A stretch of DNA of 64,000 bases from Adhaeribacter swui (lineage in GTDB: Bacteria > Bacteroidota > Bacteroidia > Cytophagales > Hymenobacteraceae): assembly GCF_014217805.1 (NCBI RefSeq), contig NZ_CP055156.1, positions 620,001-684,000 on the forward strand, in the 5' to 3' direction. Numbering within the stretch: position 1 is the first letter of the stretch; every line of letters starts with the position of its first letter. Shown here in pieces: positions 1 to 64,000 of this stretch. Both the position numbers and the translations under genes were made by a program. Below the pieces are notes generated by a model, which worked only from the letters and a program-made list of their open reading frames with translations, did no database searches and had not been told where the DNA came from.

Positions 1-224
1 GCTAAACGGCGGGCAATTTCGGTTTTACCAACACCGGTAGCGCCAATCATTAATATATTATTCGGTACTATTTCGTTTTGCATGTCGGCGGCGGCGTGCA
101 TGCGGCGCCAGCGGTTACGCAAGGCAATAGCAACATTGCGTTTTGCTTCGTGCTGCCCAATAATGTACTTATCTAGTTCGGCTACAATTTGTACCGGGGT
201 TAAATATTGCGTGGTATCTAGCAT
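1..224 (-). CDS. hslU: HslU, ATPase subunit of HslUV protease (N-terminal part, cut by window edge)
   Basis: Only the first 74 codons lie inside the window; the gene runs off the left edge. The translation shows the family's N-terminal pattern: [20 protein letters not shown] at residues 10-29, then RNRWRR, then [19 protein letters not shown] with the Walker A lysine near residue 67. HslU is the hexameric AAA+ unfoldase that feeds substrates to the HslV peptidase in the cytoplasm. The ATG at 222-224 is chosen because it sits just before the conserved block. An AAGGAG stretch lies about 21 bases upstream, too far to be a usual ribosome site. Identification is secure; the rest of the gene is not visible. 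Confidence 0.93.
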
Positions 225-330
225 AATGGTATGTTCCGGAATAAACTCCTTAGCGGGAGTTCTTCGTAATTTTTTAAATTTTTAAAATTTTGGTAAAAAG
301 AAATTATACGTTCAAAATTAATAAAACGGA

Positions 331-1371
331 TTAAACCCTGGTTTTCTTTTTAAAAAGCGGCGTTACATTTGAAATAACCGTAAAAGCATTACTCGCCCCA
401 GCTACGTGGTAATACGCCCGCGTAAAAATAAACTCAAACGATTTTACCCGCACGGTAGCTCCCATAGATAAACCAGCACCACCCGATTTAGTTTCCAGCC
501 GCAGTTCTTGCCGGCGCAAGTGGTTATAACCCACTATAACCTGAAAATTCTTGCTGAGTAAAAACTGACTGCTCACCACAAAATGCCGGGCCAGCTTGTC
601 AGTAAAAGTAGTAGCTGGCGGGTTTACCAGGTATAGTCCGGATTGGGTGGTATCGGAATAGCTGATGTTAAACTGTTGAAGGTGGTGCGCGGTTACCGAG
701 AATTGCAAAGGCATGTGTTCGGGCTTATAGGTTACGCCCAATTGCGCATCAAAAGGCATGGCAACGCGTTTTTCGCCGGTAAACGTTTTAAGTTGATACC
801 CGATATTCTTCAGCGCCAGCCCCACGTACAGTTCTTTTTCCGGATGTTTATAAATGCCCCCTAAGTCTACCAGCGCCGCTGTTGATTTATATTCGGCAAT
901 TCCCGAAAGGGCAAATTTTAACGTGGCGCCTAGCGTAAATGGTTTTAGCGTGGTGGCGTGCGTAAGGCTTAGCACGTAATCGTGAACCGAAAAACTGCCG
1001 GTGGATTGCCCTGTAGGATCGGTTTGCGTGAAATCGCCGTAACCCAGGTACTGCAAACCGGCTCCCCATTGCCCGTATTTAGGATGATTTACGGCGTAAT
1101 AAACCGAGCTCAGCGAAATATCGGCAATATAATCGGTGTAGCTTAGTGCCAGGTGTTTGTGCATGCCTGCTTGCAACAAGGCCGGATTTGCCTGCAACAT
1201 GGTGGCATCTGTGCCCGGCGCCGATACATTTACGCTGCCCAAAGCCGCTAAACGGGCACCGGCCGGATTATCCAGAAAAGAAAAAACTTGTCGGCTACCA
1301 ACCTGTCCGTGCCCAATAAATGCCTGTAAAAATAAAAAAAAGGTAAAAATGGTTCTTTGGTTTAACAACAT
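331..1371 (-). CDS. porQ: Type IX secretion system protein PorQ
   Basis: 346 residues with an N-terminal signal peptide (about residues 1-22, ending GHGQ). The mature part begins with the PorQ/PorV-like block FSFLDNPAGARLAALGSVNVS and continues as alternating beta strands typical of an outer-membrane barrel. PorQ belongs to the attachment complex of the Bacteroidota type IX secretion system, which anchors cargo at the cell surface. Length fits the family (about 340). It lies 37 bases downstream of lon on the same strand and 106 bases before hslU. The call rests on recognising the N-terminal block and the overall architecture. Confidence 0.8.
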   Translation of the reverse strand: MLLNQRTIFTFFLFLQAFIGHGQVGSRQVFSFLDNPAGARLAALGSVNVSAPGTDATMLQANPALLQAGMHKHLALSYTDYIADISLSSVYYAVNHPKYGQWGAGLQYLGYGDFTQTDPTGQSTGSFSVHDYVLSLTHATTLKPFTLGATLKFALSGIAEYKSTAALVDLGGIYKHPEKELYVGLALKNIGYQLKTFTGEKRVAMPFDAQLGVTYKPEHMPLQFSVTAHHLQQFNISYSDTTQSGLYLVNPPATTFTDKLARHFVVSSQFLLSKNFQVIVGYNHLRRQELRLETKSGGAGLSMGATVRVKSFEFIFTRAYYHVAGASNAFTVISNVTPLFKKKTRV

Positions 1372-1408
1372 TACCTAAGTATTAGAACCATTTTCCTAAT
1401 TTTTTAAA

Positions 1409-3913
1409 TTAAACCTCCGCCGCAATTGGCAACACGGGTTCGCTAATTTCCAGATTCAGCGGGTGGGCTACTTTTTCCTGCAGTAAGGCAATTTGCAGCA
1501 CATCCGGAGCTTTATCTACAAAATGAATATTTAAATCTTTAATGTATTCGGCCGGAATTTCGTTAATATCTTTCCGGTTTTTCTGGCACAGAATTACATC
1601 TTTAATACCGGCCCGTTTGGCGGCTAATATTTTTTCTTTAATGCCCCCCACCGGTAATACTTTGCCGCGCAAGGTAATTTCACCGGTCATGGCCAAATGC
1701 GACCGTACTTTGCGTTGCGTAAATACCGAGGCGATGGAAGTAAAAATAGCAATCCCCGCCGATGGTCCATCTTTCGGCACTGCTCCTTCCGGAAAGTGAA
1801 TGTGCAAATCGTATTGGTCAAAAATCCGGTAATCAATTTTTAAATCTGCCGCGTGCGCCTTTAAATAAGACAGCGCCGTTACAGCCGATTCCTTCATTAC
1901 ATCGCCCAACTGCCCCGATAAGGTTAATTTGCCTTTACCCCGGCTCAGAATCGATTCGATAAACAAGATATCGCCGCCTACCGAAGTCCAGGCCAGGCCG
2001 GTAACTACGCCGGCGGTGTCGTTATCCTGGTAAATTTCTTTATCAAAAATTTCGGGTCCCAGAATTCTTACTACATCCGTCGGGTCGATTACTTTTTTAA
2101 ATTCTTCCTCCAGGGCTTTGGCTTTGGCAATGTTCCGGGCAACCGCACCAATTTTGCGTTCCAGGCTACGTACGCCCGACTCGCGGGTATAATCTTCAAT
2201 TATTTTTTGAATAGCGGCCGCAGAGAAAACAACGTCTTTGGGTTCTAAACCGTGCTCGGCTTTTTGTTTAGGCACCAAATGCTTTTTAGCAATTTCGGTT
2301 TTTTCTTCGATGGTATAACCGGTAATATCAATAATTTCCATGCGGTCGCGCAGGGCCGGCTGAATGGTATCCAGGGAATTAGCCGTAGCAATAAATAAAA
2401 CCTTCGATAAGTCGTATTCCACCTCCAGGTAATTATCTACGAACGTACTATTTTGCTCCGGATCCAGTACTTCCAACAAAGCCGAAGAAGGATCGCCGCG
2501 AAAATCGGAGCTAATTTTATCAATTTCGTCGAGTACGATAACCGGGTTGGCGGAACCAATTTTTTTAATCTGGCTCACAATTTTGCCCGGCATAGCCCCC
2601 ACATAGGTTTTGCGGTGCCCCCGGATTTCGGCTTCGTCGCGTACGCCACCCAGTGACATCCTGACATATTTGCGGCCCAACGATTTGGCTATTGAACGAC
2701 CTAACGAAGTTTTACCTACGCCGGGAGGCCCAAACAAGCACAAAATGGGCGCTTTCATATCGTTTTTCAGCTTTAAAACCGCTAAATACTCGATTATGCG
2801 CTCTTTTACTTTTTCCAGGCCGTAATGGTCGGCATCCAGAATTTTCTTGGTTCTTTTTAAATTAAAGTTATCCTTCGTGTATTCGCCCCAAGGCAAATCC
2901 AACAGAAACTCGACGTAGTTCACCGAAACCGGGTACTCTGCCGCTGCCGGGTTTAAACGGGCTAATTTTTCAATTTCTTTATTAAAATGCTTTGCTACTG
3001 CTTCCGGCCATTTTTTCTTTTTGGCTGCTTCCCGGAAACGCTCAATTTCCTGATCTGGCCCATCGAAACCCAACTCATCCTGCAAAACTTTTATTTGCTG
3101 CCGCAAAAAGTAATCCCGCTGTTGTTGGTCAATATCGGTGTGTACTTTGGTATGAATCTCGTGCTTGATTTCCAGCATCTGGATCTCGCGCAACATGAGT
3201 TGCAGCAAGGTAGTACCGCGTTCTACGCCATCGTTAATCTCCAGCAGCGATTGCTTTTGCTGCACTTCCACGTTAATGTTCGACGATAAGAAATGCGTTA
3301 AGAAGCTCGGCGAATCAATGTTATCCAGGGCCACCTGGGCTTCCTGCGGAATCTCCGGATTGAGTTTCAGCATTTTAGCCGCCGCATCTTTCAACGACTG
3401 TACCAAGGCTTTTACTTCTTTGCTGGGCTTGGCCGGGAAAGACTCCTGGCAGTAACTAACCGTGGCCGTTAAATACGGAATTTCCCGCACTACTTCTTTA
3501 ATCTCAAACCGGGTCTGGCCTTGAATAATAATGGTAGTATTACCATCGGGCAACACCAACATTTTTAAAATTTTAGCCATGGTACCCACCGTGTACAAAT
3601 CATCGCGGGTAGGGTCGTCGCTTTTGGTATTTTTCTGAGCAATTACGCCCAGTATTTTGTTTCCCCGGTAAGCTTTGCGCACCAACCGGATTGATTTTTT
3701 GCGGGTAACGGTAATGGGCAGCACTACTCCCGGAAATAAAACGGTATTGCGTACCGGCAAAATAGGCAGCAACTCCGGCGCCTTTTTTCCAGCTAATTCG
3801 TCATGTTCAGGTTCAGTAGTAATAATCGAGATCATATCTTCCGGGTCGTTGCTCCGATTAGCAGCGAGTAACAACTCCTGAAGATTAGTGGCGTTATAGT
3901 CCATAGTGTACAA
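1409..3913 (-). CDS. lon: Lon protease (endopeptidase La)
   Basis: 834 residues, full length for Lon. Order: N-terminal substrate-binding LON domain (about 48-250), coiled helical region, AAA+ module with Walker A GPPGVGKT near residue 395 and Walker [10 protein letters not shown], then the serine-lysine protease domain. The catalytic serine is in [10 protein letters not shown] (Ser718 by coordinate) and the expected lysine partner is in GGIKEK (about residue 761). Lon is the ATP-dependent cytoplasmic protease that removes misfolded and regulatory proteins. Start is the first ATG; a second Met is three residues later (MYTMDYN). It is divergent from the porE-like gene over a 380-bp gap. Confidence 0.98.
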
Positions 3914-4293
3914 GGCCGTGCCAAACTGACAGCAACCAGCGAAGTGAATTGTAAATTTAAATCAATATAAGTAATTCTCAAGTCCTATGCCAATACCAGC
4001 AGTGCCATTTTAAAAACTATCCTAAAAAAGAGGATAGCACCAGCCAATTTTTAAGGTTGAAATGGTTGGCAAGGCTACTGGGCTTGTATTTTTTTAAAAT
4101 TTTAAAATCCGGATAACTTTTAATCCGGTTGTTACTTAAACGGATTATTGCAAATTTGGCTATTATACAAGTAGCTGATTTTATTAATTAAAACTACGTT
4201 ATGCATCTATTAACGAAGTTTTTGTGGTTTTGAATTATTTTACGGTATATTTGATTAATTGAATATCCGTGCCGGTAATGCTGAATTGGTTGT
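3914..4293. other. 380-bp divergent intergenic region, lon / porE-like
   Basis: No coding potential was recognised. It contains a small perfect hairpin at 4017-4037 (CTATCCT, 7-base loop, AGGATAG) on the lon side, an AT-rich TTTTTTTAAAATTTTAAAA stretch near 4090, and a Bacteroidota-type promoter for the plus-strand gene (separate entry). The lon promoter was not located. A 70-codon minus-strand open frame here overlaps the porE-like signal peptide region and is treated as chance. Confidence 0.5.
4221..4253 (+). promoter_or_regulatory. Candidate Bacteroidota-type promoter for the porE-like gene
   Basis: TTTG at 4221-4224 and TATATTTG at 4246-4253 are separated by 21 bases. This matches the known Bacteroidota consensus TTTG-N19..21-TAnnTTTG. 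The start codon is at 4294, which gives a 5' leader of about 35 bases. The match is read by eye; no transcript data are available. Confidence 0.5.
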
Positions 4294-6282
4294 ATGCGTC
4301 GCTTTTTTGTATTTAACTTGTTTTTGGCTTTGCTTTGCAGCACTTTTGGACCAGCCCTGGCCCAAACGAAACTCTCGCTCAAAAAAAAATCAGTTACCGA
4401 CAGCACCGCTCACCGGCAGCAGCCTAAGGCCGAAGTAATTATTGATTTTCCGAACGTAGATAAAATTCCGTACTACGAAGATCGCCGGGCATTAAAAAAC
4501 ATAAACCGGCTCGAAAAACGGAAAGAATACCTTAAAGCATTGCCTTTGCTCCGGAATTACGTGAACAACTTTGGCATCGAAAATTTTTACCGGAATACTT
4601 CTTTACTGTGGCGGTTAGCGCAATTATACGAGCGGGTTAACGACATGGACCACGCAAAAGCGTTTTACCGCTTAGCCCTGAAACACCACCGCTCCGATAT
4701 CACCAAGATTCAGTTGTATTATGATTCTCTGGAGGCAAAATCCAAATCGTTGTACTTGCCCCTAGATTTTTACTACGAACTGGTGGAGTACCGCAAATCC
4801 GTTAATACGTTTCAGCCGCCCAAAGGCGTATACACCAACATGGGCCCAGATATTAACTCGAAATTCGAAGATTATGGCCCTACCATTAACTCTAACACGG
4901 GGCGTTTAATTTTTACTTCGCGTCGCAACCGGGGGCCTTCCATCAACTCGGGCTACAACGAAGATTTATTTTATACGGACAATGTAGACGGTAACTGGGA
5001 AAAAGCAAAATCATTCGGTAAACCCATAAATAGTATTTATAATGAAGGCTCGGCCTGCCTGAGCAAAGACGGACAAACCTTGTATTTTGCCCGTTGCGAC
5101 TGCCGCGATTGCCACGGCAATTGCGATTTGTACGTGGCTAAAAAAATGAAAGACGGTACCTGGGGCAACATTAAAAATTTGGGCATGCAGGTAAATAGCC
5201 CGGCCTGGGACTCGCAACCAACGCTATCGCAAAACGAAGATACGCTTTACTTTGCCTCTGATCGATTGGGTGGTTTTGGCACTTCGGATATTTATTTCAC
5301 GTACAAACTTAAAAACGGCCGCTGGGCACCCGCCAAAAACATGGGGCCAGTAATTAATACCCGCGAAAGCGAAGTAAGCCCGTTTTTTCACCCGAAATAC
5401 CAGGTTTTGTACTTCAGCTCCCGGGGACAACTCCTGAATAACGGCGATTTTGATATCTATAAAACGTACCGCGTTAATGGCCGCTGGCAGGAACCCCGCA
5501 ACATCGGTCCCTTGGTAAACGGCAAAGGCAGCGAATACTACTTTACCATCGATGGCAAATCCGAAAACTTATACTATGCCCGCTCGGAGCCCAACGATTT
5601 AAAAAATCTGGATTTATATTCTTTTCCGTTACCCATGGAAGCCCACCCGCTAGCGGTAACCCGCCTGGAAGGCACGCTCGTGGACTCGGTTACCAATGCG
5701 CCCCTAAACGGCATTGTTTCGGTAATTGATTTAACTAACGGCATTGAGGTAGCTTCTAAATACATCCGGAACGATGGCTCTTTTGATTTTGACTTGATTG
5801 ACCAAAACCGATACATGCTTTTAATTCAAAGCCCGGATTTTTTTAGTGTAGAAAAAGAAATTGACCTGAAGCAAGACACGGTTTTTAAAATAATGACCTC
5901 AGCGATAGATTATAAACTGCCGTTAATTTTTAAAAATATTGAATTTGACGAAGGCAAATCAGACATTAAACCAATTATGGAACCGATCCTCGACCGGATT
6001 GTCTTGTTTCTGGCGGATCATCCAACCTTTCAACTAAAAATAGGCGGCCACACTGATAGCAGTGGTGACCCGGATTTTAATACCGAATTATCGCAGAAAC
6101 GCGCCGACTCCATAAAGAAATACATTGAGCAAAAAGGCAAAATTCCCGACAACCGGGTGCAAGCCTGGGGTTACGGCAACTCCGAACCTTTACGCGACGA
6201 AGTAACCGAAGAAGACCGGCGCATTAACCGGCGCGTAGAATTTAAACTAATAAAACCAGAACCCGCTAATTTGAAAGAATAG
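4294..6282 (+). CDS. porE: PorE-like T9SS protein: TPR, PD40 propeller, CRD and OmpA domains
   Basis: 662 residues. A signal peptide (about 1-24, ending GPALAQ) is followed by a TPR-like helical part (about 70-150), a PD40/WD40-like beta-propeller with repeated DGQTLYFA / EDTLYFASDR strands (about 180-420), a carboxypeptidase-regulatory-like segment (about 445-525), and a C-terminal OmpA peptidoglycan-binding domain with GGHTDSSG and DRRINRRVEF. This order and length match PorE, which tethers the type IX secretion machinery to peptidoglycan. Other OmpA proteins of gliding/T9SS loci have similar layouts, so the exact paralogue is uncertain. A Cys-rich insert (CDCRDCHGNC) sits inside the propeller. 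Confidence 0.65.
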   Translation: MRRFFVFNLFLALLCSTFGPALAQTKLSLKKKSVTDSTAHRQQPKAEVIIDFPNVDKIPYYEDRRALKNINRLEKRKEYLKALPLLRNYVNNFGIENFYRNTSLLWRLAQLYERVNDMDHAKAFYRLALKHHRSDITKIQLYYDSLEAKSKSLYLPLDFYYELVEYRKSVNTFQPPKGVYTNMGPDINSKFEDYGPTINSNTGRLIFTSRRNRGPSINSGYNEDLFYTDNVDGNWEKAKSFGKPINSIYNEGSACLSKDGQTLYFARCDCRDCHGNCDLYVAKKMKDGTWGNIKNLGMQVNSPAWDSQPTLSQNEDTLYFASDRLGGFGTSDIYFTYKLKNGRWAPAKNMGPVINTRESEVSPFFHPKYQVLYFSSRGQLLNNGDFDIYKTYRVNGRWQEPRNIGPLVNGKGSEYYFTIDGKSENLYYARSEPNDLKNLDLYSFPLPMEAHPLAVTRLEGTLVDSVTNAPLNGIVSVIDLTNGIEVASKYIRNDGSFDFDLIDQNRYMLLIQSPDFFSVEKEIDLKQDTVFKIMTSAIDYKLPLIFKNIEFDEGKSDIKPIMEPILDRIVLFLADHPTFQLKIGGHTDSSGDPDFNTELSQKRADSIKKYIEQKGKIPDNRVQAWGYGNSEPLRDEVTEEDRRINRRVEFKLIKPEPANLKE

Positions 6283-6300
6283 CAGGAAGGAAGAATTTAT

Positions 6301-6349
6301 AGTGTATTCAGTTTTTAAAAAATAACAAATTTTAAAAACTGAATACACT
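6301..6349. terminator. Bidirectional terminator between porE-like and LysM genes
   Basis: A perfect 20-bp inverted repeat (6301-6320 with 6330-6349) surrounds a 9-base loop. It includes TTTTTAAAA on the inner side and lies between two convergent genes ending at 6282 and 6378. Such a hairpin can end transcripts from both sides. Confidence 0.75.
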
Positions 6350-6377
6350 TCAACCTTAGTTTATGGAAAGGTATAGT

Positions 6378-7556
6378 TTAGTTTTGGTCTGCGGCAGCGG
6401 CTTCAGAGTTTGGTATTTGGGCGGGTGGCAGGTCGTCTAAAATGCGTTGCGCTATTTTGCCCAGATTATCGCGGCTAATTTTATCCAGATCGTTCACATT
6501 GGACACGTACGGAATCTTAACTTTATTACCGGCAATCAAATTTCCTTGAGCATCCACCAAGGTATAATGCACCGTAAATTCCCGGATAAAATCCTGCGTA
6601 GTCCGGTCGAGGCAGTTGCTGTAATCCGTATGAATTTCGAACTGATTGATGAATAAATAATAATCGAGCTGGTAGCGATTGTTGTAATAAGTATAAAAAT
6701 CAGAGCTTTTCGCAGTTACCCCGTAATATTTGTCAGCGGCAGTTGCGGCCGTTGCCTCTTGGGGCGTTGTTATTCCCACCTTGGCTTTTTGTTTCTGAAA
6801 CCAGGCTTTTGGTCCAGACAATATTGTTTTTTGCTTGGGAGGTAAAGGGTTATACTTTGAAGCCGTTACTGGCAGGTACTGGTAATCCAGAGCCTTATAA
6901 ATAGCCGGCAAAGAATCGGCACTTCTGCTGGTTCCTCCGTGCAGTAAGTTAATGGTTTCAAAACCATTTGGCGTAAGTAAAGCGCTCAAGCGGCTACGGA
7001 ATGTATAACGTACATCGGGCCGGGGAATTTTGGACTGCCGGGAAATATCTTCATCAGCATCCGAAAAGTACAGGTACGGATCAAAGGGTACTACCATTAT
7101 ACGTTGGGTAGTTTTATGCATTGCCGAAGTTGCATGATCTTCTTTGTCGTAATGGGTGATGGTGGTACTTACGGGTTGGGGAGGCTCCGAAGCAGTAGCA
7201 GTATTTTTACTATCGGCTGCTTTTGCTTTAGCCGGCGAATTAAGCCGTGGTGCCTGCGCTTTAACTGTTGCTCCAGATGCTTTCGCTGGCTCTATTAAAC
7301 TTTGGGAACGCACCCGAATAGTTTTACCTACTGGCAAACTTGCCCCGTTCCAGGAAATTAAAGAATCTACCGGCACCTGGTATATTTTAGACAGCCGGTA
7401 ATAAGTATCGCCGGGTTGAACCAGGTGCTGACCGGTTATTTCCTGATTACTGCCAGTAGAAACGGAATCAGTAACCAGCGATTGCGCGCAAACGGATTGG
7501 CAAAATAGAAAAATTAAAAAAAATAGTTTCCCTCCTGGTCTTCCCCATCTTTGCAT
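6378..7556 (-). CDS. Secreted LysM-domain protein
   Basis: 392 residues. A hydrophobic signal peptide (about 1-25, ending SVCAQ) is followed by one LysM peptidoglycan-binding domain (about 42-85: HLVQPGDTYYRLSKIYQVP ... SLISWNG). A low-complexity Ala/Lys/Pro linker follows, then a C-terminal domain of about 230 residues with no family I recognise. It probably acts in the periplasm or on the cell wall. It follows rseP by 17 bases on the same strand and is likely co-transcribed in the run GH3 - dxr - rseP - this gene. The enzymatic role, if any, is unknown. Confidence 0.7.
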   Translation of the reverse strand: MQRWGRPGGKLFFLIFLFCQSVCAQSLVTDSVSTGSNQEITGQHLVQPGDTYYRLSKIYQVPVDSLISWNGASLPVGKTIRVRSQSLIEPAKASGATVKAQAPRLNSPAKAKAADSKNTATASEPPQPVSTTITHYDKEDHATSAMHKTTQRIMVVPFDPYLYFSDADEDISRQSKIPRPDVRYTFRSRLSALLTPNGFETINLLHGGTSRSADSLPAIYKALDYQYLPVTASKYNPLPPKQKTILSGPKAWFQKQKAKVGITTPQEATAATAADKYYGVTAKSSDFYTYYNNRYQLDYYLFINQFEIHTDYSNCLDRTTQDFIREFTVHYTLVDAQGNLIAGNKVKIPYVSNVNDLDKISRDNLGKIAQRILDDLPPAQIPNSEAAAADQN

Positions 7557-7573
7557 AACTATTCATTTTAAGT

Positions 7574-8899
7574 TCAGGTAAATAATTTATAGATATCGTT
7601 GCCGAAGGCATAAACCATTAAGCCCAGCAAGAGTACCATGCCTACTTTCTGCGCATTCTCTAAAAACTTATCCGAAGGCTTTTGTCCTGTAACCATTTCG
7701 TAGGTCAGGAACATGACGTGTCCACCATCCAAAGCCGGAATGGGTAGTAAATTCATAAATGCCAGAACCATGGAAAGCATGCCCACCAACGACCAAAACA
7801 TAACCCACGAACCACCAAATAAACTGGCAATACCAATGGGGCCACTTACCGCATTGCTGGCTTTAATTTCGCCGCGGAAGATTTTAGCAAAGCCTTTTAT
7901 GTTTAATACAATTACATTAAAAGCTTTTTGCGTACCCAGCGGAATAGATTCTGCCAGGGAATATTGCCGGGTATTATAGTTTAGTAAGCTTTTTACTTCA
8001 ATACCTAATTGCCCTTTTTTATTTACCGGCACTTGTAAAGTAACATCCTGGTTATCTCTTTTTACAACCACGTTAATTACCTTACCTACATTGCTTTGCA
8101 ACGCCTTTTGAAACTCGTGGTAGTACTGCACCGGTTGCCCGGCCACCTGCACAATTTTGTCACCTGTTTTTAAACCAGCCTTAATCGCGGATTCTTTCTT
8201 AACCCCAATAATGGCAAACGGGCTTCGCTCTACCGCAATGGGTTCATTTTTCTTAGTAATTTCGTCGAGTAAATTGGCCGGCGGTACTATATCTAACAAA
8301 TTACCGTCGCGGTTAATGGTGTAAGTAATTTTGTTGCTGCCGAGCAATATATCCGGGTTGTTGATTTCATCAAACTCTTTTACCGCTTTGCCATTAACCT
8401 TAACTATTTTGTCACCATCTTTTAACCCTATTTGCTTACCTACCTCGGTTGCTACGATACCGTATTTGGCATCATCAGCCAGCAAATACCGTTCGCCGTT
8501 AAAGTAAAGCAGTAAAATAAAGATAATAATACCCGCTAGCACGTTTACAATAACACCGCCTAACATTACAATCAGGCGTTGCCAGGCGGGTTTCGCTCTA
8601 AACTCGTAAGGTTTGGGCGGCTCGTTTAACGCGTTGGTATCCAAAGATTCGTCTACCATCCCGGAAATTTTTACGAACCCGCCTAAGGGCACGGCGCCAA
8701 TCATGTACTCCGTTTCGCCGATTTGCTTCCCGATGATTTTAGGCGGAAAGCCAATGGCGTATTTTTCCACGCGCATGCCAAACCACTTGGCCGTTAACAT
8801 GTGACCAAACTCGTGGATGGCCACTAAAAAGGATAACCCCAGAAGAAACTGGGCTACCGTAATAAAAAAATCTAAAATTTCTGGTGCTGAGAATTGCAT
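7574..8899 (-). CDS. rseP: RseP-type site-2 intramembrane metalloprotease
   Basis: 441 residues. The zinc site HEFGH lies in the first membrane segment (about residue 27) and the third ligand motif LLPIPALDGGH in a later one. Two PDZ-like regions lie between (about 125-210 and 220-300; KAGLKTGDKIVQV is typical of the second). RseP cleaves membrane-embedded anti-sigma factors and signal peptide remnants. It lies between dxr (92 bases upstream) and the LysM gene, an order often seen in bacteria where dxr and rseP are neighbours. Start is the first ATG; the motif position relative to the start fits the family. Confidence 0.95.
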   Translation of the reverse strand: MQFSAPEILDFFITVAQFLLGLSFLVAIHEFGHMLTAKWFGMRVEKYAIGFPPKIIGKQIGETEYMIGAVPLGGFVKISGMVDESLDTNALNEPPKPYEFRAKPAWQRLIVMLGGVIVNVLAGIIIFILLLYFNGERYLLADDAKYGIVATEVGKQIGLKDGDKIVKVNGKAVKEFDEINNPDILLGSNKITYTINRDGNLLDIVPPANLLDEITKKNEPIAVERSPFAIIGVKKESAIKAGLKTGDKIVQVAGQPVQYYHEFQKALQSNVGKVINVVVKRDNQDVTLQVPVNKKGQLGIEVKSLLNYNTRQYSLAESIPLGTQKAFNVIVLNIKGFAKIFRGEIKASNAVSGPIGIASLFGGSWVMFWSLVGMLSMVLAFMNLLPIPALDGGHVMFLTYEMVTGQKPSDKFLENAQKVGMVLLLGLMVYAFGNDIYKLFT

Positions 8900-8991
8900 T
8901 TAAAAATATTTAAAAAATTCCGTTGGCTTCTGTATTCACTAATAATCAGGAAACAAGAACCTGTTCGAAAAACAAATTTAGGGTTTTAAAG

Positions 8992-10146
8992 TTACAATTT
9001 AATCATTTCCTGCGCTATCCGTCGTGTTTCCTGGTCGGTGGCTACGTAATCGGTAAGTGCCGGATGAGCAATATAAGCAACTTTTGCCAGACAACTTTCT
9101 ATTATATCCGACATTTGCAAAAAACCTATTTTGTTATCCAGGAAAGCACTAACGGCGACTTCGTTAGCTGCATTTAAAATACAGGCGGCATTGCCCCCTT
9201 GCTCCATAGCGGCAAACGCCAATGCCAGGTTCCGAAAAGTTTCCAAGTTGGGCTTCTCGAAGGTGAGTTGCGGGTAATCGACGAAGTTAAAACGGGGGAA
9301 ATTGTTTTTTAGTCTATTGGGATAACTTAAGGCGTACTGAATCGGTAATTTCATATCGGGTAAACCCAGTTGCGCTTTTAATGAACCATCCTGAAACTGC
9401 ACCAGCGAGTGCACAATCGACTGCGGGTGCACAATTACTTCAATCTGTTGATTTTGTAAATGAAACAACCACTTGGCTTCGATTACCTCCAAGCCTTTGT
9501 TCATGAGCGAAGCCGAATCGATGGTAATTTTAGCGCCCATGTCCCAGTTAGGATGCTTTAAAGCTTGTTCCCGGGTTACGGTGCTTAAATACTGGCGATC
9601 TTTGCCCCGGAACGGTCCACCGGAAGCGGTAAGAATAATTTTCTCGATGGGATTATGAAACTCTCCTGCCAAACACTGGAAAATAGCGCTGTGCTCCGAA
9701 TCGACGGGGTAAATGTTAACGCCTTTTTCCCGGGCTAAGTCGGTAATTAACTGGCCCGCTACAACCAAGGTTTCTTTATTGGCCAGGGCAATATTTTTAC
9801 CAGCTTCAATGGCTTTTATGGTAGGCTCTAAACCCGAATAACCTACCATGGCGGTTAATACCACATCAATGGTATCCATTTGCACTACGCTTTTCAGGGC
9901 GTTTTTGCCGGCGTACACTTTTATATTGTGGGGGTCAAGCGCATCGAAAACCTGGTCGTATAATTCTTCGCGGCAGATAACTACCACGTTGGGTTTTACC
10001 TGTAAAGCTTGCTGAATGAGCAGATCAGCGTTGTTGTTGGCGGTAAGTACTTCTACTTCAAACGCGTCTGGTTGAGCCTGAATTACTTCTAAGGCTTGGG
10101 TGCCTATGGAACCAGTAGAACCTAATACCGCTATTCTTTTTTTCAA
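8992..10146 (-). CDS. dxr: 1-deoxy-D-xylulose 5-phosphate reductoisomerase
   Basis: 384 residues, full length. The N-terminal NADPH-binding motif is GSTGSIGTQALEVI, the mid-region substrate/metal motif is VDSEHSAIFQCL, and ASGGPFR and MNKGLEVIEA follow. It converts DXP to methylerythritol phosphate, the committed step of the non-mevalonate isoprenoid pathway in the cytoplasm. It lies 30 bases after the GH3 gene and before rseP on the same strand. Confidence 0.98.
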   Translation of the reverse strand: MKKRIAVLGSTGSIGTQALEVIQAQPDAFEVEVLTANNNADLLIQQALQVKPNVVVICREELYDQVFDALDPHNIKVYAGKNALKSVVQMDTIDVVLTAMVGYSGLEPTIKAIEAGKNIALANKETLVVAGQLITDLAREKGVNIYPVDSEHSAIFQCLAGEFHNPIEKIILTASGGPFRGKDRQYLSTVTREQALKHPNWDMGAKITIDSASLMNKGLEVIEAKWLFHLQNQQIEVIVHPQSIVHSLVQFQDGSLKAQLGLPDMKLPIQYALSYPNRLKNNFPRFNFVDYPQLTFEKPNLETFRNLALAFAAMEQGGNAACILNAANEVAVSAFLDNKIGFLQMSDIIESCLAKVAYIAHPALTDYVATDQETRRIAQEMIKL

Positions 10147-10176
10147 TTTACCTGTATAGTTAAATAATGCTATTTT

Positions 10177-11673
10177 TTAAATTTTCATGCGCTGCAACGC
10201 GTCGGCAATGGTCCGGTCATTGCTTAAACGGGGTACTTTGTTTTGTCCGCCTAGTTTTCCTAAATCTTTCATGTAGCGCTGAAAAGCATCCGGCGGCAAA
10301 GCGGTTAGTTTCAGCGGGGCCAGAATATTGCCGGCAATTAAGTCGTCGTAATACACGTTAAGCTGCCGCAGTTGGCTATCCAGCTCCAGTTGGAAGGCTG
10401 TTGCATCGTGCGGTGGACGGGCAAAGGCAATAAACCATTCGTGGTACGATTTACCAGCCGTTTGACTTACGTAAGGCGCTACCGTAAATTCTACCACCTC
10501 TACTTCTGTAAATTTTTGCATGGTGTTACGCAAAGCTTTTTCTACTTCTTCGCCGATAACGTGCTCGCCAAAAGCCGAAATAAAATGCTTGATACGCCCG
10601 CTCACGATTACTTTGTAGGGATTGGTAGACGTAAATTTTACCGTATCGCCAATGGAGTAGCTCCACAGCCCGGCATTGCTGCTCACCACCAAAGCATAAT
10701 TTACCCCCGTTTCTACTTCCGAAATGGTTAAGCGTTGTGGGTTTTCATCGTAATATTCGCTGGCTGGTATAAATTCGTAGAAAATACCGGAATTGAGCAA
10801 CAGCAACATGCCCGGATCGTCTTGCTCGTTTTGGTAAGCAAAAAAACCTTCCGAAGCCGGAAATAACTCAATCGAATCTATGGGTTTGCCGATGCTTTCG
10901 ATGAGCTTAGCCCGGTATGGCTCAAAGTTTACGCCGCCGTATACAAACAAAGAAAAATCCGGAAATACGTCTTTAATTTTCTTACCTGTAAGAGCGGTAA
11001 TTTTATCGAAATACATTTGTACCCAGGGCGGAATACCCGAAATCAGGGTCATGCGCTGGTTAATGGTTTCGGCAATAATGGCATCCAGCTTTGTTTCCCA
11101 ATCGTCGATGCAGTTGGTTTGGTAGCTTGGCAATTGGTTGCGCCGCAAATAAGCCGGCACGTGGTGGTTAGCAATACCCGACAAGCGTCCGGTTTTAACG
11201 CCACCTACTTCGTCGAGCTCCGGACTACCCGATAAGAAAATTAATTTACCGTCCAGAAAAGTAGATTTACCCGTTTGGTGTACGTACGCTAATAAGGCAT
11301 CGCGGGCACCGTTAATGTGGTTCGATATAGAATCGCGGGTAATGGGTATATATTTGGTACCCGAAGTAGTACCCGAGGTTTTAGCAAAATAAATAGGTTT
11401 ACCCGGCCACAACACGTTAGATTCGCCTTTTTTTACTTTTTCAAAGTAAGGCTTTAAACCCTCGTAGTCCCGGACGGGTACGGCTTGGATATAATCGGAG
11501 TGGCTCCGGATATCTTTAAAATGATGATCACGGCCAAATACCGTTTGCCCGCTTTGCTGGATTAAATTTTTAAAAATTTTCTGTTGCGCCAGCGCGGGTT
11601 GTTGTATCCAGGCTTGGTTACGCTGGTGTATGTAGGCGGCAAATGGTTTACTTAAAGCAGCTTTTAAACCCAT
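10177..11673 (-). CDS. GH3-family acyl-adenylating protein
   Basis: 498 residues. The sequence carries the adenylate-forming motif KTSGTTSGTKYIPIT near residue 95 and the GH3 family layout (SLFVYGGVNFEPYRAKL, ELFPASEGFFAYQ, YSIGDTVKFTS). Plant GH3 enzymes conjugate amino acids to hormones; the bacterial substrates are not known. It is the first gene of the apparent run with dxr, rseP and the LysM gene. The family call is firm; the function is open. Confidence 0.85.
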   Translation of the reverse strand: MGLKAALSKPFAAYIHQRNQAWIQQPALAQQKIFKNLIQQSGQTVFGRDHHFKDIRSHSDYIQAVPVRDYEGLKPYFEKVKKGESNVLWPGKPIYFAKTSGTTSGTKYIPITRDSISNHINGARDALLAYVHQTGKSTFLDGKLIFLSGSPELDEVGGVKTGRLSGIANHHVPAYLRRNQLPSYQTNCIDDWETKLDAIIAETINQRMTLISGIPPWVQMYFDKITALTGKKIKDVFPDFSLFVYGGVNFEPYRAKLIESIGKPIDSIELFPASEGFFAYQNEQDDPGMLLLLNSGIFYEFIPASEYYDENPQRLTISEVETGVNYALVVSSNAGLWSYSIGDTVKFTSTNPYKVIVSGRIKHFISAFGEHVIGEEVEKALRNTMQKFTEVEVVEFTVAPYVSQTAGKSYHEWFIAFARPPHDATAFQLELDSQLRQLNVYYDDLIAGNILAPLKLTALPPDAFQRYMKDLGKLGGQNKVPRLSNDRTIADALQRMKI

Positions 11674-11885
11674 AGATCACGTGAAACGCTTAGCGGATGG
11701 TAAAGGTAATTATATTAGCTGGTAGTTGTAATGCCTGGTTCGTAGTTTTTAACCAACTTTGCCCGCACTGCGTACTCCAGGAATCGGGATTACTCCCGGG
11801 GTTGACGCTCGTATACACCTTGGCAATCTTATTTATTTTAAGTAAATCGCGTAATAAAGCACTAAACCTATCAAATTTTAAAACT

Positions 11886-12323
11886 ATGGCATTTACAACT
11901 GGTAAAGCTGTCTGGAACGGCGGCTTAAAAAACGGCAATGGTACGGTATCTACCGAGAGTGGGGCCTTAAATACACCTTACTCCTTCCGGACCCGTTTCG
12001 AAAACGACCCGAATGGAACAAACCCGGAGGAATTAATCGGCGCTGCTTTGGCAGCTTGTTATTCTATGTTCCTGAGTAGTTTGCTCGAACAAGCCGGTAG
12101 CCCCGCTACCGCAATTAATACCTCGGCTAAAGTAAACTTAGGCAGCAAAGATGGCGGTCCGTTTGTTACCCGCATTGATGTGGTAACCGAAGCCGAAGTA
12201 CCCGGCTTAAGCGACAGCGATTTTCAGGAGCACGCTCAAAAAGCCAAAAAAGGCTGCCCTATTTCGCAGGCCTTGGGCGGCGTGCCGGATATTACCTTAA
12301 AAGCGTCTTTAAAAAGCGCATAA
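11886..12323 (+). CDS. OsmC-family peroxide reductase-like protein
   Basis: 145 residues from the ATG at 11886. The frame stays open 63 codons further upstream, but the homologous block begins at MAFTTGKAVWNGGLKNGNG, which is the normal OsmC N-terminus. Both redox cysteines expected of the family are present: one in AALAACYSMFL (about residue 59) and one in KKGCPISQAL (about residue 124). OsmC proteins reduce organic hydroperoxides with thiol cofactors. A GC-rich terminator follows at 12333. Confidence 0.92.
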   Translation: MAFTTGKAVWNGGLKNGNGTVSTESGALNTPYSFRTRFENDPNGTNPEELIGAALAACYSMFLSSLLEQAGSPATAINTSAKVNLGSKDGGPFVTRIDVVTEAEVPGLSDSDFQEHAQKAKKGCPISQALGGVPDITLKASLKSA

Positions 12324-12332
12324 ACTTATTGC

Positions 12333-12356
12333 TAGCGGCCCTGCTTGGGGCCGCTA
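12333..12356 (+). terminator. Terminator after the OsmC gene
   Basis: A 9-bp perfect GC-rich stem (TAGCGGCCC with GGGCCGCTA, 6-base loop) is followed by a T-rich stretch. It lies 9 bases after the OsmC stop codon and before the next start at 12386. Confidence 0.75.
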
Positions 12357-12385
12357 CTTTCTTATTGGTAACTTAAAATTATTCT

Positions 12386-12883
12386 ATGAAATCATTGGTA
12401 CGCGTAGGATTGCGGCCGTCCCGGAATGCCCGTATTTCGTTTGGGGTGCAATTGGCTTTAGTTTTTTTCTGGATTATTTACGCCTTATTTCTATTATTTA
12501 CCGAAAGCCCTACGAACGACAGCCACTTTTTTCATTACGTATTTCTGACCTTTGCCATTGGCTACCTGGTGTATATTCTGGCGCAAAACACCCCTGTATT
12601 TGGCACACAATCGTACTTTGAAATTACTCCCGATTATATTGTTTTGAAGCGCGGACATTTCCGGCCTAAAACGGTTTACTCTTTCGAAGAACTAGCCCAC
12701 CTGCACATTGCCCCCTTGGCCTTGCGGCTGCTCCTGAAAAACGGCGAAAAGCATGTTATTGATTTAAAGATCATCAGCCGTCGTAGAAATTTAAAAAAAA
12801 TTAAAGAGCAACTTCATATTATGGCCCTGAAGTTTGATTTTGCTATCACCGAAGGGCAAATTCCTACCAGTGATCTTAAGTAA
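12386..12883 (+). CDS. Small membrane protein with a PH-like cytoplasmic domain
   Basis: 165 residues. Two membrane segments occupy about 20-42 and 50-68. They are followed by a soluble domain with short alternating strands (YFEITPDYIVLKRGHFRPKTVYSFEEL ... LRLLLKNGEKHVIDLKI) and a final basic helix. The pattern resembles small bacterial bPH/DUF membrane proteins. No catalytic motif is visible, and the function is unknown. A weak terminator follows at 12993. Confidence 0.6.
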   Translation: MKSLVRVGLRPSRNARISFGVQLALVFFWIIYALFLLFTESPTNDSHFFHYVFLTFAIGYLVYILAQNTPVFGTQSYFEITPDYIVLKRGHFRPKTVYSFEELAHLHIAPLALRLLLKNGEKHVIDLKIISRRRNLKKIKEQLHIMALKFDFAITEGQIPTSDLK

Positions 12884-12992
12884 AACTGCACGAAGTAGCT
12901 ATTCCGGCATATTGCTACCGAAAGCAAGTCGCGCTGGATTTTTAAATTTTTAAAATTTAGGGCAGATTGTACCGGATGGAGAAAGTCGAACA

Positions 12993-13011
12993 GCCAGATT
13001 TTTCATCTGGC
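12993..13011. terminator. Short terminator between convergent genes
   Basis: GCCAGAT and ATCTGGC form a perfect 7-bp stem around TTTTC, followed by CTTCTT. It sits between a plus gene ending at 12883 and the TauE/SafE gene ending at 13035. Confidence 0.5.
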
Positions 13012-13034
13012 CTTCTTAGCTTATCTTAGCAAAA

Positions 13035-14006
13035 TTAGCCGGCTAAAGCCAGATACAAAATCCGGATACTTACCAGAATTACCAGCACGCCCACTAGTAT
13101 CATCAGACTTTTAACCGGCAGTTTTTTCGACATATTGGCTGCAATGGGCGCTGCAATTACGCCGCCCAAAATTAAGCCCGCAATAATCTGCCAGTGGTGG
13201 ATGCCAATCATAGTAAAAAAAGTAAGGGAGCTGGCCAGCGCAATAAAAAACTCGGCCAGGTTAACAGAGCCAATGGTAAAACGGGGCGAATGGCCGCCGG
13301 CAATTAACGTAGAAGACACAATCGGGCCCCAGCCTCCACCCCCAACGGAATCCATAAAACCACCAAAAACCGCTAATGGGGGTATTAATTTTTCTTTTAA
13401 CTTCTTCCGGTTGGGCTTAAAAGCTTTTATTATGATTAATACACCCAGAACCAGGGTATAACCGGCCACTATTGGTTTCATAATATAATTGTAATCTTCC
13501 AGGGACGATAAAATATAGGCTCCCAAACCGGCCCCGATTACACCCGGAATTAATAGCGAAGTAAATAGCTTGCGGTTTACATTTTTCAATTTTAAATGCA
13601 TGAGCCCCGAAGCGCCACTGGTAAAAACTTCGGAAGCGTGTACGCTGGCACTGGCCGCCGCGGGCGTAATGCCCACCGAAAGTAAAAAAGTAGTAGACGT
13701 GAGGCCATAAGCCATACCCAAAGCGCCATCTACCATTTGGGCAATAAAACCACCCAGCATGTACAAGAAAAACTCCGAAGTGAGATTTTGCGCCAGCCAG
13801 TTATACACCGTAGTAGACTGTGGCAATGGCACCTGGCTAATAAACAGCAATGTTACGCCCACTGCCGCCGCTAAACCTAAATAACGCCAAAGCTGGTTTT
13901 TACTTTTCTCTGGCTTTTCAGTTGAACTCATAGCATCTGGTAAAATAGCCGTAATCGCATTTTTATTTTCGGTTGGGTTTTCGCTGGAAGAATGAGTGGG
14001 TAGCAT
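13035..14006 (-). CDS. TauE/SafE-family membrane exporter
   Basis: 323 residues with about eight hydrophobic segments after a polar N-terminal tail. Typical pieces are MLGGFIAQMVDGALGMAYG and GGFMDSVGGGGWGP, each in a membrane repeat. The TauE/SafE family exports small anions such as sulfite or sulfoacetate. The true start may be the internal Met at 13931 (MSSTEKPEKS), which would remove a low-complexity tail. The neighbours include a peroxiredoxin and an Rrf2 regulator of a type often linked to sulfur metabolism, which fits but does not prove a sulfur role. Confidence 0.85.
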   Translation of the reverse strand: MLPTHSSSENPTENKNAITAILPDAMSSTEKPEKSKNQLWRYLGLAAAVGVTLLFISQVPLPQSTTVYNWLAQNLTSEFFLYMLGGFIAQMVDGALGMAYGLTSTTFLLSVGITPAAASASVHASEVFTSGASGLMHLKLKNVNRKLFTSLLIPGVIGAGLGAYILSSLEDYNYIMKPIVAGYTLVLGVLIIIKAFKPNRKKLKEKLIPPLAVFGGFMDSVGGGGWGPIVSSTLIAGGHSPRFTIGSVNLAEFFIALASSLTFFTMIGIHHWQIIAGLILGGVIAAPIAANMSKKLPVKSLMILVGVLVILVSIRILYLALAG

Positions 14007-14236
14007 ATAAAATAAATTAGCGGGTATAAAAGCTATTAAAGCAAACCAGAATAATGTCCGATTTTAAGGAATGATGCGATTTACGGTGCAGGCGGTGCTT
14101 GCCAAATAACTAATTTTTTAAAATTTTTAGATTTTGCACCTATGTAATGGCTTAAACCAGATTATCAGAATTTATATTACCCTTTCTCCGGATTTTGCCA
14201 TAAAAAGAGCAGGCAGCGCTAATAACTGGCACATAA

Positions 14237-14276
14237 AAAAAGTAGCGGTGCCCGAATTGGTTTGCCGCTACTTTTT
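14237..14276 (-). terminator. Terminator after the peroxiredoxin gene
   Basis: A 12-bp perfect stem (AAAAAGTAGCGG with CCGCTACTTTTT) surrounds a 16-base loop, just downstream of the peroxiredoxin stop at 14285 on the minus strand. T and A runs on both sides allow use in both directions. Confidence 0.7.
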
Positions 14277-14284
14277 AAAAATAC

Positions 14285-14920
14285 TTACAAGTTAGGCTGC
14301 GGGGTAGTACGCAGGTACGGTTTAATTACCGTGTGCCCTTTCGGGAATTTAGCCGGAATATCTTCGGTGGCAATTGCCGGTACCACAATCACATCCTGAC
14401 CGTGTTCCCAGTTGGCCGGCGTAGAAACGCTGTAATTAGCTGTTAGCTGCAAAGAGTCAATTACCCGCAGAATTTCGGCAAAGTTGCGCCCCGTAGAAGC
14501 CGGATACGTTAAGGTTAACTTAATTTTTTTATCCGGACCAATCACAAACACCGAACGGACGGTAGCGGTATCGCTGGCGTTCGGGTGTATCATGTCGTAC
14601 AAATTAGCAATCTCTTTAGTGGGGTCCGCAATTAGCGGGAAGTTTACCGTAGTATCCTGCGTTTCGTTTATATCGTTAATCCAACCAGCATGCGAATCTA
14701 AAGGGTCTACGCTAATGGCAATTACTTTGGTATTACGTTTATCAAATTCGTCTTTAATCCGCGCTACCGCTCCTAGTTCCGTAGTACAAACCGGGGTATA
14801 ATCGCGCGGGTGCGAAAATAAAACACCCCAGCTATCGCCCAGCCATTCATGAAAATGGATAACGCCTTCCGACGTTTCTGCTGTAAAATCGGGAGCTACA
14901 TCCCCTAATCGTAAAACCAT
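14285..14920 (-). CDS. 1-Cys peroxiredoxin (Prx6 type)
   Basis: 211 residues. The peroxidatic cysteine is in the motif DYTPVCTTELG (about residue 45), with the long C-terminal extension of the Prx6 class (IAVDP-like ISVDPLDSHAGW, then KGHTVIKPYLRTTPQP at the end). It reduces H2O2 and organic peroxides in the cytoplasm. No second conserved cysteine for a 2-Cys mechanism is visible. It stands alone between an exporter and a hypothetical gene, with its own terminator. Confidence 0.95.
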   Translation of the reverse strand: MVLRLGDVAPDFTAETSEGVIHFHEWLGDSWGVLFSHPRDYTPVCTTELGAVARIKDEFDKRNTKVIAISVDPLDSHAGWINDINETQDTTVNFPLIADPTKEIANLYDMIHPNASDTATVRSVFVIGPDKKIKLTLTYPASTGRNFAEILRVIDSLQLTANYSVSTPANWEHGQDVIVVPAIATEDIPAKFPKGHTVIKPYLRTTPQPNL

Positions 14921-15123
14921 AATTTTTATTTATTTAAGGTAAAACAAAGGTTTAAAGTGTGGGTGATTATTTAAAATTCCCCGGATTAAAGGTATCACTT
15001 TCCGGAAAAATGTTAAATAAATTTAAATTTATATCAACCCACCTGTTTTAAAATTTAAAAAATCTTTAAAAACTTTCTACCACCTACTAATTTATCAACC
15101 AGCTACTTACTCCGGTATTTGCA

Positions 15124-15684
15124 TTATGCTGTTTGTTTTCGCAGCAGGTAAGTTTCGAGGTAATTTACCGGTTTTATATTTTCAAAAACAATACTGAGTT
15201 CTTGCTCCAGTTCGGGTAAACGGCTCTCTGCCACGCGCACTTTTAACAATTGATGCTCCGGATCTACTTCGGCGGAATGGTGCAGAAAATAACTTTTCCG
15301 CAGCAAGGTTTCGGTAAACAAGGTAAATGCTTCCGGATCGGTCGAAAACCGGAATGTTAAACTTTCGCCAAAAGAACTAGGTTTACCTGCCGGGGCTGCG
15401 CCAGTAGCAGCTTCGGGTACTGCATAATCCGTTTTTTTGGAGTGCAAAAACTTTATAAGTGCCACCGAGTTGCGCACCTGGGCCCGCAACGATTTGGTAA
15501 GTTTTTGCAACTCTAATAAAAGGTTGTTTTTAAGTACCGTAACTTTGGGCTTTGCTGGCGTAGTCATCAGAACCGAAATAATTTCTGCGGCAGCCGCCGG
15601 ATACGTACGTGGTTTTGGAAAAGAACTCCGGTTATTAACTCCGGAAACAAGGGTATTGGAATATAAAGAAGTAATTGCTTTCAT
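15124..15684 (-). CDS. Hypothetical protein
   Basis: 186 residues; not recognised. The first 39 residues are low-complexity, and a second Met at position 40 (15567 on the minus strand; MTTPAKPKV) is an equally good start. After it come a basic helical stretch (about 45-80), an Ala/Pro/Gly linker (about 90-105) and a C-terminal alpha/beta part of about 80 residues (LTFRFSTDPEAFTLFTETLL ... VRVAESRLPELEQELSIVFE). No signal peptide is obvious. It lies between the peroxiredoxin and the TonB receptor on the same strand. Confidence 0.5.
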   Translation of the reverse strand: MKAITSLYSNTLVSGVNNRSSFPKPRTYPAAAAEIISVLMTTPAKPKVTVLKNNLLLELQKLTKSLRAQVRNSVALIKFLHSKKTDYAVPEAATGAAPAGKPSSFGESLTFRFSTDPEAFTLFTETLLRKSYFLHHSAEVDPEHQLLKVRVAESRLPELEQELSIVFENIKPVNYLETYLLRKQTA

Positions 15685-15889
15685 GCGGCAAAGGTTTTAA
15701 AGTAGAAAAATAGTTTTAACTCATTACAGCCAGCACCGTTATTCTACTTCGGCCCGGCAGCTAGCTACAACAACAATGCATGTAACAGCTTTGCATCTTA
15801 AAATTTTTCATATTGCTCTTGGTACTTCTTTAACTTATAAAACCAACAATCCTGTATTTTGTTCCGAAATAATTTTTCAGTAAATCTAA

Positions 15890-18754
15890 TTATTTATTTA
15901 ATAATCCATCAATCGTTAAAGCTACATAATATAAGCCCCCAATGGTAGGACCGGCTGCGTATTGGATGTACCGTTGGTTAAAGATATTGGCTCCACCGGC
16001 TTTAATGGTAGTATTTACTTTAGGTACCCGGTAAGTTACCTGCGCATCAAAAGTATGGTAAGCGGGTACAGTTCCGTTAGCTAAAGGGCTCTCCCACAAG
16101 AAAGAATCCTGCCACTTCCACACCACGTTAAAACCTACATTTTTAATTACCTCGCGGTTACCCAGCGATACGTTGGTAATAAACTTAGGCGTATTAAAGC
16201 CGGTTACAAATACGTCTCTTTCGTTATTGGTTTTAATATTATTATAGTTTACGTTACCGGCTAAGGTAAATTTCTGATAAAAGTTGTAGGTAATTCCTAA
16301 AGACGAACCGTAGTTATTGTAGGTGTTTTTGGCGTTGGTATAAACCCGGTACCGGGTTTGTTTACTGCGGTTAGCGGCTAACATGTCGGTAACGGCGGCA
16401 TCCGTTCCTATCCGGCCGGAAGCCGGAACCGCCACTTCTACCTGCCCCAGGAACCCGCTGTACTCGTTGGTATACGCATCAATATCCACTACTAATTTAT
16501 TATCTAGCAATACGCTTTTATAGCCAATTTCAAAAGAGTTAATACGCTCAGGTTGGGTCGGCGACAGGTTAGTTACTTCCAGCAAGGCGCGGTTTTTTAA
16601 AGCCGCATCGTTGGCAGTTAAGCCCGCGGTTACATCTTTATTCACGGCCGCATTAAAAGCATTTACCGAGTTTAAAGTATACGAATTATCTAAGTAACCT
16701 AAACCTTCGTTGATGTATGACAAGCCACCCACGCGCCGCACGTTACCGTTATTTACGTAAGACAAAGCCTCAAACAAGGACGGGAACCGGAAACCATTCT
16801 GGAACGAAGCCCGGAAGTTATGTTGATCGGATAAGGTATAAACGGCGGCAATCCGCGGGTTAAGTTTCGGATCAAATTCCGGGTTGTAATCCAGGCGCAA
16901 CGAACCGAATAATTTTAATTTATTGTCGAAAAAGGTTTTAGTTACCTGGCCAAAACCACCAATTTTTTTGTAATACACGTTATTGCCACCGGGCAAAGTT
17001 CTTTCTTCGATGGGCCGCGAAAAGTCGACAAAGTTGTTACCATCCGGAATAATTTCGTACAAACGGGCATCCAGACCAACCAATACATTCACGAATTTAA
17101 TTTTATCAGCGAAATCATACTGGGCATCGGCGTGATACAAGCGACTCATTTGCTTTAACCAGGCGCCGCCGGTAGCGGGTGCACCCGCGATTACTGCCCC
17201 GTGATCCCAGTTGTTGATGCTCCGGATGGTATTTTTTAAATTTTCGAAAGCGGGCGTACCGGGTTCCGGCCGTCCTTGGTCGGCTGCTTGCCGCGCAATT
17301 TGCATCGCCGAAGCTAAGGGAGTACCGTTATTTAATTCGTTTTGCAGTGCTGTTTTAAACTTGTTGCCCCATATCTGGTTGGTACCACCACCCGTAATAT
17401 CCAGGTTATCTACCATGGGCTTTACGTTGTAAGAATCGCCGGTATTTTCTATGGAAGCGTAACCGCGGATAAAGTAATTAGTACCTTTCAACTCTAAGCG
17501 GTGGTTTTGTACCCGCACGTTATCTAGTTGTATTTTATTTCCTCTTTGAAAAACCCCGTCCATTTTACCAATGCGGTAACCATAAGATAATTCGGCGTTT
17601 TCGTTTAAGCGGTAGTGTAAAGCCGCATCAAATTTTAAATTATCTACAATGGGGCTTACCACATCGCGCTCCCAGTAACCGGTGCGGCGCACCAAAAAAC
17701 TTTGGTTTTTACCCTGATATTGTACACCACTTAAAGTAACAGCATTGTTGTTTTCGTCGCCGTACTTGTTCCAGGCATCGTAAGCTGGGTTATTAGCTCC
17801 CGCCAGTTCCGGAAAGTTAGGATTAGCCGTGTTTAAATTGTTTGGGTTTTGATCGGTAGTAGTGTTCGAGCGCCAATCGGTACCGCGCATGTAGCTCCCG
17901 TTAATTTTAAAAGCCCACTTGTTGTTAAAAGCTTTTGCGTAACGGATCGCCGTTTCAGTTAATATACTTGGGTCGTGATCAATGCCATCTACGTGGTTTA
18001 CGCCGGTTTTCTGGTACACGCTTAAGCCCTGGTGCAGGAAAGGACTTTTGGTAATTAAGTTAGCCATCCCGTTAATCGCGTTCATGCCGTACAAAGCCGA
18101 AGCAGCACCAGGCGTAATTTCTACGCTGGCAATATCCAGTTCGGTAGGTCCAATGGCATTCCCCAGTGGTACCCCCAAAGTAGCGGCCTGCATATCAACC
18201 CCATCTACCAATTGCATAAACCGGAAGTTATTCGGGATATTAAACCCGCGGGTATTCGGCACTTTAAACGTTAAGCTGGAAGTGGTCATCTGCACCCCTT
18301 TTACGTTTTCCAAGGCATCGTAAAAACTTGGTGCCGGCGTTTCTCTAATCGCCCGGATATCTAGCTTTTCAATGGCTACCGGCGACTTTAAGATACTTTC
18401 TTCTACCCGCGAAGCGGTAATTACCACTTCTTTCCCCAACACGGTTTGCGTAACCATAGATACATTTAACTTGGAGCCTACCCCCGTTACTTGAAATTCT
18501 TGCTGCTGAAAGCCGACTGAAGAAAATACCAAGGTAAACGGAAAACGCAGCCGGGTACGCAAAGCAAAATCACCAGCGTTATTGGTTACAGTTCCGGTAA
18601 CGGTGCCCTTTACGTAAACACTTACCCCAGGCAAAGGCTCTTTTGCTTCCTGGTCGGTAACCTGACCCGTAATTTCAATAATATTGTTTTCCTGGCCATA
18701 GGTTGATAAAACGGCTACCAGCAAGGTATAAAGGAGTAAAAAAGTTTTTTTCAT
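15890..18754 (-). CDS. TonB-dependent outer-membrane receptor
   Basis: 954 residues. A signal peptide (about 1-20, ending LSTYGQ) is followed by a carboxypeptidase-D-like regulatory domain (about 25-105: ITGQVTDQEAKEPLPGVSVYVKG), a plug (about 125-240; TPGAASALYGMNAINGMANL) and a 22-strand-type barrel to the C-terminus. It imports an unknown ligand across the outer membrane using TonB energy. No SusD partner is adjacent. A 23-bp dyad at 18925-18947 upstream and the Rrf2 gene beyond it suggest control by that regulator. Confidence 0.93.
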   Translation of the reverse strand: MKKTFLLLYTLLVAVLSTYGQENNIIEITGQVTDQEAKEPLPGVSVYVKGTVTGTVTNNAGDFALRTRLRFPFTLVFSSVGFQQQEFQVTGVGSKLNVSMVTQTVLGKEVVITASRVEESILKSPVAIEKLDIRAIRETPAPSFYDALENVKGVQMTTSSLTFKVPNTRGFNIPNNFRFMQLVDGVDMQAATLGVPLGNAIGPTELDIASVEITPGAASALYGMNAINGMANLITKSPFLHQGLSVYQKTGVNHVDGIDHDPSILTETAIRYAKAFNNKWAFKINGSYMRGTDWRSNTTTDQNPNNLNTANPNFPELAGANNPAYDAWNKYGDENNNAVTLSGVQYQGKNQSFLVRRTGYWERDVVSPIVDNLKFDAALHYRLNENAELSYGYRIGKMDGVFQRGNKIQLDNVRVQNHRLELKGTNYFIRGYASIENTGDSYNVKPMVDNLDITGGGTNQIWGNKFKTALQNELNNGTPLASAMQIARQAADQGRPEPGTPAFENLKNTIRSINNWDHGAVIAGAPATGGAWLKQMSRLYHADAQYDFADKIKFVNVLVGLDARLYEIIPDGNNFVDFSRPIEERTLPGGNNVYYKKIGGFGQVTKTFFDNKLKLFGSLRLDYNPEFDPKLNPRIAAVYTLSDQHNFRASFQNGFRFPSLFEALSYVNNGNVRRVGGLSYINEGLGYLDNSYTLNSVNAFNAAVNKDVTAGLTANDAALKNRALLEVTNLSPTQPERINSFEIGYKSVLLDNKLVVDIDAYTNEYSGFLGQVEVAVPASGRIGTDAAVTDMLAANRSKQTRYRVYTNAKNTYNNYGSSLGITYNFYQKFTLAGNVNYNNIKTNNERDVFVTGFNTPKFITNVSLGNREVIKNVGFNVVWKWQDSFLWESPLANGTVPAYHTFDAQVTYRVPKVNTTIKAGGANIFNQRYIQYAAGPTIGGLYYVALTIDGLLNK

Positions 18755-18924
18755 GAATTAAAAAGAAGTTGGATGGGGAATGGGTACAAATAAGATTATG
18801 ATTTGAGCTGATTTAAGTTAGCATCCTGATTTCAGTGGAAATCAACAAAAAGATTACGCCTACCGCATCGAAATTATTCCGGGGCTTTGCGAGCAACTAC
18901 AACAGCAATTCAGATTTTCAAACA

Positions 18925-18947
18925 TTGTCTATAGAATCAATAGACAA
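18925..18947. promoter_or_regulatory. Candidate Rrf2 operator upstream of the TonB receptor
   Basis: TTGTCTAT-N7-ATAGACAA is a perfect 8-bp inverted repeat. The spacer GA/TC pairs continue the symmetry, with one mismatched pair overall. It lies 171 bases upstream of the receptor start and 38 bases downstream of the Rrf2 stop. Rrf2 regulators bind dyads of about this length. The assignment is by position and symmetry only. Confidence 0.5.
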
Positions 18948-18984
18948 ATTAAGTAAGAAGTTTTGAAAGTGGCAAATTATTTTT

Positions 18985-19413
18985 TTAAGCCAGCAAGGTA
19001 TTTATTCTTTCCAGGTCGGTTAAATAAGTAGTATCCAGAATGTTGGCGGTAGCATCCCGCACTTTTTTCATCACAATCCGGATTTCGCAGGTTACTTCGT
19101 CTACGCATTCGTCGCACTTCCGGTAGTACAAATGGCTCACGCAGGGAATAGGTGCCAATGGGCCATCAATCATGCGGATAACGTTGCCTACGGAAATTTG
19201 AGAAGGATCTTTTACTAAAGCGTAACCGCCGTTTTTACCGCGGGTACTTTGCAGCAAGCCTTGGGTTTTTAGGTCAACCAGAATGGCTTCCAAGAACTTA
19301 CGGGGAATACGTTCCCGCTCGGAAATATCCGAAATAAGAATGAGGCCTTTGTCGGCGTTTTTAGTGAGGTATAATAAGGCTTTAAGGGCGTATTTCGCTT
19401 TTTTTGAAAGCAT
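18985..19413 (-). CDS. Rrf2-family transcriptional regulator with a Cys cluster
   Basis: 142 residues. The N-terminal winged helix has the Rrf2 signature (MLSKKAKYALKALLYLTKN ... IPRKFLEAILVDLKTQGLL ... TRGKNGGYAL). Four cysteines in PCVSHLYYRKCDECVDEVTC follow a C-x8-C-x2-C-x5-C pattern near residues 95-115, suggesting an iron-sulfur or metal/thiol sensor site. In Bacteroidota, similar Rrf2 proteins often accompany sulfur assimilation genes (family knowledge; not proven here). It is 21 bases from dnaA on the same strand and 230 bases from the TonB receptor. Confidence 0.9.
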   Translation of the reverse strand: MLSKKAKYALKALLYLTKNADKGLILISDISERERIPRKFLEAILVDLKTQGLLQSTRGKNGGYALVKDPSQISVGNVIRMIDGPLAPIPCVSHLYYRKCDECVDEVTCEIRIVMKKVRDATANILDTTYLTDLERINTLLA

Positions 19414-19434
19414 AATAGTTTTTAAATCCGGCTG

Positions 19435-20859
19435 TTAACCGGTTTTCACTTTAAATTTCTTTTGTAATTCTTGTATCGATGCTTTAAACTTTTTGTCTGT
19501 ATCAATCAAATCCGAAACCGTTTGCACCGAGTGAATTACCGTGCTGTGGTCCCGGCCACCAAAATGGTAACCAATCGATTTTAAAGAATGGCTGGTAAAC
19601 TCTTTGGCAAAATACATCGCCACCTGACGCGCCGTTACAATTTCTTTTTTCCGGGTTTTGGCTTTTAACGAATCCAGAGTTACATCAAAATATTCAGCCA
19701 CCGTTTTTTGAATAAAATCCAGATTTACCTCGGTTTCAACGTCTTCAATGATGTGCTTTAAAGCGTTTTTGGCTAACTCCAGATCAATCTCTTTCCGATT
19801 CAAAGACGACTGGGCAATTAACGAAATAAGTACGCCTTCCAGTTCCCGTACGTTGGTGTCCACGGAATAAGCCAAGTACTCGATTACGTTGTTTGGAATA
19901 TCAATGCCGTCGGCCTGCATCTTTTTTTGAATAATGGCCATGCGGGTTTCAAAATCCGGACTTTGTAAATCGGCAGTTAAACCCCACTTAAACCGGGATA
20001 ATAAACGCTCTTCCAAACCTTTTAACTTAGGCGGTGCGCAATCCGAGGTCATCACGATTTGCTTACCGGACTGGTGCAGGTGGTTAAAAATGTGGAAGAA
20101 CATTTCCTGGGTTTTTTCCTTGCCACTTAAGAACTGCACGTCATCAATAATCAGGATATCTACCAGTAAGTAAAAATTAGCAAAATCCTGAACGGTGTTG
20201 GTTTTTAAAGATTCAATAAACTGATTGACGAACTTTTCCGAGGAAACGTACAGTACAAATTTTTCGGGCCAGGTACTTTTAATGTGGTTACCAATGGCGT
20301 GCACCAAATGTGTTTTGCCTAAACCTACGCCGCCGTAAACCATTAAAGGGTTAAACGAAGTAGTACCGGGCTTAGCCGCTACCGCATAACCCGCCGAACG
20401 AGCTAACCGATTGCAATCGCCCTCAATGTAATTATCGAAGTTATACGAACCATTTAGCTGCGAATTAAAAAAATTGCGGTCAATGGTTTTGGAATCGAAG
20501 GGATTTTTTAAAAAATGCTGCTCCGGCTGGTACGAATTAGAGATGGCCGTGGGTATTTTTTTGGTCGGGATATTTACCGTTTGGGGTTTATTAAAATCAT
20601 TACCCCGGTCCACGATAATCGAATATTCCAGGCGACCTTCGTTGCCGAGTTCCTGGTAAATAACTTTTTTGAGCAGACTTACATAGTGCTCTTCCAGCCA
20701 CTCATAAAAAAACTGACTAGGCACCTGGATCGTCAGTACGTTGTCTTTCAGCAACAAGGGCACAATAGGCTCGAACCACGTTTTGTAGCTCTGCTCCCCT
20801 ATGCTATCCTTTATTACCTGCAGACAGTTTTTCCAAACCGTCGTACAGTCTTTAATCAT
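19435..20859 (-). CDS. dnaA: Chromosomal replication initiator DnaA
   Basis: 474 residues from the ATG at 20859. A GTG three codons upstream is possible but less likely. Domain I (CTTVWKNCLQVIKDSIGEQSYKTWFEPI) is followed by a linker, an AAA+ core with Walker A GGVGLGKTH and Walker B ILIIDDVQFL, and a C-terminal DNA-binding domain with the signature GGRDHSTVIHSV. It binds DnaA boxes and opens oriC. No dnaN or recF is adjacent, and I see no cluster of perfect DnaA boxes beside it, so the origin may lie elsewhere. Confidence 0.98.
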   Translation of the reverse strand: MIKDCTTVWKNCLQVIKDSIGEQSYKTWFEPIVPLLLKDNVLTIQVPSQFFYEWLEEHYVSLLKKVIYQELGNEGRLEYSIIVDRGNDFNKPQTVNIPTKKIPTAISNSYQPEQHFLKNPFDSKTIDRNFFNSQLNGSYNFDNYIEGDCNRLARSAGYAVAAKPGTTSFNPLMVYGGVGLGKTHLVHAIGNHIKSTWPEKFVLYVSSEKFVNQFIESLKTNTVQDFANFYLLVDILIIDDVQFLSGKEKTQEMFFHIFNHLHQSGKQIVMTSDCAPPKLKGLEERLLSRFKWGLTADLQSPDFETRMAIIQKKMQADGIDIPNNVIEYLAYSVDTNVRELEGVLISLIAQSSLNRKEIDLELAKNALKHIIEDVETEVNLDFIQKTVAEYFDVTLDSLKAKTRKKEIVTARQVAMYFAKEFTSHSLKSIGYHFGGRDHSTVIHSVQTVSDLIDTDKKFKASIQELQKKFKVKTG

Positions 20860-20965
20860 GAAAGTCACTACTCCTTACGTTATTATCCTAACAATATACC
20901 GGCACCCAATAATTTTTTGAGGGCTACAAAAATCTAAAAAAAAAAGGTAACAAAAAATTATTTAT

Positions 20966-21898
20966 TTACGAACTTATTACAGGCTTACCCACGGGTAAAA
21001 CCGTAGCAGCAACGTTTATTTTTTGCTTGTTTTTTTTATTAAAAGTAAAATCCATTCGGCCTAAGTTAATTCCGGCCCAGCCTACCTGATTAATGAGCGT
21101 TTCATGCCCGTTGCTATGGTTGATTTTTTCGGGTGCTTCCATAAAAGTGTGCGTGTGCCCGCCTAAAATTAAATCGATACCGGGTACTTGTTGCGCTAAT
21201 TTGCGGTCGTCTATTTTAGCCGTATCGTATTTATAACCTAAGTGCGATAAGCAAATAACCAGGTTACACTTTTCTTTTTCGCGTAGTTGTTTAACCATAT
21301 CGGCGGCGCGTTGCACCGGATCGAGGTAAACCGTAGCACCATAGTTTTTTTTATCTACCAGTCCGGCCAGTTCAATGCCCAAGCCAAACACCCCAATTTT
21401 AATGTCTTCTTTTTTAAAAATCTGGTAAGGCCGAAAACGGTCTTTTAATATGGTATTGCTGAAATCGTAGTTAGCGGATAAAAAAGAAAAACCAGCGTTG
21501 GGTAACTGGCGCTGCAAACCTTCCAGGCCGTTGTCAAAATCGTGATTGCCAAACGTAGTGGCATCGTAGCGCATCTGGGTCATGAGTTTATACTCCAGCT
21601 CGCCGCCAAAAAAATTAAAATACGGGGTTCCCTGAAATATGTCTCCGGAATCGAGCAGCAATACGTTTTTTTCCTGCTGCCTTATTTGATTAATTAAGGT
21701 GGCCCGCCGGGCCATGCCGCCTAAACCGCCGTTGGTTCGTCCATCGTTGGGGAACGGATCAATGCGGGAATGCATGTCGTTGGTGTGCAGAATAGTCAGG
21801 TTTACCGTACCGGCGGCCCATACTTCTTCGGGCCAGGCTAATAAGCCGGCTGCTGCTACGCCAACGGATGTTTTTTTTAAAAATTCACGTCTGTTCAT
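20966..21898 (-). CDS. 5'-nucleotidase / metallophosphatase, N-terminal catalytic half
   Basis: 310 residues. A twin-arginine signal (MNRREFLKKTSVGVAAAG) is followed by the calcineurin-like metallophosphoesterase fold of UshA: LTILHTNDMHSR, LLDSGDIFQG, TFGNHDFDNG, LSHLGYK and GGHTHTF supply the two-metal ligands. It should hydrolyse nucleotides or UDP-sugars outside the cytoplasm. The C-terminal substrate-binding domain of the family is absent here and is encoded by the gene upstream (22048-22806), so the two proteins probably work as one enzyme. Confidence 0.9.
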   Translation of the reverse strand: MNRREFLKKTSVGVAAAGLLAWPEEVWAAGTVNLTILHTNDMHSRIDPFPNDGRTNGGLGGMARRATLINQIRQQEKNVLLLDSGDIFQGTPYFNFFGGELEYKLMTQMRYDATTFGNHDFDNGLEGLQRQLPNAGFSFLSANYDFSNTILKDRFRPYQIFKKEDIKIGVFGLGIELAGLVDKKNYGATVYLDPVQRAADMVKQLREKEKCNLVICLSHLGYKYDTAKIDDRKLAQQVPGIDLILGGHTHTFMEAPEKINHSNGHETLINQVGWAGINLGRMDFTFNKKNKQKINVAATVLPVGKPVISS

Positions 21899-21983
21899 TC
21901 TCGCGACGTTGTTAAAATGTTTAATCTATTCCGTCAATCCCGAAACTGAATATCGTTCCTTAATACCAGCCTCGCTCCGCAAA

Positions 21984-21997
21984 GATTAGCGCTAATC
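21984..21997. promoter_or_regulatory. Perfect 14-bp palindrome between the two 5'-nucleotidase genes
   Basis: GATTAGCGCTAATC is fully symmetric and sits in the 149-bp gap, 86 bases before the start of the metallophosphatase gene. It may be an operator or chance; no binding protein is known. Confidence 0.3.
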
Positions 21998-22047
21998 AAA
22001 ATTTTAAAAAATCAACTTTCCAACCTTTCAACTTTCTAACCTTCCCA

Positions 22048-22806
22048 CTAAAGAACTTTCACCCGGCCTTCCACGCGGGCTTCCACGGGTTTTCCTTGGG
22101 CTGTTAGTTGCTGAATGTGTTTAATTATAGCATCGCGCAGCAAAATACCGGCTTTTTCGGTTTTTACTGCTTCTTTCAGAAAGCCTAAATTATCGCCGCC
22201 GTTGGCCAGGTAATCCGAAATAGCAACCGTGTAGGTCTGTTGTTTATCAAAAGGTTTACCACCGATTAAAATGTTAATGGCCTGATCGTTTTGAATAGAA
22301 AAGGTAGCGCCCGAAAGAGCTAATATTTTTTTACTCGCCCCAAACTGAAACAACTTTTCGACGGTGGAACCAGACAAGGTTAGTACCAGCAATTCATTCT
22401 CGAAGGGCATTAATTCAAAAACATCGCCTACGGTTATGTTGCCCTGCGGAATAATATAACGCAAACCACCCCGGGTCATTAATCCCATATCAATCGGTCG
22501 GCCCAACAATGCCGCTGCTTGGCTCCGTTGCAAATCGGCTACAAAATTACCCAACGATGATTCTATTGGTTCAGCTTTTAATTCGGTGGGGGCCTGGCCA
22601 ATTACTTCGTGCATGCGCTGCTCTACCTTTTGGCGATAAGGCGCAATGGTGGCTTCTGAAGCCGCATCGGCAGCTACGCTCGCGTTAACTGGTACGCGGG
22701 CTTCGGGTCGTAACTGAGCCGAGGGTTGCCAGGTACGTTGGCATGATACCAGTAAAATAACAAAAACGAGGTTCTGGAAGAAAGCCCCTAAGCCAAGGTA
22801 ACGCAT
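22048..22806 (-). CDS. 5'-nucleotidase C-terminal domain protein
   Basis: 252 residues. A lipoprotein-like or signal sequence (VILLVSCQR, Cys about residue 22) is followed by the 5'-nucleotidase C-terminal domain: ESSLGNFVADLQR, DMGLMTRGGLRYIIPQGNITVGDVFELMPFEN and SDYLANGGDNLGFL. In UshA this domain binds the nucleotide base. Here it is a separate gene upstream of the catalytic half on the same strand. Membrane anchoring by a lipid is inferred from the LVSC box. Confidence 0.88.
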   Translation of the reverse strand: MRYLGLGAFFQNLVFVILLVSCQRTWQPSAQLRPEARVPVNASVAADAASEATIAPYRQKVEQRMHEVIGQAPTELKAEPIESSLGNFVADLQRSQAAALLGRPIDMGLMTRGGLRYIIPQGNITVGDVFELMPFENELLVLTLSGSTVEKLFQFGASKKILALSGATFSIQNDQAINILIGGKPFDKQQTYTVAISDYLANGGDNLGFLKEAVKTEKAGILLRDAIIKHIQQLTAQGKPVEARVEGRVKVL

Positions 22807-22989
22807 TAACTCATTTTAAAGTAAGAGAGGTAAGATACATTTTTGCGCTTCCGAAAGCAAGCTGGGTTCCGTAAAAAACCTGTTCCATCCGCTTGGCGCT
22901 GCCCGGCTAATTACCTGAAAACAAAATTTTTAAATTTTTAAAAATTTGATTATCAACAAAGTAAACCCCAATAAACTATTTTTTAAAAA

Positions 22990-23727
22990 TCACAGATTAG
23001 CCAGTAAATTCTGCAGGCTTTTCGCGTTGGTAATGGCGCTGCCCATAATGGTATTATTAAAAAACACCCATACTTCTTTGCCGTCGAGTAACCAATCATT
23101 TATCATAAAAGCGTAACGTTCCAGCTTTTCGTCAGAATACAGTGACGAGTACAAGCGCTCATCGCCGTGCAGGCGCAGGTAAACAGTTTCGGTGGTGGTA
23201 GTTTCGAGGCTCGGGAAACGCTTACCGGCGCTGGCAATAACAAAGGTAATATCATAATCGCGTAGCAAATCCAAAGATTCTTCGGTAAACCAGGAAACAT
23301 GGCGGGCTTCCAGCGCAAATTTTACCTGCGGATACTGCTGGCGCAGCAAACGGTAAAAGCTTTCGGCTGTGGGCCGGTCGAACCGGAAACTTGCGGCAAT
23401 CTGAATTAGAATAACGCCTAAACGTTCGCCCATTAAGAGGTACCGGCCCATAAACTTTTGTAATAACTCTGCGCTATCGTCGAACTTACGTTTGTGGGTT
23501 ATTTCCTGGTTTAACTTGGCACAAAATTTAAAATTGGGCGGAGTTTGCTCCAGCCATTTCTGAATGGTTTTTTCCATCGTAAAATGATAGAAACTGCTGT
23601 TTATTTCGGTGCAGTTAAAGTGCTGCGCGAAGTAGTTTAAATAATCTGCCGATTTCAGGTCTTCGGGGTAAAACAAGCCCTTCCAACGATAACTCCACCC
23701 CGAAGTGCCAATATGTAATCTATCCAT
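22990..23727 (-). CDS. DUF72 (YecE-like) protein
   Basis: 245 residues. It begins with the family's LHIGTSGWSYRWKGLFYPEDLKSADYLNYFAQHFNCTEINSSFY pattern and carries KFCAKLNQEITHKRKF, ALEARHVSWF and VYLRLHGD, all typical of DUF72 TIM-barrel proteins. The function is not established for the family. It stands alone with AT-rich gaps on both sides. Confidence 0.93.
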   Translation of the reverse strand: MDRLHIGTSGWSYRWKGLFYPEDLKSADYLNYFAQHFNCTEINSSFYHFTMEKTIQKWLEQTPPNFKFCAKLNQEITHKRKFDDSAELLQKFMGRYLLMGERLGVILIQIAASFRFDRPTAESFYRLLRQQYPQVKFALEARHVSWFTEESLDLLRDYDITFVIASAGKRFPSLETTTTETVYLRLHGDERLYSSLYSDEKLERYAFMINDWLLDGKEVWVFFNNTIMGSAITNAKSLQNLLANL

Positions 23728-24156
23728 TAATATTCCAGAATTTAAAATATTTTAAAATTTTACTTCGTCCCAAAGTGTGACTTTAAACTATAGCCCAAAC
23801 TTTAATCGATTTTGGGGTTTACTTTTAAAACCGCTCCTACGTTGCTATAAAGCCTATTTCATAAGTAAATCGCTATTATTTTGTATTTATAGGGTAACAA
23901 TTTGTGCTATACGGATATTTATACTAAACGAAGCGCCTAAAGCAAATGGTTCGTGTAGCCTTTATATTGAATGGTTTTGCCAGCACTGTTCCTTTAATCA
24001 GCCATTTTCGCTTAGCGCCGCACCAGGTGGCAGGTAAGTCTTACTAGTTCTAATTTCTTACATTTTAAAAGCACATCAACGTGCCCAAATCTGGCATAAG
24101 GGCACATGATTAATGTGCCGGCAAAGAAGAGGCAAGCGTAGTGTAATAGTTGTTTT
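23728..24156. other. 429-bp intergenic region
   Basis: It holds an AT-rich palindromic stretch right after the DUF72 start (23737-23761). An open frame of 86 codons (23777-24037) was judged non-coding because its composition is Cys/Phe-rich and it shows no domain. No RNA gene or strong hairpin was recognised. Confidence 0.4.
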
Positions 24157-24411
24157 ATGATAGAGGGTAACAACATAAACCAGGATGGCGGTAAATGGAA
24201 GGAAGCTTTTTATCGGGCTTATAAGAAAAAGGATTACCTGACTGCCGAAAAAATATATCTTTCTCAGGAAAAATACGAGAATGGCATTTCTGATGTTCAC
24301 GCCGCTTACCGGTTGCTCAAGCAATTAGACCATGCGCGAATCGTTATTATTTTAGCAACGGTAGCCTTTATTTTAACTTGCTTCATGGGCATAACCCGAT
24401 GTGTTTCTTAA
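24157..24411 (+). CDS. Small single-pass membrane protein, hypothetical
   Basis: 84 residues. A polar, Lys/Tyr-rich N-terminal half (KWKEAFYRAYKKKDYLTAEKIYLSQEKY) is TPR-like in feel, and a single C-terminal membrane segment follows (about 62-80: IVIILATVAFILTCFMGI). It is not recognised. The amphipathic-then-hydrophobic layout makes it a plausible real tail-anchored protein. There is no operon partner. Confidence 0.5.
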   Translation: MIEGNNINQDGGKWKEAFYRAYKKKDYLTAEKIYLSQEKYENGISDVHAAYRLLKQLDHARIVIILATVAFILTCFMGITRCVS

Positions 24412-24756
24412 AAATCCAATACGCCAAGGCTCTAATACCACCTGTACCTGTTTCCCTCAAAACTAAGATTAGAATTGACCTGGTAATTTCTACCGGCCTC
24501 AGCCCCAAATAAACCCCGAAAGCGCCAACGGGTTAAGCTACTATCGGCCAAAAATTCAGATGTTTACTTGCTTGTTATAAAGCACCGCAATTTAATATAA
24601 GGCATTTATTGAAAGGCTTTTTTTATAAACAAGATTCTCGGAAAATCTTTCTGCCGGCACCTTCTTTTAAATAACGGAACCTGCCCCCACAAAACATACT
24701 GCTCCGGTTTGTGGTATTATTAATGTATCTTTACTACCGTAACAAATCTGTATTAC
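24412..24756. other. 345-bp region upstream of mutA
   Basis: No gene was recognised. I looked for a cobalamin riboswitch (a conserved B12 box with a GCCACTG-like core) because mutA encodes a B12-linked enzyme subunit, and did not find one. TATCTTTA at 24726-24733 is a possible -7 element, but no TTTG lies at the usual spacing. Confidence 0.4.
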
Positions 24757-26592
24757 ATGCCTGAATTACCGCAGTCATCCGCTTTTTTCCCGGAATTTAA
24801 ATCAGCTACAGCTGCCGATTGGGCCGAAAAAGTACGGCAAGATTTAAAAGGAGAAAACCCAGACCATTTGCAATGGAATACCCCGGAAGGCATTCTAATT
24901 AAACCTTGCTATCATCCGGAAGATCTGGCGGCTTTGCCTGTTGCGCATTGGGAGCCGGAGTCATTTCCTTTTGTTCGCGGCTCCAAAACTACTTCTAACC
25001 ACTGGGACCTTATTCAAACCATAGCGGTAGACCAAGATTTTACGGGCGCTGTGGATAAAGGGGCGTTAGCTTTAAGCCAGGGAGCCACTGGTTTACACTT
25101 TGTTCTGAAGCAGGCCAAAACAATTGATCTGGCCTACCTGGGTCAGCGGATAGACCTTACCCGAACTTTCGTTAGTTTTACTTTAAAAGGGCAACCTGCC
25201 GCGTTTTTAACGGAGTACCTGCACCAGTTGCAGGCACAAGGTATATCCTCGCAACAAGTAAAAGGCTTTATTAATTATAAACCCGATACTACCCAGGAAA
25301 ACTATACGAGCAACTATTTTGATGAACTAAGCCATTTGCTGCAGCTTGCCCCTGACAGTCCCAAGTTTCATGTACTAAGTATAAACGGTACCCGTTTTGC
25401 CACGGCGGGCGGCACTATTGTTCAGGAAATTGCCTATACCATTGGCGTAGCCGTAACTTATTTAGATGCCTTAACCGAGCGAGGTTTTGCACCCGAAACA
25501 GTTGCCCGACATATCCATTTGCAACTAGGGGTGGGCACCAATTATTTTTTTGAAATTGCAAAACTACGGGCTATAAGGTTATTATGGGCTACCATCATAA
25601 AAAGCTACGGCCTGGCTCCGGAGATAGCGGCTAATTTACGCCTGCACAGCCAAACTTCGCGGTGGTATCAAACTACTTTTGACCCGCACGTTAATTTATT
25701 ACGCACCACCACCGAAGCCATGGCCGCAGTGATAGGGGGTTGCGATAGCTTGTGCATTGCCCCTTTTGATAGTACCATCCGGCCAGAAAACCACTTCTCG
25801 GAGCGCTTAGCCCGTAATATCTCCTTCATTTTAAAAGAAGAAGCGTACCTGCACCAAAGTATTGATCCGGCGGGTGGGTCATATTACCTCGAATCTTTAA
25901 CGCAACAATTAGCTGAAGAAGCCTGGCAATTATTTCAGGAAACGGAAAAACAGGGCGGCTTTGCTACCGCGTGGCAAAACCACATTATTCAGGATGCTTT
26001 AAATGCGGTGGCGCAGCAAAAATTTAAAAAAATTGCTTCGGGGGAAGAGGTTTTAGTGGGTACTAACAAGTTTATTAATCCCCAGGAAAAGTTTGATTAC
26101 GACCCCGAAGAGTTAATTCAAAGCAAATACTTTGATACCGCCCGGGCAGCTTATTCTTTAGAAGTAATGCGCTTTGCCGTGGAACTGCATTACCAGAAAC
26201 GGCGGCAAAAACCCAAGGCCGTAGTAATATCTATCGGCGATTCCATTCAGCGGCATATTAATGCTTCTTTCGCAAAAGAGTTTTTTGGTTGCGCTGGCTT
26301 TCAAACCGAAGTGCAGCATTTTGATTCGGTTCCGGAAGCAACCGAAGCTTTACAATCCATGTCAGGCCAGGTAATTGTACTGTCGTCTTCAAACGAAGAA
26401 TACCAGTCGTTTGCGCAACAGCTTGGCCCCGCGCTGCAAAATCATAAAGATAAAACCGCGCTTATTCTGGCTGCCAACCCGTACCACATGAAAGCTGAGC
26501 TAAAAGCGCAAGGTTTCGATGAATTTATTTTTGAGGGCTGCGATACGGCCTCCATTGTTAGCCGCATTCAAGAACGGCTTCAGAAAGAATAA
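24757..26592 (+). CDS. mutA: Methylmalonyl-CoA mutase small (beta) subunit
   Basis: 611 residues. It has the TIM-barrel mutase domain (HSQTSRWYQTTFDPHVNLLRTTTEAMAAVIGGCDSL; SIDPAGGSYYLESLT) and a C-terminal flavodoxin-like domain in which the B12-binding DxHxxG motif is absent (SIGDSIQRHINASF instead). That is normal for the non-catalytic small subunit. It pairs with MutB to convert succinyl-CoA and methylmalonyl-CoA. Unlike many genomes, mutA and mutB are not adjacent: a 613-bp gap holds a convergent small gene. Confidence 0.95.
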   Translation: MPELPQSSAFFPEFKSATAADWAEKVRQDLKGENPDHLQWNTPEGILIKPCYHPEDLAALPVAHWEPESFPFVRGSKTTSNHWDLIQTIAVDQDFTGAVDKGALALSQGATGLHFVLKQAKTIDLAYLGQRIDLTRTFVSFTLKGQPAAFLTEYLHQLQAQGISSQQVKGFINYKPDTTQENYTSNYFDELSHLLQLAPDSPKFHVLSINGTRFATAGGTIVQEIAYTIGVAVTYLDALTERGFAPETVARHIHLQLGVGTNYFFEIAKLRAIRLLWATIIKSYGLAPEIAANLRLHSQTSRWYQTTFDPHVNLLRTTTEAMAAVIGGCDSLCIAPFDSTIRPENHFSERLARNISFILKEEAYLHQSIDPAGGSYYLESLTQQLAEEAWQLFQETEKQGGFATAWQNHIIQDALNAVAQQKFKKIASGEEVLVGTNKFINPQEKFDYDPEELIQSKYFDTARAAYSLEVMRFAVELHYQKRRQKPKAVVISIGDSIQRHINASFAKEFFGCAGFQTEVQHFDSVPEATEALQSMSGQVIVLSSSNEEYQSFAQQLGPALQNHKDKTALILAANPYHMKAELKAQGFDEFIFEGCDTASIVSRIQERLQKE

Positions 26593-26603
26593 CCAGTTTT
26601 AGC

Positions 26604-26807
26604 TTATAAAGGATAACCTGATTTATCGACGAAAGAAGCTGTTTTGGCCATCGCTACTTTATCACCAAGTACTCGTGTTGGTTCGGTAATTTCGATTATT
26701 ACAGTTTGTTTACTGGGGAGCGTGGCGTAAGAAAAGTTTTTTAAAGAATCTAACAACGCGGCAGAAAAATAAACATACCCGGCAAGCAGTAAAAAGATAA
26801 ATTTCAT
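26604..26807 (-). CDS. Small secreted protein, hypothetical
   Basis: 67 residues with a hydrophobic N-terminus (MKFIFLLLAGYVYFSAALL) that looks like a signal peptide or anchor, then about 45 polar residues. It is convergent with mutA, only 11 bases apart, and lies between mutA and mutB. It is not recognised, and is supported mainly by the signal-like start and sensible composition. Confidence 0.45.
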   Translation of the reverse strand: MKFIFLLLAGYVYFSAALLDSLKNFSYATLPSKQTVIIEITEPTRVLGDKVAMAKTASFVDKSGYPL

Positions 26808-27205
26808 AGTTTTTAATTTTCAGGACCATTTTTATTTTAACTTCAACCAGTTTCATCCAAGGCTCATACCAAACCTATTCACTATTTTCTAATCAATAGT
26901 TTATCTATTAAAATATTTAAGAAGATTGTCCGGTTTTAGCGCAGCTTGTTCACGAATGGAACACTTTTTAAAAAATGGCCGGTTTTGAACAATTAAGAAT
27001 CAGCTTATAGGTTTTACCTTTTTTAATTTTTTAAATTTATTGCTTGTTGCAAAAGAAGAAGGGTAGATTTATCTGTTCTGCCAAAACAGTAGTCCGTCAA
27101 TCCTTTATTTTTAACGCCCGAACCTCGTTTGCTTGGCAGAACACTAACTTTTATAAGTAAAAGCCAGTAAAAACTTTACTTTTTCACTTTAATGAATTAC
27201 CGACC
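26808..27205. other. 398-bp leader region upstream of mutB
   Basis: It contains an AT-rich palindromic stretch near 27020-27041, an 11-bp inverted repeat (separate entry) and a 5-codon open frame at 27192-27209 whose TGA overlaps the mutB GTG. No B12 riboswitch was recognised. Confidence 0.4.
27074..27143. promoter_or_regulatory. Long-spaced inverted repeat upstream of mutB
   Basis: TGTTCTGCCAA (27074-27084) and TTGGCAGAACA (27133-27143) are perfect reverse complements, with 48 bases between. The left arm can also form a smaller hairpin (CTGTT 27073-27077 with AACAG 27085-27089). They end 62 bases before the mutB start, consistent with a leader stem or a pair of operators. Confidence 0.4.
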
Positions 27206-29350
27206 GTGAAGCCCGATTTTTTAAAAATTTCTTTAGCTAGTTCTGATTATTCGTCTAAAATGGCTCAATCGACAGGCAACACCTGGAAAACGGCCGAACA
27301 AATTCCGCTGCAGCATTATTATACTGCCGCCGATATGGCGGAATTAGAACATCTGGGTTTTACGGCGGGCCTTCCCCCCTATTTGCGCGGACCTTATGCC
27401 ACTATGTATGTGCGCAGCCCCTGGACCATCCGGCAATACGCGGGTTTTTCTACAGCCGAAGAAAGCAATGCTTTTTACCGCCGCAACCTGGCGGGCGGCC
27501 AAAAAGGTTTATCTGTAGCTTTTGATTTAGCCACCCACCGCGGCTACGACTCCGATCACCCGCGGGTAGTGGGCGATGTGGGCAAAGCCGGTGTAGCCAT
27601 TGATTCGGTACTGGACATGAAAACTCTCTTCGACCAGATTCCCCTGGACCAAATGAGCGTTTCCATGACGATGAACGGCGCCGTGTTGCCCATTATGGCT
27701 TTTTACATTGTAGCCGCCGAAGAACAAGGCGTAAAACCCGAGCAACTGAGCGGCACCATCCAGAATGATATTTTAAAAGAATTTATGGTTCGGAACACCT
27801 ACATTTACCCGCCCGAACCCAGTATGCGCATTGTAGCCGATATTTTTGCTTTTACGGCCCAGCGAATGCCTAAATTTAATTCCATCAGCATCAGCGGATA
27901 CCACATGCACGAAGCCGGCGCTACCGCCGCCCAGGAATTGGCTTACACCTTAGCTGATGGCCTAGAATACGTGCGTACAGGTTTAAACGCTGGCTTAGCT
28001 ATCGACCAGTTTGCACCCCGTTTATCTTTTTTCTGGGCTATCGGCATGAACCACTTCATGGAAATTGCCAAGCTTCGGGCGGGTCGTTTGTTATGGGCTA
28101 AGCTCATGCAGCAGTTTCATCCGAAAAACAAAAAATCACTGATGCTGCGGGCGCACTGCCAAACTTCCGGCTGGAGTTTAACCGAACAAGATCCGTTTAA
28201 TAATGTGGCCCGCACTACCGTAGAAGCCTTAGCCGCCGCCTTGGGCGGCACCCAAAGTTTACATACCAACGCCCTCGACGAAGCCATTGCCTTACCCACC
28301 GATTTTTCGGCCCGTATTGCCCGCAATACCCAGTTATACCTGCAACACGAAACCCATATTACCAAAGTAGTAGATCCGTGGGGCGGTTCTTATTACGTAG
28401 AAATGCTCACGCACCAGCTAGTGCACAAAGCCTGGGAACTTATAACCGAAGTAGAAGAACTGGGTGGTATGGCTAAAGCGATAGCCACCGGATTACCTAA
28501 AATGCGCATTGAAGAAGCGGCTGCCCGACGTCAGGCCCGGATTGATTCGGGCAAAGATGTAATTGTGGGCGTTAATAAATACCGTCCTGAAAAAGATGAA
28601 CACCCCCTCGAAGTCCGGGATATTGATAATACTGCCGTACGGGAAGCCCAGCTCAAACGTTTGGCACAACTTAAAGCCAAACGTGATAACACCTTAGTAG
28701 AAGCTGCTTTACAGGCATTAACCAAGGCAGCACAAAACAACACCGGAAATTTATTGGAACTAGCTGTGGAAGCTGCCCGTAAACGAGCTACCTTAGGCGA
28801 AATATCCAACGCTTTAGAACAAATATACAGACGACACAAAGCAGTGATCAGAGCTATTTCAGGGATTTACGCTACCGAACTTTCGGATGACGAAAATTTT
28901 AAAAAAGCCAAAGAACTGGCCGACCACTTTGCCCAATTAGATGGTCGCCGGCCCCGCATTATGGTGGCCAAAATGGGTCAGGATGGGCACGACCGGGGCT
29001 CTAAAGTAATTGCCACTTCCTTCGCCGATTTAGGTTTTGATGTAGATATTGCACCGCTTTTTCAAACACCCCAGGAAGTAGCCCGGCAAGCCGCCGAAAA
29101 CGACGTGCATGTGGTTGGTGTGAGCAGTTTAGCTGCCGGCCATAAAACCTTAATCCCGCAATTAATCTCGGAACTTAAAGCCTTAGGCCGGGAGGATATC
29201 TTGGTAATTGCCGGCGGCGTTATTCCGGTTCAGGATTATCAGTTTTTAACGGATGCCGGAGTAGTAGGAATTTTTGGGCCGGGCACGGTTATCAGCGTTG
29301 CTGCTCAGCAAATTTTAGAAAAGTTAATACACGAACTAAATGCCGGATAA
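27206..29350 (+). CDS. mutB: Methylmalonyl-CoA mutase large (alpha) subunit
   Basis: 714 residues. The TIM-barrel domain carries [36 protein letters not shown]; the C-terminal B12 domain has the base-off motif DGHDRG (about residue 596) with the usual GVSSLAAGH and IAGGVIP. It is the catalytic subunit of the adenosylcobalamin-dependent mutase. The GTG at 27206 is used because the preferred family N-terminus (KPDFLKISL) follows it; the next Met is at 27260. Its 3' end overlaps the PAS gene by 11 bases. Confidence 0.95.
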
Positions 29351-30653
29351 TATTAATTTAGATTTAAACGAACTGTTTGTACATATACCGGAGGCCTTAG
29401 TTGCCATTGCCCCGGATTACACGGTTTTAGCTGCCACTAATAACTACTTAAGCCTGGTATTGCGTAGCCGGGAGGCGCTAATCGGTAAAAATTTGCTCGA
29501 AGCTTTTCCGGACAGCCCCAATAATGCCGACTCTAAAAACAGATCGTTGTTGCGGCAATCCATTGATAAAACCTTTCAGGAAAAAAAAGTTATTTATTTT
29601 GATGTACTCCGCTACGATATAGCCCGGCCTCAAGCCGAAGGTGGCGGCTTTGAAACCCGGTATTGGGAAGCGTCGCATACGCCCGTACTAAATCAAGATG
29701 GCGAAGTAAAATACATTATCCGGCGCACCACCAACGTTACCGAACGCGAACTGGCCAAGCTGGCGCACCAGGAAACCGAAAATAAATTTAAATTTATGAC
29801 CGATACGGTGCCGCAGCTCATTCATACCGCGGACACGCACGGCAACGTAACCTACGTGAACCAGCGCTGGCTCGATTATACCGGGTTATCCGAAGCCGAT
29901 TTACTGGGCAGCGGCTGGAGAAACACGTTTCACCCGGATGATTTAATTGCCGTGGAAAAAAAGATGCACGGTGCTTTGCCTGCCAACCAGGAATTTCAGT
30001 CTGAGGTTCGCATCCGGAACAAAGCGGGCTATTACCGGTGGCACGTGGTCAAAAGCTTACCTCTCGTTAATTTGCAAGGCAATGTGCACATGCGGGTAGG
30101 CAGCAACACCGACATTCACGATACCAAATTGATGGTGCAGGAATTACTGGCCAGCAACGAACAAATGGCTGCCTTATCCGACCAGGTACAATTGGCCTTT
30201 CAGAAAGCCGAAACCGAAAGAACTACTTTAGAACGGCTGATTATGCAAGCACCGGCCTTTTTCTGCATTTTAAAAAGTCCGGCGCACCGCTACGAAATGG
30301 TTAACCCGCAATACCAGAAATTATTTCCTAACCGCGACTTGCTGCACAAAACTGTGGCCGAAGCGCTCCCCGAAGTGGTAGAACAAGGCTTTCTTCAGAT
30401 TCTGGATAAGGTTTACCAAACCGGCCAGGATTACGTGGCACAAAAAGTTCCTATAAAAATAGGTCGCAATAATGCCCACGAGTTGGAACAAATTTACATC
30501 AACTTTACTTATCAGGCTATCTACAACGAAAATGAAGAAATAACCGGTATTTTGGTGTTTGGTTACGAAGTAACTCAGGAAGTGCTGTTCCGGCAAAAAC
30601 TACAAGAACTAGGTTACCCGCTTAACGAAATTAACTTGTCCCATAATGCTTAA
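29340..30653 (+). CDS. PAS-domain sensor protein without an output domain
   Basis: 437 residues with three PAS-like domains: about 15-140, 150-262 ([35 protein letters not shown], with PAC-like ending [11 protein letters not shown]), a short coiled coil (about 265-300), and a third about 300-425 ([28 protein letters not shown]). No histidine-kinase, GGDEF or HTH domain follows. It overlaps mutB by 11 bases and is 9 bases before the CZB-like gene, so the three are probably one transcript. It could be an input subunit for another kinase. Confidence 0.85.
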
Positions 30654-30662
30654 CGCCTCCGC

Positions 30663-31019
30663 ATGAATTTAGCTGAAATCGATTTTCAACAGCTACGCAT
30701 TAAGCATATCCTCTACAAATCCAAGATCCGGTCGGTGCTTTATGTTAATAACGGCGAGTACGATGCATCGTTGTTTTCATCAAACAGCCCGATAAATACC
30801 TGGTTTAACGAAATTGGCTTAAAAAAATACCGGCATGAACCGGGGCTGCTTCCGCTATTAACGTTGCAACAAGACATGGATGCCACCGCCCGGCAATTAT
30901 TTAACCTGTATAAAGCCGGCAAAATTGATTTGGCCCAACAAGGACTAAGCACCATCGAAGAAAAATCGGAGAAGTTTATTGCATTGGTTTCGCAGCTAGA
31001 AAAAACTCTGAAAGATTAG
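30663..31019 (+). CDS. CZB-like helical protein lacking the zinc ligands
   Basis: 118 residues, all-helical. It resembles the chemoreceptor zinc-binding (CZB) domain: H15 in IKHILYKSKIRSVL, then TWFNEIGLKKYRHEPGLLPL, then a helix ending in the conserved-looking AGKIDLAQQGLSTIEEKSEKFIAL. In zinc-binding CZB domains a Cys lies five residues before the Trp and a His-x3-His follows. Here those positions appear to be Ser42, Gln69 and Asp73, so only the first His remains. The alignment was made by eye. It probably works with the PAS protein encoded just upstream. Confidence 0.55.
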   Translation: MNLAEIDFQQLRIKHILYKSKIRSVLYVNNGEYDASLFSSNSPINTWFNEIGLKKYRHEPGLLPLLTLQQDMDATARQLFNLYKAGKIDLAQQGLSTIEEKSEKFIALVSQLEKTLKD

Positions 31020-31084
31020 ATAATTCTATTTTAAAAATTTTCCTAAGTAGCGAATCCACATTTCACCGTTAGCAAATATTTAAA

Positions 31085-31125
31085 GGAAATTTCCGTCAAC
31101 AATCCGAAAGTTTCCGTATATTTAC
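31085..31125. promoter_or_regulatory. Candidate autoregulatory operator/promoter of the Xre-RES operon
   Basis: A perfect palindrome GGAAATTTCC (31085-31094) overlaps the first of two direct repeats TTTCCGT (31090-31096 and 31111-31117; 21 bases apart), and TATATTTA (31117-31124) follows as a possible -7 element. Antitoxins of this family commonly bind their own promoter. Assignment is by position. Confidence 0.4.
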
Positions 31126-31148
31126 TTAAACTTTGATTTAACTTGATT

Positions 31149-31565
31149 ATGTATGCTCCTTTAGAAGTAGCGGCCGATTTATTTGTGGTGCAGGATGAAT
31201 TAGCCCTAGTAAGCAAAGCGCAGGAAGGGATTGAGGCTTTGTATTTTGAAAATCTACTGAAACACGCTGGGTTCCGAAAAAATGAGTTAGCTAATCTGGT
31301 TGGAATAGACTCGAAAACAGTAGATAATTACCGGAAATCGCAGAAAAAATTTACCCGCGACGCAGCCGAAAAATTGTTAAAGCTGCATCGTTTATTTGCT
31401 CTAGGTGATGATTTATTTGGTTCTACTGCCGAGTTTATGGATTGGCTGGCTATTCCTTCGCCGGGTTTAAATAACCAAAGTCCGTTGTCGCTTTTACATT
31501 CCGTTTCGGGGATAACGGAAGTAGAAAAGCAATTACTCCGGTTGGCGCACGGCTACGCGGCTTAA
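31149..31565 (+). CDS. Xre/MbcA/ParS-type antitoxin
   Basis: 138 residues from the ATG at 31149; a TTG two codons earlier extends the frame but is unlikely. The N-terminal half has an Xre-like HTH (FRKNELANLVGIDSKTVDNYRKS), and the C-terminal half the toxin-binding domain ending LLHSVSGITEVEKQLLRLAHGYAA, with the typical MDWLAIPSPGLNNQSPLSLL. It is 10 bases upstream of the RES toxin. It should neutralise the toxin and repress the operon. Confidence 0.9.
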   Translation: MYAPLEVAADLFVVQDELALVSKAQEGIEALYFENLLKHAGFRKNELANLVGIDSKTVDNYRKSQKKFTRDAAEKLLKLHRLFALGDDLFGSTAEFMDWLAIPSPGLNNQSPLSLLHSVSGITEVEKQLLRLAHGYAA

Positions 31566-31575
31566 GCAGTAGCCA

Positions 31576-32064
31576 ATGGAAGTTTACCGCATTGTTTTCG
31601 AAAAGTTTGCTGATAAGTTGTACGCGCCTGGTTTTTCGGGCCGTTGGAACTACGAAGGTGAATTTGTAATATACGCTGCCTCCAGCCGCTCTTTAGCTTC
31701 CATGGAAAACATGGTACATAAAATGGGCCAAGGCGTGCTTGGTACGCGGTTTACGGTTATGGTATTGGATATTCCGGATACCATACCGGTTCAAACTATC
31801 ACGCCGGAAACATTGCCCAATAGCTGGAAACTGGCCAGCAGCTACGCCGAAACGCAACCCTTGGGCTCGGAGTGGTACCGGGCAGGCGAAACTTTGCTGT
31901 TAAAAGTACCTTCGGCTGTAGTACCCACCGAATACAACTTCGTAATTAATGCACGCCACCCAGACTTTACTCAAATACAAATTAAAAGCCGGGAACCCTT
32001 CACGTACGATTACCGCTTTGTAACCATGGATAAAGAACTGGTGCACAGACAGAAGAGAAGCTGA
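31576..32064 (+). CDS. RES-domain toxin (NAD+ phosphorylase type)
   Basis: 162 residues. It has the RES family layout: YRIV at the start, FSGRWNYEGEFVIYAASSRSLASMEN with the likely catalytic Arg23, Tyr33 and Glu44, and a C-terminal VPSAVVPTEYNFVINARHPDF with the Ser (Ser113) that gives the family part of its name. Characterised members degrade NAD+. The pairing with the upstream Xre antitoxin is the standard type II arrangement. All signature residues appear intact, so it is probably active. Confidence 0.9.
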   Translation: MEVYRIVFEKFADKLYAPGFSGRWNYEGEFVIYAASSRSLASMENMVHKMGQGVLGTRFTVMVLDIPDTIPVQTITPETLPNSWKLASSYAETQPLGSEWYRAGETLLLKVPSAVVPTEYNFVINARHPDFTQIQIKSREPFTYDYRFVTMDKELVHRQKRS

Positions 32065-32254
32065 TTAATCTTAGCCAGATAAAATTACAAAGCAGTTTTT
32101 CAATTAATTTTAATTACAAAGTATACCCCGCCTTATACGCGTTATTTGCTTATTACAAATTTGAGTTATTAAATAAACTACCGGCTTGCTTTTAGTTAGA
32201 ACAAGTAATTGCCGAATGGGTAGGTAGCAATCCAACAGCGATTAAGTTTATAAC

Positions 32255-33037
32255 TTAAATTCCTTCTGAGATAGCCGGATAAGTTCTGGCAGATAAGTTC
32301 TTTGTTCGGGAATCGTAAATAAAATTTCGGGAAGGCACCTGCTCAAACTCCATCAGAAAGGAGATATCTACCTTATTCGAAAAAATCTTATTCAGGGGAA
32401 TAATGTATATTTGTTTGGGTGAGGCGGGTTCTCCGCCAATACCCAGCGTAATAAACACCGGCAAACCGGTTTTTTTTTCAAAAATTTTATAATTTTCAAT
32501 TTGCTGATGGGTGGCAATTTCAATTTCGTTGTCTTGAAATTGTTTTCGCCATTTACACTCTACCGCAAAGCTATCCAGAATACCCTCTTGCGTATACTGG
32601 TAAATTAAATCGGGTTGCCGCACAGTTTCGGTGGAAATGCTTTCCAGGTAGTTACGCTCGTCCCAAACCTTTAATTTAAATTGCTTTTTATCAAACTTCC
32701 GGATAACGTATTTTTCAAAATCATAGCCTTTCTTTTTTGAATCGTTAGCTAACCGGTTCATTTTTCTTTTTTTAGGAAATGTTGCTTTTGCCTCAGCTTC
32801 GGAAGCAGTTGTTAGATTATCCTTCTGTTTGGTTAGTTTGTCCGCTATTAAAGAATAGTCCAGGATACTTTTATTAGCATCCGGTAGGTTTTGGGCTACT
32901 ACTTTAATTTCTTGTTTTGCCGGGCTATTATTCTCCGGATGATTTGTTGCAAAGTCATTTTTCAATAAGATAATTGCACCAGAAACTGTCGCAATTATTC
33001 CTACGAATATAAAATTTATACCCGTTATACCTTTCAT
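32255..33037 (-). CDS. Membrane-anchored PD-(D/E)XK nuclease-like protein
   Basis: 260 residues. An N-terminal membrane segment (INFIFVGIIATVSGAIIL, about 6-23) is followed by a variable linker and a C-terminal domain (about 105-215) with KGYDFEKYVIRKF, QPDLIYQY and FAVECKWRK. The last two give the D-x(n)-E-x-K pattern of restriction-endonuclease-like folds, and GYDFEKYV resembles their first helix. The anchor suggests the domain sits just inside the membrane or outside it. It is a stand-alone gene. Substrate and activity are unknown. Confidence 0.6.
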   Translation of the reverse strand: MKGITGINFIFVGIIATVSGAIILLKNDFATNHPENNSPAKQEIKVVAQNLPDANKSILDYSLIADKLTKQKDNLTTASEAEAKATFPKKRKMNRLANDSKKKGYDFEKYVIRKFDKKQFKLKVWDERNYLESISTETVRQPDLIYQYTQEGILDSFAVECKWRKQFQDNEIEIATHQQIENYKIFEKKTGLPVFITLGIGGEPASPKQIYIIPLNKIFSNKVDISFLMEFEQVPSRNFIYDSRTKNLSARTYPAISEGI

Positions 33038-33438
33038 TTTACTTAATTGTGTACGCGATAATGCTACAAAGCTAATAACAAATATTAAATATATAAAAAT
33101 AAATATATTTAATATTTAAATTACACAGTAAATTGTTGTTTTGGGTTAGTTCAGGTAAGATAGAATTGTCACGTTTAATCCGCAATAATCATAAGCTACA
33201 AGCACTAAATCAAACAGTTAACATAGCTCACACATTAAAATTTTTAAAAATTTTTTATTTTGGCAGAAGCAAAAATTTGTTTACTCCGTTCAACCGTTTT
33301 AAGCGTCTGTTATTTACCGGAACCCGTTAGTATTTTTTGTAAAAAAGTAAACTTCAAAACAATTTTTCTTATACTTAAAGTTATTAAGGCAGCTCGCTGG
33401 CAAACCACTTTTTCACTAGTTAAAAAAACGTAAAAAGC
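33038..33438. other. 401-bp intergenic region
   Basis: It contains the AT dyad at 33080-33117 (separate entry) and an AT-rich palindromic stretch near 33235-33260. A 65-codon frame at 33133-33330 was rejected as chance (no domain, basic/aromatic composition of AT-rich noise). Confidence 0.4.
33080..33117. repeat. 15-bp AT-only inverted repeat upstream of the PD-(D/E)XK gene
   Basis: AAATATTAAATATAT (33080-33094) and ATATATTTAATATTT (33103-33117) are perfect reverse complements around an 8-base A-rich loop. They begin 43 bases upstream of the gene's start on the minus strand. It could be an operator or a cruciform-prone site; such a run is less likely to be a terminator here. Confidence 0.5.
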
Positions 33439-33816
33439 ATGGGATTACTGGACGGTTTAATGGGAAATGCCAGCGAAATAGCGCTGGAGAAAGTACAGGC
33501 CGAGTTTGCGCCATTGCTAGTAGAAGACGAAACCCTGCATAAAGCTTTCAGCATTTTGCGCGACTTACTGGTTTTTACTAATAAACGCTTATTTGTGGTA
33601 GATAAGCAAGGCTTAACGGGCTCCAAAATAGAATACCTGTCTATTCCGTATAAATCGATTACCCGCTTTTCGAAAGAAAGCGGCGGTATGCTGGATTTAG
33701 ATGCCGAACTTAAAATTTGGGTTACCGGCCAGGCCGAACCCATTATTAAAGAATTCCGGAAAGACCACAACATTAACCAGGTATACCAACTCTTAAGCGC
33801 GCAAATTTTAAAATAA
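33439..33816 (+). CDS. PH-domain protein (bPH type)
   Basis: 125 residues, complete. It starts MGLLDGLMGNASEI, typical of the bacterial PH family. The strands HKAFSILRDLLVFTNKRLFVVDKQGLTGSKIEYLSIPYKSITRFSKE match the 'DLLVFTNKRLFVVD' core. It has no signal peptide. The cellular role of the family is not established. It is followed 34 bases later by a GNAT gene on the same strand. Confidence 0.9.
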   Translation: MGLLDGLMGNASEIALEKVQAEFAPLLVEDETLHKAFSILRDLLVFTNKRLFVVDKQGLTGSKIEYLSIPYKSITRFSKESGGMLDLDAELKIWVTGQAEPIIKEFRKDHNINQVYQLLSAQILK

Positions 33817-33850
33817 CGCCGTACTTCCGCTGGTTTAAACTTCAACCATT

Positions 33851-34411
33851 ATGCCCGATTTTAACTGCCGCGTTGCTTCTGCCTCCGATGTACCCGCTAT
33901 CGTTCATTTAGCTAACCAGTATACTTACCAGCATTTATCGGAACAAGACCGCCAAGCCGGCTTTTTAACCGGTGTCTTTTCGGAAGAACAAGTACGCCGT
34001 ATGATCCAGTCAGCGCCCAGCATTGTAGCTTACAATCAAACCGAATTAGCTGGTTTTATCATTAATACCAAGCTGCCGCCGCCTGAGTATCCGCCCTTGG
34101 TGCAGGAAATTATAAAAGCCCTGCCTCAGTTAAAATTTAAAAATTTGCCAGTTACACAATACACTTATTTCTTTTACGGACCCGCGTTGGTAGCAACCCC
34201 ATACCGACAACAAGGTTTACTCCAGCGTATGTTTTTACAAACCAAAAAAGAACTGCAAGCACATTACAACTTAGGCCTGGCTTTTATTGATGGGGCTAAC
34301 CAGGCCTCTTACCAGGTACATACCAAGCATTTAGACTTTAAAGCAATCGGCGAAATTACTTTTAATAACCGGGCTTATGCTATTCTGGCATTTAACCCAT
34401 CTTTAACTTAA
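33851..34411 (+). CDS. GNAT-family N-acetyltransferase
   Basis: 186 residues. It shows the GNAT order: N-terminal CRVASASDVPAIVHLANQY, a central strand IVAYNQTELAGFII, then the acetyl-CoA loop region YGPALVATPYRQQGLLQRMFLQTKKEL (RQQGLL replaces the R/Q-x-x-G-x-G/A core). Acetylates an unknown small molecule or protein. It probably forms a unit with the PH-domain gene just upstream. Confidence 0.8.
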   Translation: MPDFNCRVASASDVPAIVHLANQYTYQHLSEQDRQAGFLTGVFSEEQVRRMIQSAPSIVAYNQTELAGFIINTKLPPPEYPPLVQEIIKALPQLKFKNLPVTQYTYFFYGPALVATPYRQQGLLQRMFLQTKKELQAHYNLGLAFIDGANQASYQVHTKHLDFKAIGEITFNNRAYAILAFNPSLT

Positions 34412-34430
34412 CAGAATTTAAAAAATTTGC

Positions 34431-34475
34431 TTGGCTAGCAAACAATAGAACTTTATATTTGTTAACACTGTTAAC
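34431..34475 (+). promoter_or_regulatory. tetR promoter with overlapping palindromic operator
   Basis: TTGG at 34431-34434 and TATATTTG at 34454-34461 (19-base spacing) resemble the Bacteroidota promoter. The perfect palindrome GTTAACACTGTTAAC (34461-34475) starts on the last base of the -7 element, so a bound repressor would block transcription. A near-identical site lies before the nitroreductase gene. Confidence 0.65.
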
Positions 34476-34497
34476 TATAATAACAATAATTAAGATT

Positions 34498-35097
34498 ATG
34501 GGCATTGTAGAGCGTAAACAAAGGCAAAAAGAAGAAGTTCGGGGAAGTATTCTGCGGGCTGCCTGGGCTTTGGTTTTAGCCGAAGGCTGGCAGGCACTCT
34601 CGATTCGTAAAATTGCCGATGCCATTGAATACAGTGTGCCGGTTATTTACAACCATTTCGAAAACAAAGAAGCTATTTTACAAGAGTTTACCAAAGAAGG
34701 CTTCGGGTTTTTAAATGAGCAATTAGAAACTGCTAAACAACAACATGCTTCGCCGGCCAAGCAATTAGAAGCCATGGCTTACGCTTACTGGAATTTTGCT
34801 GTTACAAATAAAGAATACTACCAACTTATGTACGGTTTGGGTATGCCTACTTGCGAAATAGTGCGGCAAACACCAGAAATGACCAAGTTCAGCAACCTGC
34901 TTCAGGAAACCATTAAAGCCTTAATTGCTACCAGTAAAAACCCCGAAACAGATTGTTTTTTAAAATTTCATACGTATTGGTCGATGCTGCACGGCCTTAT
35001 ATCTATTAATCTTACCGGCCGCAGCGCTGCCCCGGATAAATTAAACCAATTGGTATTGCAAGATGCCATTCAAGGGTTTATCCGGAACTTAGAATAA
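34498..35097 (+). CDS. TetR-family repressor
   Basis: 199 residues from the ATG at 34498; the frame is open 13 codons upstream, but the homologous start is MGIVERKQRQKEEVRGSILRAA. The N-terminal HTH is GWQALSIRKIADAIEYSVPVIYNHFENKEAIL; the rest is an all-helical ligand-binding domain with a TetR_C-like WSMLHGLISINLTGRS. The promoter and the downstream nitroreductase share its likely operator, so it should autoregulate and control that gene. Confidence 0.92.
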   Translation: MGIVERKQRQKEEVRGSILRAAWALVLAEGWQALSIRKIADAIEYSVPVIYNHFENKEAILQEFTKEGFGFLNEQLETAKQQHASPAKQLEAMAYAYWNFAVTNKEYYQLMYGLGMPTCEIVRQTPEMTKFSNLLQETIKALIATSKNPETDCFLKFHTYWSMLHGLISINLTGRSAAPDKLNQLVLQDAIQGFIRNLE

Positions 35098-35162
35098 TTT
35101 ATAAAACCGCAACCTTTAGGATTAATGAATAGAAAGTAAAATTTAAAAAATTTAGCCTTAAA

Positions 35163-35186
35163 GTTAACACTGTTAATTATGATAAC
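35163..35186 (+). promoter_or_regulatory. Second TetR operator, upstream of the nitroreductase gene
   Basis: GTTAACACTGTTAAT followed by TATGATAAC. It matches the tetR-promoter site (34461-34484) in 22 of 24 positions, including the right-hand flank, and lies about 60 bases before the nitroreductase start. Two copies of such a specific sequence strongly suggest one repressor. Confidence 0.7.
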
Positions 35187-35243
35187 TTAGAAATAAAAAA
35201 TCATATAGTTATAAACCAGCACAAAAAAATAAATTAAAATACC

Positions 35244-35876
35244 ATGAGTTTAATACAAGCTTTAAATTGGCGCTACGCCACCAAAAGAATGACCGGTGAG
35301 AAAGTGCCTTTCGAAAAAATAGATACAATTTTGGAAGCAATCCGCTTATCGGCTTCGTCGATGGGATTGCAGCCTTACACTATTCTGGTTATTGAAGATG
35401 AAGAACTACGTCAGCAAATTCAGAAAATAGCTAACAACCAACCGCAAATTGTAGAAGCCTCGCACTTACTTGTTTTTGCGGCCTGGGATAATATCACTGA
35501 AGCACAAGTTACCGAGTACATTAACCAAATTGCCGCCGAACGCGGGGTTGATCCGGAAACTTTGGCCGGTTTTAAAAATTCGCTGGTGGGCTTAGTAACC
35601 CGTAATACGCCGGAGCAAAATTTCCAGTGGGCCGCTCGCCAGGCTTATATTGCTTTTGGTACGGCCATTGCCGCCGCCGCTACCGAACAAGTAGACGCTA
35701 CCCCCATGGAAGGTTTTGAAGCCGCCGCCTTGGACGAGTTATTACACTTAAAAGAAAAAGGCCTGCGCAGCGTTACCCTGCTGCCTTTAGGCTTCCGCGA
35801 CGAAACCAACGACTGGCTGGCAAAGCAGAAAAAAGTCCGCCGAAACGCTGATAAGCTGTTTTTACAGGTAGCTTAA
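35244..35876 (+). CDS. NAD(P)H-dependent nitroreductase-family oxidoreductase
   Basis: 210 residues. It starts SLIQALNWRYATKRMTGEKVPFEKIDTILEAIRLSASSMGLQPYTILVIED, the FMN-binding core of the nitroreductase family, and ends with GLRSVTLLPLGFRDETNDWLAKQKKVRR. It probably reduces quinones or nitro compounds with FMN in the cytoplasm. Control by the upstream TetR regulator is inferred from the shared operator. A strong terminator follows. Confidence 0.92.
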   Translation: MSLIQALNWRYATKRMTGEKVPFEKIDTILEAIRLSASSMGLQPYTILVIEDEELRQQIQKIANNQPQIVEASHLLVFAAWDNITEAQVTEYINQIAAERGVDPETLAGFKNSLVGLVTRNTPEQNFQWAARQAYIAFGTAIAAAATEQVDATPMEGFEAAALDELLHLKEKGLRSVTLLPLGFRDETNDWLAKQKKVRRNADKLFLQVA

Positions 35877-35917
35877 CCTTATAAATCAAATTATAATCTT
35901 CGAATTTAGACTTACCA

Positions 35918-35953
35918 GATAAATGCCTGCTTGTTGACAAGCAGGCATTTATC
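35918..35953 (+). terminator. Terminator after the nitroreductase gene
   Basis: A 16-bp perfect stem (35918-35933 with 35938-35953; core AAATGCCTGCTTG) surrounds a TTGA loop and is followed by TTTAT. It lies 42 bases after the stop codon. Confidence 0.85.
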
Positions 35954-36380
35954 TTTATAAAGTTTACCGCTATTTTTTAAATTTTAGAATTATAGTAAAT
36001 CTACTATGCAGCAAGTAGCTGTATCAGGTGCAGAAAATCACTAAATAATCACAGCTAAAATAGCGGCTATGCGAACGAGAATTTCTAAGTTTATCAGCCT
36101 TAACTCGTAAGTCTCGGAAGTATATCCGCGCCAAAGTAGTTACGAAAGTAAATCCACTCTACCTTAGGCTATAATCAAATCCAAAACAAAAATTTTTAAT
36201 AATTCAAATATCTGACCCTGAACTTACTGCACCCTGACATCCTGCGCACCGCAGCTATTATACCAGAATAATCCGGGAAGTACACCGTTATATTTAATGA
36301 ATTATTAGTAGCACTAATTTTACTTTTATTTTAAATTTTTCGAATTTAGACCATTCTGTTACTATTACCGCCATCCTGTT
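35954..36380. other. 427-bp region without a recognised gene
   Basis: AT-rich gap between the nitroreductase terminator and the beta-propeller gene. I see no promoter match, RNA gene or coding sequence in it beyond AT-rich palindromic stretches near 35970 and 36330. Confidence 0.4.
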
Positions 36381-37532
36381 ATGTTCAAAAAGCTTCCGTC
36401 TGTCTTTTTATTTTTATCTTTTTTTTGGTTTACACATGCGGCCTCAGCGCAGAAAGAAGCCAACATCTGGTATTTTGGCGAACGAGCAGGTTTAGATTTT
36501 AATAGCGGCAAGGCCACACCTTTAAACAACAGCATGCTTTCTACCATGGAAGGCTGCGCTACTATATCGGATGCGGAGGGCAATTTGTTGTTTTACACCA
36601 ACGGCGTGAGCGTCTGGAACCGGGAACACAAATTAATGCCCAACGGCAACCGCTTAATGGGGCACCGATCTTCTACGCAATCGGCGGTAATTGTACCGCG
36701 GCCGCTTAACCCCAATATCTATTACATTTTCACCGCCGATCTGCAATCGCAATTATACGGTTTGCGCTACTCCGAAGTAGATATGCGCTTGCAGAAAGGC
36801 TCAGGCGATATTGCCAAGAAAAATAATTTCCTGGTATCGCCAGTATCCGAAAAGTTAACGGCCGTAAAGCACAGCAACAATACCGATTATTGGGTAATTA
36901 CCCACAAATGGGGCACCAATGGGTTTTATGCTTTTCAGGTAACCGCTGCGGGCGTAAGCCGACAGCCCGTAGTAAGCAATGTGGGCACCGTGCACAAAGG
37001 TAAAAACAAAGAAGCTATTGGCGCCATGAAAGCCTCGCCAGATGGCAAAAAATTAGCTTTGGCTTTGTGGCGCGACAGCAACTTGTTCGAAGTTTTTGAT
37101 TTTAATAACGCCACCGGCAAAGTATCTAACCCGCTGGCCTTTGAACATTACGACGAAGCTTACGGCATTGAATTTTCGCCGGACGGCACTAAATTATATG
37201 GTACTACCAACGGCATTGGCAACGTAGCCCCGCAAATCTGGCAATTTAACTTACTAGGTTCCCGGCAAGCCATCGAAGAATCGGCTACGCTTATTGCCGT
37301 ATCGAAAGCCGATAAAATTGGCTCGTTGCAGTTAGGTCCGGATGGAAAAATTTATTTAGCTAAAGAAAAAGAAAAAACCTTAGGCGTGATTAATAACCCG
37401 AACACACCCGGGCTGGGCTGCAACTACGTCGACGAAGGGCAGATGCTCAGCGACGAGGGGCACAGCGAATTGGGCTTACCTAACTTTGTGCAAAGCTATT
37501 TTTTCAACATCCGGTACAGCCACTTGCGGTAA
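36381..37532 (+). CDS. Secreted beta-propeller protein, stand-alone
   Basis: 383 residues. A signal peptide (about 1-23, ending AASAQ) is followed by a propeller that starts EANIWYFGERAGLDFN, the start commonly found at the N-terminus of large Bacteroidota gliding/T9SS cargo proteins, with strands such as AEGNLLFYTNGVSVWN, MKASPDGKKLALALW and EFSPDGTKLYGTTNG. Those large proteins usually carry PKD repeats and a C-terminal secretion signal; here the protein ends right after the propeller (YFFNIRYSHLR). The role is unknown. Confidence 0.7.
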   Translation: MFKKLPSVFLFLSFFWFTHAASAQKEANIWYFGERAGLDFNSGKATPLNNSMLSTMEGCATISDAEGNLLFYTNGVSVWNREHKLMPNGNRLMGHRSSTQSAVIVPRPLNPNIYYIFTADLQSQLYGLRYSEVDMRLQKGSGDIAKKNNFLVSPVSEKLTAVKHSNNTDYWVITHKWGTNGFYAFQVTAAGVSRQPVVSNVGTVHKGKNKEAIGAMKASPDGKKLALALWRDSNLFEVFDFNNATGKVSNPLAFEHYDEAYGIEFSPDGTKLYGTTNGIGNVAPQIWQFNLLGSRQAIEESATLIAVSKADKIGSLQLGPDGKIYLAKEKEKTLGVINNPNTPGLGCNYVDEGQMLSDEGHSELGLPNFVQSYFFNIRYSHLR

Positions 37533-37606
37533 AATTTTTAAAAAATTTTATTTTCCGGAATTTTTCAACTAACCTAAGCGCTGGTTTCTAACCCCATCAA
37601 ACAATT

Positions 37607-38593
37607 TTGGTTAAACGCTTTTATGTCGATCAGTACGTAGACCGCATTCTGGCCCAGGACCGGGTAGTTTTAAGTCGCGCTATTACTTTAGTAGAAAGCA
37701 AATTACCCTCCGACCAGGAACTGGCCCAGCAAGTAATTAACCGCTTACTCCCTTACTCGGGCAAATCCATCCGGGTGGGCATTACAGGCTCGCCCGGTGT
37801 GGGCAAAAGCACGTTTATCGAAGTGTTGGGCAATTACATTATTCAAAAATTTAAAAAAAAGTTAGCGGTACTGGCCATTGATCCCAGCAGCCAACGGTCA
37901 GGCGGCAGTATTTTAGGCGATAAAACCCGCATGGAGGTACTGGCTACCCAGCCTAATGCCTATATCCGGCCTTCGCCGGCGGGCGCCTCGTTGGGCGGCG
38001 TGGCGCGCTATACTCGCGAGAGTATCATTTTGTGCGAGGCTGCCGGGTTTGAAGTTATTTTTATTGAAACTGTAGGCGTAGGCCAGTCCGAAACTGCCGT
38101 TCATAGTTTAACTGATTTTTTCCTGTTACTCATGTTGGCAGGCGCCGGCGACGAATTACAAGGCTTGAAAAAAGGCATTATGGAAATGACCGATGCGCTG
38201 GTAATTACGAAAGCTGATGGTTCTAATAAAGAGAAAGCCCAGGCTGCCCAACAAGAATACCAGAACGCTTTGCATTTATTTCCGGCGGCAGCTTCGGGCT
38301 GGCTGGTTCCGGTGATGCTAAGTTCTGCCCTGGAACAAACCGGTGTCGCCGAAGTGTGGGAACAAATACAACAATACGAGACCCAAACCAGGCAAACTGG
38401 TTATTGGGAGCAAAAACGAAATAATCAGCAACTGTACTGGTTACACCAAACCATTAGGCAAACCCTGGAAGAACGATTTTTTGCCAACCCCGCCGTAGCG
38501 CAGCTTTTACCCGAAAAAGAACAAGCCGTACTGGCCGGAAAGTTATCGGCTTTTACCGCCGCCACTGATTTACTCAATTTAGGTTATAAGTAG
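37607..38593 (+). CDS. meaB: MeaB, GTPase chaperone of methylmalonyl-CoA mutase
   Basis: 328 residues. Walker A GSPGVGKST lies near residue 60, with the G3 region ETVGVGQSE and guanine specificity motif ITKADG. MeaB gates cofactor B12 delivery to MutB and protects the enzyme. The start is TTG at 37607, since no ATG lies between the preceding in-frame stop at 37589 and the conserved RFYVDQYVDRILAQDR block. It is about 8 kb from mutB and so not in the same operon. Confidence 0.95.
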   Translation: MVKRFYVDQYVDRILAQDRVVLSRAITLVESKLPSDQELAQQVINRLLPYSGKSIRVGITGSPGVGKSTFIEVLGNYIIQKFKKKLAVLAIDPSSQRSGGSILGDKTRMEVLATQPNAYIRPSPAGASLGGVARYTRESIILCEAAGFEVIFIETVGVGQSETAVHSLTDFFLLLMLAGAGDELQGLKKGIMEMTDALVITKADGSNKEKAQAAQQEYQNALHLFPAAASGWLVPVMLSSALEQTGVAEVWEQIQQYETQTRQTGYWEQKRNNQQLYWLHQTIRQTLEERFFANPAVAQLLPEKEQAVLAGKLSAFTAATDLLNLGYK

Positions 38594-38726
38594 TAGGTTT
38601 TCGGTTGTAAGCGATAGGTATTAGGTTGTTATTCAAGCTTTTTACTTGTGCAAAATTTCTGGATAAAGGAAATTTTTAAAAATTTAAAATTATGTAAGCT
38701 TCCTGCTATGCACGCTGCTAAGTGTT

Positions 38727-39035
38727 ATGCGTAGCGTTCGCGTCAGCGGTCACTACGCATTTTTCGAATAGCTATATCTCTGATTGGCGTATTAGGGAGT
38801 CTTGGGTAAACGCCAATCAGAGATTGACCGCACACAAAGTACTTAGAGCGCTTCGCTAACTCTAAGTACAACGAAGGATATATCTGCTTCCAGTTTAACT
38901 CAGTATAACTGGGAGCTTTTGATAGTGGCCAGTTTTCAACTGGCCGGAAGTTGAAAACATCCCTTTATAATCACCCACCAGCTACAAGCTGGCGGGAGGT
39001 GTGCTTCTTCAGGGGCAATAATGTTATTACTCCTG
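38727..39035. repeat. Array of successive inverted repeats, possible ncRNA or repeat element
   Basis: Hairpins by position: 38727-38760 (8-bp stem, ATGCGTAG), 38776-38824 (15-bp perfect stem, 19-base loop), 38839-38869 (10-bp, GTACTTAGAG), 38886-38916 (10-bp with one G-U), 38927-38945 (8-bp GGCCAGTT, 3-base loop), 38974-38996 (10-bp with one mismatch) and 39010-39035 (imperfect). Spacers are short, and this stretch is less AT-rich than other gaps. No terminal repeats typical of an IS were identified, and nothing here is recognised as a known RNA family. Confidence 0.5.
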
Positions 39036-39085
39036 GCAAACAGCTTTGTTTTTAAGTCAAATACAAAACAGCTTCTAAATTCTGA

Positions 39086-39147
39086 AAATTAAAAAAATAG
39101 CCTTTCCGGGTAAGGGACTACCCAGAAAGGCTATTTTTTAATTTTCT
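39086..39147. terminator. Bidirectional terminator between meaB region and folB
   Basis: The arms AAAATAGCCTTTC and GAAAGGCTATTTT pair perfectly, with CGGGTA/TACCC extending inward across one mismatch and A/T-rich sequence extending outward. T runs follow on both strands. It lies just downstream of folB (minus) and at the end of the hairpin region. Confidence 0.8.
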
Positions 39148-39154
39148 AATCTAA

Positions 39155-39514
39155 TTACCGCTTTTCTTTTAAGGTAACTTTGGCTTTGTGGCAAATGCCT
39201 CCGAGCGGCGGATTAAATTTATAAATGTTTATTTTTACCTGTTTTAAATGCGGAAACTTTTGAAAGACCCGGTCGATAATCCGGTGGCCTAAATGCTCCA
39301 GCAAACGGGCCGGCACTTTCATTTCTTCGTATACCAGCTTGTATAATAACTCGTAATTTACCGTTTTGGGCAACTCATCGGTTTGCGCCGCAGCTTGTAA
39401 ATCGGTGTATATAAATAAATCTACGCCGTACTTATTCCCGATTTTCTGCTCTTCGTCGTAGTAACCGTGAAAAGCAAAAAACTCCATGCCTTCCAGGGCA
39501 ATGCGTCCTTGCAT
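39155..39514 (-). CDS. folB: Dihydroneopterin aldolase
   Basis: 119 residues, full length. Motifs: IALEGMEFFAFHGYYDEEQKIGNKYGVDLFIY, containing the Glu/His-Gly-Tyr active region, then YKLVYEEM, LLEHLGHRIIDRVFQ and INIYKFNPPLGG. It produces 6-hydroxymethyl-dihydropterin for folate synthesis. It is 15 bases from the DivIVA-like gene on the same strand, so they probably share a transcript. Confidence 0.95.
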   Translation of the reverse strand: MQGRIALEGMEFFAFHGYYDEEQKIGNKYGVDLFIYTDLQAAAQTDELPKTVNYELLYKLVYEEMKVPARLLEHLGHRIIDRVFQKFPHLKQVKINIYKFNPPLGGICHKAKVTLKEKR

Positions 39515-39529
39515 ATCTGGTAATACCGC

Positions 39530-40570
39530 TTAATCTAGTTCATCGAAAAACGAACCGCCACCTGCTGGTTGTGCTACCGGTTTAGCAGCTGGTTTGCCTT
39601 GCCCAAACGATGGCCCACCGGGTTGCGTTAAAGGCGGCTGCACTTCCGGGGTGCCCGGCGTAATCGGGCCTATTTCGGGTACGGGGCGTTCTATTTCAGG
39701 AGCCGGCGACGGAATGTCTGGGATATCTGGTTTTGGTCGTTCAATTTCGGGTCCGGTTGGTGAAGGTACCGGCGTTTTTGGGTCCGGAATTTCGGGTTGC
39801 GGCGGTGTTACATCTGGCGTTGGGTTCGGCTCGGGTTGCTCGGGCGTACCCGGAATAGGTTCTACCGCTGGATTTTGAGCCGTAACTGGTTTATCCGTCA
39901 ACAATTGCTCGGCGCGATGCTGCGGAGCCGGCGCATTTACCGGGCTGTTATCAACGGTGCTGCCGGAGTACACATCTTTTAATTCTTTTGATAATTCCAC
40001 TTGCTTTACTTTTACGTTAGCCGCCTGCGATAAAATACCGGATAAATAGGTACGCGGGCGTTTGTTTGATTTTTCTACTTTTTCTAAAGCATCGTGGGCC
40101 ATATTTTTTAAATCGCGAACCAGATTCTCCAGATAGGTTTCCATACGTTGATGTTCCTGTTCCAGTTGTTTTACTTCGCGTTGCATGTCGTCAATCGCCT
40201 TCTCGGATTGTTTGTACGCATCTTCGATAATACTGCGGGCTTTTAGGCGAGTATCGTTGAGTAACTGATCGGCTTGCAGCTGGGCTTCACGTAATTTTAA
40301 CTCCGCTGACCGGTTGGCCTGCTCCAATATATTATTTCCGGTATCTTCGGCAGTTTTAAGCGTGCGGTACAACGACGATTCCACCTCCCGCATTTTTTGT
40401 ACTTCTTTACCAGAAATATCCAGTTTTACCCGGAGCTCTTTGTTTTCGTCCATCAGCTTTTCCCACTCCTGCGAAAGTGTTAGCAAAAACGCGGTTACTT
40501 CATCTTTATCTAAACCTCTGAAAGCTTTTTCAAAGGTTTTTTGCCTAATCTCTAAGGGTGTAATCTTCAT
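39530..40570 (-). CDS. DivIVA-domain protein with Pro-rich tail
   Basis: 346 residues. The N-terminal DivIVA lipid-binding part (about 1-40: MKITPLEIRQKTFEKAFRGLDKDEVTAFL) is followed by a long coiled coil (about 40-195), then a Pro/Glu-rich spacer (about 210-325) with repeated PEIERP/PDIP units, and a short conserved-looking end, GGGSFFDELD. DivIVA proteins recruit division or growth factors to curved membranes. Its start overlaps the WD40 gene's 3' end by 26 bases. Confidence 0.9.
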   Translation of the reverse strand: MKITPLEIRQKTFEKAFRGLDKDEVTAFLLTLSQEWEKLMDENKELRVKLDISGKEVQKMREVESSLYRTLKTAEDTGNNILEQANRSAELKLREAQLQADQLLNDTRLKARSIIEDAYKQSEKAIDDMQREVKQLEQEHQRMETYLENLVRDLKNMAHDALEKVEKSNKRPRTYLSGILSQAANVKVKQVELSKELKDVYSGSTVDNSPVNAPAPQHRAEQLLTDKPVTAQNPAVEPIPGTPEQPEPNPTPDVTPPQPEIPDPKTPVPSPTGPEIERPKPDIPDIPSPAPEIERPVPEIGPITPGTPEVQPPLTQPGGPSFGQGKPAAKPVAQPAGGGSFFDELD

Positions 40571-41501
40571 AAGTTAAACTAAAATTTAAATCCCAGACTG
40601 ATATGGTGCGGTCGTCGCTACCCGAAACCAATTGGTTGCAGTACCCCGACCAGTATAATTTATTTACCGACGTACCGTGCCCGGCGTGCCGTACTTTATC
40701 AATAACTTTTAACAACCGGAACGTTTCCGCATCCCACACTTTAATGGACTTATCCATGCTGCCCGTAGCAAAAAACTGCCCCCCCGGACTGTAAGTAATA
40801 TGATTAATGGCGTACATGTGCGCTATAATAGAGGCGTGGGCTTCGTAGGCATTTTCTACGGCCCAAACTTTTAAATGGGCATCGCGGCTCCCACTCAACA
40901 AATATTGCCCATCCGGCGAATAAGCCACCGTAAAAACCGAATTAGTATGGCCCGATATGGTTAATTTAAGCGCTAAGCTCCGGACATCCAGTATCCGGAT
41001 TAAATGATCGCTGTAGCCGATGGCTAGTTCCTGGGTTGCTTCGTTTAAAGCCAGGCTACGGGCACTTTTATCGGATAGTTTAACTATTTTTTTTAAAATA
41101 AATCCATCGGCGCTAATTACCCCTACTCCCCCATCGCCCAGAGCCACATAAATAAGTTGGTTTGCCTCGGAGTACGCGATATCAAAAATGGCTAATGGCG
41201 GTAAAGGTACGGTAGCAATTACCGTTTTTTTAAACAAATCGATTACCTGCAGGCTATTATGGTTGTGCCCTACCAACAGCCAGTTTTTATCGGGCACGTA
41301 GCGCAGCGCATACACTGACGAAGGTACCTGGGCAATGAGTTCGCCGTTACCGGGGTTACGCAAATCCCAGGCTACTATCATGCCATCGCCGGCTGCCGAA
41401 AAAAATACTTCTTCCTGGCCGGAGCGTTCCAGGGTATACACGCAATCCCGGTGGCCCGTAAGGCTGGCGCTTTTTTGTACCTGAATAATGCGTTTACTCA
41501 T
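40545..41501 (-). CDS. WD40-repeat protein
   Basis: 318 residues forming about seven WD40 repeats (e.g. SGHTNSVFTVAYSPDGQYLLSGSRDAHLKVWAVEN; YSPGGQFFATGSMDKSIKVWDAET; LVSGSDDRTISVWDLNF). No signal peptide, so cytoplasmic. Likely a protein-protein scaffold. The overlap with the DivIVA-like gene suggests coupled translation and perhaps a shared complex. Confidence 0.9.
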   Translation of the reverse strand: MSKRIIQVQKSASLTGHRDCVYTLERSGQEEVFFSAAGDGMIVAWDLRNPGNGELIAQVPSSVYALRYVPDKNWLLVGHNHNSLQVIDLFKKTVIATVPLPPLAIFDIAYSEANQLIYVALGDGGVGVISADGFILKKIVKLSDKSARSLALNEATQELAIGYSDHLIRILDVRSLALKLTISGHTNSVFTVAYSPDGQYLLSGSRDAHLKVWAVENAYEAHASIIAHMYAINHITYSPGGQFFATGSMDKSIKVWDAETFRLLKVIDKVRHAGHGTSVNKLYWSGYCNQLVSGSDDRTISVWDLNFSLTYEDYTLRD

Positions 41502-41668
41502 GAAAACTAAATTTGTGTATGACGGCGTTTAGCTAATTTACAATAATCTATTTAAGAAAAAGTAATTATTTGCAAAAATACCCGAAACCAAACATAGTTG
41601 CTGCTGCCGGGTTAGCTAATTCAAAAAATAAATTTGGTAAGCCCCAGAACGCTATATTTACGCCGCTT

Positions 41669-42307
41669 ATGCCTTTAACTGAAATAAAACAAATAAACGC
41701 CAGCACCTTTTTAGGCCGTTGGGCACTTACCGAAACTAGTCTGCAATTGTTGCAACACCCGGGTTTACCCACCGAAATAATTTTACCGGAAACGATAAGC
41801 CACGAAAAACGGCGGGCCGAATGGCTAGCCAGCCGCATACTGGCTTACCAGCTCCTGCAAAAATTTACGCCGGATTTTTACTTACTACTGAACAACGAAA
41901 CCGGTCAGCCTGTTTTTGAAAATTGCGCTTGCCAGATCTCCATTTCGCACACCCACGACCAGGTTGCCGTTCTGGTATCCAAGGATTACAGGGTTGGCAT
42001 AGATATTGAAAGAATACAATCTAAGGTGTTGCGGGTAAAAGATAAATTTTTGTCAGAAACTGAGAAACAATTTTTAACCAACGATCTGGTAGAACTAACG
42101 ATTGCCTGGAGCGCCAAAGAAACTTTGTACAAATTACACGGCAAAAAAAATATTACTTTCAGCGAAAATCTAATCTTGTTTCCTTTTGAAACTACCCATA
42201 GGGGTTATTTAGAAGCTCAAATTCAAACCCTTACCTTTCAGCAAAAATATACGGTGCACTTTGAGGTGGAAAACAATACGGTACTTACTTATTGCCTGCA
42301 TCGCTAA
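41669..42307 (+). CDS. 4'-phosphopantetheinyl transferase-superfamily protein
   Basis: 212 residues from the ATG at 41669 (the longer frame has no good start). Motifs: ISISHTHDQVAVLVSKDYRVGIDIERIQSKVLRVKDKFLSE, with Asp and Glu ligands for Mg2+, and TIAWSAKETLYKLHGK. It transfers phosphopantetheine from CoA to carrier proteins. It is not next to a carrier gene here. Confidence 0.9.
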   Translation: MPLTEIKQINASTFLGRWALTETSLQLLQHPGLPTEIILPETISHEKRRAEWLASRILAYQLLQKFTPDFYLLLNNETGQPVFENCACQISISHTHDQVAVLVSKDYRVGIDIERIQSKVLRVKDKFLSETEKQFLTNDLVELTIAWSAKETLYKLHGKKNITFSENLILFPFETTHRGYLEAQIQTLTFQQKYTVHFEVENNTVLTYCLHR

Positions 42308-42446
42308 CCGTAATTTTTAAAAAACGTAAATTCCGGATTGTTTTAAGATTAACTTTAGCCGCTAACAAAAGCAATAATTATTAAAATTTTACTATATTTA
42401 TAGCAGGGCTATCCAAAACAACAAAGCATTTTTAAAAAGCTTAAGA

Positions 42447-43019
42447 ATGAGAAAAATAATTATCAGTTGCTTTTTACTGCTATTCACTTTGCATTTGCAA
42501 GCGCAAACCGGCGGCTACCAACCGGGCCAGAAAGTAGAGGCATTTACGTTGCAGACGGAAACTGGTCAAAAAGTAGCGCTTACCGACCATGCGGCCAGTA
42601 AAGCAGTGGTAGTGATTTTTACCAATGCGCTTTGCCCGTATGCGCAATTGTACCAAAAACGTTTGCAGCAACTCAACACCGATTACGCCGGCAAAGGAGT
42701 TAAATTCTTGTTTATCCAATCAGCCATTAATACCAATAACACCACTACTAAAGCGGCAAATGATGTTCAGTACGCCGTAGACACCGACCAAAAAGTTAGC
42801 CAGCAATGGGGCGCAACCAAAACTCCCGAAGTTTTTGTGCTGCAACCCGATAACGGTACGTTTACGCTGCGGTATAAAGGCGCTATCGACGATAATCCGC
42901 AGGTAGAAGGCTACGTAAAAGAGAATTTTTTAAAAAATGCCTTAGATGCAATAGTAGCTAATCAAGCTCCGGCCATTTCGCAGAAGCGCGCTACCGGCTG
43001 CTCTATTAAGCGGTTTTAA
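42447..43019 (+). CDS. Secreted AhpC/TSA-type redoxin
   Basis: 190 residues. A signal peptide (about 1-21, ending HLQAQ) is followed by a thioredoxin-fold domain. The active site is a single Cys in NALCPYAQLYQKRLQQLNTDYAGKGVKFLFIQSA, where TlpA-like relatives often have CxxC and others NTCPV. A second Cys is near the C-terminus (TGCSIKRF). It probably acts as a periplasmic redox protein. Substrate unknown. Confidence 0.8.
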   Translation: MRKIIISCFLLLFTLHLQAQTGGYQPGQKVEAFTLQTETGQKVALTDHAASKAVVVIFTNALCPYAQLYQKRLQQLNTDYAGKGVKFLFIQSAINTNNTTTKAANDVQYAVDTDQKVSQQWGATKTPEVFVLQPDNGTFTLRYKGAIDDNPQVEGYVKENFLKNALDAIVANQAPAISQKRATGCSIKRF

Positions 43020-43050
43020 TTTGTTAGCCACCAGAATAAATTTTAAAAAT

Positions 43051-44076
43051 TTAGCTAGAAATAACCGGCTGATTTAATAACTGAAAGGTATTGGTGCGTT
43101 GCGCTTCGGCGAGTAATTTAACTTTATTAATGGGTACCACGCCTACCTGTTCGCACACTAAGCCGCCCCCCAGATTAGATAAACCGGCAATAAAAGCTAC
43201 GGGCAATTCCAAAGCTAAACACAAAGCCGCAATACTAATAACGGTATCGCCGGCACCCGACACATCCGAAATGGTGCGCAAATGGGCTTCGATGTATCTT
43301 TTAACCGGGCCGGATAAGTAAAATACGCCCCGTTCCGATAGGGTAATTAATACAGTTTGCGCATTTAATTTATTTTGCAGATTAGCAGCGGCACGTTCAA
43401 ATTCTTCGTGGTTGGTATCCTGGAAATCTACTTTTAACCCTTCTTTTAATTCTTTTAAATTGGGCTTAAACAAAGTACAACCCACGTAAGACAAAAAGTT
43501 TTTCTTCTTCGGATCTACTACCGTCGGGATGTCGTGCTGCAGGGCTAACTCCAACATGGCGGCAATGTTAGCGGCCGTGAGTACACCTTTGTCGTAATCT
43601 TCAAAAATAACTACGTCGGCCAATGGAAGCAATTTGCTGTATTGCTGCACCAAATGCGCTGCTTCGTGTTCCAGCAACTCGGTTTCAATTTCGGCATCAA
43701 TACGCAATAGTTGCTGGTCGCCGGCTAAAATCCGTTCTTTAACGGTGGTAATGCGGTCGGTACTTTTAATAATACCATCGGTGGGCAACTGCTGTTCTTC
43801 CATTAAACGCAGCAAATCAGCGCCATCCAAATCGTCGCCGATTACCGAGCACAATAAAGGCGTAGCGCCCAATGCTTGTACATTGAGCGCTACGTTAGCG
43901 GCTCCTCCCAACCGCTTTTCTTTCCGGAGTACGTTCACTATGGGAACGGGAGCTTCCGGGGATAAGCGGGTAGATTTGCCCCATAAATAAGAATCCAGCA
44001 TTACATCGCCGACTACCAGCACGGTAAGCTGATTAAAAGAATCAAAAATAGCCCCCAGGCTATTGAATGGTGTCAT
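43051..44076 (-). CDS. rfaE1: D-glycero-beta-D-manno-heptose-7-phosphate kinase (single-domain RfaE1 type)
   Basis: 341 residues, PfkB family. Motifs: VVGDVMLDSYLWGKSTRLSPEAPVPIVNV, GGAANVALNVQALGATPLLCSVIGDD, FEDYDKGVLT, VDPKKKNFLSYVGCTLFKPNLKEL and the ATP/anion site DVSGAGDTVISI. The C-terminal nucleotidyltransferase domain of HldE is absent, so the other step must be done by another gene. Used for LPS core heptose. Its start is directly adjacent to the aminotransferase stop. Confidence 0.88.
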   Translation of the reverse strand: MTPFNSLGAIFDSFNQLTVLVVGDVMLDSYLWGKSTRLSPEAPVPIVNVLRKEKRLGGAANVALNVQALGATPLLCSVIGDDLDGADLLRLMEEQQLPTDGIIKSTDRITTVKERILAGDQQLLRIDAEIETELLEHEAAHLVQQYSKLLPLADVVIFEDYDKGVLTAANIAAMLELALQHDIPTVVDPKKKNFLSYVGCTLFKPNLKELKEGLKVDFQDTNHEEFERAAANLQNKLNAQTVLITLSERGVFYLSGPVKRYIEAHLRTISDVSGAGDTVISIAALCLALELPVAFIAGLSNLGGGLVCEQVGVVPINKVKLLAEAQRTNTFQLLNQPVISS

Positions 44077-45291
44077 TTAAACGAGTTTGGCTAAACTTTC
44101 TTTTAAGCGGCGCATGGCCTCTACTAACTTTTCGTCGGAAGCAGCAAACGAGAAACGAATGCACTCATCGGCGCCAAAAGCATCGCCCGAAACCGCCGCT
44201 ACGTGCGCATCATTTAAGATAAACATGCTTAAGTCGCTGGAGTTATTAATTACCTGGCCGTTAAACGATTTACCGTAAAAAGAACTCACATCCGGGAAAA
44301 TGTAAAAAGCACCTTGTGGTACGTAGGTTTTAATGCCTGGTATCTCTTTCATTAAGCCCAGTACTAAATCGCGCCGACGCAAATACGCCGCCGACATTTC
44401 TTCGGCAGAACCCCGGCCACCTTTTAAAGCGGCAACGGCAGCCTTTTGCGCGATAGAGCACGTACCAGACGTAATCTGGCTTTGCATTTTATCGCAGGCA
44501 TCGGCAATTTGTTTGTTAGCGGCAATGTAACCCACGCGCCAGCCGGTCATGGCGTAGCCCTTAGAGAAACCATTAACAGTAATTACCCGGTCTTTAATAA
44601 AATCAAACTGGGCCATGCTGGCGTGCTCGCCGGTAAAGTTAATGTACTCGTAAATTTCGTCGGCCATCACAAAAATTTGCGGGTGTTTGGCCAACACATT
44701 TGCAAAAGCTTCCAGTTCTTCTTTCGAGAATACGGAACCGGTAGGGTTACACGGCGACGAATACATTACCAGTTTGGTATTGCTGGTAATGGCATCTTCG
44801 AGTTGCTGCGCCGAAATAGAAAAATTATTTTCGATATTGCCTTTTACTAAAACCGGAATACCTTCTGCCAGTTTTACTACTTCTTCGTAGCTTACCCAGT
44901 ACGGCGAAAATATAATTACTTCATCGCCGGGGTTCACCAGGCTCATAATAACGTTGGCAATAGATTGTTTTGCCCCTGTAGAAACTACAATGTTTTCGGG
45001 TTTATAATCAAGATTGTTGTCGCGTTTTAATTTATTTACGATTTCCTGGCGTAAGTCAGGGTAACCTGCTACCGGCGTGTAAAACGTAAAACCATCGTCT
45101 AAAGCCTTTTTAGCGGCATCTTTAATGTACTGCGGGGTTTGGAAATCGGGTTCGCCGAAACTCAGGTTAATGACATCGAAACCTTGAGCCGCCAGTTCGC
45201 GCGCCTTCTTGGCCATGGCAATAGTTTGCGATTCGGCCAAAGAGTTAATGCGATCGGATAAGAAACTGGTTGCTTGTGCTGTTATTTCCAT
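44077..45291 (-). CDS. Pyridoxal-phosphate class I aminotransferase (AspB-like)
   Basis: 404 residues. Motifs: NLSFGEPDFQTPQYIKDAAKKALDDGFTFYTPVAGYPDLR at the N-terminus, the PLP lysine in VNGFSKGYAMTGWRVGY and the substrate-binding Arg in CIRFSFAASDE. Probably aspartate or similar transamination in the cytoplasm. It is directly upstream of, and apparently co-transcribed with, the heptose kinase gene (0-base gap). Confidence 0.93.
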   Translation of the reverse strand: MEITAQATSFLSDRINSLAESQTIAMAKKARELAAQGFDVINLSFGEPDFQTPQYIKDAAKKALDDGFTFYTPVAGYPDLRQEIVNKLKRDNNLDYKPENIVVSTGAKQSIANVIMSLVNPGDEVIIFSPYWVSYEEVVKLAEGIPVLVKGNIENNFSISAQQLEDAITSNTKLVMYSSPCNPTGSVFSKEELEAFANVLAKHPQIFVMADEIYEYINFTGEHASMAQFDFIKDRVITVNGFSKGYAMTGWRVGYIAANKQIADACDKMQSQITSGTCSIAQKAAVAALKGGRGSAEEMSAAYLRRRDLVLGLMKEIPGIKTYVPQGAFYIFPDVSSFYGKSFNGQVINNSSDLSMFILNDAHVAAVSGDAFGADECIRFSFAASDEKLVEAMRRLKESLAKLV

Positions 45292-45609
45292 ATTAAGTTA
45301 ATGTTATGCGGCCAAAAATACAGAATTCTGCTGTATTTGCTTTACGTGTTTTACGGATTTATTAAAGCCAGATTAAAATTTAGAAAATTTAAAACAGTTT
45401 AAAACTTCCTTAACAATCTTCTGATTATCACCTCCGGACCCGGTTATTTTTTTAAAATATTTCAACAAAGATGTTCCTGCGCAGCTATAAACGCTAAAAA
45501 CCCATTTTAAATTTTCCCGGAAACTTTATTATTACTGGCGCAGCAACCGAATTATTAATTTTTACGGTAACGTAAAAGCTAGTAAACCGCAACAAACCAA
45601 TAGTTATTT
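45292..45609. other. 318-bp intergenic region
   Basis: AT-rich gap between the aminotransferase promoter side and the cupin gene end. Apart from an AT-rich stretch near 45380-45400 and TTTTTTTAAAATATTT near 45450, nothing was recognised. Confidence 0.4.
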
Positions 45610-46122
45610 TCACCGATCGAGGTAATCCGGAGGAAACAGTTCTTGATCATACTTTTGGGCTATTTCCTGCAGGTATTTCAAATCGGCGTCCGTCATTTTT
45701 GCCGGTGGCAGAAAGGTGTTGGCGGGAACTGGCTGGCCAATTTCCTGGAAAAACTTATCTAAACCGGCCGGGTTAACCAGACAAAGTAAACGGACTATCT
45801 GCGCAGTTTGGTTCTTAAAAGCATGGATGGCTCCTCCCTTCGGGATAGTAATAACAGAACCGGGTTTTGCGGTATACGTTTGTGTTTCACTTTTAAAAAC
45901 TACTTCGCCTTCTAAAACATAAAAGGTTTCCTGAATAGCCGCGTGCGCGTGTGGCCCGGGACCACCCTGCGGAGGCACCTTCATTTCGATAACGGCATAA
46001 GTTCCTGCCGTTTGCTCCCCCGAAATTAAAACGGTGTAGTTACCACCAGCTACGGCAACGCTGGACAAACTTTCCGCATCAACGGTTAAAATAGCATTTG
46101 GTCTCATTGGCTTCGCTCTCAT
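45610..46122 (-). CDS. Cupin-domain protein
   Basis: 170 residues from the ATG at 46122. ATGs at 46173 and 46107 are alternatives; the first would add a 17-residue tail with no family match. The cupin core is EMKVPPQGGPGPHAHAAIQETFYVLEGEVVFK (HxH and Glu metal ligands) and the second motif is GSVITIPKGGAIHAFKN. Single-domain cupins are often small-molecule binding or dioxygenase-type. Substrate unknown. Confidence 0.8.
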   Translation of the reverse strand: MRAKPMRPNAILTVDAESLSSVAVAGGNYTVLISGEQTAGTYAVIEMKVPPQGGPGPHAHAAIQETFYVLEGEVVFKSETQTYTAKPGSVITIPKGGAIHAFKNQTAQIVRLLCLVNPAGLDKFFQEIGQPVPANTFLPPAKMTDADLKYLQEIAQKYDQELFPPDYLDR

Positions 46123-46173
46123 TAATTTATACGGTAAAGCAGGTTTATAGCAAGTAAGAAATCGCACTATCAA

Positions 46174-46536
46174 GAGGCTAAATATCAGGTTTTTATCTTA
46201 ATAAACAACTATTTATCAGCATCTTATTGATCTAAATCCCACTTCCGGCGTATTAAATTAATTATGCCCTGTTTTACCAAATCGTATTAATAATCTAACA
46301 TAGATTTTGTTTGGCAATAAGCGTTTTCTTTAGAGCCTGTTCCAGCCTTAAAAAACAACAGCAAAGTCGGCTATAACAACTACTTCTTTCTTTTTGAAAT
46401 TACTTATTAATATCCAGAACAACAGAAACGGCTACCTAAATGGGTAGCCGTTTCTGTTAACTATAATAATGTTGGTGCTATTCAGAGAACCATCCGCAAT
46501 CTGGTCTTATGTAGTTTGGTTTACAGGCTAGTAATG
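46174..46536. other. 363-bp region with a strong terminator
   Basis: It holds the asnA terminator (separate entry) and the upstream side of the cupin gene. No other gene, RNA or repeat was recognised. Confidence 0.4.
46421..46458 (-). terminator. Terminator downstream of asnA
   Basis: A 16-bp perfect stem (46421-46436 with 46443-46458; core GAAACGGCTACC) with a 6-base loop. It lies about 80 bases after the asnA stop on the minus strand. Confidence 0.75.
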
Positions 46537-47577
46537 TTAGAGTAAAATAATTTTATTTTCGGCGCAGGTTTGTAGCACTTGGTCGGGCCAGATACTGGAC
46601 TGTACCTCACCGATGTGGGCTTTGCGCAAGAAAAACATGCACAACCTGGATTGGCCGATGCCGCCGCCAATAGTTTGGGGCAACTCACCGTTAAGCAGCA
46701 TTTGGTGCCACATTAAATTAGCCCGGTCTTCGCAACCCGCAATGGTTAATTGATTTTGCAGAGCCGTGGGGTTTACCCGAATCCCCATGGAAGACAGCTC
46801 GAAAGAACGTTGCAATACGCTGTTCCAAACCACAATATCACCGTTTAAACCTTTGTAGTTACTTTCGGTGGGGGTGGTCCAATCGTCGTAATCCGGGGCG
46901 CGGCCATCGTGTTTTTCGCCGTTTGCCAGAGCGCCGCCAATGCCAATAATAAAAATAGCGCCGAATTCTTTAGCAGCCCGGTCTTCCCGCTCTTTCGAAC
47001 TTAAATCCGGATATTGGTCTTGTAAATCCTGAGCCTGGATAAAGGTGATTTTGTCGGGTAGTTGGGGGATTAGCTCCGGATATTCTTCAAAGAGCAGGTA
47101 TTCGGTTCTTTTCATCACCGAATAAATTTTATGCACCATCCGTTTTAAAAAGTCCAGATTTCGTTCTTCCGGGGCAATTACCCGTTCCCAATCCCACTGG
47201 TCTACGTACAACGAATGAATATTATCTAAATCCTCGTCCGGACGAATGGCGTTCATGTCGGTGTACAAACCAAAGCCTTCCGGAATTTGCAGTTTTTTTA
47301 AATTCCAGCGTTTCCACTTAGCCAAAGAATGCACAATTTCGGCTTGGGTTTCCTGCATGCATTTAATCGGAAAACTCACCGGCCTTTCCACACCATTTAA
47401 ATCATCGTTAATGCCGGTACCTTTTATGACGAAAAGCGGCGCAGTAACCCGCCGTAAGCGCAACTCCGCAGAAAGCTGGTTTTCAAATACATCTTTGGTA
47501 AACTTAATGGCTTTTTCGGTCCGGTTAGGATCCAGAATAGACTTATACTGGGCCGGAATAAACAAGAAATTACTCAT
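46537..47577 (-). CDS. asnA: Aspartate--ammonia ligase
   Basis: 346 residues, full length for AsnA. Family stretches: LSAELRLRRVTAPLF, GINDDLNGVERPVSF, WNLKKLQIPEGFGLYTDMNAIRPDEDLDNIHSLYVDQWDWE, DYDDWTTPTESNYKGLNGDIVVWN and QTIGGGIGQSRLCM. It makes asparagine from aspartate, ammonia and ATP; related to class II aminoacyl-tRNA synthetases. Start is the first ATG. Confidence 0.97.
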   Translation of the reverse strand: MSNFLFIPAQYKSILDPNRTEKAIKFTKDVFENQLSAELRLRRVTAPLFVIKGTGINDDLNGVERPVSFPIKCMQETQAEIVHSLAKWKRWNLKKLQIPEGFGLYTDMNAIRPDEDLDNIHSLYVDQWDWERVIAPEERNLDFLKRMVHKIYSVMKRTEYLLFEEYPELIPQLPDKITFIQAQDLQDQYPDLSSKEREDRAAKEFGAIFIIGIGGALANGEKHDGRAPDYDDWTTPTESNYKGLNGDIVVWNSVLQRSFELSSMGIRVNPTALQNQLTIAGCEDRANLMWHQMLLNGELPQTIGGGIGQSRLCMFFLRKAHIGEVQSSIWPDQVLQTCAENKIILL

Positions 47578-47934
47578 AGGCAGAATTATCTAGAGCCTAA
47601 AAATAGAAAATATTGGCATAAGATTATACCCAGCGGTTTCTTTTCTGCTCTTGTTTATTTTGCGGCTAACTTTAAAATAAAATAATTAGCGGGGTTTTGT
47701 CAGTTTAAGATAAAAATTGCTTCAGAATAGTTGGCAATTGGAGAATGTTCGTTTATCAATCCATAAAATGCTAAAATTTTAAAAATTAAACCTAAATTAT
47801 TTTTCAAGCTAATTTTTTACTGATAAGCGCAAAAAATGTGAGCCACCCAGACAAGTAGATTGAGCTGTAAAAGAAAGCAACCGCAGCCCATAATAGCGGA
47901 TCTTTGCATTGTTACATTTTTAAATAAAACAGCA
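47578..47934. other. 357-bp divergent region, asnA / aldo-keto reductase
   Basis: AT-rich, with an AT-rich palindromic stretch near 47772-47790. An upstream 25-codon extension of the reductase frame is not used because it lacks homology. Promoters were not clearly identified. Confidence 0.4.
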
Positions 47935-48909
47935 ATGACAACAACAATTAAAAAAATAACTTTAGGCAACAACGGCCCACTGGTATCTAAACTCGGATTA
48001 GGTTGCATGCGCATGTCTACTACCTGGGGCAGCCCGGTAAACGATGAAAGTGAAAGTATTGCTACCATCCAGGCGGCGCTGGATAATGGAATTAATTTTT
48101 TGAATACCGGGGATTTTTACGGCAGCGGCCACAACGAACTATTAGTGGGTAAGGCCATTAAAGGCCGCCGGGACGATGCTTTTATTAGCGTAAAGTTTGG
48201 CGCCATCTTTTACCACAATCAATTGATTGGTTTAGATCTTCGGCCTATTGCCATAAAAAACTTTATTAATTATTCTTTGGTACGTTTAGGGATTGATACC
48301 ATTGATCTTTACCAACCCTGCCGTTTGGATAATAGCGTACCTGTGGAAGATGTAATCGGCACCGTAGCCGACCTGATCCAGGAAGGAAAAGTACGTTTCC
48401 TGGGCGTATCGGAAATTACGGCCGACCAACTACGCCAGGCCCACCGCGTACACCCGGTTACCGCATTAGAAATAGGTTACTCCCTAGCCGAACGCCAAAT
48501 AGAGCAAGACTTATTGCCTACAGCTAAAGAGCTGGGTATTGGAGTAGTAGCCTTTGCCAATACCTCCGAAGGTTTACTTACCGGCGAACTAAAAGTCCCG
48601 CTTGCCGCCCACGATTACCGGAACCATTTCTCGCGTTTTCAGGGATATAACTTAATAAAGAACCTGGAAAAAGTAGAAATTTTTAAAAAATTGGCTCAGG
48701 AAAAAGGCATCACCCCTACCCAACTGGCCATTGCCTGGGTAAATGCCCAGGGCGAGCATATAATGCCGCTGGTAAGCATGAGCCGCCGTTCCCGGTTACC
48801 AGAAAACATAGAGGCTATGGAAATTGTACTTACTCCCCAGGACTTAACGTTACTGAACACGCATTTTGCCCCCGGAGCCATACTGGGCAGTACCTACCTG
48901 CAACGCTAA
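47935..48909 (+). CDS. Aldo/keto reductase-family protein
   Basis: 324 residues from the ATG at 47935. It shows the AKR barrel: LGLGCMRMS, NFLNTGDFYGSGHNE (Asp and Tyr of the tetrad), ISVKFG (Lys) and GVSEITADQLRQAH. The usual His in the YYQHR-like strand appears as Cys in DLYQPCRLDNSVPVED. Likely an NADPH-dependent reductase; the missing His may alter activity. The AraC gene follows by 42 bases. Confidence 0.85.
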   Translation: MTTTIKKITLGNNGPLVSKLGLGCMRMSTTWGSPVNDESESIATIQAALDNGINFLNTGDFYGSGHNELLVGKAIKGRRDDAFISVKFGAIFYHNQLIGLDLRPIAIKNFINYSLVRLGIDTIDLYQPCRLDNSVPVEDVIGTVADLIQEGKVRFLGVSEITADQLRQAHRVHPVTALEIGYSLAERQIEQDLLPTAKELGIGVVAFANTSEGLLTGELKVPLAAHDYRNHFSRFQGYNLIKNLEKVEIFKKLAQEKGITPTQLAIAWVNAQGEHIMPLVSMSRRSRLPENIEAMEIVLTPQDLTLLNTHFAPGAILGSTYLQR

Positions 48910-48951
48910 TTCCTTTGCTGGTGAGCGTAATACGTTTTATAACTTTATAAC

Positions 48952-49776
48952 ATGACAAATCCAACCGAAATAATTCCGGGCGTTTTATTTTACTCATTTC
49001 TATCGGGGATGCGAAAAGAAAAAGTAGGATTTTTTGAGCATAGCACCTTGGTATTGCAGGTAGCCGGACAGCTTACCCTGGAAACTACCAGCCAAAGAAT
49101 TACCATGCAAAAAGGCGAGATGTTGCTGATACGAAAAAACCAATTGGCAGAATTGATAAAAACGCCGCTGGCTCAGGAGAATTACCAAACCATTGTTATC
49201 AGCCTGAAAGAAGACATGCTCCGGAAGATTGCGTTGGAAGAACAAATAGAAACCGTACAGAAATACACGGGGCAACCCAATGTGCTTATTCCCCAAAACG
49301 ATTTTCTGTACGGTTTCTTTCAATCCATTATCCCTTATGTTCGTCACCCCGCCGAAAAGATAACCACTACCTTGGGCTTATTAAAAGTAAAAGAAGCGGT
49401 ACAATTATTACTACACGCTATGCCGGGGCTCACTGAATTCCTGTTCGACTTTTCGGAACCGCATAAAATAGACCTGGAAAAGTTTATGCTGCGCAATTAT
49501 CATTTTAATGTTCCGGTCGAAAAGTTTGCCCAACTTACTGGCAGAAGCCTGGCCGGATTCAAGCGCGATTTTCAAAAATCATTTGGTATGGCGCCCCGGC
49601 ACTGGCTACAGGAAAAAAGGTTGGCCGAAGCGCGGCATTTAATTGAGCATAAAAATAAAAAACCATCCCACATCTACCTCGACCTGGGCTTTGAAAGCCT
49701 TTCGCATTTTTCGCACGCTTTTAAAAGAAAGTTCGGCAAAGCGCCCACCGAAAGAGTAGTAACAAGTCAGTCTTGA
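48952..49776 (+). CDS. AraC-family transcriptional regulator
   Basis: 274 residues. A cupin-like N-terminal part (ITMQKGEMLLIRKNQLAELI) is followed by a C-terminal double HTH: FAQLTGRSLAGFKRDFQKSFGMAPRHWLQEKRLAEARHLI and the second helix set with YLDLGFESLSHFSHAFKRKFGKAP. It is likely the regulator of the reductase encoded just upstream, given the close spacing. Confidence 0.92.
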   Translation: MTNPTEIIPGVLFYSFLSGMRKEKVGFFEHSTLVLQVAGQLTLETTSQRITMQKGEMLLIRKNQLAELIKTPLAQENYQTIVISLKEDMLRKIALEEQIETVQKYTGQPNVLIPQNDFLYGFFQSIIPYVRHPAEKITTTLGLLKVKEAVQLLLHAMPGLTEFLFDFSEPHKIDLEKFMLRNYHFNVPVEKFAQLTGRSLAGFKRDFQKSFGMAPRHWLQEKRLAEARHLIEHKNKKPSHIYLDLGFESLSHFSHAFKRKFGKAPTERVVTSQS

Positions 49777-49969
49777 TTCATTTACGTAAATCTATAGCAA
49801 CCAAGTGTTAGGGTCTACAGTTAACCTCCTGGTTATTTAAATATAAGATAAACAGTTAACTCAGCTCAGCAATTATAGCTATACTTTTTTTCTGAGTTGC
49901 ATCCAGTACGGGAATGATAGCATCAGATTCTTCTTATCATTCGATCATATGTATATCGGCAAAAAAAAC

Positions 49970-50428
49970 TTACCTGGTTAAAGCTAATTTTTGCCGTTCT
50001 GTTTGCACCCATGCTACAATTTGCGCTATCTGTTGCTGATCTAATTTTACATCATTATGAAGCCAAAGGTACGAAGGCAAAGGCATGTGGCCTTCCTGCA
50101 CTTCTTCGGCAATTTCTTCTAGTTTATGATCCATTTTCTTTAAATCATACTTGGAGAAATCAGAAAAATTAAGTTCTGCTTTTCCTTCTTCTATATGATG
50201 ATTGAGCCATAGCCCTATCGGATTGACTTTAGAATACCAAGGATAATTGGTATGATTAGAATGACAGTCGTAACAAGAAGCTTGTAACGTATTTTTAATA
50301 TTTAACGGAACCGCTACATAATGGCTAATATCCTGGCTGGTAAAAGCTTGGCCTTTGTTTTCTGCCGGTCGAATAAATTGAATAGCTACAATAATAAAAA
50401 GCAGTAAGTATAATAGTTTCTTCTTCAT
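49970..50428 (-). CDS. Heme-binding domain protein with one CxxCH
   Basis: 152 residues. An N-terminal hydrophobic segment (LLYLLLFIIVAIQFI) is followed by the heme c motif CYDCH (Cys52, Cys55, His56) in SCYDCHSNHTNYPWYSKVNPIGLWLNHHIEEGK, the typical opening of the Bacteroidota heme-binding domain. Ends with DQQQIAQIVAWVQTERQKL. It should be exported and bind heme covalently. It is 98 bases downstream of the CDF gene; membership of the metal operon is uncertain. Confidence 0.88.
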   Translation of the reverse strand: MKKKLLYLLLFIIVAIQFIRPAENKGQAFTSQDISHYVAVPLNIKNTLQASCYDCHSNHTNYPWYSKVNPIGLWLNHHIEEGKAELNFSDFSKYDLKKMDHKLEEIAEEVQEGHMPLPSYLWLHNDVKLDQQQIAQIVAWVQTERQKLALTR

Positions 50429-50526
50429 GGTAAATTAATCTGGAGTTTTTTCAGCTAAATGGGTTTACGTACAGTTACAATGGAGTAAAAGCAATAATGT
50501 TATGATAATACCCGGTAAATAAGCTT

Positions 50527-51414
50527 TTAAATTGGTTCAATATGAACAATAACGTCCTGAATGGCCGGAAAGTGATTTAATAACCTGTTTTTCACCGCAT
50601 GTGCTATCTGGTGACCTTCTGCCACCGTTATTTTACCATCCACCAGAACATGAATATCTACGTAAAAATCAAAACCCATTTTACGGACGAAGGACTTATC
50701 TAAACCTAGCACTTTTTCCGTTTTTAAGGCTTCCTCCCGGACTTCTTCTATAAAATTAATGGATGGGGCTTCATCCATTAATTCCCGAATAGCAGTTTTC
50801 CCAATACTAAAAGCATTATAATAAATTATACCAGAAGCAAGCAAGGCCGCATAGTCATCCGCATATTCATATCCCTTGCCCCCCAATAAAGCAATAGATA
50901 TCCCGATAAAAGCAGCAGCCGAAGTAATAGCATCACTTCGATGATGAAAAGCATCTGCTTGCATGGCATTACTTTCAACCGCTTTGCCTTTTTTCTGAAT
51001 ATAGCGGGCAATTAATTCCTTCGAGATAACTACCGCAATAAGTACCACTAACGTAAATGGCTCGGGTACGTCGTGGGGCGTGCGTAAATTTTTAAAGCTT
51101 TCTACTACTATTATGGTAGCCGCCCCTACCAACCCCAATACCACCACTAAAGAAGTAATCGGCTCAGCTTTCCCGTGCCCATAAGGATGGTTTTTATCAG
51201 CTGGCCTGGATGCCACCCGAAAACCGACCAGCAGCATAGAAGAAGTAAAAATATCGGTTAACGACTCAATAGCATCGGCTACTAAGGCGTAAGAATTGCC
51301 CAGAACACCAGCTACTCCTTTTACCAGAACCAGTAAAAAACTGGTACCTATCCCGATTAAAGTTGTTCTCCGAGCAGTTTTTCCGATCAAAATTTTATGA
51401 TCTTCCCGATTCAT
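50527..51414 (-). CDS. Cation diffusion facilitator (CDF) metal transporter
   Basis: 295 residues with about six membrane segments. Typical motifs: ALVADAIESLTDIFTSSMLL (metal site Asp), HPYGHGKAEPI and NAMQADAFHHRSDAITS, then a C-terminal cytoplasmic domain ending ENIKPV-like VIVHIEPI. It exports divalent metals such as Zn2+ or Co2+ in exchange for protons. It is 75 bases downstream of the RND adaptor gene. Confidence 0.93.
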   Translation of the reverse strand: MNREDHKILIGKTARRTTLIGIGTSFLLVLVKGVAGVLGNSYALVADAIESLTDIFTSSMLLVGFRVASRPADKNHPYGHGKAEPITSLVVVLGLVGAATIIVVESFKNLRTPHDVPEPFTLVVLIAVVISKELIARYIQKKGKAVESNAMQADAFHHRSDAITSAAAFIGISIALLGGKGYEYADDYAALLASGIIYYNAFSIGKTAIRELMDEAPSINFIEEVREEALKTEKVLGLDKSFVRKMGFDFYVDIHVLVDGKITVAEGHQIAHAVKNRLLNHFPAIQDVIVHIEPI

Positions 51415-51489
51415 CTGTATAATATAATTAATAAAGCAGAAGTAAAAAAATCAGGTTAAATCAATTTGTTTAACCGGGCTTTCCTAACG

Positions 51490-52647
51490 TTATTCCTCGT
51501 CTTTGGCAAGTATAGCCAATAAGTTGTGGGCGCCTTTAATCGCTATCTTATCAGAATTTTTTAAAATTTCCGGTAAGTTCACCTCGATTTTATCCTGGTT
51601 TTTAATGCCGGTTTCCACTGGTATTTTTTTAAACTGATTAGCTTGCTCTTCCACAAAAATGTACTTCTTGCCTTCCAGTTGCACCACGGCAGTTTCGGGT
51701 AAAATTGTTGTTTCTTTCTGGCCGGTTTGGATGGAGGCAGTTACAAACATGCCCGGCAATAGCTTAGGGTCTTTCTGAAGCAAATGCCCGTGTACCGGAA
51801 TAATGTTATCCCCTTGGACACTTTGCCCCACCAACGAAATTTCCGCTAAGCGGTCTTTTTGCTCGTTCGGCAAACGAAAGCTAAATTTTTGACCCGGTTT
51901 TAATTTGCTGATATCTTTTTCGAAGGCGTTTAATTCAATGTGCAGTTCATCGGTATTTACCAGCTCAAATAAAATATCATTGGCGCTAATCATTTTGCCC
52001 ACGTTAGCATTTACGTTTTTTACAAAACCGTTAATCGGCGATTGCAGACTAATGGTCCGGCTAATTTTTCCCGGGGTTAGTCCCTCGGGGTTCACGTTAA
52101 TCATGAGCAATTTTTGCCTTAAAGCCGCCTGGTTATTTTTTAATAATTGCAATTCGGCCCGTACCTGCTGCACGTTTTTAGCCGCACTTATTTTCTCTGC
52201 TACCAGCTCTTGTTGTCGGGCATATTCTTGCTGCGCCAGTTCTATTTTAGTTTTGGTATCCAGGTAATCTTGTTGAATTTGCACGTAATCCGGATGTTCC
52301 AGAATGGCCAGTACCTGGCCTTTGTGCACCTGAGCCCCCGGAATCATGGATGTTTGCCGGAGAAAGCCCCCGTAAGGCACCGAAATACTAATTAAACCAG
52401 AAGGCGGCACATCTACTTCCCCGGATAATTGCAAAGTAGTACCCAAGGTTTGCTCCGAGGCGCTACCTAACACAATGCCGATATTTTTAACCTGCTCCGG
52501 GGTTAATTTTATTTGATCCGGATTAGGTGCGGCCGCTTGCTGGGCAGTGGCTTTCCCTTGATTTTTGGGTTCTTCGGTGTTCTCTGATTTAGAACAACTG
52601 TTTAAAATTAAAAAACTAAGAAGAAGCAAGATGCTATATTTATTCAT
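51490..52647 (-). CDS. RND efflux periplasmic adaptor (CzcB/CusB type)
   Basis: 385 residues. The lipoprotein signal ends at LNSCSK (lipobox Cys about residue 18). A barrel-sandwich/lipoyl part and helical hairpin (about 60-230; IEHPDYVQIQQDYLDTKTKIELAQQEYARQQELVAEKISA), then beta-barrel and membrane-proximal domains follow. It links the inner-membrane RND pump to the outer-membrane channel. Only 2 bases separate it from the CzcA-TolC gene. Confidence 0.92.
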   Translation of the reverse strand: MNKYSILLLLSFLILNSCSKSENTEEPKNQGKATAQQAAAPNPDQIKLTPEQVKNIGIVLGSASEQTLGTTLQLSGEVDVPPSGLISISVPYGGFLRQTSMIPGAQVHKGQVLAILEHPDYVQIQQDYLDTKTKIELAQQEYARQQELVAEKISAAKNVQQVRAELQLLKNNQAALRQKLLMINVNPEGLTPGKISRTISLQSPINGFVKNVNANVGKMISANDILFELVNTDELHIELNAFEKDISKLKPGQKFSFRLPNEQKDRLAEISLVGQSVQGDNIIPVHGHLLQKDPKLLPGMFVTASIQTGQKETTILPETAVVQLEGKKYIFVEEQANQFKKIPVETGIKNQDKIEVNLPEILKNSDKIAIKGAHNLLAILAKDEE

Positions 52648-52649
52648 GA

Positions 52650-55600
52650 CTATTTTCCTTGTAAATACTGAAGCTGATACATGTTTAATTGATATTCCAG
52701 AAGCAATTGCAGGTAGTTTTGCTGAATGCGTAACAACTGATCCGCTGCCTGTAAATAATTGAGATAACCAGCTTCCCCGCTCCGGTAAGCTTTATCGGCC
52801 TGTTTTAAAGTAAGACCGGCGTTTACCAAAACTTTCTGTTGATAAAACTCTAAGCTGTTGTTAAGGCGCTGCTGGTTCTCCTGGGCAGATTTGAGTTCGT
52901 TAGTGAGTAAAATTTGCTGATTAGAAAGGTCGGCCTGAGCCATTTGTTTATTTAACCCGGCAGCTTTAATCCGGCTGGCTTGGGCGCCAAAGTAAAGCGG
53001 TAGCGCAATGCCGACTTCAAAACCTTGAAAACGATTCTGGCGGTTAAAACTTTGCTCCTGGCCGTTTACCTCATATTTTCCCGCCAGCGATTGGTTAAAG
53101 TAGCCCAACGAGAAATCAGGGGTAAGTTTCCCTTTTTCGAGCTGTTGTTCCCGCTCAGCCACGGCAATTTGTTGCTGATAAACCGATAAAAGCACGTGTT
53201 CTGTACCTTCCGGTATCTGCTCCCCCGTAGACTCCAGCTTTTTTAATTTTTCCGGAATAAACATGATTGGCTCCGGAGATTGCACCAGGGCGTTGATCTT
53301 ATTCAGCGCCATTTTGATGGCCACTTCGTTTTGCTTTAACCGATCCGAGATTTCCAGCCTTTGCGTTTCGGCGGTTGTTTTTTCTAATAAACCACTTTCG
53401 CCGGTCCGGAACTTCACCTCCGCGGCTCTTTCTAAAACTTTAAAAATACTGTCTTGCCGTTGCAGCAATTCGTTTAGCTCATGTAAGTAAGCTAATTCAG
53501 CGTAAGCCTGTTTTACCTGAAAATCCAGTTCATGCTGGCGGGTAAGTAATTGTTTCTGGCTTAAAACCTTTTGTTCTTCGAGCAGTTTACGGTTGTTTTT
53601 ATAAATAATAGGCGAGGCAAAACTTTGCGTAAGACCTATCCGGTTATCCAATAAAGGACTGTTCAATTTTCCTTCGGAGTAGTTAATATTGGTCTTGGAT
53701 AAGTCCAGCGCCGATTTTTTTAAACTAGAAGCCATCTCTACTCCGAGCTGGTACTTCTTTATTTCCTGGTTATTTTCCCGGGCTAATTGCCGGATTTCGT
53801 TTAGGCTTTTTAGTTGCGGTGATTGAGCCGAGGCAGCTAAAGGCCCGAGGAGCAACAGCATGCTGGCTATTTTTTTTAGATGCTTGTTCCGCTTAAATCC
53901 TTTTTCGGAGAAATAATAAATTACGGGTAATACCACCAGCGTCAGTAAAGTAGCCGATACCAGACCGCCTATAACTACTGTAGCCAGAGGTTTTTGGACC
54001 TCTGCGCCTGCCGAAGAAGAAAGAGCCATTGGCAGAAAACCTAAAGAGGCCACAGTGGCCGTCATCACAATAGGACGTAAACGGGCAGCCGTACCTTTTT
54101 TAATAATTTCTTCCAGATTGCTCATTCCGGCGGCCTTTAACTGATTAAAATAGCCAATCATTACAATGCCATTAAGAACGGCAACCCCGAATAAAGCAAT
54201 AAAACCCACCCCGGCCGAAATACTAAACGGCATTCCACGGATTAGCAAGGCAAACACCCCACCAATGGCCGAAAGCGGTATGGCCGTAAAAATTAAAACG
54301 GATTGTTTAACGGATTTAAAAGCAAAGAACAGTAAAAGAAATATGAGCAGTAAGGCTAAAGGCACGGCCACCGAAAGCCGGTTTTTAGCTTCGATCAGAT
54401 TTTGAAATTGGCCTCCAAAGGTTAAGGAATAGCCCACCGGTAACTGCAGCTTTTCTTCGGCTTTGCTCTGAATTTCGTTCACAATGCTTTGTACATCGCG
54501 GTTACGCACGTTAAAACCAACTGTAATGCGGCGTTTGGCGCCATCGCGTTGGATTTGATTAGGGCCTTCTTTCATGTGCACCGTAGCCAATTGCTCCAAA
54601 GGGATTTGAAAGCCTGCCGAATTGCTCACGAATAGGTTTTTAACATCCGCTATATCCTTCCGGTTTTGTTGGTTTAACCGTACCACCAAGTCAAAGCGTT
54701 TTTCGCCTTCGTACACCTGCCCGGCGGATTCGCCGGCAAAGGCAGCCGTGATGGTGCGGTTTACCTCTTTAATGCTCAAGCCGTAATGAGCTAAGTTTTC
54801 CCGGTTATACTCCACCATAATCTGCGGTAAGCCGGTCATTTTTTCGATGTATAAATCCTGGGCGCCAGCTACGGGCTGAATGAGTTTGCCCAACTTTTCG
54901 GCGTAAATGGCCAAGGTATCTAAATCTTCCCCGTAAATTTTTACCACCACATCTTGCCTGGCGCCGGTCATGAGTTCATTAAACCGCATCTGAATGGGCT
55001 GCTGTACGCCAAAGGAAGCTTGCGGTAAATTCTGTTGAAGCGTGCTGGATATTTTATTAGCTAGTTCTTCCCGGGAACGAGCGCTCGTCCATTCTTTTTG
55101 ATCTTTCAGCACCACAATCATGTCCCCTAATTCTACGGGGTTTGGTTCGGTGGGCACTTCCGCGGAGCCAATCTTGGTTACTACTTTTTTTACTTCTGGG
55201 AATTCTTTTTTTAATAAACCTGAGGCTTTTTTAACTACGCTGATGGTTTCGTTTAAAGAACTGCCGGTGAGTACCCGGGTTTCAATGGCAAAATCACCTT
55301 CATCCAGGGACGGAATAAACTCGCCGCCCATCCGGGAAAACAAAAACAAGGCAATCCCAAATAAACCAATGGCTACCGTTATTACCAATCCTTTCATGCG
55401 GAGTGCGAAATGCAGCAAAGGCTGATAGGCCCGGTTAATAGCCTGCATGATACGGTCCGAGATATTGGTTTTATGCTCGGTATTGCGGCTTAAAAATAAA
55501 GAAGCTATCATGGGCACGTAAGTGAGCGAAAGCAGAAAAGCGCCCAGAATGGCAAAAGCTACCGTTTGGGCCATAGGCTTAAACATTTTACCTTCAATCC

Positions 55601-57014
55601 CCACCAGGGCCAATATGGGCAGGTATACAATCAGGATGATGATCTGGCCAAAAGAAGCAAAGCCCATCATCTTACTCGCCGAACTGTAAACTTCAGCATC
55701 CATTTCTTCCCGGCTCAACAAGGAGCTACCGGAGGCATGGTGTTTACTCGAATGAATGCGATGAATGACACTTTCCACGATAATTACCGCGCCGTCTACA
55801 ATCAACCCGAAATCCAGCGCTCCCAAGCTCATCAGGTTACCGGAAACCCCAAAAACATTCATAAGGGAGATGGCAAACAACATGGCCAGCGGAATAACCG
55901 AAGCTACCAACAGTCCGGCCCGCAAATTGCCCAACAAGAGCACCAAAACGAAAACCACAATTAAGGCGCCTTCAATCAGGTTTTTCTCTACGGTACTAAT
56001 GGCCCGGTCTACTAATTTGGTACGGTCCAGAAAAGGCTCCAGCACCACTCCTTTGGGCAAAGTTTTTTGAATTTCGGCAATTTTATTTTTTACCCGGGCA
56101 ATTACCTCGGACGAGTTTTCGCCTTTCAGCATCATCACAATGCCGCCGGCTACTTCTCCCTGGTCGTCTTTTACCATGGCGCCGTAACGAATGGCCGCCC
56201 CTATCCGCACTTCTGCAATATCCCGGATCAAAATGGGTACGCCGGCTTCGGTATCTTTCACTACAATGCGCCCAATATCGGCAGCGTTTTCTACCAGACC
56301 CTCGGTGCGGATAAAGTAAGCGTTCGGGTCTTTTTCAATGTAAGCGCCGCCGGCGTTCGCATTGTTGTTTTCCAGCGCTTCAAACACTTCTTTAATGGTA
56401 ATATTAATCGCCCGCAGCTTAGCCGGGTTCACGGCCACTTCATACTGTTTTAAGTTACCGCCAAAACTGCTGACCTCCGCTACACCAGGAGTGCCTAATA
56501 ATTGCCGCCGCACAAGCCAATCCTGAATGGTGCGGAGCTCGGTTGCGGTATACTTGTTTTCGAACCCCTTTGCCGGGTGCAGCTCATACTGGTAAATTTC
56601 TCCTAAACCCGTAGAAACGGGCGCCAGAAACGGCGTGCCCGTACCCGGCGGAATTTGCTCTTCGGCCTCTTTTAACTTTTCGGTTATTTGCTGCCGTGCC
56701 CAATAAATATCCGTTTCATCGGTAAATACTACGGTTACTAGGGATAAACCAAAGCGCGAAAAAGAACGAATTTCGATAATGTGGGGTACGCTGGCCACGG
56801 AGAGCTCCACCGGAAAAGAAATAAGCCGTTCTACTTCCTGGGCCCCGAGCGAGGGGGAAACCGTAATAATCTGCACCTGATTATTGGTAATATCAGGTAC
56901 GGCATCAATGGGCAGTTGCCGGAGGTTGTAGATCCCCCACCCCATCAGGGCTATCGTAAACAGCCCAATAATGAGTTTATTCTTTATAGAAAAGAAAATA
57001 ATCTTATTCAGCAT
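52650..57014 (-). CDS. CzcA-type heavy-metal RND pump fused to a TolC-like domain
   Basis: 1454 residues from the ATG at 57014 (MLNKIIFFSIKNKLI); 44 upstream codons of the open frame lack homology. Residues 1 to about 1035 are a complete CusA/CzcA pump (LPIDAVPDITNNQVQI; DFGLIVDGAVIIVES; GLVSATLLTLVVLPVIYY). About residues 1045-1454 form a TolC-like channel part with a hydrophobic, signal-like stretch near the junction (ASMLLLLGPLAASAQ; internal Met at 53861). Such fusions occur in Bacteroidota. The TolC domain must reach the outer membrane, so cleavage is likely. Confidence 0.9.
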   Translation of the reverse strand: MLNKIIFFSIKNKLIIGLFTIALMGWGIYNLRQLPIDAVPDITNNQVQIITVSPSLGAQEVERLISFPVELSVASVPHIIEIRSFSRFGLSLVTVVFTDETDIYWARQQITEKLKEAEEQIPPGTGTPFLAPVSTGLGEIYQYELHPAKGFENKYTATELRTIQDWLVRRQLLGTPGVAEVSSFGGNLKQYEVAVNPAKLRAINITIKEVFEALENNNANAGGAYIEKDPNAYFIRTEGLVENAADIGRIVVKDTEAGVPILIRDIAEVRIGAAIRYGAMVKDDQGEVAGGIVMMLKGENSSEVIARVKNKIAEIQKTLPKGVVLEPFLDRTKLVDRAISTVEKNLIEGALIVVFVLVLLLGNLRAGLLVASVIPLAMLFAISLMNVFGVSGNLMSLGALDFGLIVDGAVIIVESVIHRIHSSKHHASGSSLLSREEMDAEVYSSASKMMGFASFGQIIILIVYLPILALVGIEGKMFKPMAQTVAFAILGAFLLSLTYVPMIASLFLSRNTEHKTNISDRIMQAINRAYQPLLHFALRMKGLVITVAIGLFGIALFLFSRMGGEFIPSLDEGDFAIETRVLTGSSLNETISVVKKASGLLKKEFPEVKKVVTKIGSAEVPTEPNPVELGDMIVVLKDQKEWTSARSREELANKISSTLQQNLPQASFGVQQPIQMRFNELMTGARQDVVVKIYGEDLDTLAIYAEKLGKLIQPVAGAQDLYIEKMTGLPQIMVEYNRENLAHYGLSIKEVNRTITAAFAGESAGQVYEGEKRFDLVVRLNQQNRKDIADVKNLFVSNSAGFQIPLEQLATVHMKEGPNQIQRDGAKRRITVGFNVRNRDVQSIVNEIQSKAEEKLQLPVGYSLTFGGQFQNLIEAKNRLSVAVPLALLLIFLLLFFAFKSVKQSVLIFTAIPLSAIGGVFALLIRGMPFSISAGVGFIALFGVAVLNGIVMIGYFNQLKAAGMSNLEEIIKKGTAARLRPIVMTATVASLGFLPMALSSSAGAEVQKPLATVVIGGLVSATLLTLVVLPVIYYFSEKGFKRNKHLKKIASMLLLLGPLAASAQSPQLKSLNEIRQLARENNQEIKKYQLGVEMASSLKKSALDLSKTNINYSEGKLNSPLLDNRIGLTQSFASPIIYKNNRKLLEEQKVLSQKQLLTRQHELDFQVKQAYAELAYLHELNELLQRQDSIFKVLERAAEVKFRTGESGLLEKTTAETQRLEISDRLKQNEVAIKMALNKINALVQSPEPIMFIPEKLKKLESTGEQIPEGTEHVLLSVYQQQIAVAEREQQLEKGKLTPDFSLGYFNQSLAGKYEVNGQEQSFNRQNRFQGFEVGIALPLYFGAQASRIKAAGLNKQMAQADLSNQQILLTNELKSAQENQQRLNNSLEFYQQKVLVNAGLTLKQADKAYRSGEAGYLNYLQAADQLLRIQQNYLQLLLEYQLNMYQLQYLQGK

Positions 57015-57192
57015 AACAATTGATTTTTTTACCGGCGAATACCGGCAAGACATAAGCGCTACCAATCCTATTTTTAAAATTAGGCGCAGGCTTTGGTCAG
57101 GAAAAGAATAAAAAAATGAGAAACAGACATGCCTGCTCAACCCCATGGGTGTGTACCAGGAGTAAAGCGCATGAAAATACTAAAAGAGTATC

Positions 57193-57576
57193 TTAAACAG
57201 TTTGGGGAGGTTGCCAGATACTACCGGTAAACTGACCGGGGATGGCAAAATGTAAATGCACGTAATGCTTTTCCGGCATAAAAACCGGCATAGTTTCTTC
57301 GGATTGCAGCAACGGGGTGCTTACAAAATAATCATAGGCCGAATTACCCATGTGTTTAAACGGCAAGTTATCGTGGTTATCCGAGGTCTTATTATCGGCA
57401 CAGGCGTAGTGCATTTTTAAGAAATCCAGAAAACTTAACGGATTGGTGGTTCTGCCTTTATGCTCCTGGTAGTGGTGCAGCAGCGTCGTAATTTTGGAAA
57501 GCTCATGAAAATCAGAGTTAGGCAGCAAAGAGCCTAAAAATATATAAATCGCAAAGAAGTATATTCTGAATTTCAA
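57193..57576 (-). CDS. Small His-rich exported protein of the metal-efflux locus
   Basis: 127 residues. It has a signal-like N-terminus (MKFRIYFFAIYIFLGSLLP) and a soluble part with many His residues (HELSKITTLLHHYQEHK; KMHYACADNK; DNHDNL; KHYVHLHFAIPGQF). It is the first gene of the minus-strand run leading to the CzcA-TolC fusion (178 bases on from it). Similar small proteins sit at the head of such Bacteroidota loci, and a metal-binding or sensing role is plausible but unproven. Confidence 0.65.
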   Translation of the reverse strand: MKFRIYFFAIYIFLGSLLPNSDFHELSKITTLLHHYQEHKGRTTNPLSFLDFLKMHYACADNKTSDNHDNLPFKHMGNSAYDYFVSTPLLQSEETMPVFMPEKHYVHLHFAIPGQFTGSIWQPPQTV

Positions 57577-57750
57577 ATTTTCTTGCTTTTAAGGAACAAA
57601 GTTAGAAAAAATGCAAATGGCATCCAATCTAATTCTACTTTTTGTGCTTTAACCAGACAATTACCCCGCATAAATGGCGGCAAAAAGTAGAAATAGGAAC
57701 ACAAAAGTAAGGAGCGGTAAAAAGTAAAAAATTTAAAAATTTGCGGATAA

Positions 57751-59706
57751 TCAAACCTTTCGGCCCAGATACCGGAAAGCTTTTAGAATAATTTTTACAT
57801 CAGACCGCACGCTGTATTTTTGGGCGTATAACACATCCATTTGCCGGATAGTCTGCTCATCGAAACGGTTAGGAGCAAATTGATCCAAGGGGGTTAAAAC
57901 AGCTTTATGTTTGCGGTAATGTTGGTCCAGGGTATGGTGCAAGCCCACCCAACTACATTGCCTACTGAGCACTAACCAGCAGTTCCAGAAAAAACCGGCT
58001 TTACGCTGTACCAGCCAAATCAACGCCGGCGATAAAACCAGGAACGTTAAAGCCAGTAAAAAATCCAGTAAGGCTTTATATCGTACTTGTTCTTTCCGAA
58101 ACAACTTCAACTCTAAAGGCAAAGCGTAATAATCCGTAATCGGGTAATGTGCCTTATTGATCGGTAGGTTTTCGCTGTCTTCCGGTAAAATACGATACTG
58201 TACCGCGTTATTATTAATGGCTACCATCCACTCATAAATTTGAGAAACCGTTAAATCTTTAGCGCAGAAAATAATTTCGTTTAGTTTTTGAACCTGAATA
58301 ATATCGTTTAATTGCGAGAGTTCGCCCAAATACTCTTTAGCGGCACGCTTCTCTCCGCTCGGACTAACAAAACCCACCATTTTAAAGTCGTTATTTGCTT
58401 GCTTCAGCAACTGCAGTACCGATTTGCTTTCCGGCTCGCTCCCAACCACCGCAACGCGCTTACGGGGTTGAAAGCCTAATTTTAAATTTTTGTATTGTCC
58501 GTATTGATAAACCAGGCGCTTGCCCAAAAGAGCCAGGATGGCCCAACTGCCGCCAGCCAGAATAAATGTATCAGAAAGATTAGCCTCTGGCCAGAAACTA
58601 CCCAGCGCGGCCACCAGAATAGTACCGAAGAAGATACCCCGGAAAAACCTGGCCAGCTTAAAAGGCTTTTCGTAGCCGCCGTTAAAATAAATAGCGCTAA
58701 TCCACAAAAAAACAGCAACCGGCACAACAAGTATGACAAAATACTCCGGAAACACAGTTTTTAAACGCTGTTCAAAAATTATTTTTAAACCCACTAAACC
58801 CGCAAAAAGCAAAGCCGCATCGTCCAGAAATGGTAGAAGCGGATTTACCAAACGCCCCAAAACTGAAACTCCAGCCCGCAAAACAATGGCCAGCTGAATA
58901 AAGAAAGAATAATAAGAAGCTGAGCGGCCCGAAAAATGCTTGCGGTAAAAAATAGCCATGGCGTTGTAAAAAACATACACGTAATTAAGGCTGCCGTGGC
59001 GGGTGCTTTTGCCTTTATAATGAATAATGCGGGTTTCGGGAAAGTAAAAATTTTTAAATCCAGCCTGCCGGATGCGGTACGACAGGTCAATATCTTCGCC
59101 GTACATAAAAAAGGCTTCGTCGAGGAGGCCTACTTGCGTGAGCACCGAGCACCGCAGAAACATAAACGCTCCGGCCAGCACTTCTACTTCCTGGGATTTA
59201 TTTTTGTCGAGGTGCCCCAGGTAATACCGGGCAAATTTTTCGGATTGTGGGAACAGGCTGGTTAAACCGGTAAGCTTATAAAAGCCCACCCAAGGCGTAG
59301 GTAAGCCTCTTTTGGATTCCGGCAAATAGTGACCAGTCCCATTCAGCATTTTTACACCCAAACCGCCGGCTTCGGGGTGTTGGTCCATAAAATTGCAGCA
59401 TTTTAAAAAAGTATCTTCTTCTACTACTGTGTCGGGGTTGAGCAGCAAAACGTATTCGCCGGTGGCCTGCCGTAGGGCCTGGTTATTCGCTTTGGCAAAA
59501 CCCAGGTTTTGATTGTTTACGATTAAGGTAACTTCGGGGAAACGCTGCCTTACCCGAGCCACAGAATTATCGCCGGAGCTATTATCTACTACAAAAACTT
59601 CAGCGGGCGCATTTAATTTAGTAATGGCCTTCCGGACGGAAAGCAGGGCTTGTTCCAGGTAATAACAAACGTTGTAACTAACAATTATAACAGACAGTTT
59701 TTTCAA
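57751..59706 (-). CDS. GT2 glycosyltransferase fused to a membrane domain and a remnant sugar-transferase
   Basis: 651 residues. A GT2 domain (about 1-225: LSVIIVSYNVCYYLEQALLS; VDNSSGD; NPDTVVEEDTF) is followed by about four membrane segments (about 260-400), a Rossmann-like part (about 415-520: KRVAVVGSEPESKSVLQLL) and a C-terminal end (about 540-651) resembling polyprenyl-phosphate sugar transferases at the TM helix and final helix (DVLYAQKYSVRSDVKIILKAF). The catalytic KFRSM/DE stretch of that enzyme is missing. Likely makes cell-surface glycans. The fused layout is unusual. Confidence 0.75.
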   Translation of the reverse strand: MKKLSVIIVSYNVCYYLEQALLSVRKAITKLNAPAEVFVVDNSSGDNSVARVRQRFPEVTLIVNNQNLGFAKANNQALRQATGEYVLLLNPDTVVEEDTFLKCCNFMDQHPEAGGLGVKMLNGTGHYLPESKRGLPTPWVGFYKLTGLTSLFPQSEKFARYYLGHLDKNKSQEVEVLAGAFMFLRCSVLTQVGLLDEAFFMYGEDIDLSYRIRQAGFKNFYFPETRIIHYKGKSTRHGSLNYVYVFYNAMAIFYRKHFSGRSASYYSFFIQLAIVLRAGVSVLGRLVNPLLPFLDDAALLFAGLVGLKIIFEQRLKTVFPEYFVILVVPVAVFLWISAIYFNGGYEKPFKLARFFRGIFFGTILVAALGSFWPEANLSDTFILAGGSWAILALLGKRLVYQYGQYKNLKLGFQPRKRVAVVGSEPESKSVLQLLKQANNDFKMVGFVSPSGEKRAAKEYLGELSQLNDIIQVQKLNEIIFCAKDLTVSQIYEWMVAINNNAVQYRILPEDSENLPINKAHYPITDYYALPLELKLFRKEQVRYKALLDFLLALTFLVLSPALIWLVQRKAGFFWNCWLVLSRQCSWVGLHHTLDQHYRKHKAVLTPLDQFAPNRFDEQTIRQMDVLYAQKYSVRSDVKIILKAFRYLGRKV

Positions 59707-59924
59707 ACAGGCGGCGTAGTAGTTTCTGCAAATATCTATAATTTACGATAACTCGTGCTTAAAACCCGGAAAATTTAGTGGATTGGTTATTATAGCCGCG
59801 CCAGAAAGTACGCCGGATACTTTATACCAGTACAATAATGCAGCATTTAAGCCCCTACAGTAAAATACGATACGTAACCTGCCAACCTTTTTGCCGGAAA
59901 TAATTAATTTTTAAAAATAAGTTT

Positions 59925-60386
59925 TTACATAGCAGTAAAGGTGAGTACCTGCACGTTCACCTGATTCTCTAAAGATTCCGTTGCCGATAAAACCAGCTTT
60001 GATTTCGTTATCTCCACAATTTTAGCACTTTCGGGCGTGTTGCCGCTTTGCATCGTTAAAAAATTATCCGGATTAATGCTCCAGGTGCCTTGGCTGTATA
60101 CCTGCGGATCAGCGGAATCGCATTTAGTGGCGCCTTCGCTTACCTCAAACGTATTATTTTTAAAAAACCGGTAAATATCATCGGCATTACAATCGTCGTA
60201 AAACGCAAATTCATCTTTTACCGGCTGGTTATTTACTTGCGACGTATAGGCGGTTAGCACCCAATTTTTGTCCACCAGCAATTCGTCGCTGGTTTGGGCA
60301 ACTGCATGATGCTCCTCTTTATCACAACCCGCAAAAGCTATCGGAACAAAAAACAGGAAAAGAAGCAATTTTTCAAGTATCATCAT
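59925..60386 (-). CDS. Lipocalin-like lipoprotein
   Basis: 153 residues from the ATG at 60386 (another ATG is at 60401). The signal ends in the lipobox IAFAGC. The rest has the short-strand pattern of Bacteroidota lipocalin-like/lipoprotein domains: KNWVLTAYTS, YDDCNADDIYRFFKNNTFEVSEGATKC, SQGTWSINPDNFLTM and SKLVLSATES. Small secreted lipoprotein of unknown function. Confidence 0.7.
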   Translation of the reverse strand: MMILEKLLLFLFFVPIAFAGCDKEEHHAVAQTSDELLVDKNWVLTAYTSQVNNQPVKDEFAFYDDCNADDIYRFFKNNTFEVSEGATKCDSADPQVYSQGTWSINPDNFLTMQSGNTPESAKIVEITKSKLVLSATESLENQVNVQVLTFTAM

Positions 60387-60716
60387 CTGGCTTTGAAACA
60401 AAGCGCTTTTTCATCAAATACCCCAAAGCCCCGGAATGTTACCTTAAAAATTTAAAAAGACTGCTAAACAACTGCATATCAAAACAAATTAAAATTTTGG
60501 CAGGAAGAAAACTAGTTCAGGTTTGTTTACTTACAATTCTGAAGTTACTGATTTTATACCGAATAGTGCAAAGCTTACTCCATATGTAAGAGTAACCCAA
60601 GATTTTACTACCATTATTTTACATGAAATAACTACTATCCGATTTAGAATTAGCAGCTCAAAAAAAAAGCTACTGCAGGTAAAACAGTAGCTTTATAAAA
60701 TTTAAAAAGTAAACGT
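60387..60716. other. 330-bp region with the recR terminator
   Basis: Contains the recR terminator and, near 60440-60500, AT-rich stretches. No gene or RNA was recognised. Confidence 0.4.
60666..60694 (-). terminator. Terminator downstream of recR
   Basis: AAAGCTACTG and CAGTAGCTTT form a perfect 10-bp stem with a 9-base loop. It lies 23 bases after the recR stop (minus strand), with an A run on the 5' side in plus orientation giving a U run in the transcript. Confidence 0.75.
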
Positions 60717-61325
60717 TTAAACTTTATTGTAACTGGTGCGTTCCACAATGCTGCGCCCCAGGGTAATTTCGTCGGTGTACTCCAGTTCGCCACCTACGGG
60801 AACGCCGCGGGCAATAGTGGTTATTTTTACACCAAACTCGCGCAATTTGCGGGTAATGTAAAACGAAGTGGTATCGCCTTCCATGGTGGGGCTAATCGCC
60901 AGAATTACTTCTTTTACCTCCGATCCGGGAATGCGCTCCAGTAAAGAGGTAATATTTAAATCCGAAGGCCCAATGCCTTCGATGGGCGAAATAACGCCGC
61001 CCAACACGTGGTACAAGCCTTTGTACTGGCCCGTATTTTCGATGGCAATTACATCGCGAATGTCGCTCACTACGCACAAGGCCGCCTGGTCGCGGAGCGG
61101 ATTGGCACAGATACTGCAAATTTCGGTATCCGAAATGTTGTGGCACTGGTTACAATACGTAATATCCTGGCGCATTTTGGTGAGCGCCTCGGCCAAATCG
61201 GTAGTGTCTTCGGTTTCAGCTTTGAGTAAGTGCAATACCAGGCGTAAAGCGGTTTTGCGGCCAATACCCGGCAATTTGGCTAATTCATCAACGGCACTTT
61301 GAATTAATTTAGAAGGAAACTCCAT
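60717..61325 (-). CDS. recR: Recombination mediator RecR
   Basis: 202 residues, full length. Helix-hairpin-helix [20 protein letters not shown], the four-Cys zinc finger ([17 protein letters not shown]) and the Toprim stretch [37 protein letters not shown], with [12 protein letters not shown]-like [12 protein letters not shown]. It acts with RecO/RecF in recombinational repair. clpS lies 14 bases upstream on the same strand. Confidence 0.97.
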
Positions 61326-61339
61326 TCAGAAATTTAGGG

Positions 61340-61621
61340 TTAAACAATATCGGCAGAAATGCCCCGGTCGTGAATGGCAAGGCACATACCTTCTAACTCT
61401 TCAAAAGTTCCTACTTTTACAGTGCATTTCCCTTTGTAATGAATCAGATAAGTACATTGTTCGGCCTGTTCCTGCGAATGGTTACAAACCTGAATAAGCG
61501 TTTCTATTACGTGCTCAAAGGTGTTTACATCGTCGTTATAAACAACTAAATTGCGTAGGTCAATATGCTCTTCAAGCAACAGTACGTCTTCGTCGGTTAA
61601 TATTTCAGTGGCTGTACGCAT
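61340..61621 (-). CDS. clpS: ClpS, N-end-rule adaptor of ClpAP
   Basis: 93 residues. The core LVVYNDDVNTFEHVIETLIQVCNHSQEQAEQCTYLIHYKGKCTVKVGTFEELE contains the Asn/Asp residues and Asp-Asp loop that bind N-degrons. It delivers N-end-rule substrates to ClpA. The gene is 14 bases upstream of recR, so they are probably co-transcribed. Confidence 0.95.
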   Translation of the reverse strand: MRTATEILTDEDVLLLEEHIDLRNLVVYNDDVNTFEHVIETLIQVCNHSQEQAEQCTYLIHYKGKCTVKVGTFEELEGMCLAIHDRGISADIV

Positions 61622-61876
61622 AATACAAATTTACGAAATTTAGCTTATAATTAGTAGCCAACCGGCTGATATCATGATGAAACTTTGGCTTACAATCTGT
61701 TATATACCTTGGTTTTACCATTTTGGATTTCGAAAAATTTAAAAAATTATGCCCAGCTTAAAGTTAATACCAAGAACTTTTCCGGACCGGGTTAATGTAT
61801 GATATATAATACCTTTGTATAACAATAAAAGCACCTGTACAATTCCGGGTTAACCGGATTTAAACTGTTTACCTGC

Positions 61877-62431
61877 ATGCCTGCGCCTTCTGTTGAATTT
61901 AAAAAAGCGGTAAAATATTTATCGGAAAAAGAAAAAGAAACCTTATTGCTCCGGGCTGTTCGCCGCGATGCCGAGTTTTACGATATGCTGGCTTTTGAGC
62001 TACTTGAAGAAGTAACCCTGGAACATTTAATCGAAGAAACTACCGAAAAAATTCACGAACTATTGCATACCACTTCGGGTCGTAGTTTTTCTAAAAGTTT
62101 AACCCGATCGCTCCGCAAAGCCATGCAGGAAATTGCCCGGTTTAAGCGCATTACCAAAAATGCCAAAGGCGAAATAGATTTACAGCTGTATTTACTGCAA
62201 CAAATCTTCGATAATTTTACCGGCCAGTTTGAGAGTGTGTACCGCACTTTTTATGTAACCACCGCCCGCCTGACGCTGCGTACCATCCAACTCATTCAGA
62301 AAAATCTACACGAAGATTACCACCTGGAATACAAAGCAGCACTGGACGAATTTTTAACGCACTTACATAGCCGCCGGTACAGTGCGCACTTAAGTTTTAC
62401 CTTGCCGCGGGAGTTTGAAATTGCCAGATAA
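61877..62431 (+). CDS. Conserved-looking hypothetical helical protein
   Basis: 184 residues, highly charged and helical, without signal or membrane segment. It starts with a basic/acidic stretch (VEFKKAVKYLSEKEKETLLLRAVRRDAEFYDMLAFELLEE), then has LRKAMQEIARFKRITKNAKGEIDLQLYLLQQI and ends HLSFTLPREFEIAR. It is not recognised. Composition and length suggest a real intracellular protein. It precedes the PP-loop ATPase by 58 bases on the same strand. Confidence 0.55.
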   Translation: MPAPSVEFKKAVKYLSEKEKETLLLRAVRRDAEFYDMLAFELLEEVTLEHLIEETTEKIHELLHTTSGRSFSKSLTRSLRKAMQEIARFKRITKNAKGEIDLQLYLLQQIFDNFTGQFESVYRTFYVTTARLTLRTIQLIQKNLHEDYHLEYKAALDEFLTHLHSRRYSAHLSFTLPREFEIAR

Positions 62432-62489
62432 ACGAGCGAAGTAAAATTTAGACGTAATTTGCCGCCAATTAGCAAAACTATTTACCAGC

Positions 62490-63218
62490 TTGAGTAATTT
62501 TTTAAAAATTAAAGCAGTTTTCGTCTGGAGCGGCGGTAAAGATTCTGCGCTGGCTTTGCACCAGATATTGCAAGACGTCCGCTACGAAGTAACCCACCTG
62601 CTTACTACCGTTAACCAGCAATTTAACCGCGTATCCATGCATGGGGTACGCACGCGTTTATTAGAACAACAAGCTAAATCATTACAGCTACCTTTAATAC
62701 AAGTGCGGGTACCCGAAAACCCCACTATGGCAGAATACGAGGCGTTAATGGCTACAGCCTTTAATCAATTAAAAGCAACCGGAATTTCAGCGGCAATTTT
62801 CGGCGATATTTTCCTGGCAGATTTACGAGCTTACCGCGAACAGCAAATGCAACAGATTGGTTTAGAGGCCATGTTTCCGCTTTGGCAAAAATCCACTACT
62901 AGCTTGGTGCAGCAATTTGTGCAGTTACAATTTAAAGCGGTTTTGGTTTGCCTCAACGCTAAATACTTCCCGGAAACTTTTGCCGGGCAGGAAATTGATG
63001 CTGATTTTTTAAAAAATTTACCTCCGGGGGTTGATCCTTGCGGCGAGAACGGCGAGTACCACAGTTTTGTGTACGATGGACCTATTTTCAAGCATCCCAT
63101 TCCGTTTACCTTTGGCGAAACCATCTTCCGCACTTACGGAAACCCAAGCAGCCAAGCAAACGAAGAATCGCACAAACCAAATCACGATTATGCTTTTTGG
63201 TTTATTGATTTAAAATAA
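62490..63218 (+). CDS. PP-loop ATPase (diphthine-ammonia ligase-like)
   Basis: 242 residues. The PP-loop is FVWSGGKDSALALH near residue 15, then VSMHGVRTRLLEQQAKSLQLPLIQVRVPENPTMAEYE and the C-terminal GVDPCGENGEYHSFVYDGPIF, both typical of Dph6-related ATPases. Start is TTG at 62490 because no ATG precedes the motif. Bacteria lack diphthamide, so the real role in this group is unknown. A perfect 22-bp palindromic terminator follows. Confidence 0.9.
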   Translation: MSNFLKIKAVFVWSGGKDSALALHQILQDVRYEVTHLLTTVNQQFNRVSMHGVRTRLLEQQAKSLQLPLIQVRVPENPTMAEYEALMATAFNQLKATGISAAIFGDIFLADLRAYREQQMQQIGLEAMFPLWQKSTTSLVQQFVQLQFKAVLVCLNAKYFPETFAGQEIDADFLKNLPPGVDPCGENGEYHSFVYDGPIFKHPIPFTFGETIFRTYGNPSSQANEESHKPNHDYAFWFIDLK

Positions 63219-63222
63219 AAAA

Positions 63223-63244
63223 CCGGCAAAGAGCTCTTTGCCGG
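63223..63244. terminator. Bidirectional palindromic terminator
   Basis: A fully symmetric 22-bp palindrome (CCGGCAAAGAG and its complement) between two convergent genes ending at 63218 and 63285. Confidence 0.7.
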
Positions 63245-63284
63245 CTTAAAGGTAATGCAACAAGTTTAATACGTATTCATACTT

Positions 63285-63596
63285 TTAGGAACGGGCGCTT
63301 TGTTTGGCCCGGTTAGCTTTTACTTTAGCTACTGCGGCGGCCCGTTGCTGTTTGTTATACTGCGCTAACTGGAAGTTAGACATGTAACCTACTTCTTTGT
63401 TAATGGTAACAATAGACCACCGGTTGTTAAAAGGCCGCACCAGTGCAACTTCATCGGCATCCGAAACAACTTTAATTACCTCGGTATCTTTAGAAGGTTG
63501 TTTGTAAACGGTAAGCTCCTGATCGCCGGTTTTTTTGTGGGCAGAAGCAACAAATACTTGTAAGGCAATGGCGAGGGTGAATATGGCTTTTTTCAT
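63285..63596 (-). CDS. Small secreted SH3-like protein
   Basis: 103 residues. Signal peptide (about 1-19, ending VASAH) followed by an SH3b-like pattern (LTVYKQPSKDTEVIKVVSDADEVALVRPFNNRWSIVTINKEVGYMS) and a basic Ala/Lys-rich tail. Bacterial SH3b domains often bind cell-wall peptides. No enzyme domain is attached. Confidence 0.65.
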   Translation of the reverse strand: MKKAIFTLAIALQVFVASAHKKTGDQELTVYKQPSKDTEVIKVVSDADEVALVRPFNNRWSIVTINKEVGYMSNFQLAQYNKQQRAAAVAKVKANRAKQSARS

Positions 63597-63931
63597 GGTT
63601 TTATTATTTTATGTCGTTTCTAAATCATTTTTGGTTTTGTTACAGTAAAAGCAGCTTTACTATGCCAAAAGATTTACAAGCCATATGCCACTAAATGCCA
63701 ACATTTACAAAATACTGATTTATAGCAACTTATTTTTTTATTCAGAAATAATGCTGCCTATTCGGTGTGCGAATACGAACATTTAGTGTTCGAAAGTGAA
63801 CCACCTTGCCAGGAATATTTACCCCAGACAAGCACCTGGTGTTGCTTTAACTAAACCCACTTTTCCGGATAGAATAGTTTGGTATTTGCACATTATAGTT
63901 ACATTAGCAGATAAACTAATGCTTTTCTTAC
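63597..63931. other. 335-bp region, upstream of the last gene
   Basis: A hairpin CGAACA-TTTAG-TGTTCG (63776-63792) and a nearby TTCG...CGAA pair (63761-63773) form a cluster of small inverted repeats, possibly regulatory for the next gene. No other feature was recognised. Confidence 0.35.
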
Positions 63932-64000
63932 ATGGAAAAATGGTTTTTAAAAAATCTATTTCCCCGAGTATTTAGTTGCTTGTGGTGGTTTACAACCCGA
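63932..64000 (+). CDS. Start of an unidentified protein (cut by window edge)
   Basis: ATG at 63932 opens a frame that runs to the edge (23 codons: MEKWFLKNLFPRVFSCLWWF and on). It reads like a short basic/hydrophobic N-terminus. Too short to identify, and chance is possible. It is the first frame after the SH3-like gene's promoter side. Confidence 0.4.
   Translation, partial: MEKWFLKNLFPRVFSCLWWFTTR

What the first reader, a model, noticed from the sequence alone, without database searches (positions are those of the whole stretch)
38727..39035. Seven hairpins in 310 bases with no gene: candidate structured RNA or decayed repeat element
Seen directly: successive inverted repeats, including a perfect 15-bp stem (38776-38790 with 38810-38824), a 10-bp stem (38839-38869) and others, with short spacers, in a gap that is otherwise free of genes. 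A lone terminator does not explain this. By inference it could be a non-coding RNA, a REP/MITE-like element or remains of an IS200/IS605-type element (which have hairpin ends). No transposase remains are nearby.
Basis: partly seen in the sequence, partly recalled or inferred. Interest (0 to 1): 0.6.

Follow-up and report, generated by a model that had tools for sequence, protein, structure and literature searches.

The report
Two miniature hairpin transposons, side by side
The hairpins are two small, non-coding mobile-DNA elements that occur in a dozen or more copies each around this bacterium's genome; close relatives carry the transposase gene sitting inside one of them, while here the elements look like orphaned leftovers.

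Summary
The hairpins are real (folding z -8.2 as DNA, -7.8 as RNA) but are neither a lone structured RNA nor IS200 remains. The stretch is two adjacent dispersed repeats: family A (38724-38872, flush ends GTT...AAC) and family B (about 38884-38998). The listed rows give at least 22 A and 15 B places in the own genome. Both share one plan: outer hairpin, inner palindrome, loop, inner palindrome, outer hairpin, with compensatory stem changes.

In other Adhaeribacter genomes and in Rufibacter the A halves flank a REP-associated tyrosine transposase (RAYT) gene lying in the A loop: 7 of 9 distinct A-type loci have clear halves on both sides, 2 on one side. B elements lie just downstream of a second RAYT type in two congeners. 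A protein search of the window genome found no A-type RAYT, and its B-type RAYT is cut to 39 codons.

Best reading: miniature non-autonomous elements once mobilised in trans by RAYTs, now orphaned. RAYT-flanking hairpins with dispersed copies are published for Bacteroidetes (PMC6006769), so this is a new member of a known kind, with a cleanly resolved anatomy.

The parts
38724..38872 (+). Family A miniature element, flush ends GTT...AAC (strand is a convention; the element is nearly palindromic)
   Evidence: Model R2 match 146.5 bits on +, 81.6 on -; at least 22 places in own genome; sharp ends
38727..38760 (+). A, left outer hairpin
   Evidence: Inverted repeat I7; two-sided changes at 3 pairs of this helix across 17 copies
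38770..38790 (+). A, left inner palindrome (family consensus GCCAATCTCTGATTGGC; its outer arm is decayed in this copy)
   Evidence: Alignment A3
38810..38828 (+). A, right inner palindrome (consensus GCCAATCAGAGATTGGC); also pairs with the left one as the perfect 15-bp stem
   Evidence: I4; alignment A3
38839..38869 (+). A, right outer hairpin, followed by the terminal AC of ...TACAAC
   Evidence: I12; two-sided changes at 2 pairs
38884..38998 (+). Family B miniature element; end points judged from column conservation and less sharp than those of A
   Evidence: Model R1 match 38885-38997, 126 bits; at least 15 places in own genome; end columns
38886..38916 (+). B, left outer hairpin
   Evidence: I8; two-sided changes at 4 pairs
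38927..38945 (+). B, inner palindrome 1 (GGCCAGTTTTCAACTGGCC)
   Evidence: I19
38946..38962 (+). B, inner palindrome 2 (family consensus GGAAGTTGAAAACTTCC; one mismatch here)
   Evidence: Fold
38974..38996 (+). B, right outer hairpin
   Evidence: I13
37607..38593 (+). Context, not part of the elements: meaB
   Evidence: NF006958 and PF03308 above cut-offs
39155..39514 (-). Context, not part of the elements: folB
   Evidence: TIGR00525 and PF02152 above cut-offs

Best explanation
Window 38724-38998 holds two adjacent miniature, non-coding mobile elements of the RAYT (REP-associated tyrosine transposase) world. Each is built as outer hairpin - inner palindrome - short loop - inner palindrome - outer hairpin. 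Family A is what remains when the RAYT gene is absent from between its two ends: in relatives a RAYT gene occupies the loop. The likely mechanism is that a HUH single-tyrosine transposase recognises the end hairpins when the DNA is single-stranded, cuts near the foot, and moves the element through a single-stranded intermediate into intergenic DNA without a target-site duplication. In this genome the elements seem to lack a matching intact transposase (no A-type gene found, B-type gene truncated), so they are probably orphaned, slowly decaying copies. Shown: repetition, sharp ends of A, shared plan, compensatory changes, the gene between A halves in relatives, truncation of the B-type gene here, no sign of target duplications. 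Inferred: the enzyme's action on these ends, the single-stranded route, present inactivity, and that B belongs to the B-type RAYT.
For: Multi-copy and dispersed. Sharp A ends: outermost base 2.25 bits, next column outside 0.04 bits, in 18 copies. Two-sided stem changes, A 6 pairs, B 9 pairs, covariation scores about twice the shuffled mean, 0 of 500 shuffles as high. RAYT gene between A halves: L113 left half 1297-1363, open frame 1369-1959, right half 1966-2030; 7 of 9 distinct A-type RAYT loci have clear A halves on both sides, L111 a clear left and a doubtful right one, L119/L164 a clear right and a decayed left one. Linked A-, B- and C-type proteins exceed the NF047646 cut-off. B-model matches directly downstream of B-type RAYTs in G002 (start 354495, gene ending about 354472) and G003, where it is the only B place found. 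Inverted similarity of RAYT flanks in 48 of 70 Bacteroidota loci against 0 of 70 and 2 of 140 controls. No target duplication, 18 A and 13 B copies. Own B-type RAYT truncated.
Against: No experiment shows that these RAYTs cut or move these ends. Base-exact empty sites could not be obtained. The link of B to its RAYT is weaker than that of A: B copies lie beside, not around, the gene, and the end before the truncated own gene matches B over only 23 nt at 91%. The right end of L111 and left end of L119/L164 are not clean A halves. Covariation shuffles do not control for common descent. The own genome keeps one intact C-type RAYT (L011) and a divergent RAYT-like gene (L130), which might act on A or B, so 'orphaned' is not proven.
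Confidence: 0.85

Rival explanations
1. A structured non-coding or cis-regulatory RNA of the meaB-folB gap (sRNA, attenuator), with the hairpins selected as RNA.
For: Strong fold as RNA, z -7.8; compensatory changes; downstream of genes, hence probably read through.
Against: Two separate repeat families found in many unrelated gaps; no Rfam match at gathering score, and the ten permissive matches are far below gathering scores (best 30.3 bits against 245); orientation relative to transcription mixed, A 3 of 7, B 4 of 8; the neighbouring gap of G005, G001, G002 and G007 has neither element.
Confidence: 0.04
2. MITEs of a DDE transposase: short non-autonomous elements with terminal inverted repeats and target-site duplications.
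For: Size, inverted symmetry, sharp ends, dispersed copies.
Against: No target duplication at k = 2-9 in 18 A and 13 B copies; only 3 bp of flush unpaired terminal repeat in A; both halves found around a Y1 HUH gene instead.
Confidence: 0.03
3. The elements have been taken into host use, for example as mRNA 3'-end stabilisers or barriers between convergent genes; their mobile origin would then be history only.
For: None of 29 own copies lies between divergent genes; A between convergent genes in 10 of 17 (crude ORF caller). PMC3733652 (abstract) says REPs lie mostly downstream of genes and many are plausibly transcribed.
Against: Avoiding promoters is enough to explain the bias; occupancy differs between species; the folB end has its own strong terminator at about 39092-39139. 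This adds to the best explanation rather than replacing it.
Confidence: 0.15

Closest known systems
Atypical secondary structures flanking TnpAREP subclass 2.6 genes (= RAYT group 5), mostly Bacteroidetes (PMC6006769; section 12 read in full, passages of others)
   Same: Flank a RAYT gene, lack the GT[AG]G foot, have copies elsewhere in the genome, Bacteroidetes; HUH-to-tyrosine spacing of our RAYTs is 81-84 in the eight shown and median 82 over the 69 of 98 measurable, as the median 82 stated for 2.6 (paper passage).
   Different: The paper text seen gives no sequences for these structures; its supplementary table could not be read. Here complete gene-less elements with both ends, and loss of the gene, are seen.
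TIRtrons / TIRYT with long or double palindromic terminal inverted repeats (PMC3733652; section 16 in full, passages)
   Same: RAYT-like gene between long inverted repeats that are partly self-complementary and form repeated families, also as dimers.
   Different: No GGGGWSAS motif was looked for here; PMC6006769 assigns most TIRYTs to subclass 2.1, not 2.6. The examples named in the text seen are from other phyla.
GTAG-type REP, REPIN and BIME (E. coli, Pseudomonas)
   Same: Imperfect hairpin with an unpaired 5' foot, two in inverted order, intergenic, tied to a RAYT.
   Different: Foot is GTTA, not GT[AG]G; each end has two hairpins; about 145 nt as a unit; tens rather than hundreds of copies.
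IS200/IS605 insertion sequences
   Same: Y1 HUH enzyme superfamily, hairpin ends, no target duplication.
   Different: The linked proteins fall below the IS200 cut-off (20-25 bits against 55) and above the RAYT one (93-99 against 80); the own genome's true IS200-type genes (L009, L010) have other hairpins.

Membership tests
RAYT-associated repeats of Bacteroidetes (subclass 2.6 / group 5) | Repeat flanks a TnpAREP/RAYT gene | tested here: met
   A: 7 of 9 distinct loci both sides, 2 one side. B: beside, not around, B-type RAYT genes in G002 and G003
RAYT-associated repeats of Bacteroidetes (subclass 2.6 / group 5) | Copies elsewhere in the genome | tested here: met
RAYT-associated repeats of Bacteroidetes (subclass 2.6 / group 5) | Atypical hairpin without GT[AG]G foot | tested here: met
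   A foot is GTTA in 17 of 18 copies, GCTA in one
RAYT-associated repeats of Bacteroidetes (subclass 2.6 / group 5) | Protein is a RAYT | tested here: met
   NF047646 95.2, 98.9, 93.0 bits for A, B, C types, cut-off 80
RAYT-associated repeats of Bacteroidetes (subclass 2.6 / group 5) | Protein falls in MCL subclass 2.6 | not testable with these tools
   Reference set not held; HUH-Y spacing 81-84 in the eight shown agrees with 2.6 but is only one trait
RAYT-associated repeats of Bacteroidetes (subclass 2.6 / group 5) | Mobilised by the RAYT | not testable with these tools
   Needs biochemistry or a mobility assay
GTAG REP / REPIN | GTAG or GTGG foot | tested here: not met
GTAG REP / REPIN | Two hairpin units in inverted order | tested here: met
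IS200/IS605 insertion sequence | Linked TnpA is of the IS200 type | tested here: not met
   25, 22.9 and 20.4 bits, cut-off 55
DDE-type MITE | Target-site duplication | tested here: not met
   No excess over mispaired flanks, k = 2-9
Known RNA family (Rfam 15) | Match at gathering score | tested here: not met
   0 matches in the window

The most novel reading that the evidence does not exclude
The four-hairpin plan is a distinct, widespread class of RAYT substrate in Bacteroidota: each end carries two modules, an outer hairpin matched to the RAYT and an inner palindrome that can be swapped, and gene-plus-ends or ends alone can move as one unit, unlike GTAG REPtrons. Hints: A, B and C of this genus share the plan; G050, of another family of the order, has A's right outer-hairpin core identical over 25 nt beside a different inner palindrome; three more distant RAYT loci share only a 19-nt outer-hairpin apex with A; 48 of 70 RAYT loci have inverted-similar flanks. 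Against unit movement: A-type RAYT genes mostly sit in neighbourhoods shared between loci of different species.
Probability: 0.25. Interest if true: 0.55.

Novelty: new member of a known kind. Interest (0 to 1): 0.35.

Why it matters
It replaces 'possible RNA' by a specific, testable pair: RAYT genes and their matching DNA ends in soil and environmental bacteria, in the RAYT group for which the papers seen here report only 'atypical' structures found by hand. Having the gene inside the element, the gene-less copies, and a genome that has lost or truncated the genes, all in one genus, gives a natural series for asking how RAYT-repeat systems arise, stay matched to their enzyme, and die.

Tried and rejected
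Structured RNA: Rfam at gathering score gave 0 matches; the permissive scan gave 10, all far below gathering scores and mostly on the terminator.

DDE MITE: target-duplication test negative.

Exact empty site: the syntenic gaps of two further own A copies were compared, one with G006, G003 and G005, one with G006 (the search for the second found nothing in G003 and G005). A is absent from these gaps, but the DNA is too diverged for a base-exact junction.

Strand of action from G-T against A-C mismatches in the outer stems, each end read inward: A 12 to 6 cells, B 26 to 4, but 27 of the 38 G-T cells come from three pairs fixed in many copies; not used.

First flank-pairing control was poor because loci of one genus share ends (13 of 70 above its 99% level); replaced by distal flanks of the same loci.

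Folding of RAYT ends (46 of 50 with two or more hairpins) has no control and is not counted as evidence.

Whether A-type RAYT genes hop: of 10 loci compared, neighbouring genes match within three groups of loci and three loci match none; so mostly inherited in place, movement unproven.

Local against long-range pairing of the A inner palindromes: the pair counts do not decide.

A plasmid-record search with meaB gave no match.

Full report
OBSERVATION. The stretch 38724-39001 folds far better than dinucleotide shuffles, z -8.2 with DNA and -7.8 with RNA parameters, 0 of 200 shuffles as good in each. It lies between the convergent genes meaB (37607-38593, +) and folB (39155-39514, -), both above curated cut-offs. 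A separate strong terminator-like hairpin stands at about 39092-39139.

NOT ONE THING BUT TWO REPEATS. A search of the own genome (G000, 6.23 Mb) with 38700-39060 gave 44 matches (40 of 53 candidates scored). Except for one weak match at query 266-357 they fall into two classes, query about 24-179 and about 178-302. Alignment of fetched copies shows family A, mostly 145-150 nt, beginning GTT and ending AAC, and family B, about 115 nt. Covariance models made from 17 A and 13 B copies find A in 7 of 8 and B in 8 of 8 genus genomes. In the own genome the listed rows amount to 22 distinct A places (2 of them weak, E about 1e-5) and 15 B places (1 weak, E 1e-4); only 150 of 973 and 150 of 2647 first-look candidates were scored and the A list is cut, so these are lower bounds. 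Within the window each occurs once (one more B row, at 45338, has E 0.27). Among the places listed, only in the window do A and B lie side by side.

ANATOMY. Both families have the plan outer hairpin - inner palindrome - loop - inner palindrome - outer hairpin. The counts do not decide between these foldings. Stems are kept through two-sided changes: A 6 pairs, score 0.109 (shuffled 0.057, 0 of 500 as high); B 9 pairs, score 0.111 (shuffled 0.055, 0 of 500). One measure, further pair types, is not raised in A (124 of 500 shuffles as high), and the shuffles do not control for common descent. The ends of A are sharp: the outermost base is invariant on the left (2.25 bits) and the next column outside has 0.04 bits; on the right the drop is from 1.94 to 0.10 (18 copies). 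B's ends are less sharp. No target duplication is seen for 18 A or 13 B copies at k = 2-9.

THE TRANSPOSASE LINK. Pfam Y1_Tnp finds 3 places in the own genome and 27 in the 8 genus genomes together, own included. Around several of the longer, RAYT-type genes lie A halves in inverted order. In L113 (G003) the left half is 1297-1363, the open frame 1369-1959, the right half 1966-2030. A scan of the collection of 84,980 species genomes with the A-type proteins gave 84 relatives, of which 79 distinct loci were kept. G001 and G002 have contig lengths equal to records of Adhaeribacter aerolatus and A. rhizoryzae there, so the window genome, of the same genus, is taken to be an Adhaeribacter (inference). 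Of 98 RAYT rows compared with L113 (79, 19 from the genus), 12 are 72-100% identical; three of these are second views of one place, leaving 9 distinct loci. 7 of 9 have clear A halves on both sides; L111 has a clear left half and only a 43-nt, 79% trace on the right; L119/L164 has a clear right half and a decayed left one. A tenth, broken locus (L205) has both. The next proteins in the ranking are at most 57% identical. Among the other rows L120 has an A copy near a C-type gene, and L157, L183 and L190 share only a 19-nt outer-hairpin apex with A. A-, B- and C-type proteins exceed the curated cut-off of NF047646, REP-associated tyrosine transposase, and stay below that of IS200. A profile of 16 genus proteins also matches the solved TnpAREP 4er8 (E 2e-4) and IS200-type transposases.

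B, C AND OTHERS. B-model matches lie just downstream of B-type RAYTs in G002 (354495-354616, gene ending about 354472) and G003 (3665119-3665214). A third family, C, with the same plan, precedes the one intact RAYT of this group in the own genome (L011/L048) and lies by C-type RAYTs in G002, G003, G005 and G006. G050, of another family in the order, has elements of the same plan whose right outer hairpin shares 25 bases with A (identical in 6 of 13 matches) but whose inner palindromes differ, and a broken RAYT with complete elements of yet another sequence on both sides. Over 70 Bacteroidota RAYT loci with enough flank (9 of 79 left out), inverted similarity between upstream and downstream flanks reaches score 40 in 48, against 0 of 70 distal and 2 of 140 mixed controls. 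So 22 of 70 show no such ends.

WHY PROBABLY ORPHANED. A protein search of the own genome with the A-type RAYT gives only the C-type gene (52%), a divergent RAYT-like gene (36%; 69.5 bits, below the NF047646 cut-off of 80) and a 33-residue piece. That piece is the start of a B-type RAYT, 39 codons long, preceded by a B-like hairpin (23 nt at 91%); compared with its syntenic congener L101 the own sequence then continues with what lies 1.6 kb further on. The most similar own copies are 90.5% (A, 136 pairs) and 93.8% (B, 78 pairs) identical. This suggests, but does not prove, that A and B no longer move here; the C-type RAYT could still act on them.

CONTEXT. By a crude ORF caller, of 29 own copies none lies between divergent genes; A is between convergent genes in 10 of 17, B in 3 of 12, with one B called inside a short doubtful ORF. 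Orientation relative to co-oriented genes is mixed (A 3 of 7, B 4 of 8). The meaB-folB gap of G006 also has an A element, without B; in G005, G001, G002 and G007 the gap has neither, and in G003 and G004 meaB is not found in the stretch fetched. At two other own A sites G006 lacks A, and at one of them G003 carries a different palindrome pair of a type seen beside other RAYTs.

LITERATURE. PMC6006769 (section 12 in full, passages elsewhere) reports subclass 2.6 TnpAREP, mostly Bacteroidetes, flanked by atypical structures with copies elsewhere. PMC3733652 (section 16 in full, passages) describes TIR-flanked RAYT-like genes and double palindromic TIRs. PMC8266576 (abstract, introduction, one discussion section) says that E. 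[quoted passage not shown] the single-strand route given here is thus by analogy. Searches for RAYT or REPIN with Bacteroidetes or Bacteroidota, for TIRYT, for MITE with Mucilaginibacter, and for Adhaeribacter with repeat or transposase listed no paper whose title or abstract start describes these elements; 15 of 64 papers were listed for Adhaeribacter with repeat. Subscription journals and supplements are not covered.

VERDICT. Real, more than chance, and explained in kind: two miniature RAYT-type elements, most likely orphaned. New sequences and a clear anatomy within a known kind.

Noticed in passing
window 39086-39145: Long near-perfect inverted repeat (27-nt arms, 89%) with T and A runs, a strong terminator-like hairpin at the convergent end of folB; separate from the two elements.
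   Followed up: partly
window 39010-39035: Imperfect palindrome after B that is not part of either repeated family.
   Followed up: no
L048:2241-2405 (G000:C3 about 1878240-1878405): Third four-hairpin family, C, just upstream of the one intact RAYT of its kind in the own genome.
   Followed up: partly
L046:2756-3175 and L047 (about 2620-3030, minus strand): Two IS200-type genes, one open and one with stops inside, with small hairpins such as CCTCCATCTGAAGATGGAGGCAAT beside them.
   Followed up: no
L130:1373-2035: Divergent RAYT-like gene bounded by CTCGTTTGTG..CACAAACGAG palindromes in the own genome.
   Followed up: partly
L122 (G006), meaB-folB gap: The congener's gap holds an extra unrelated reading frame besides an A element; it looks like an HNH-type gene by eye only.
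   Followed up: no
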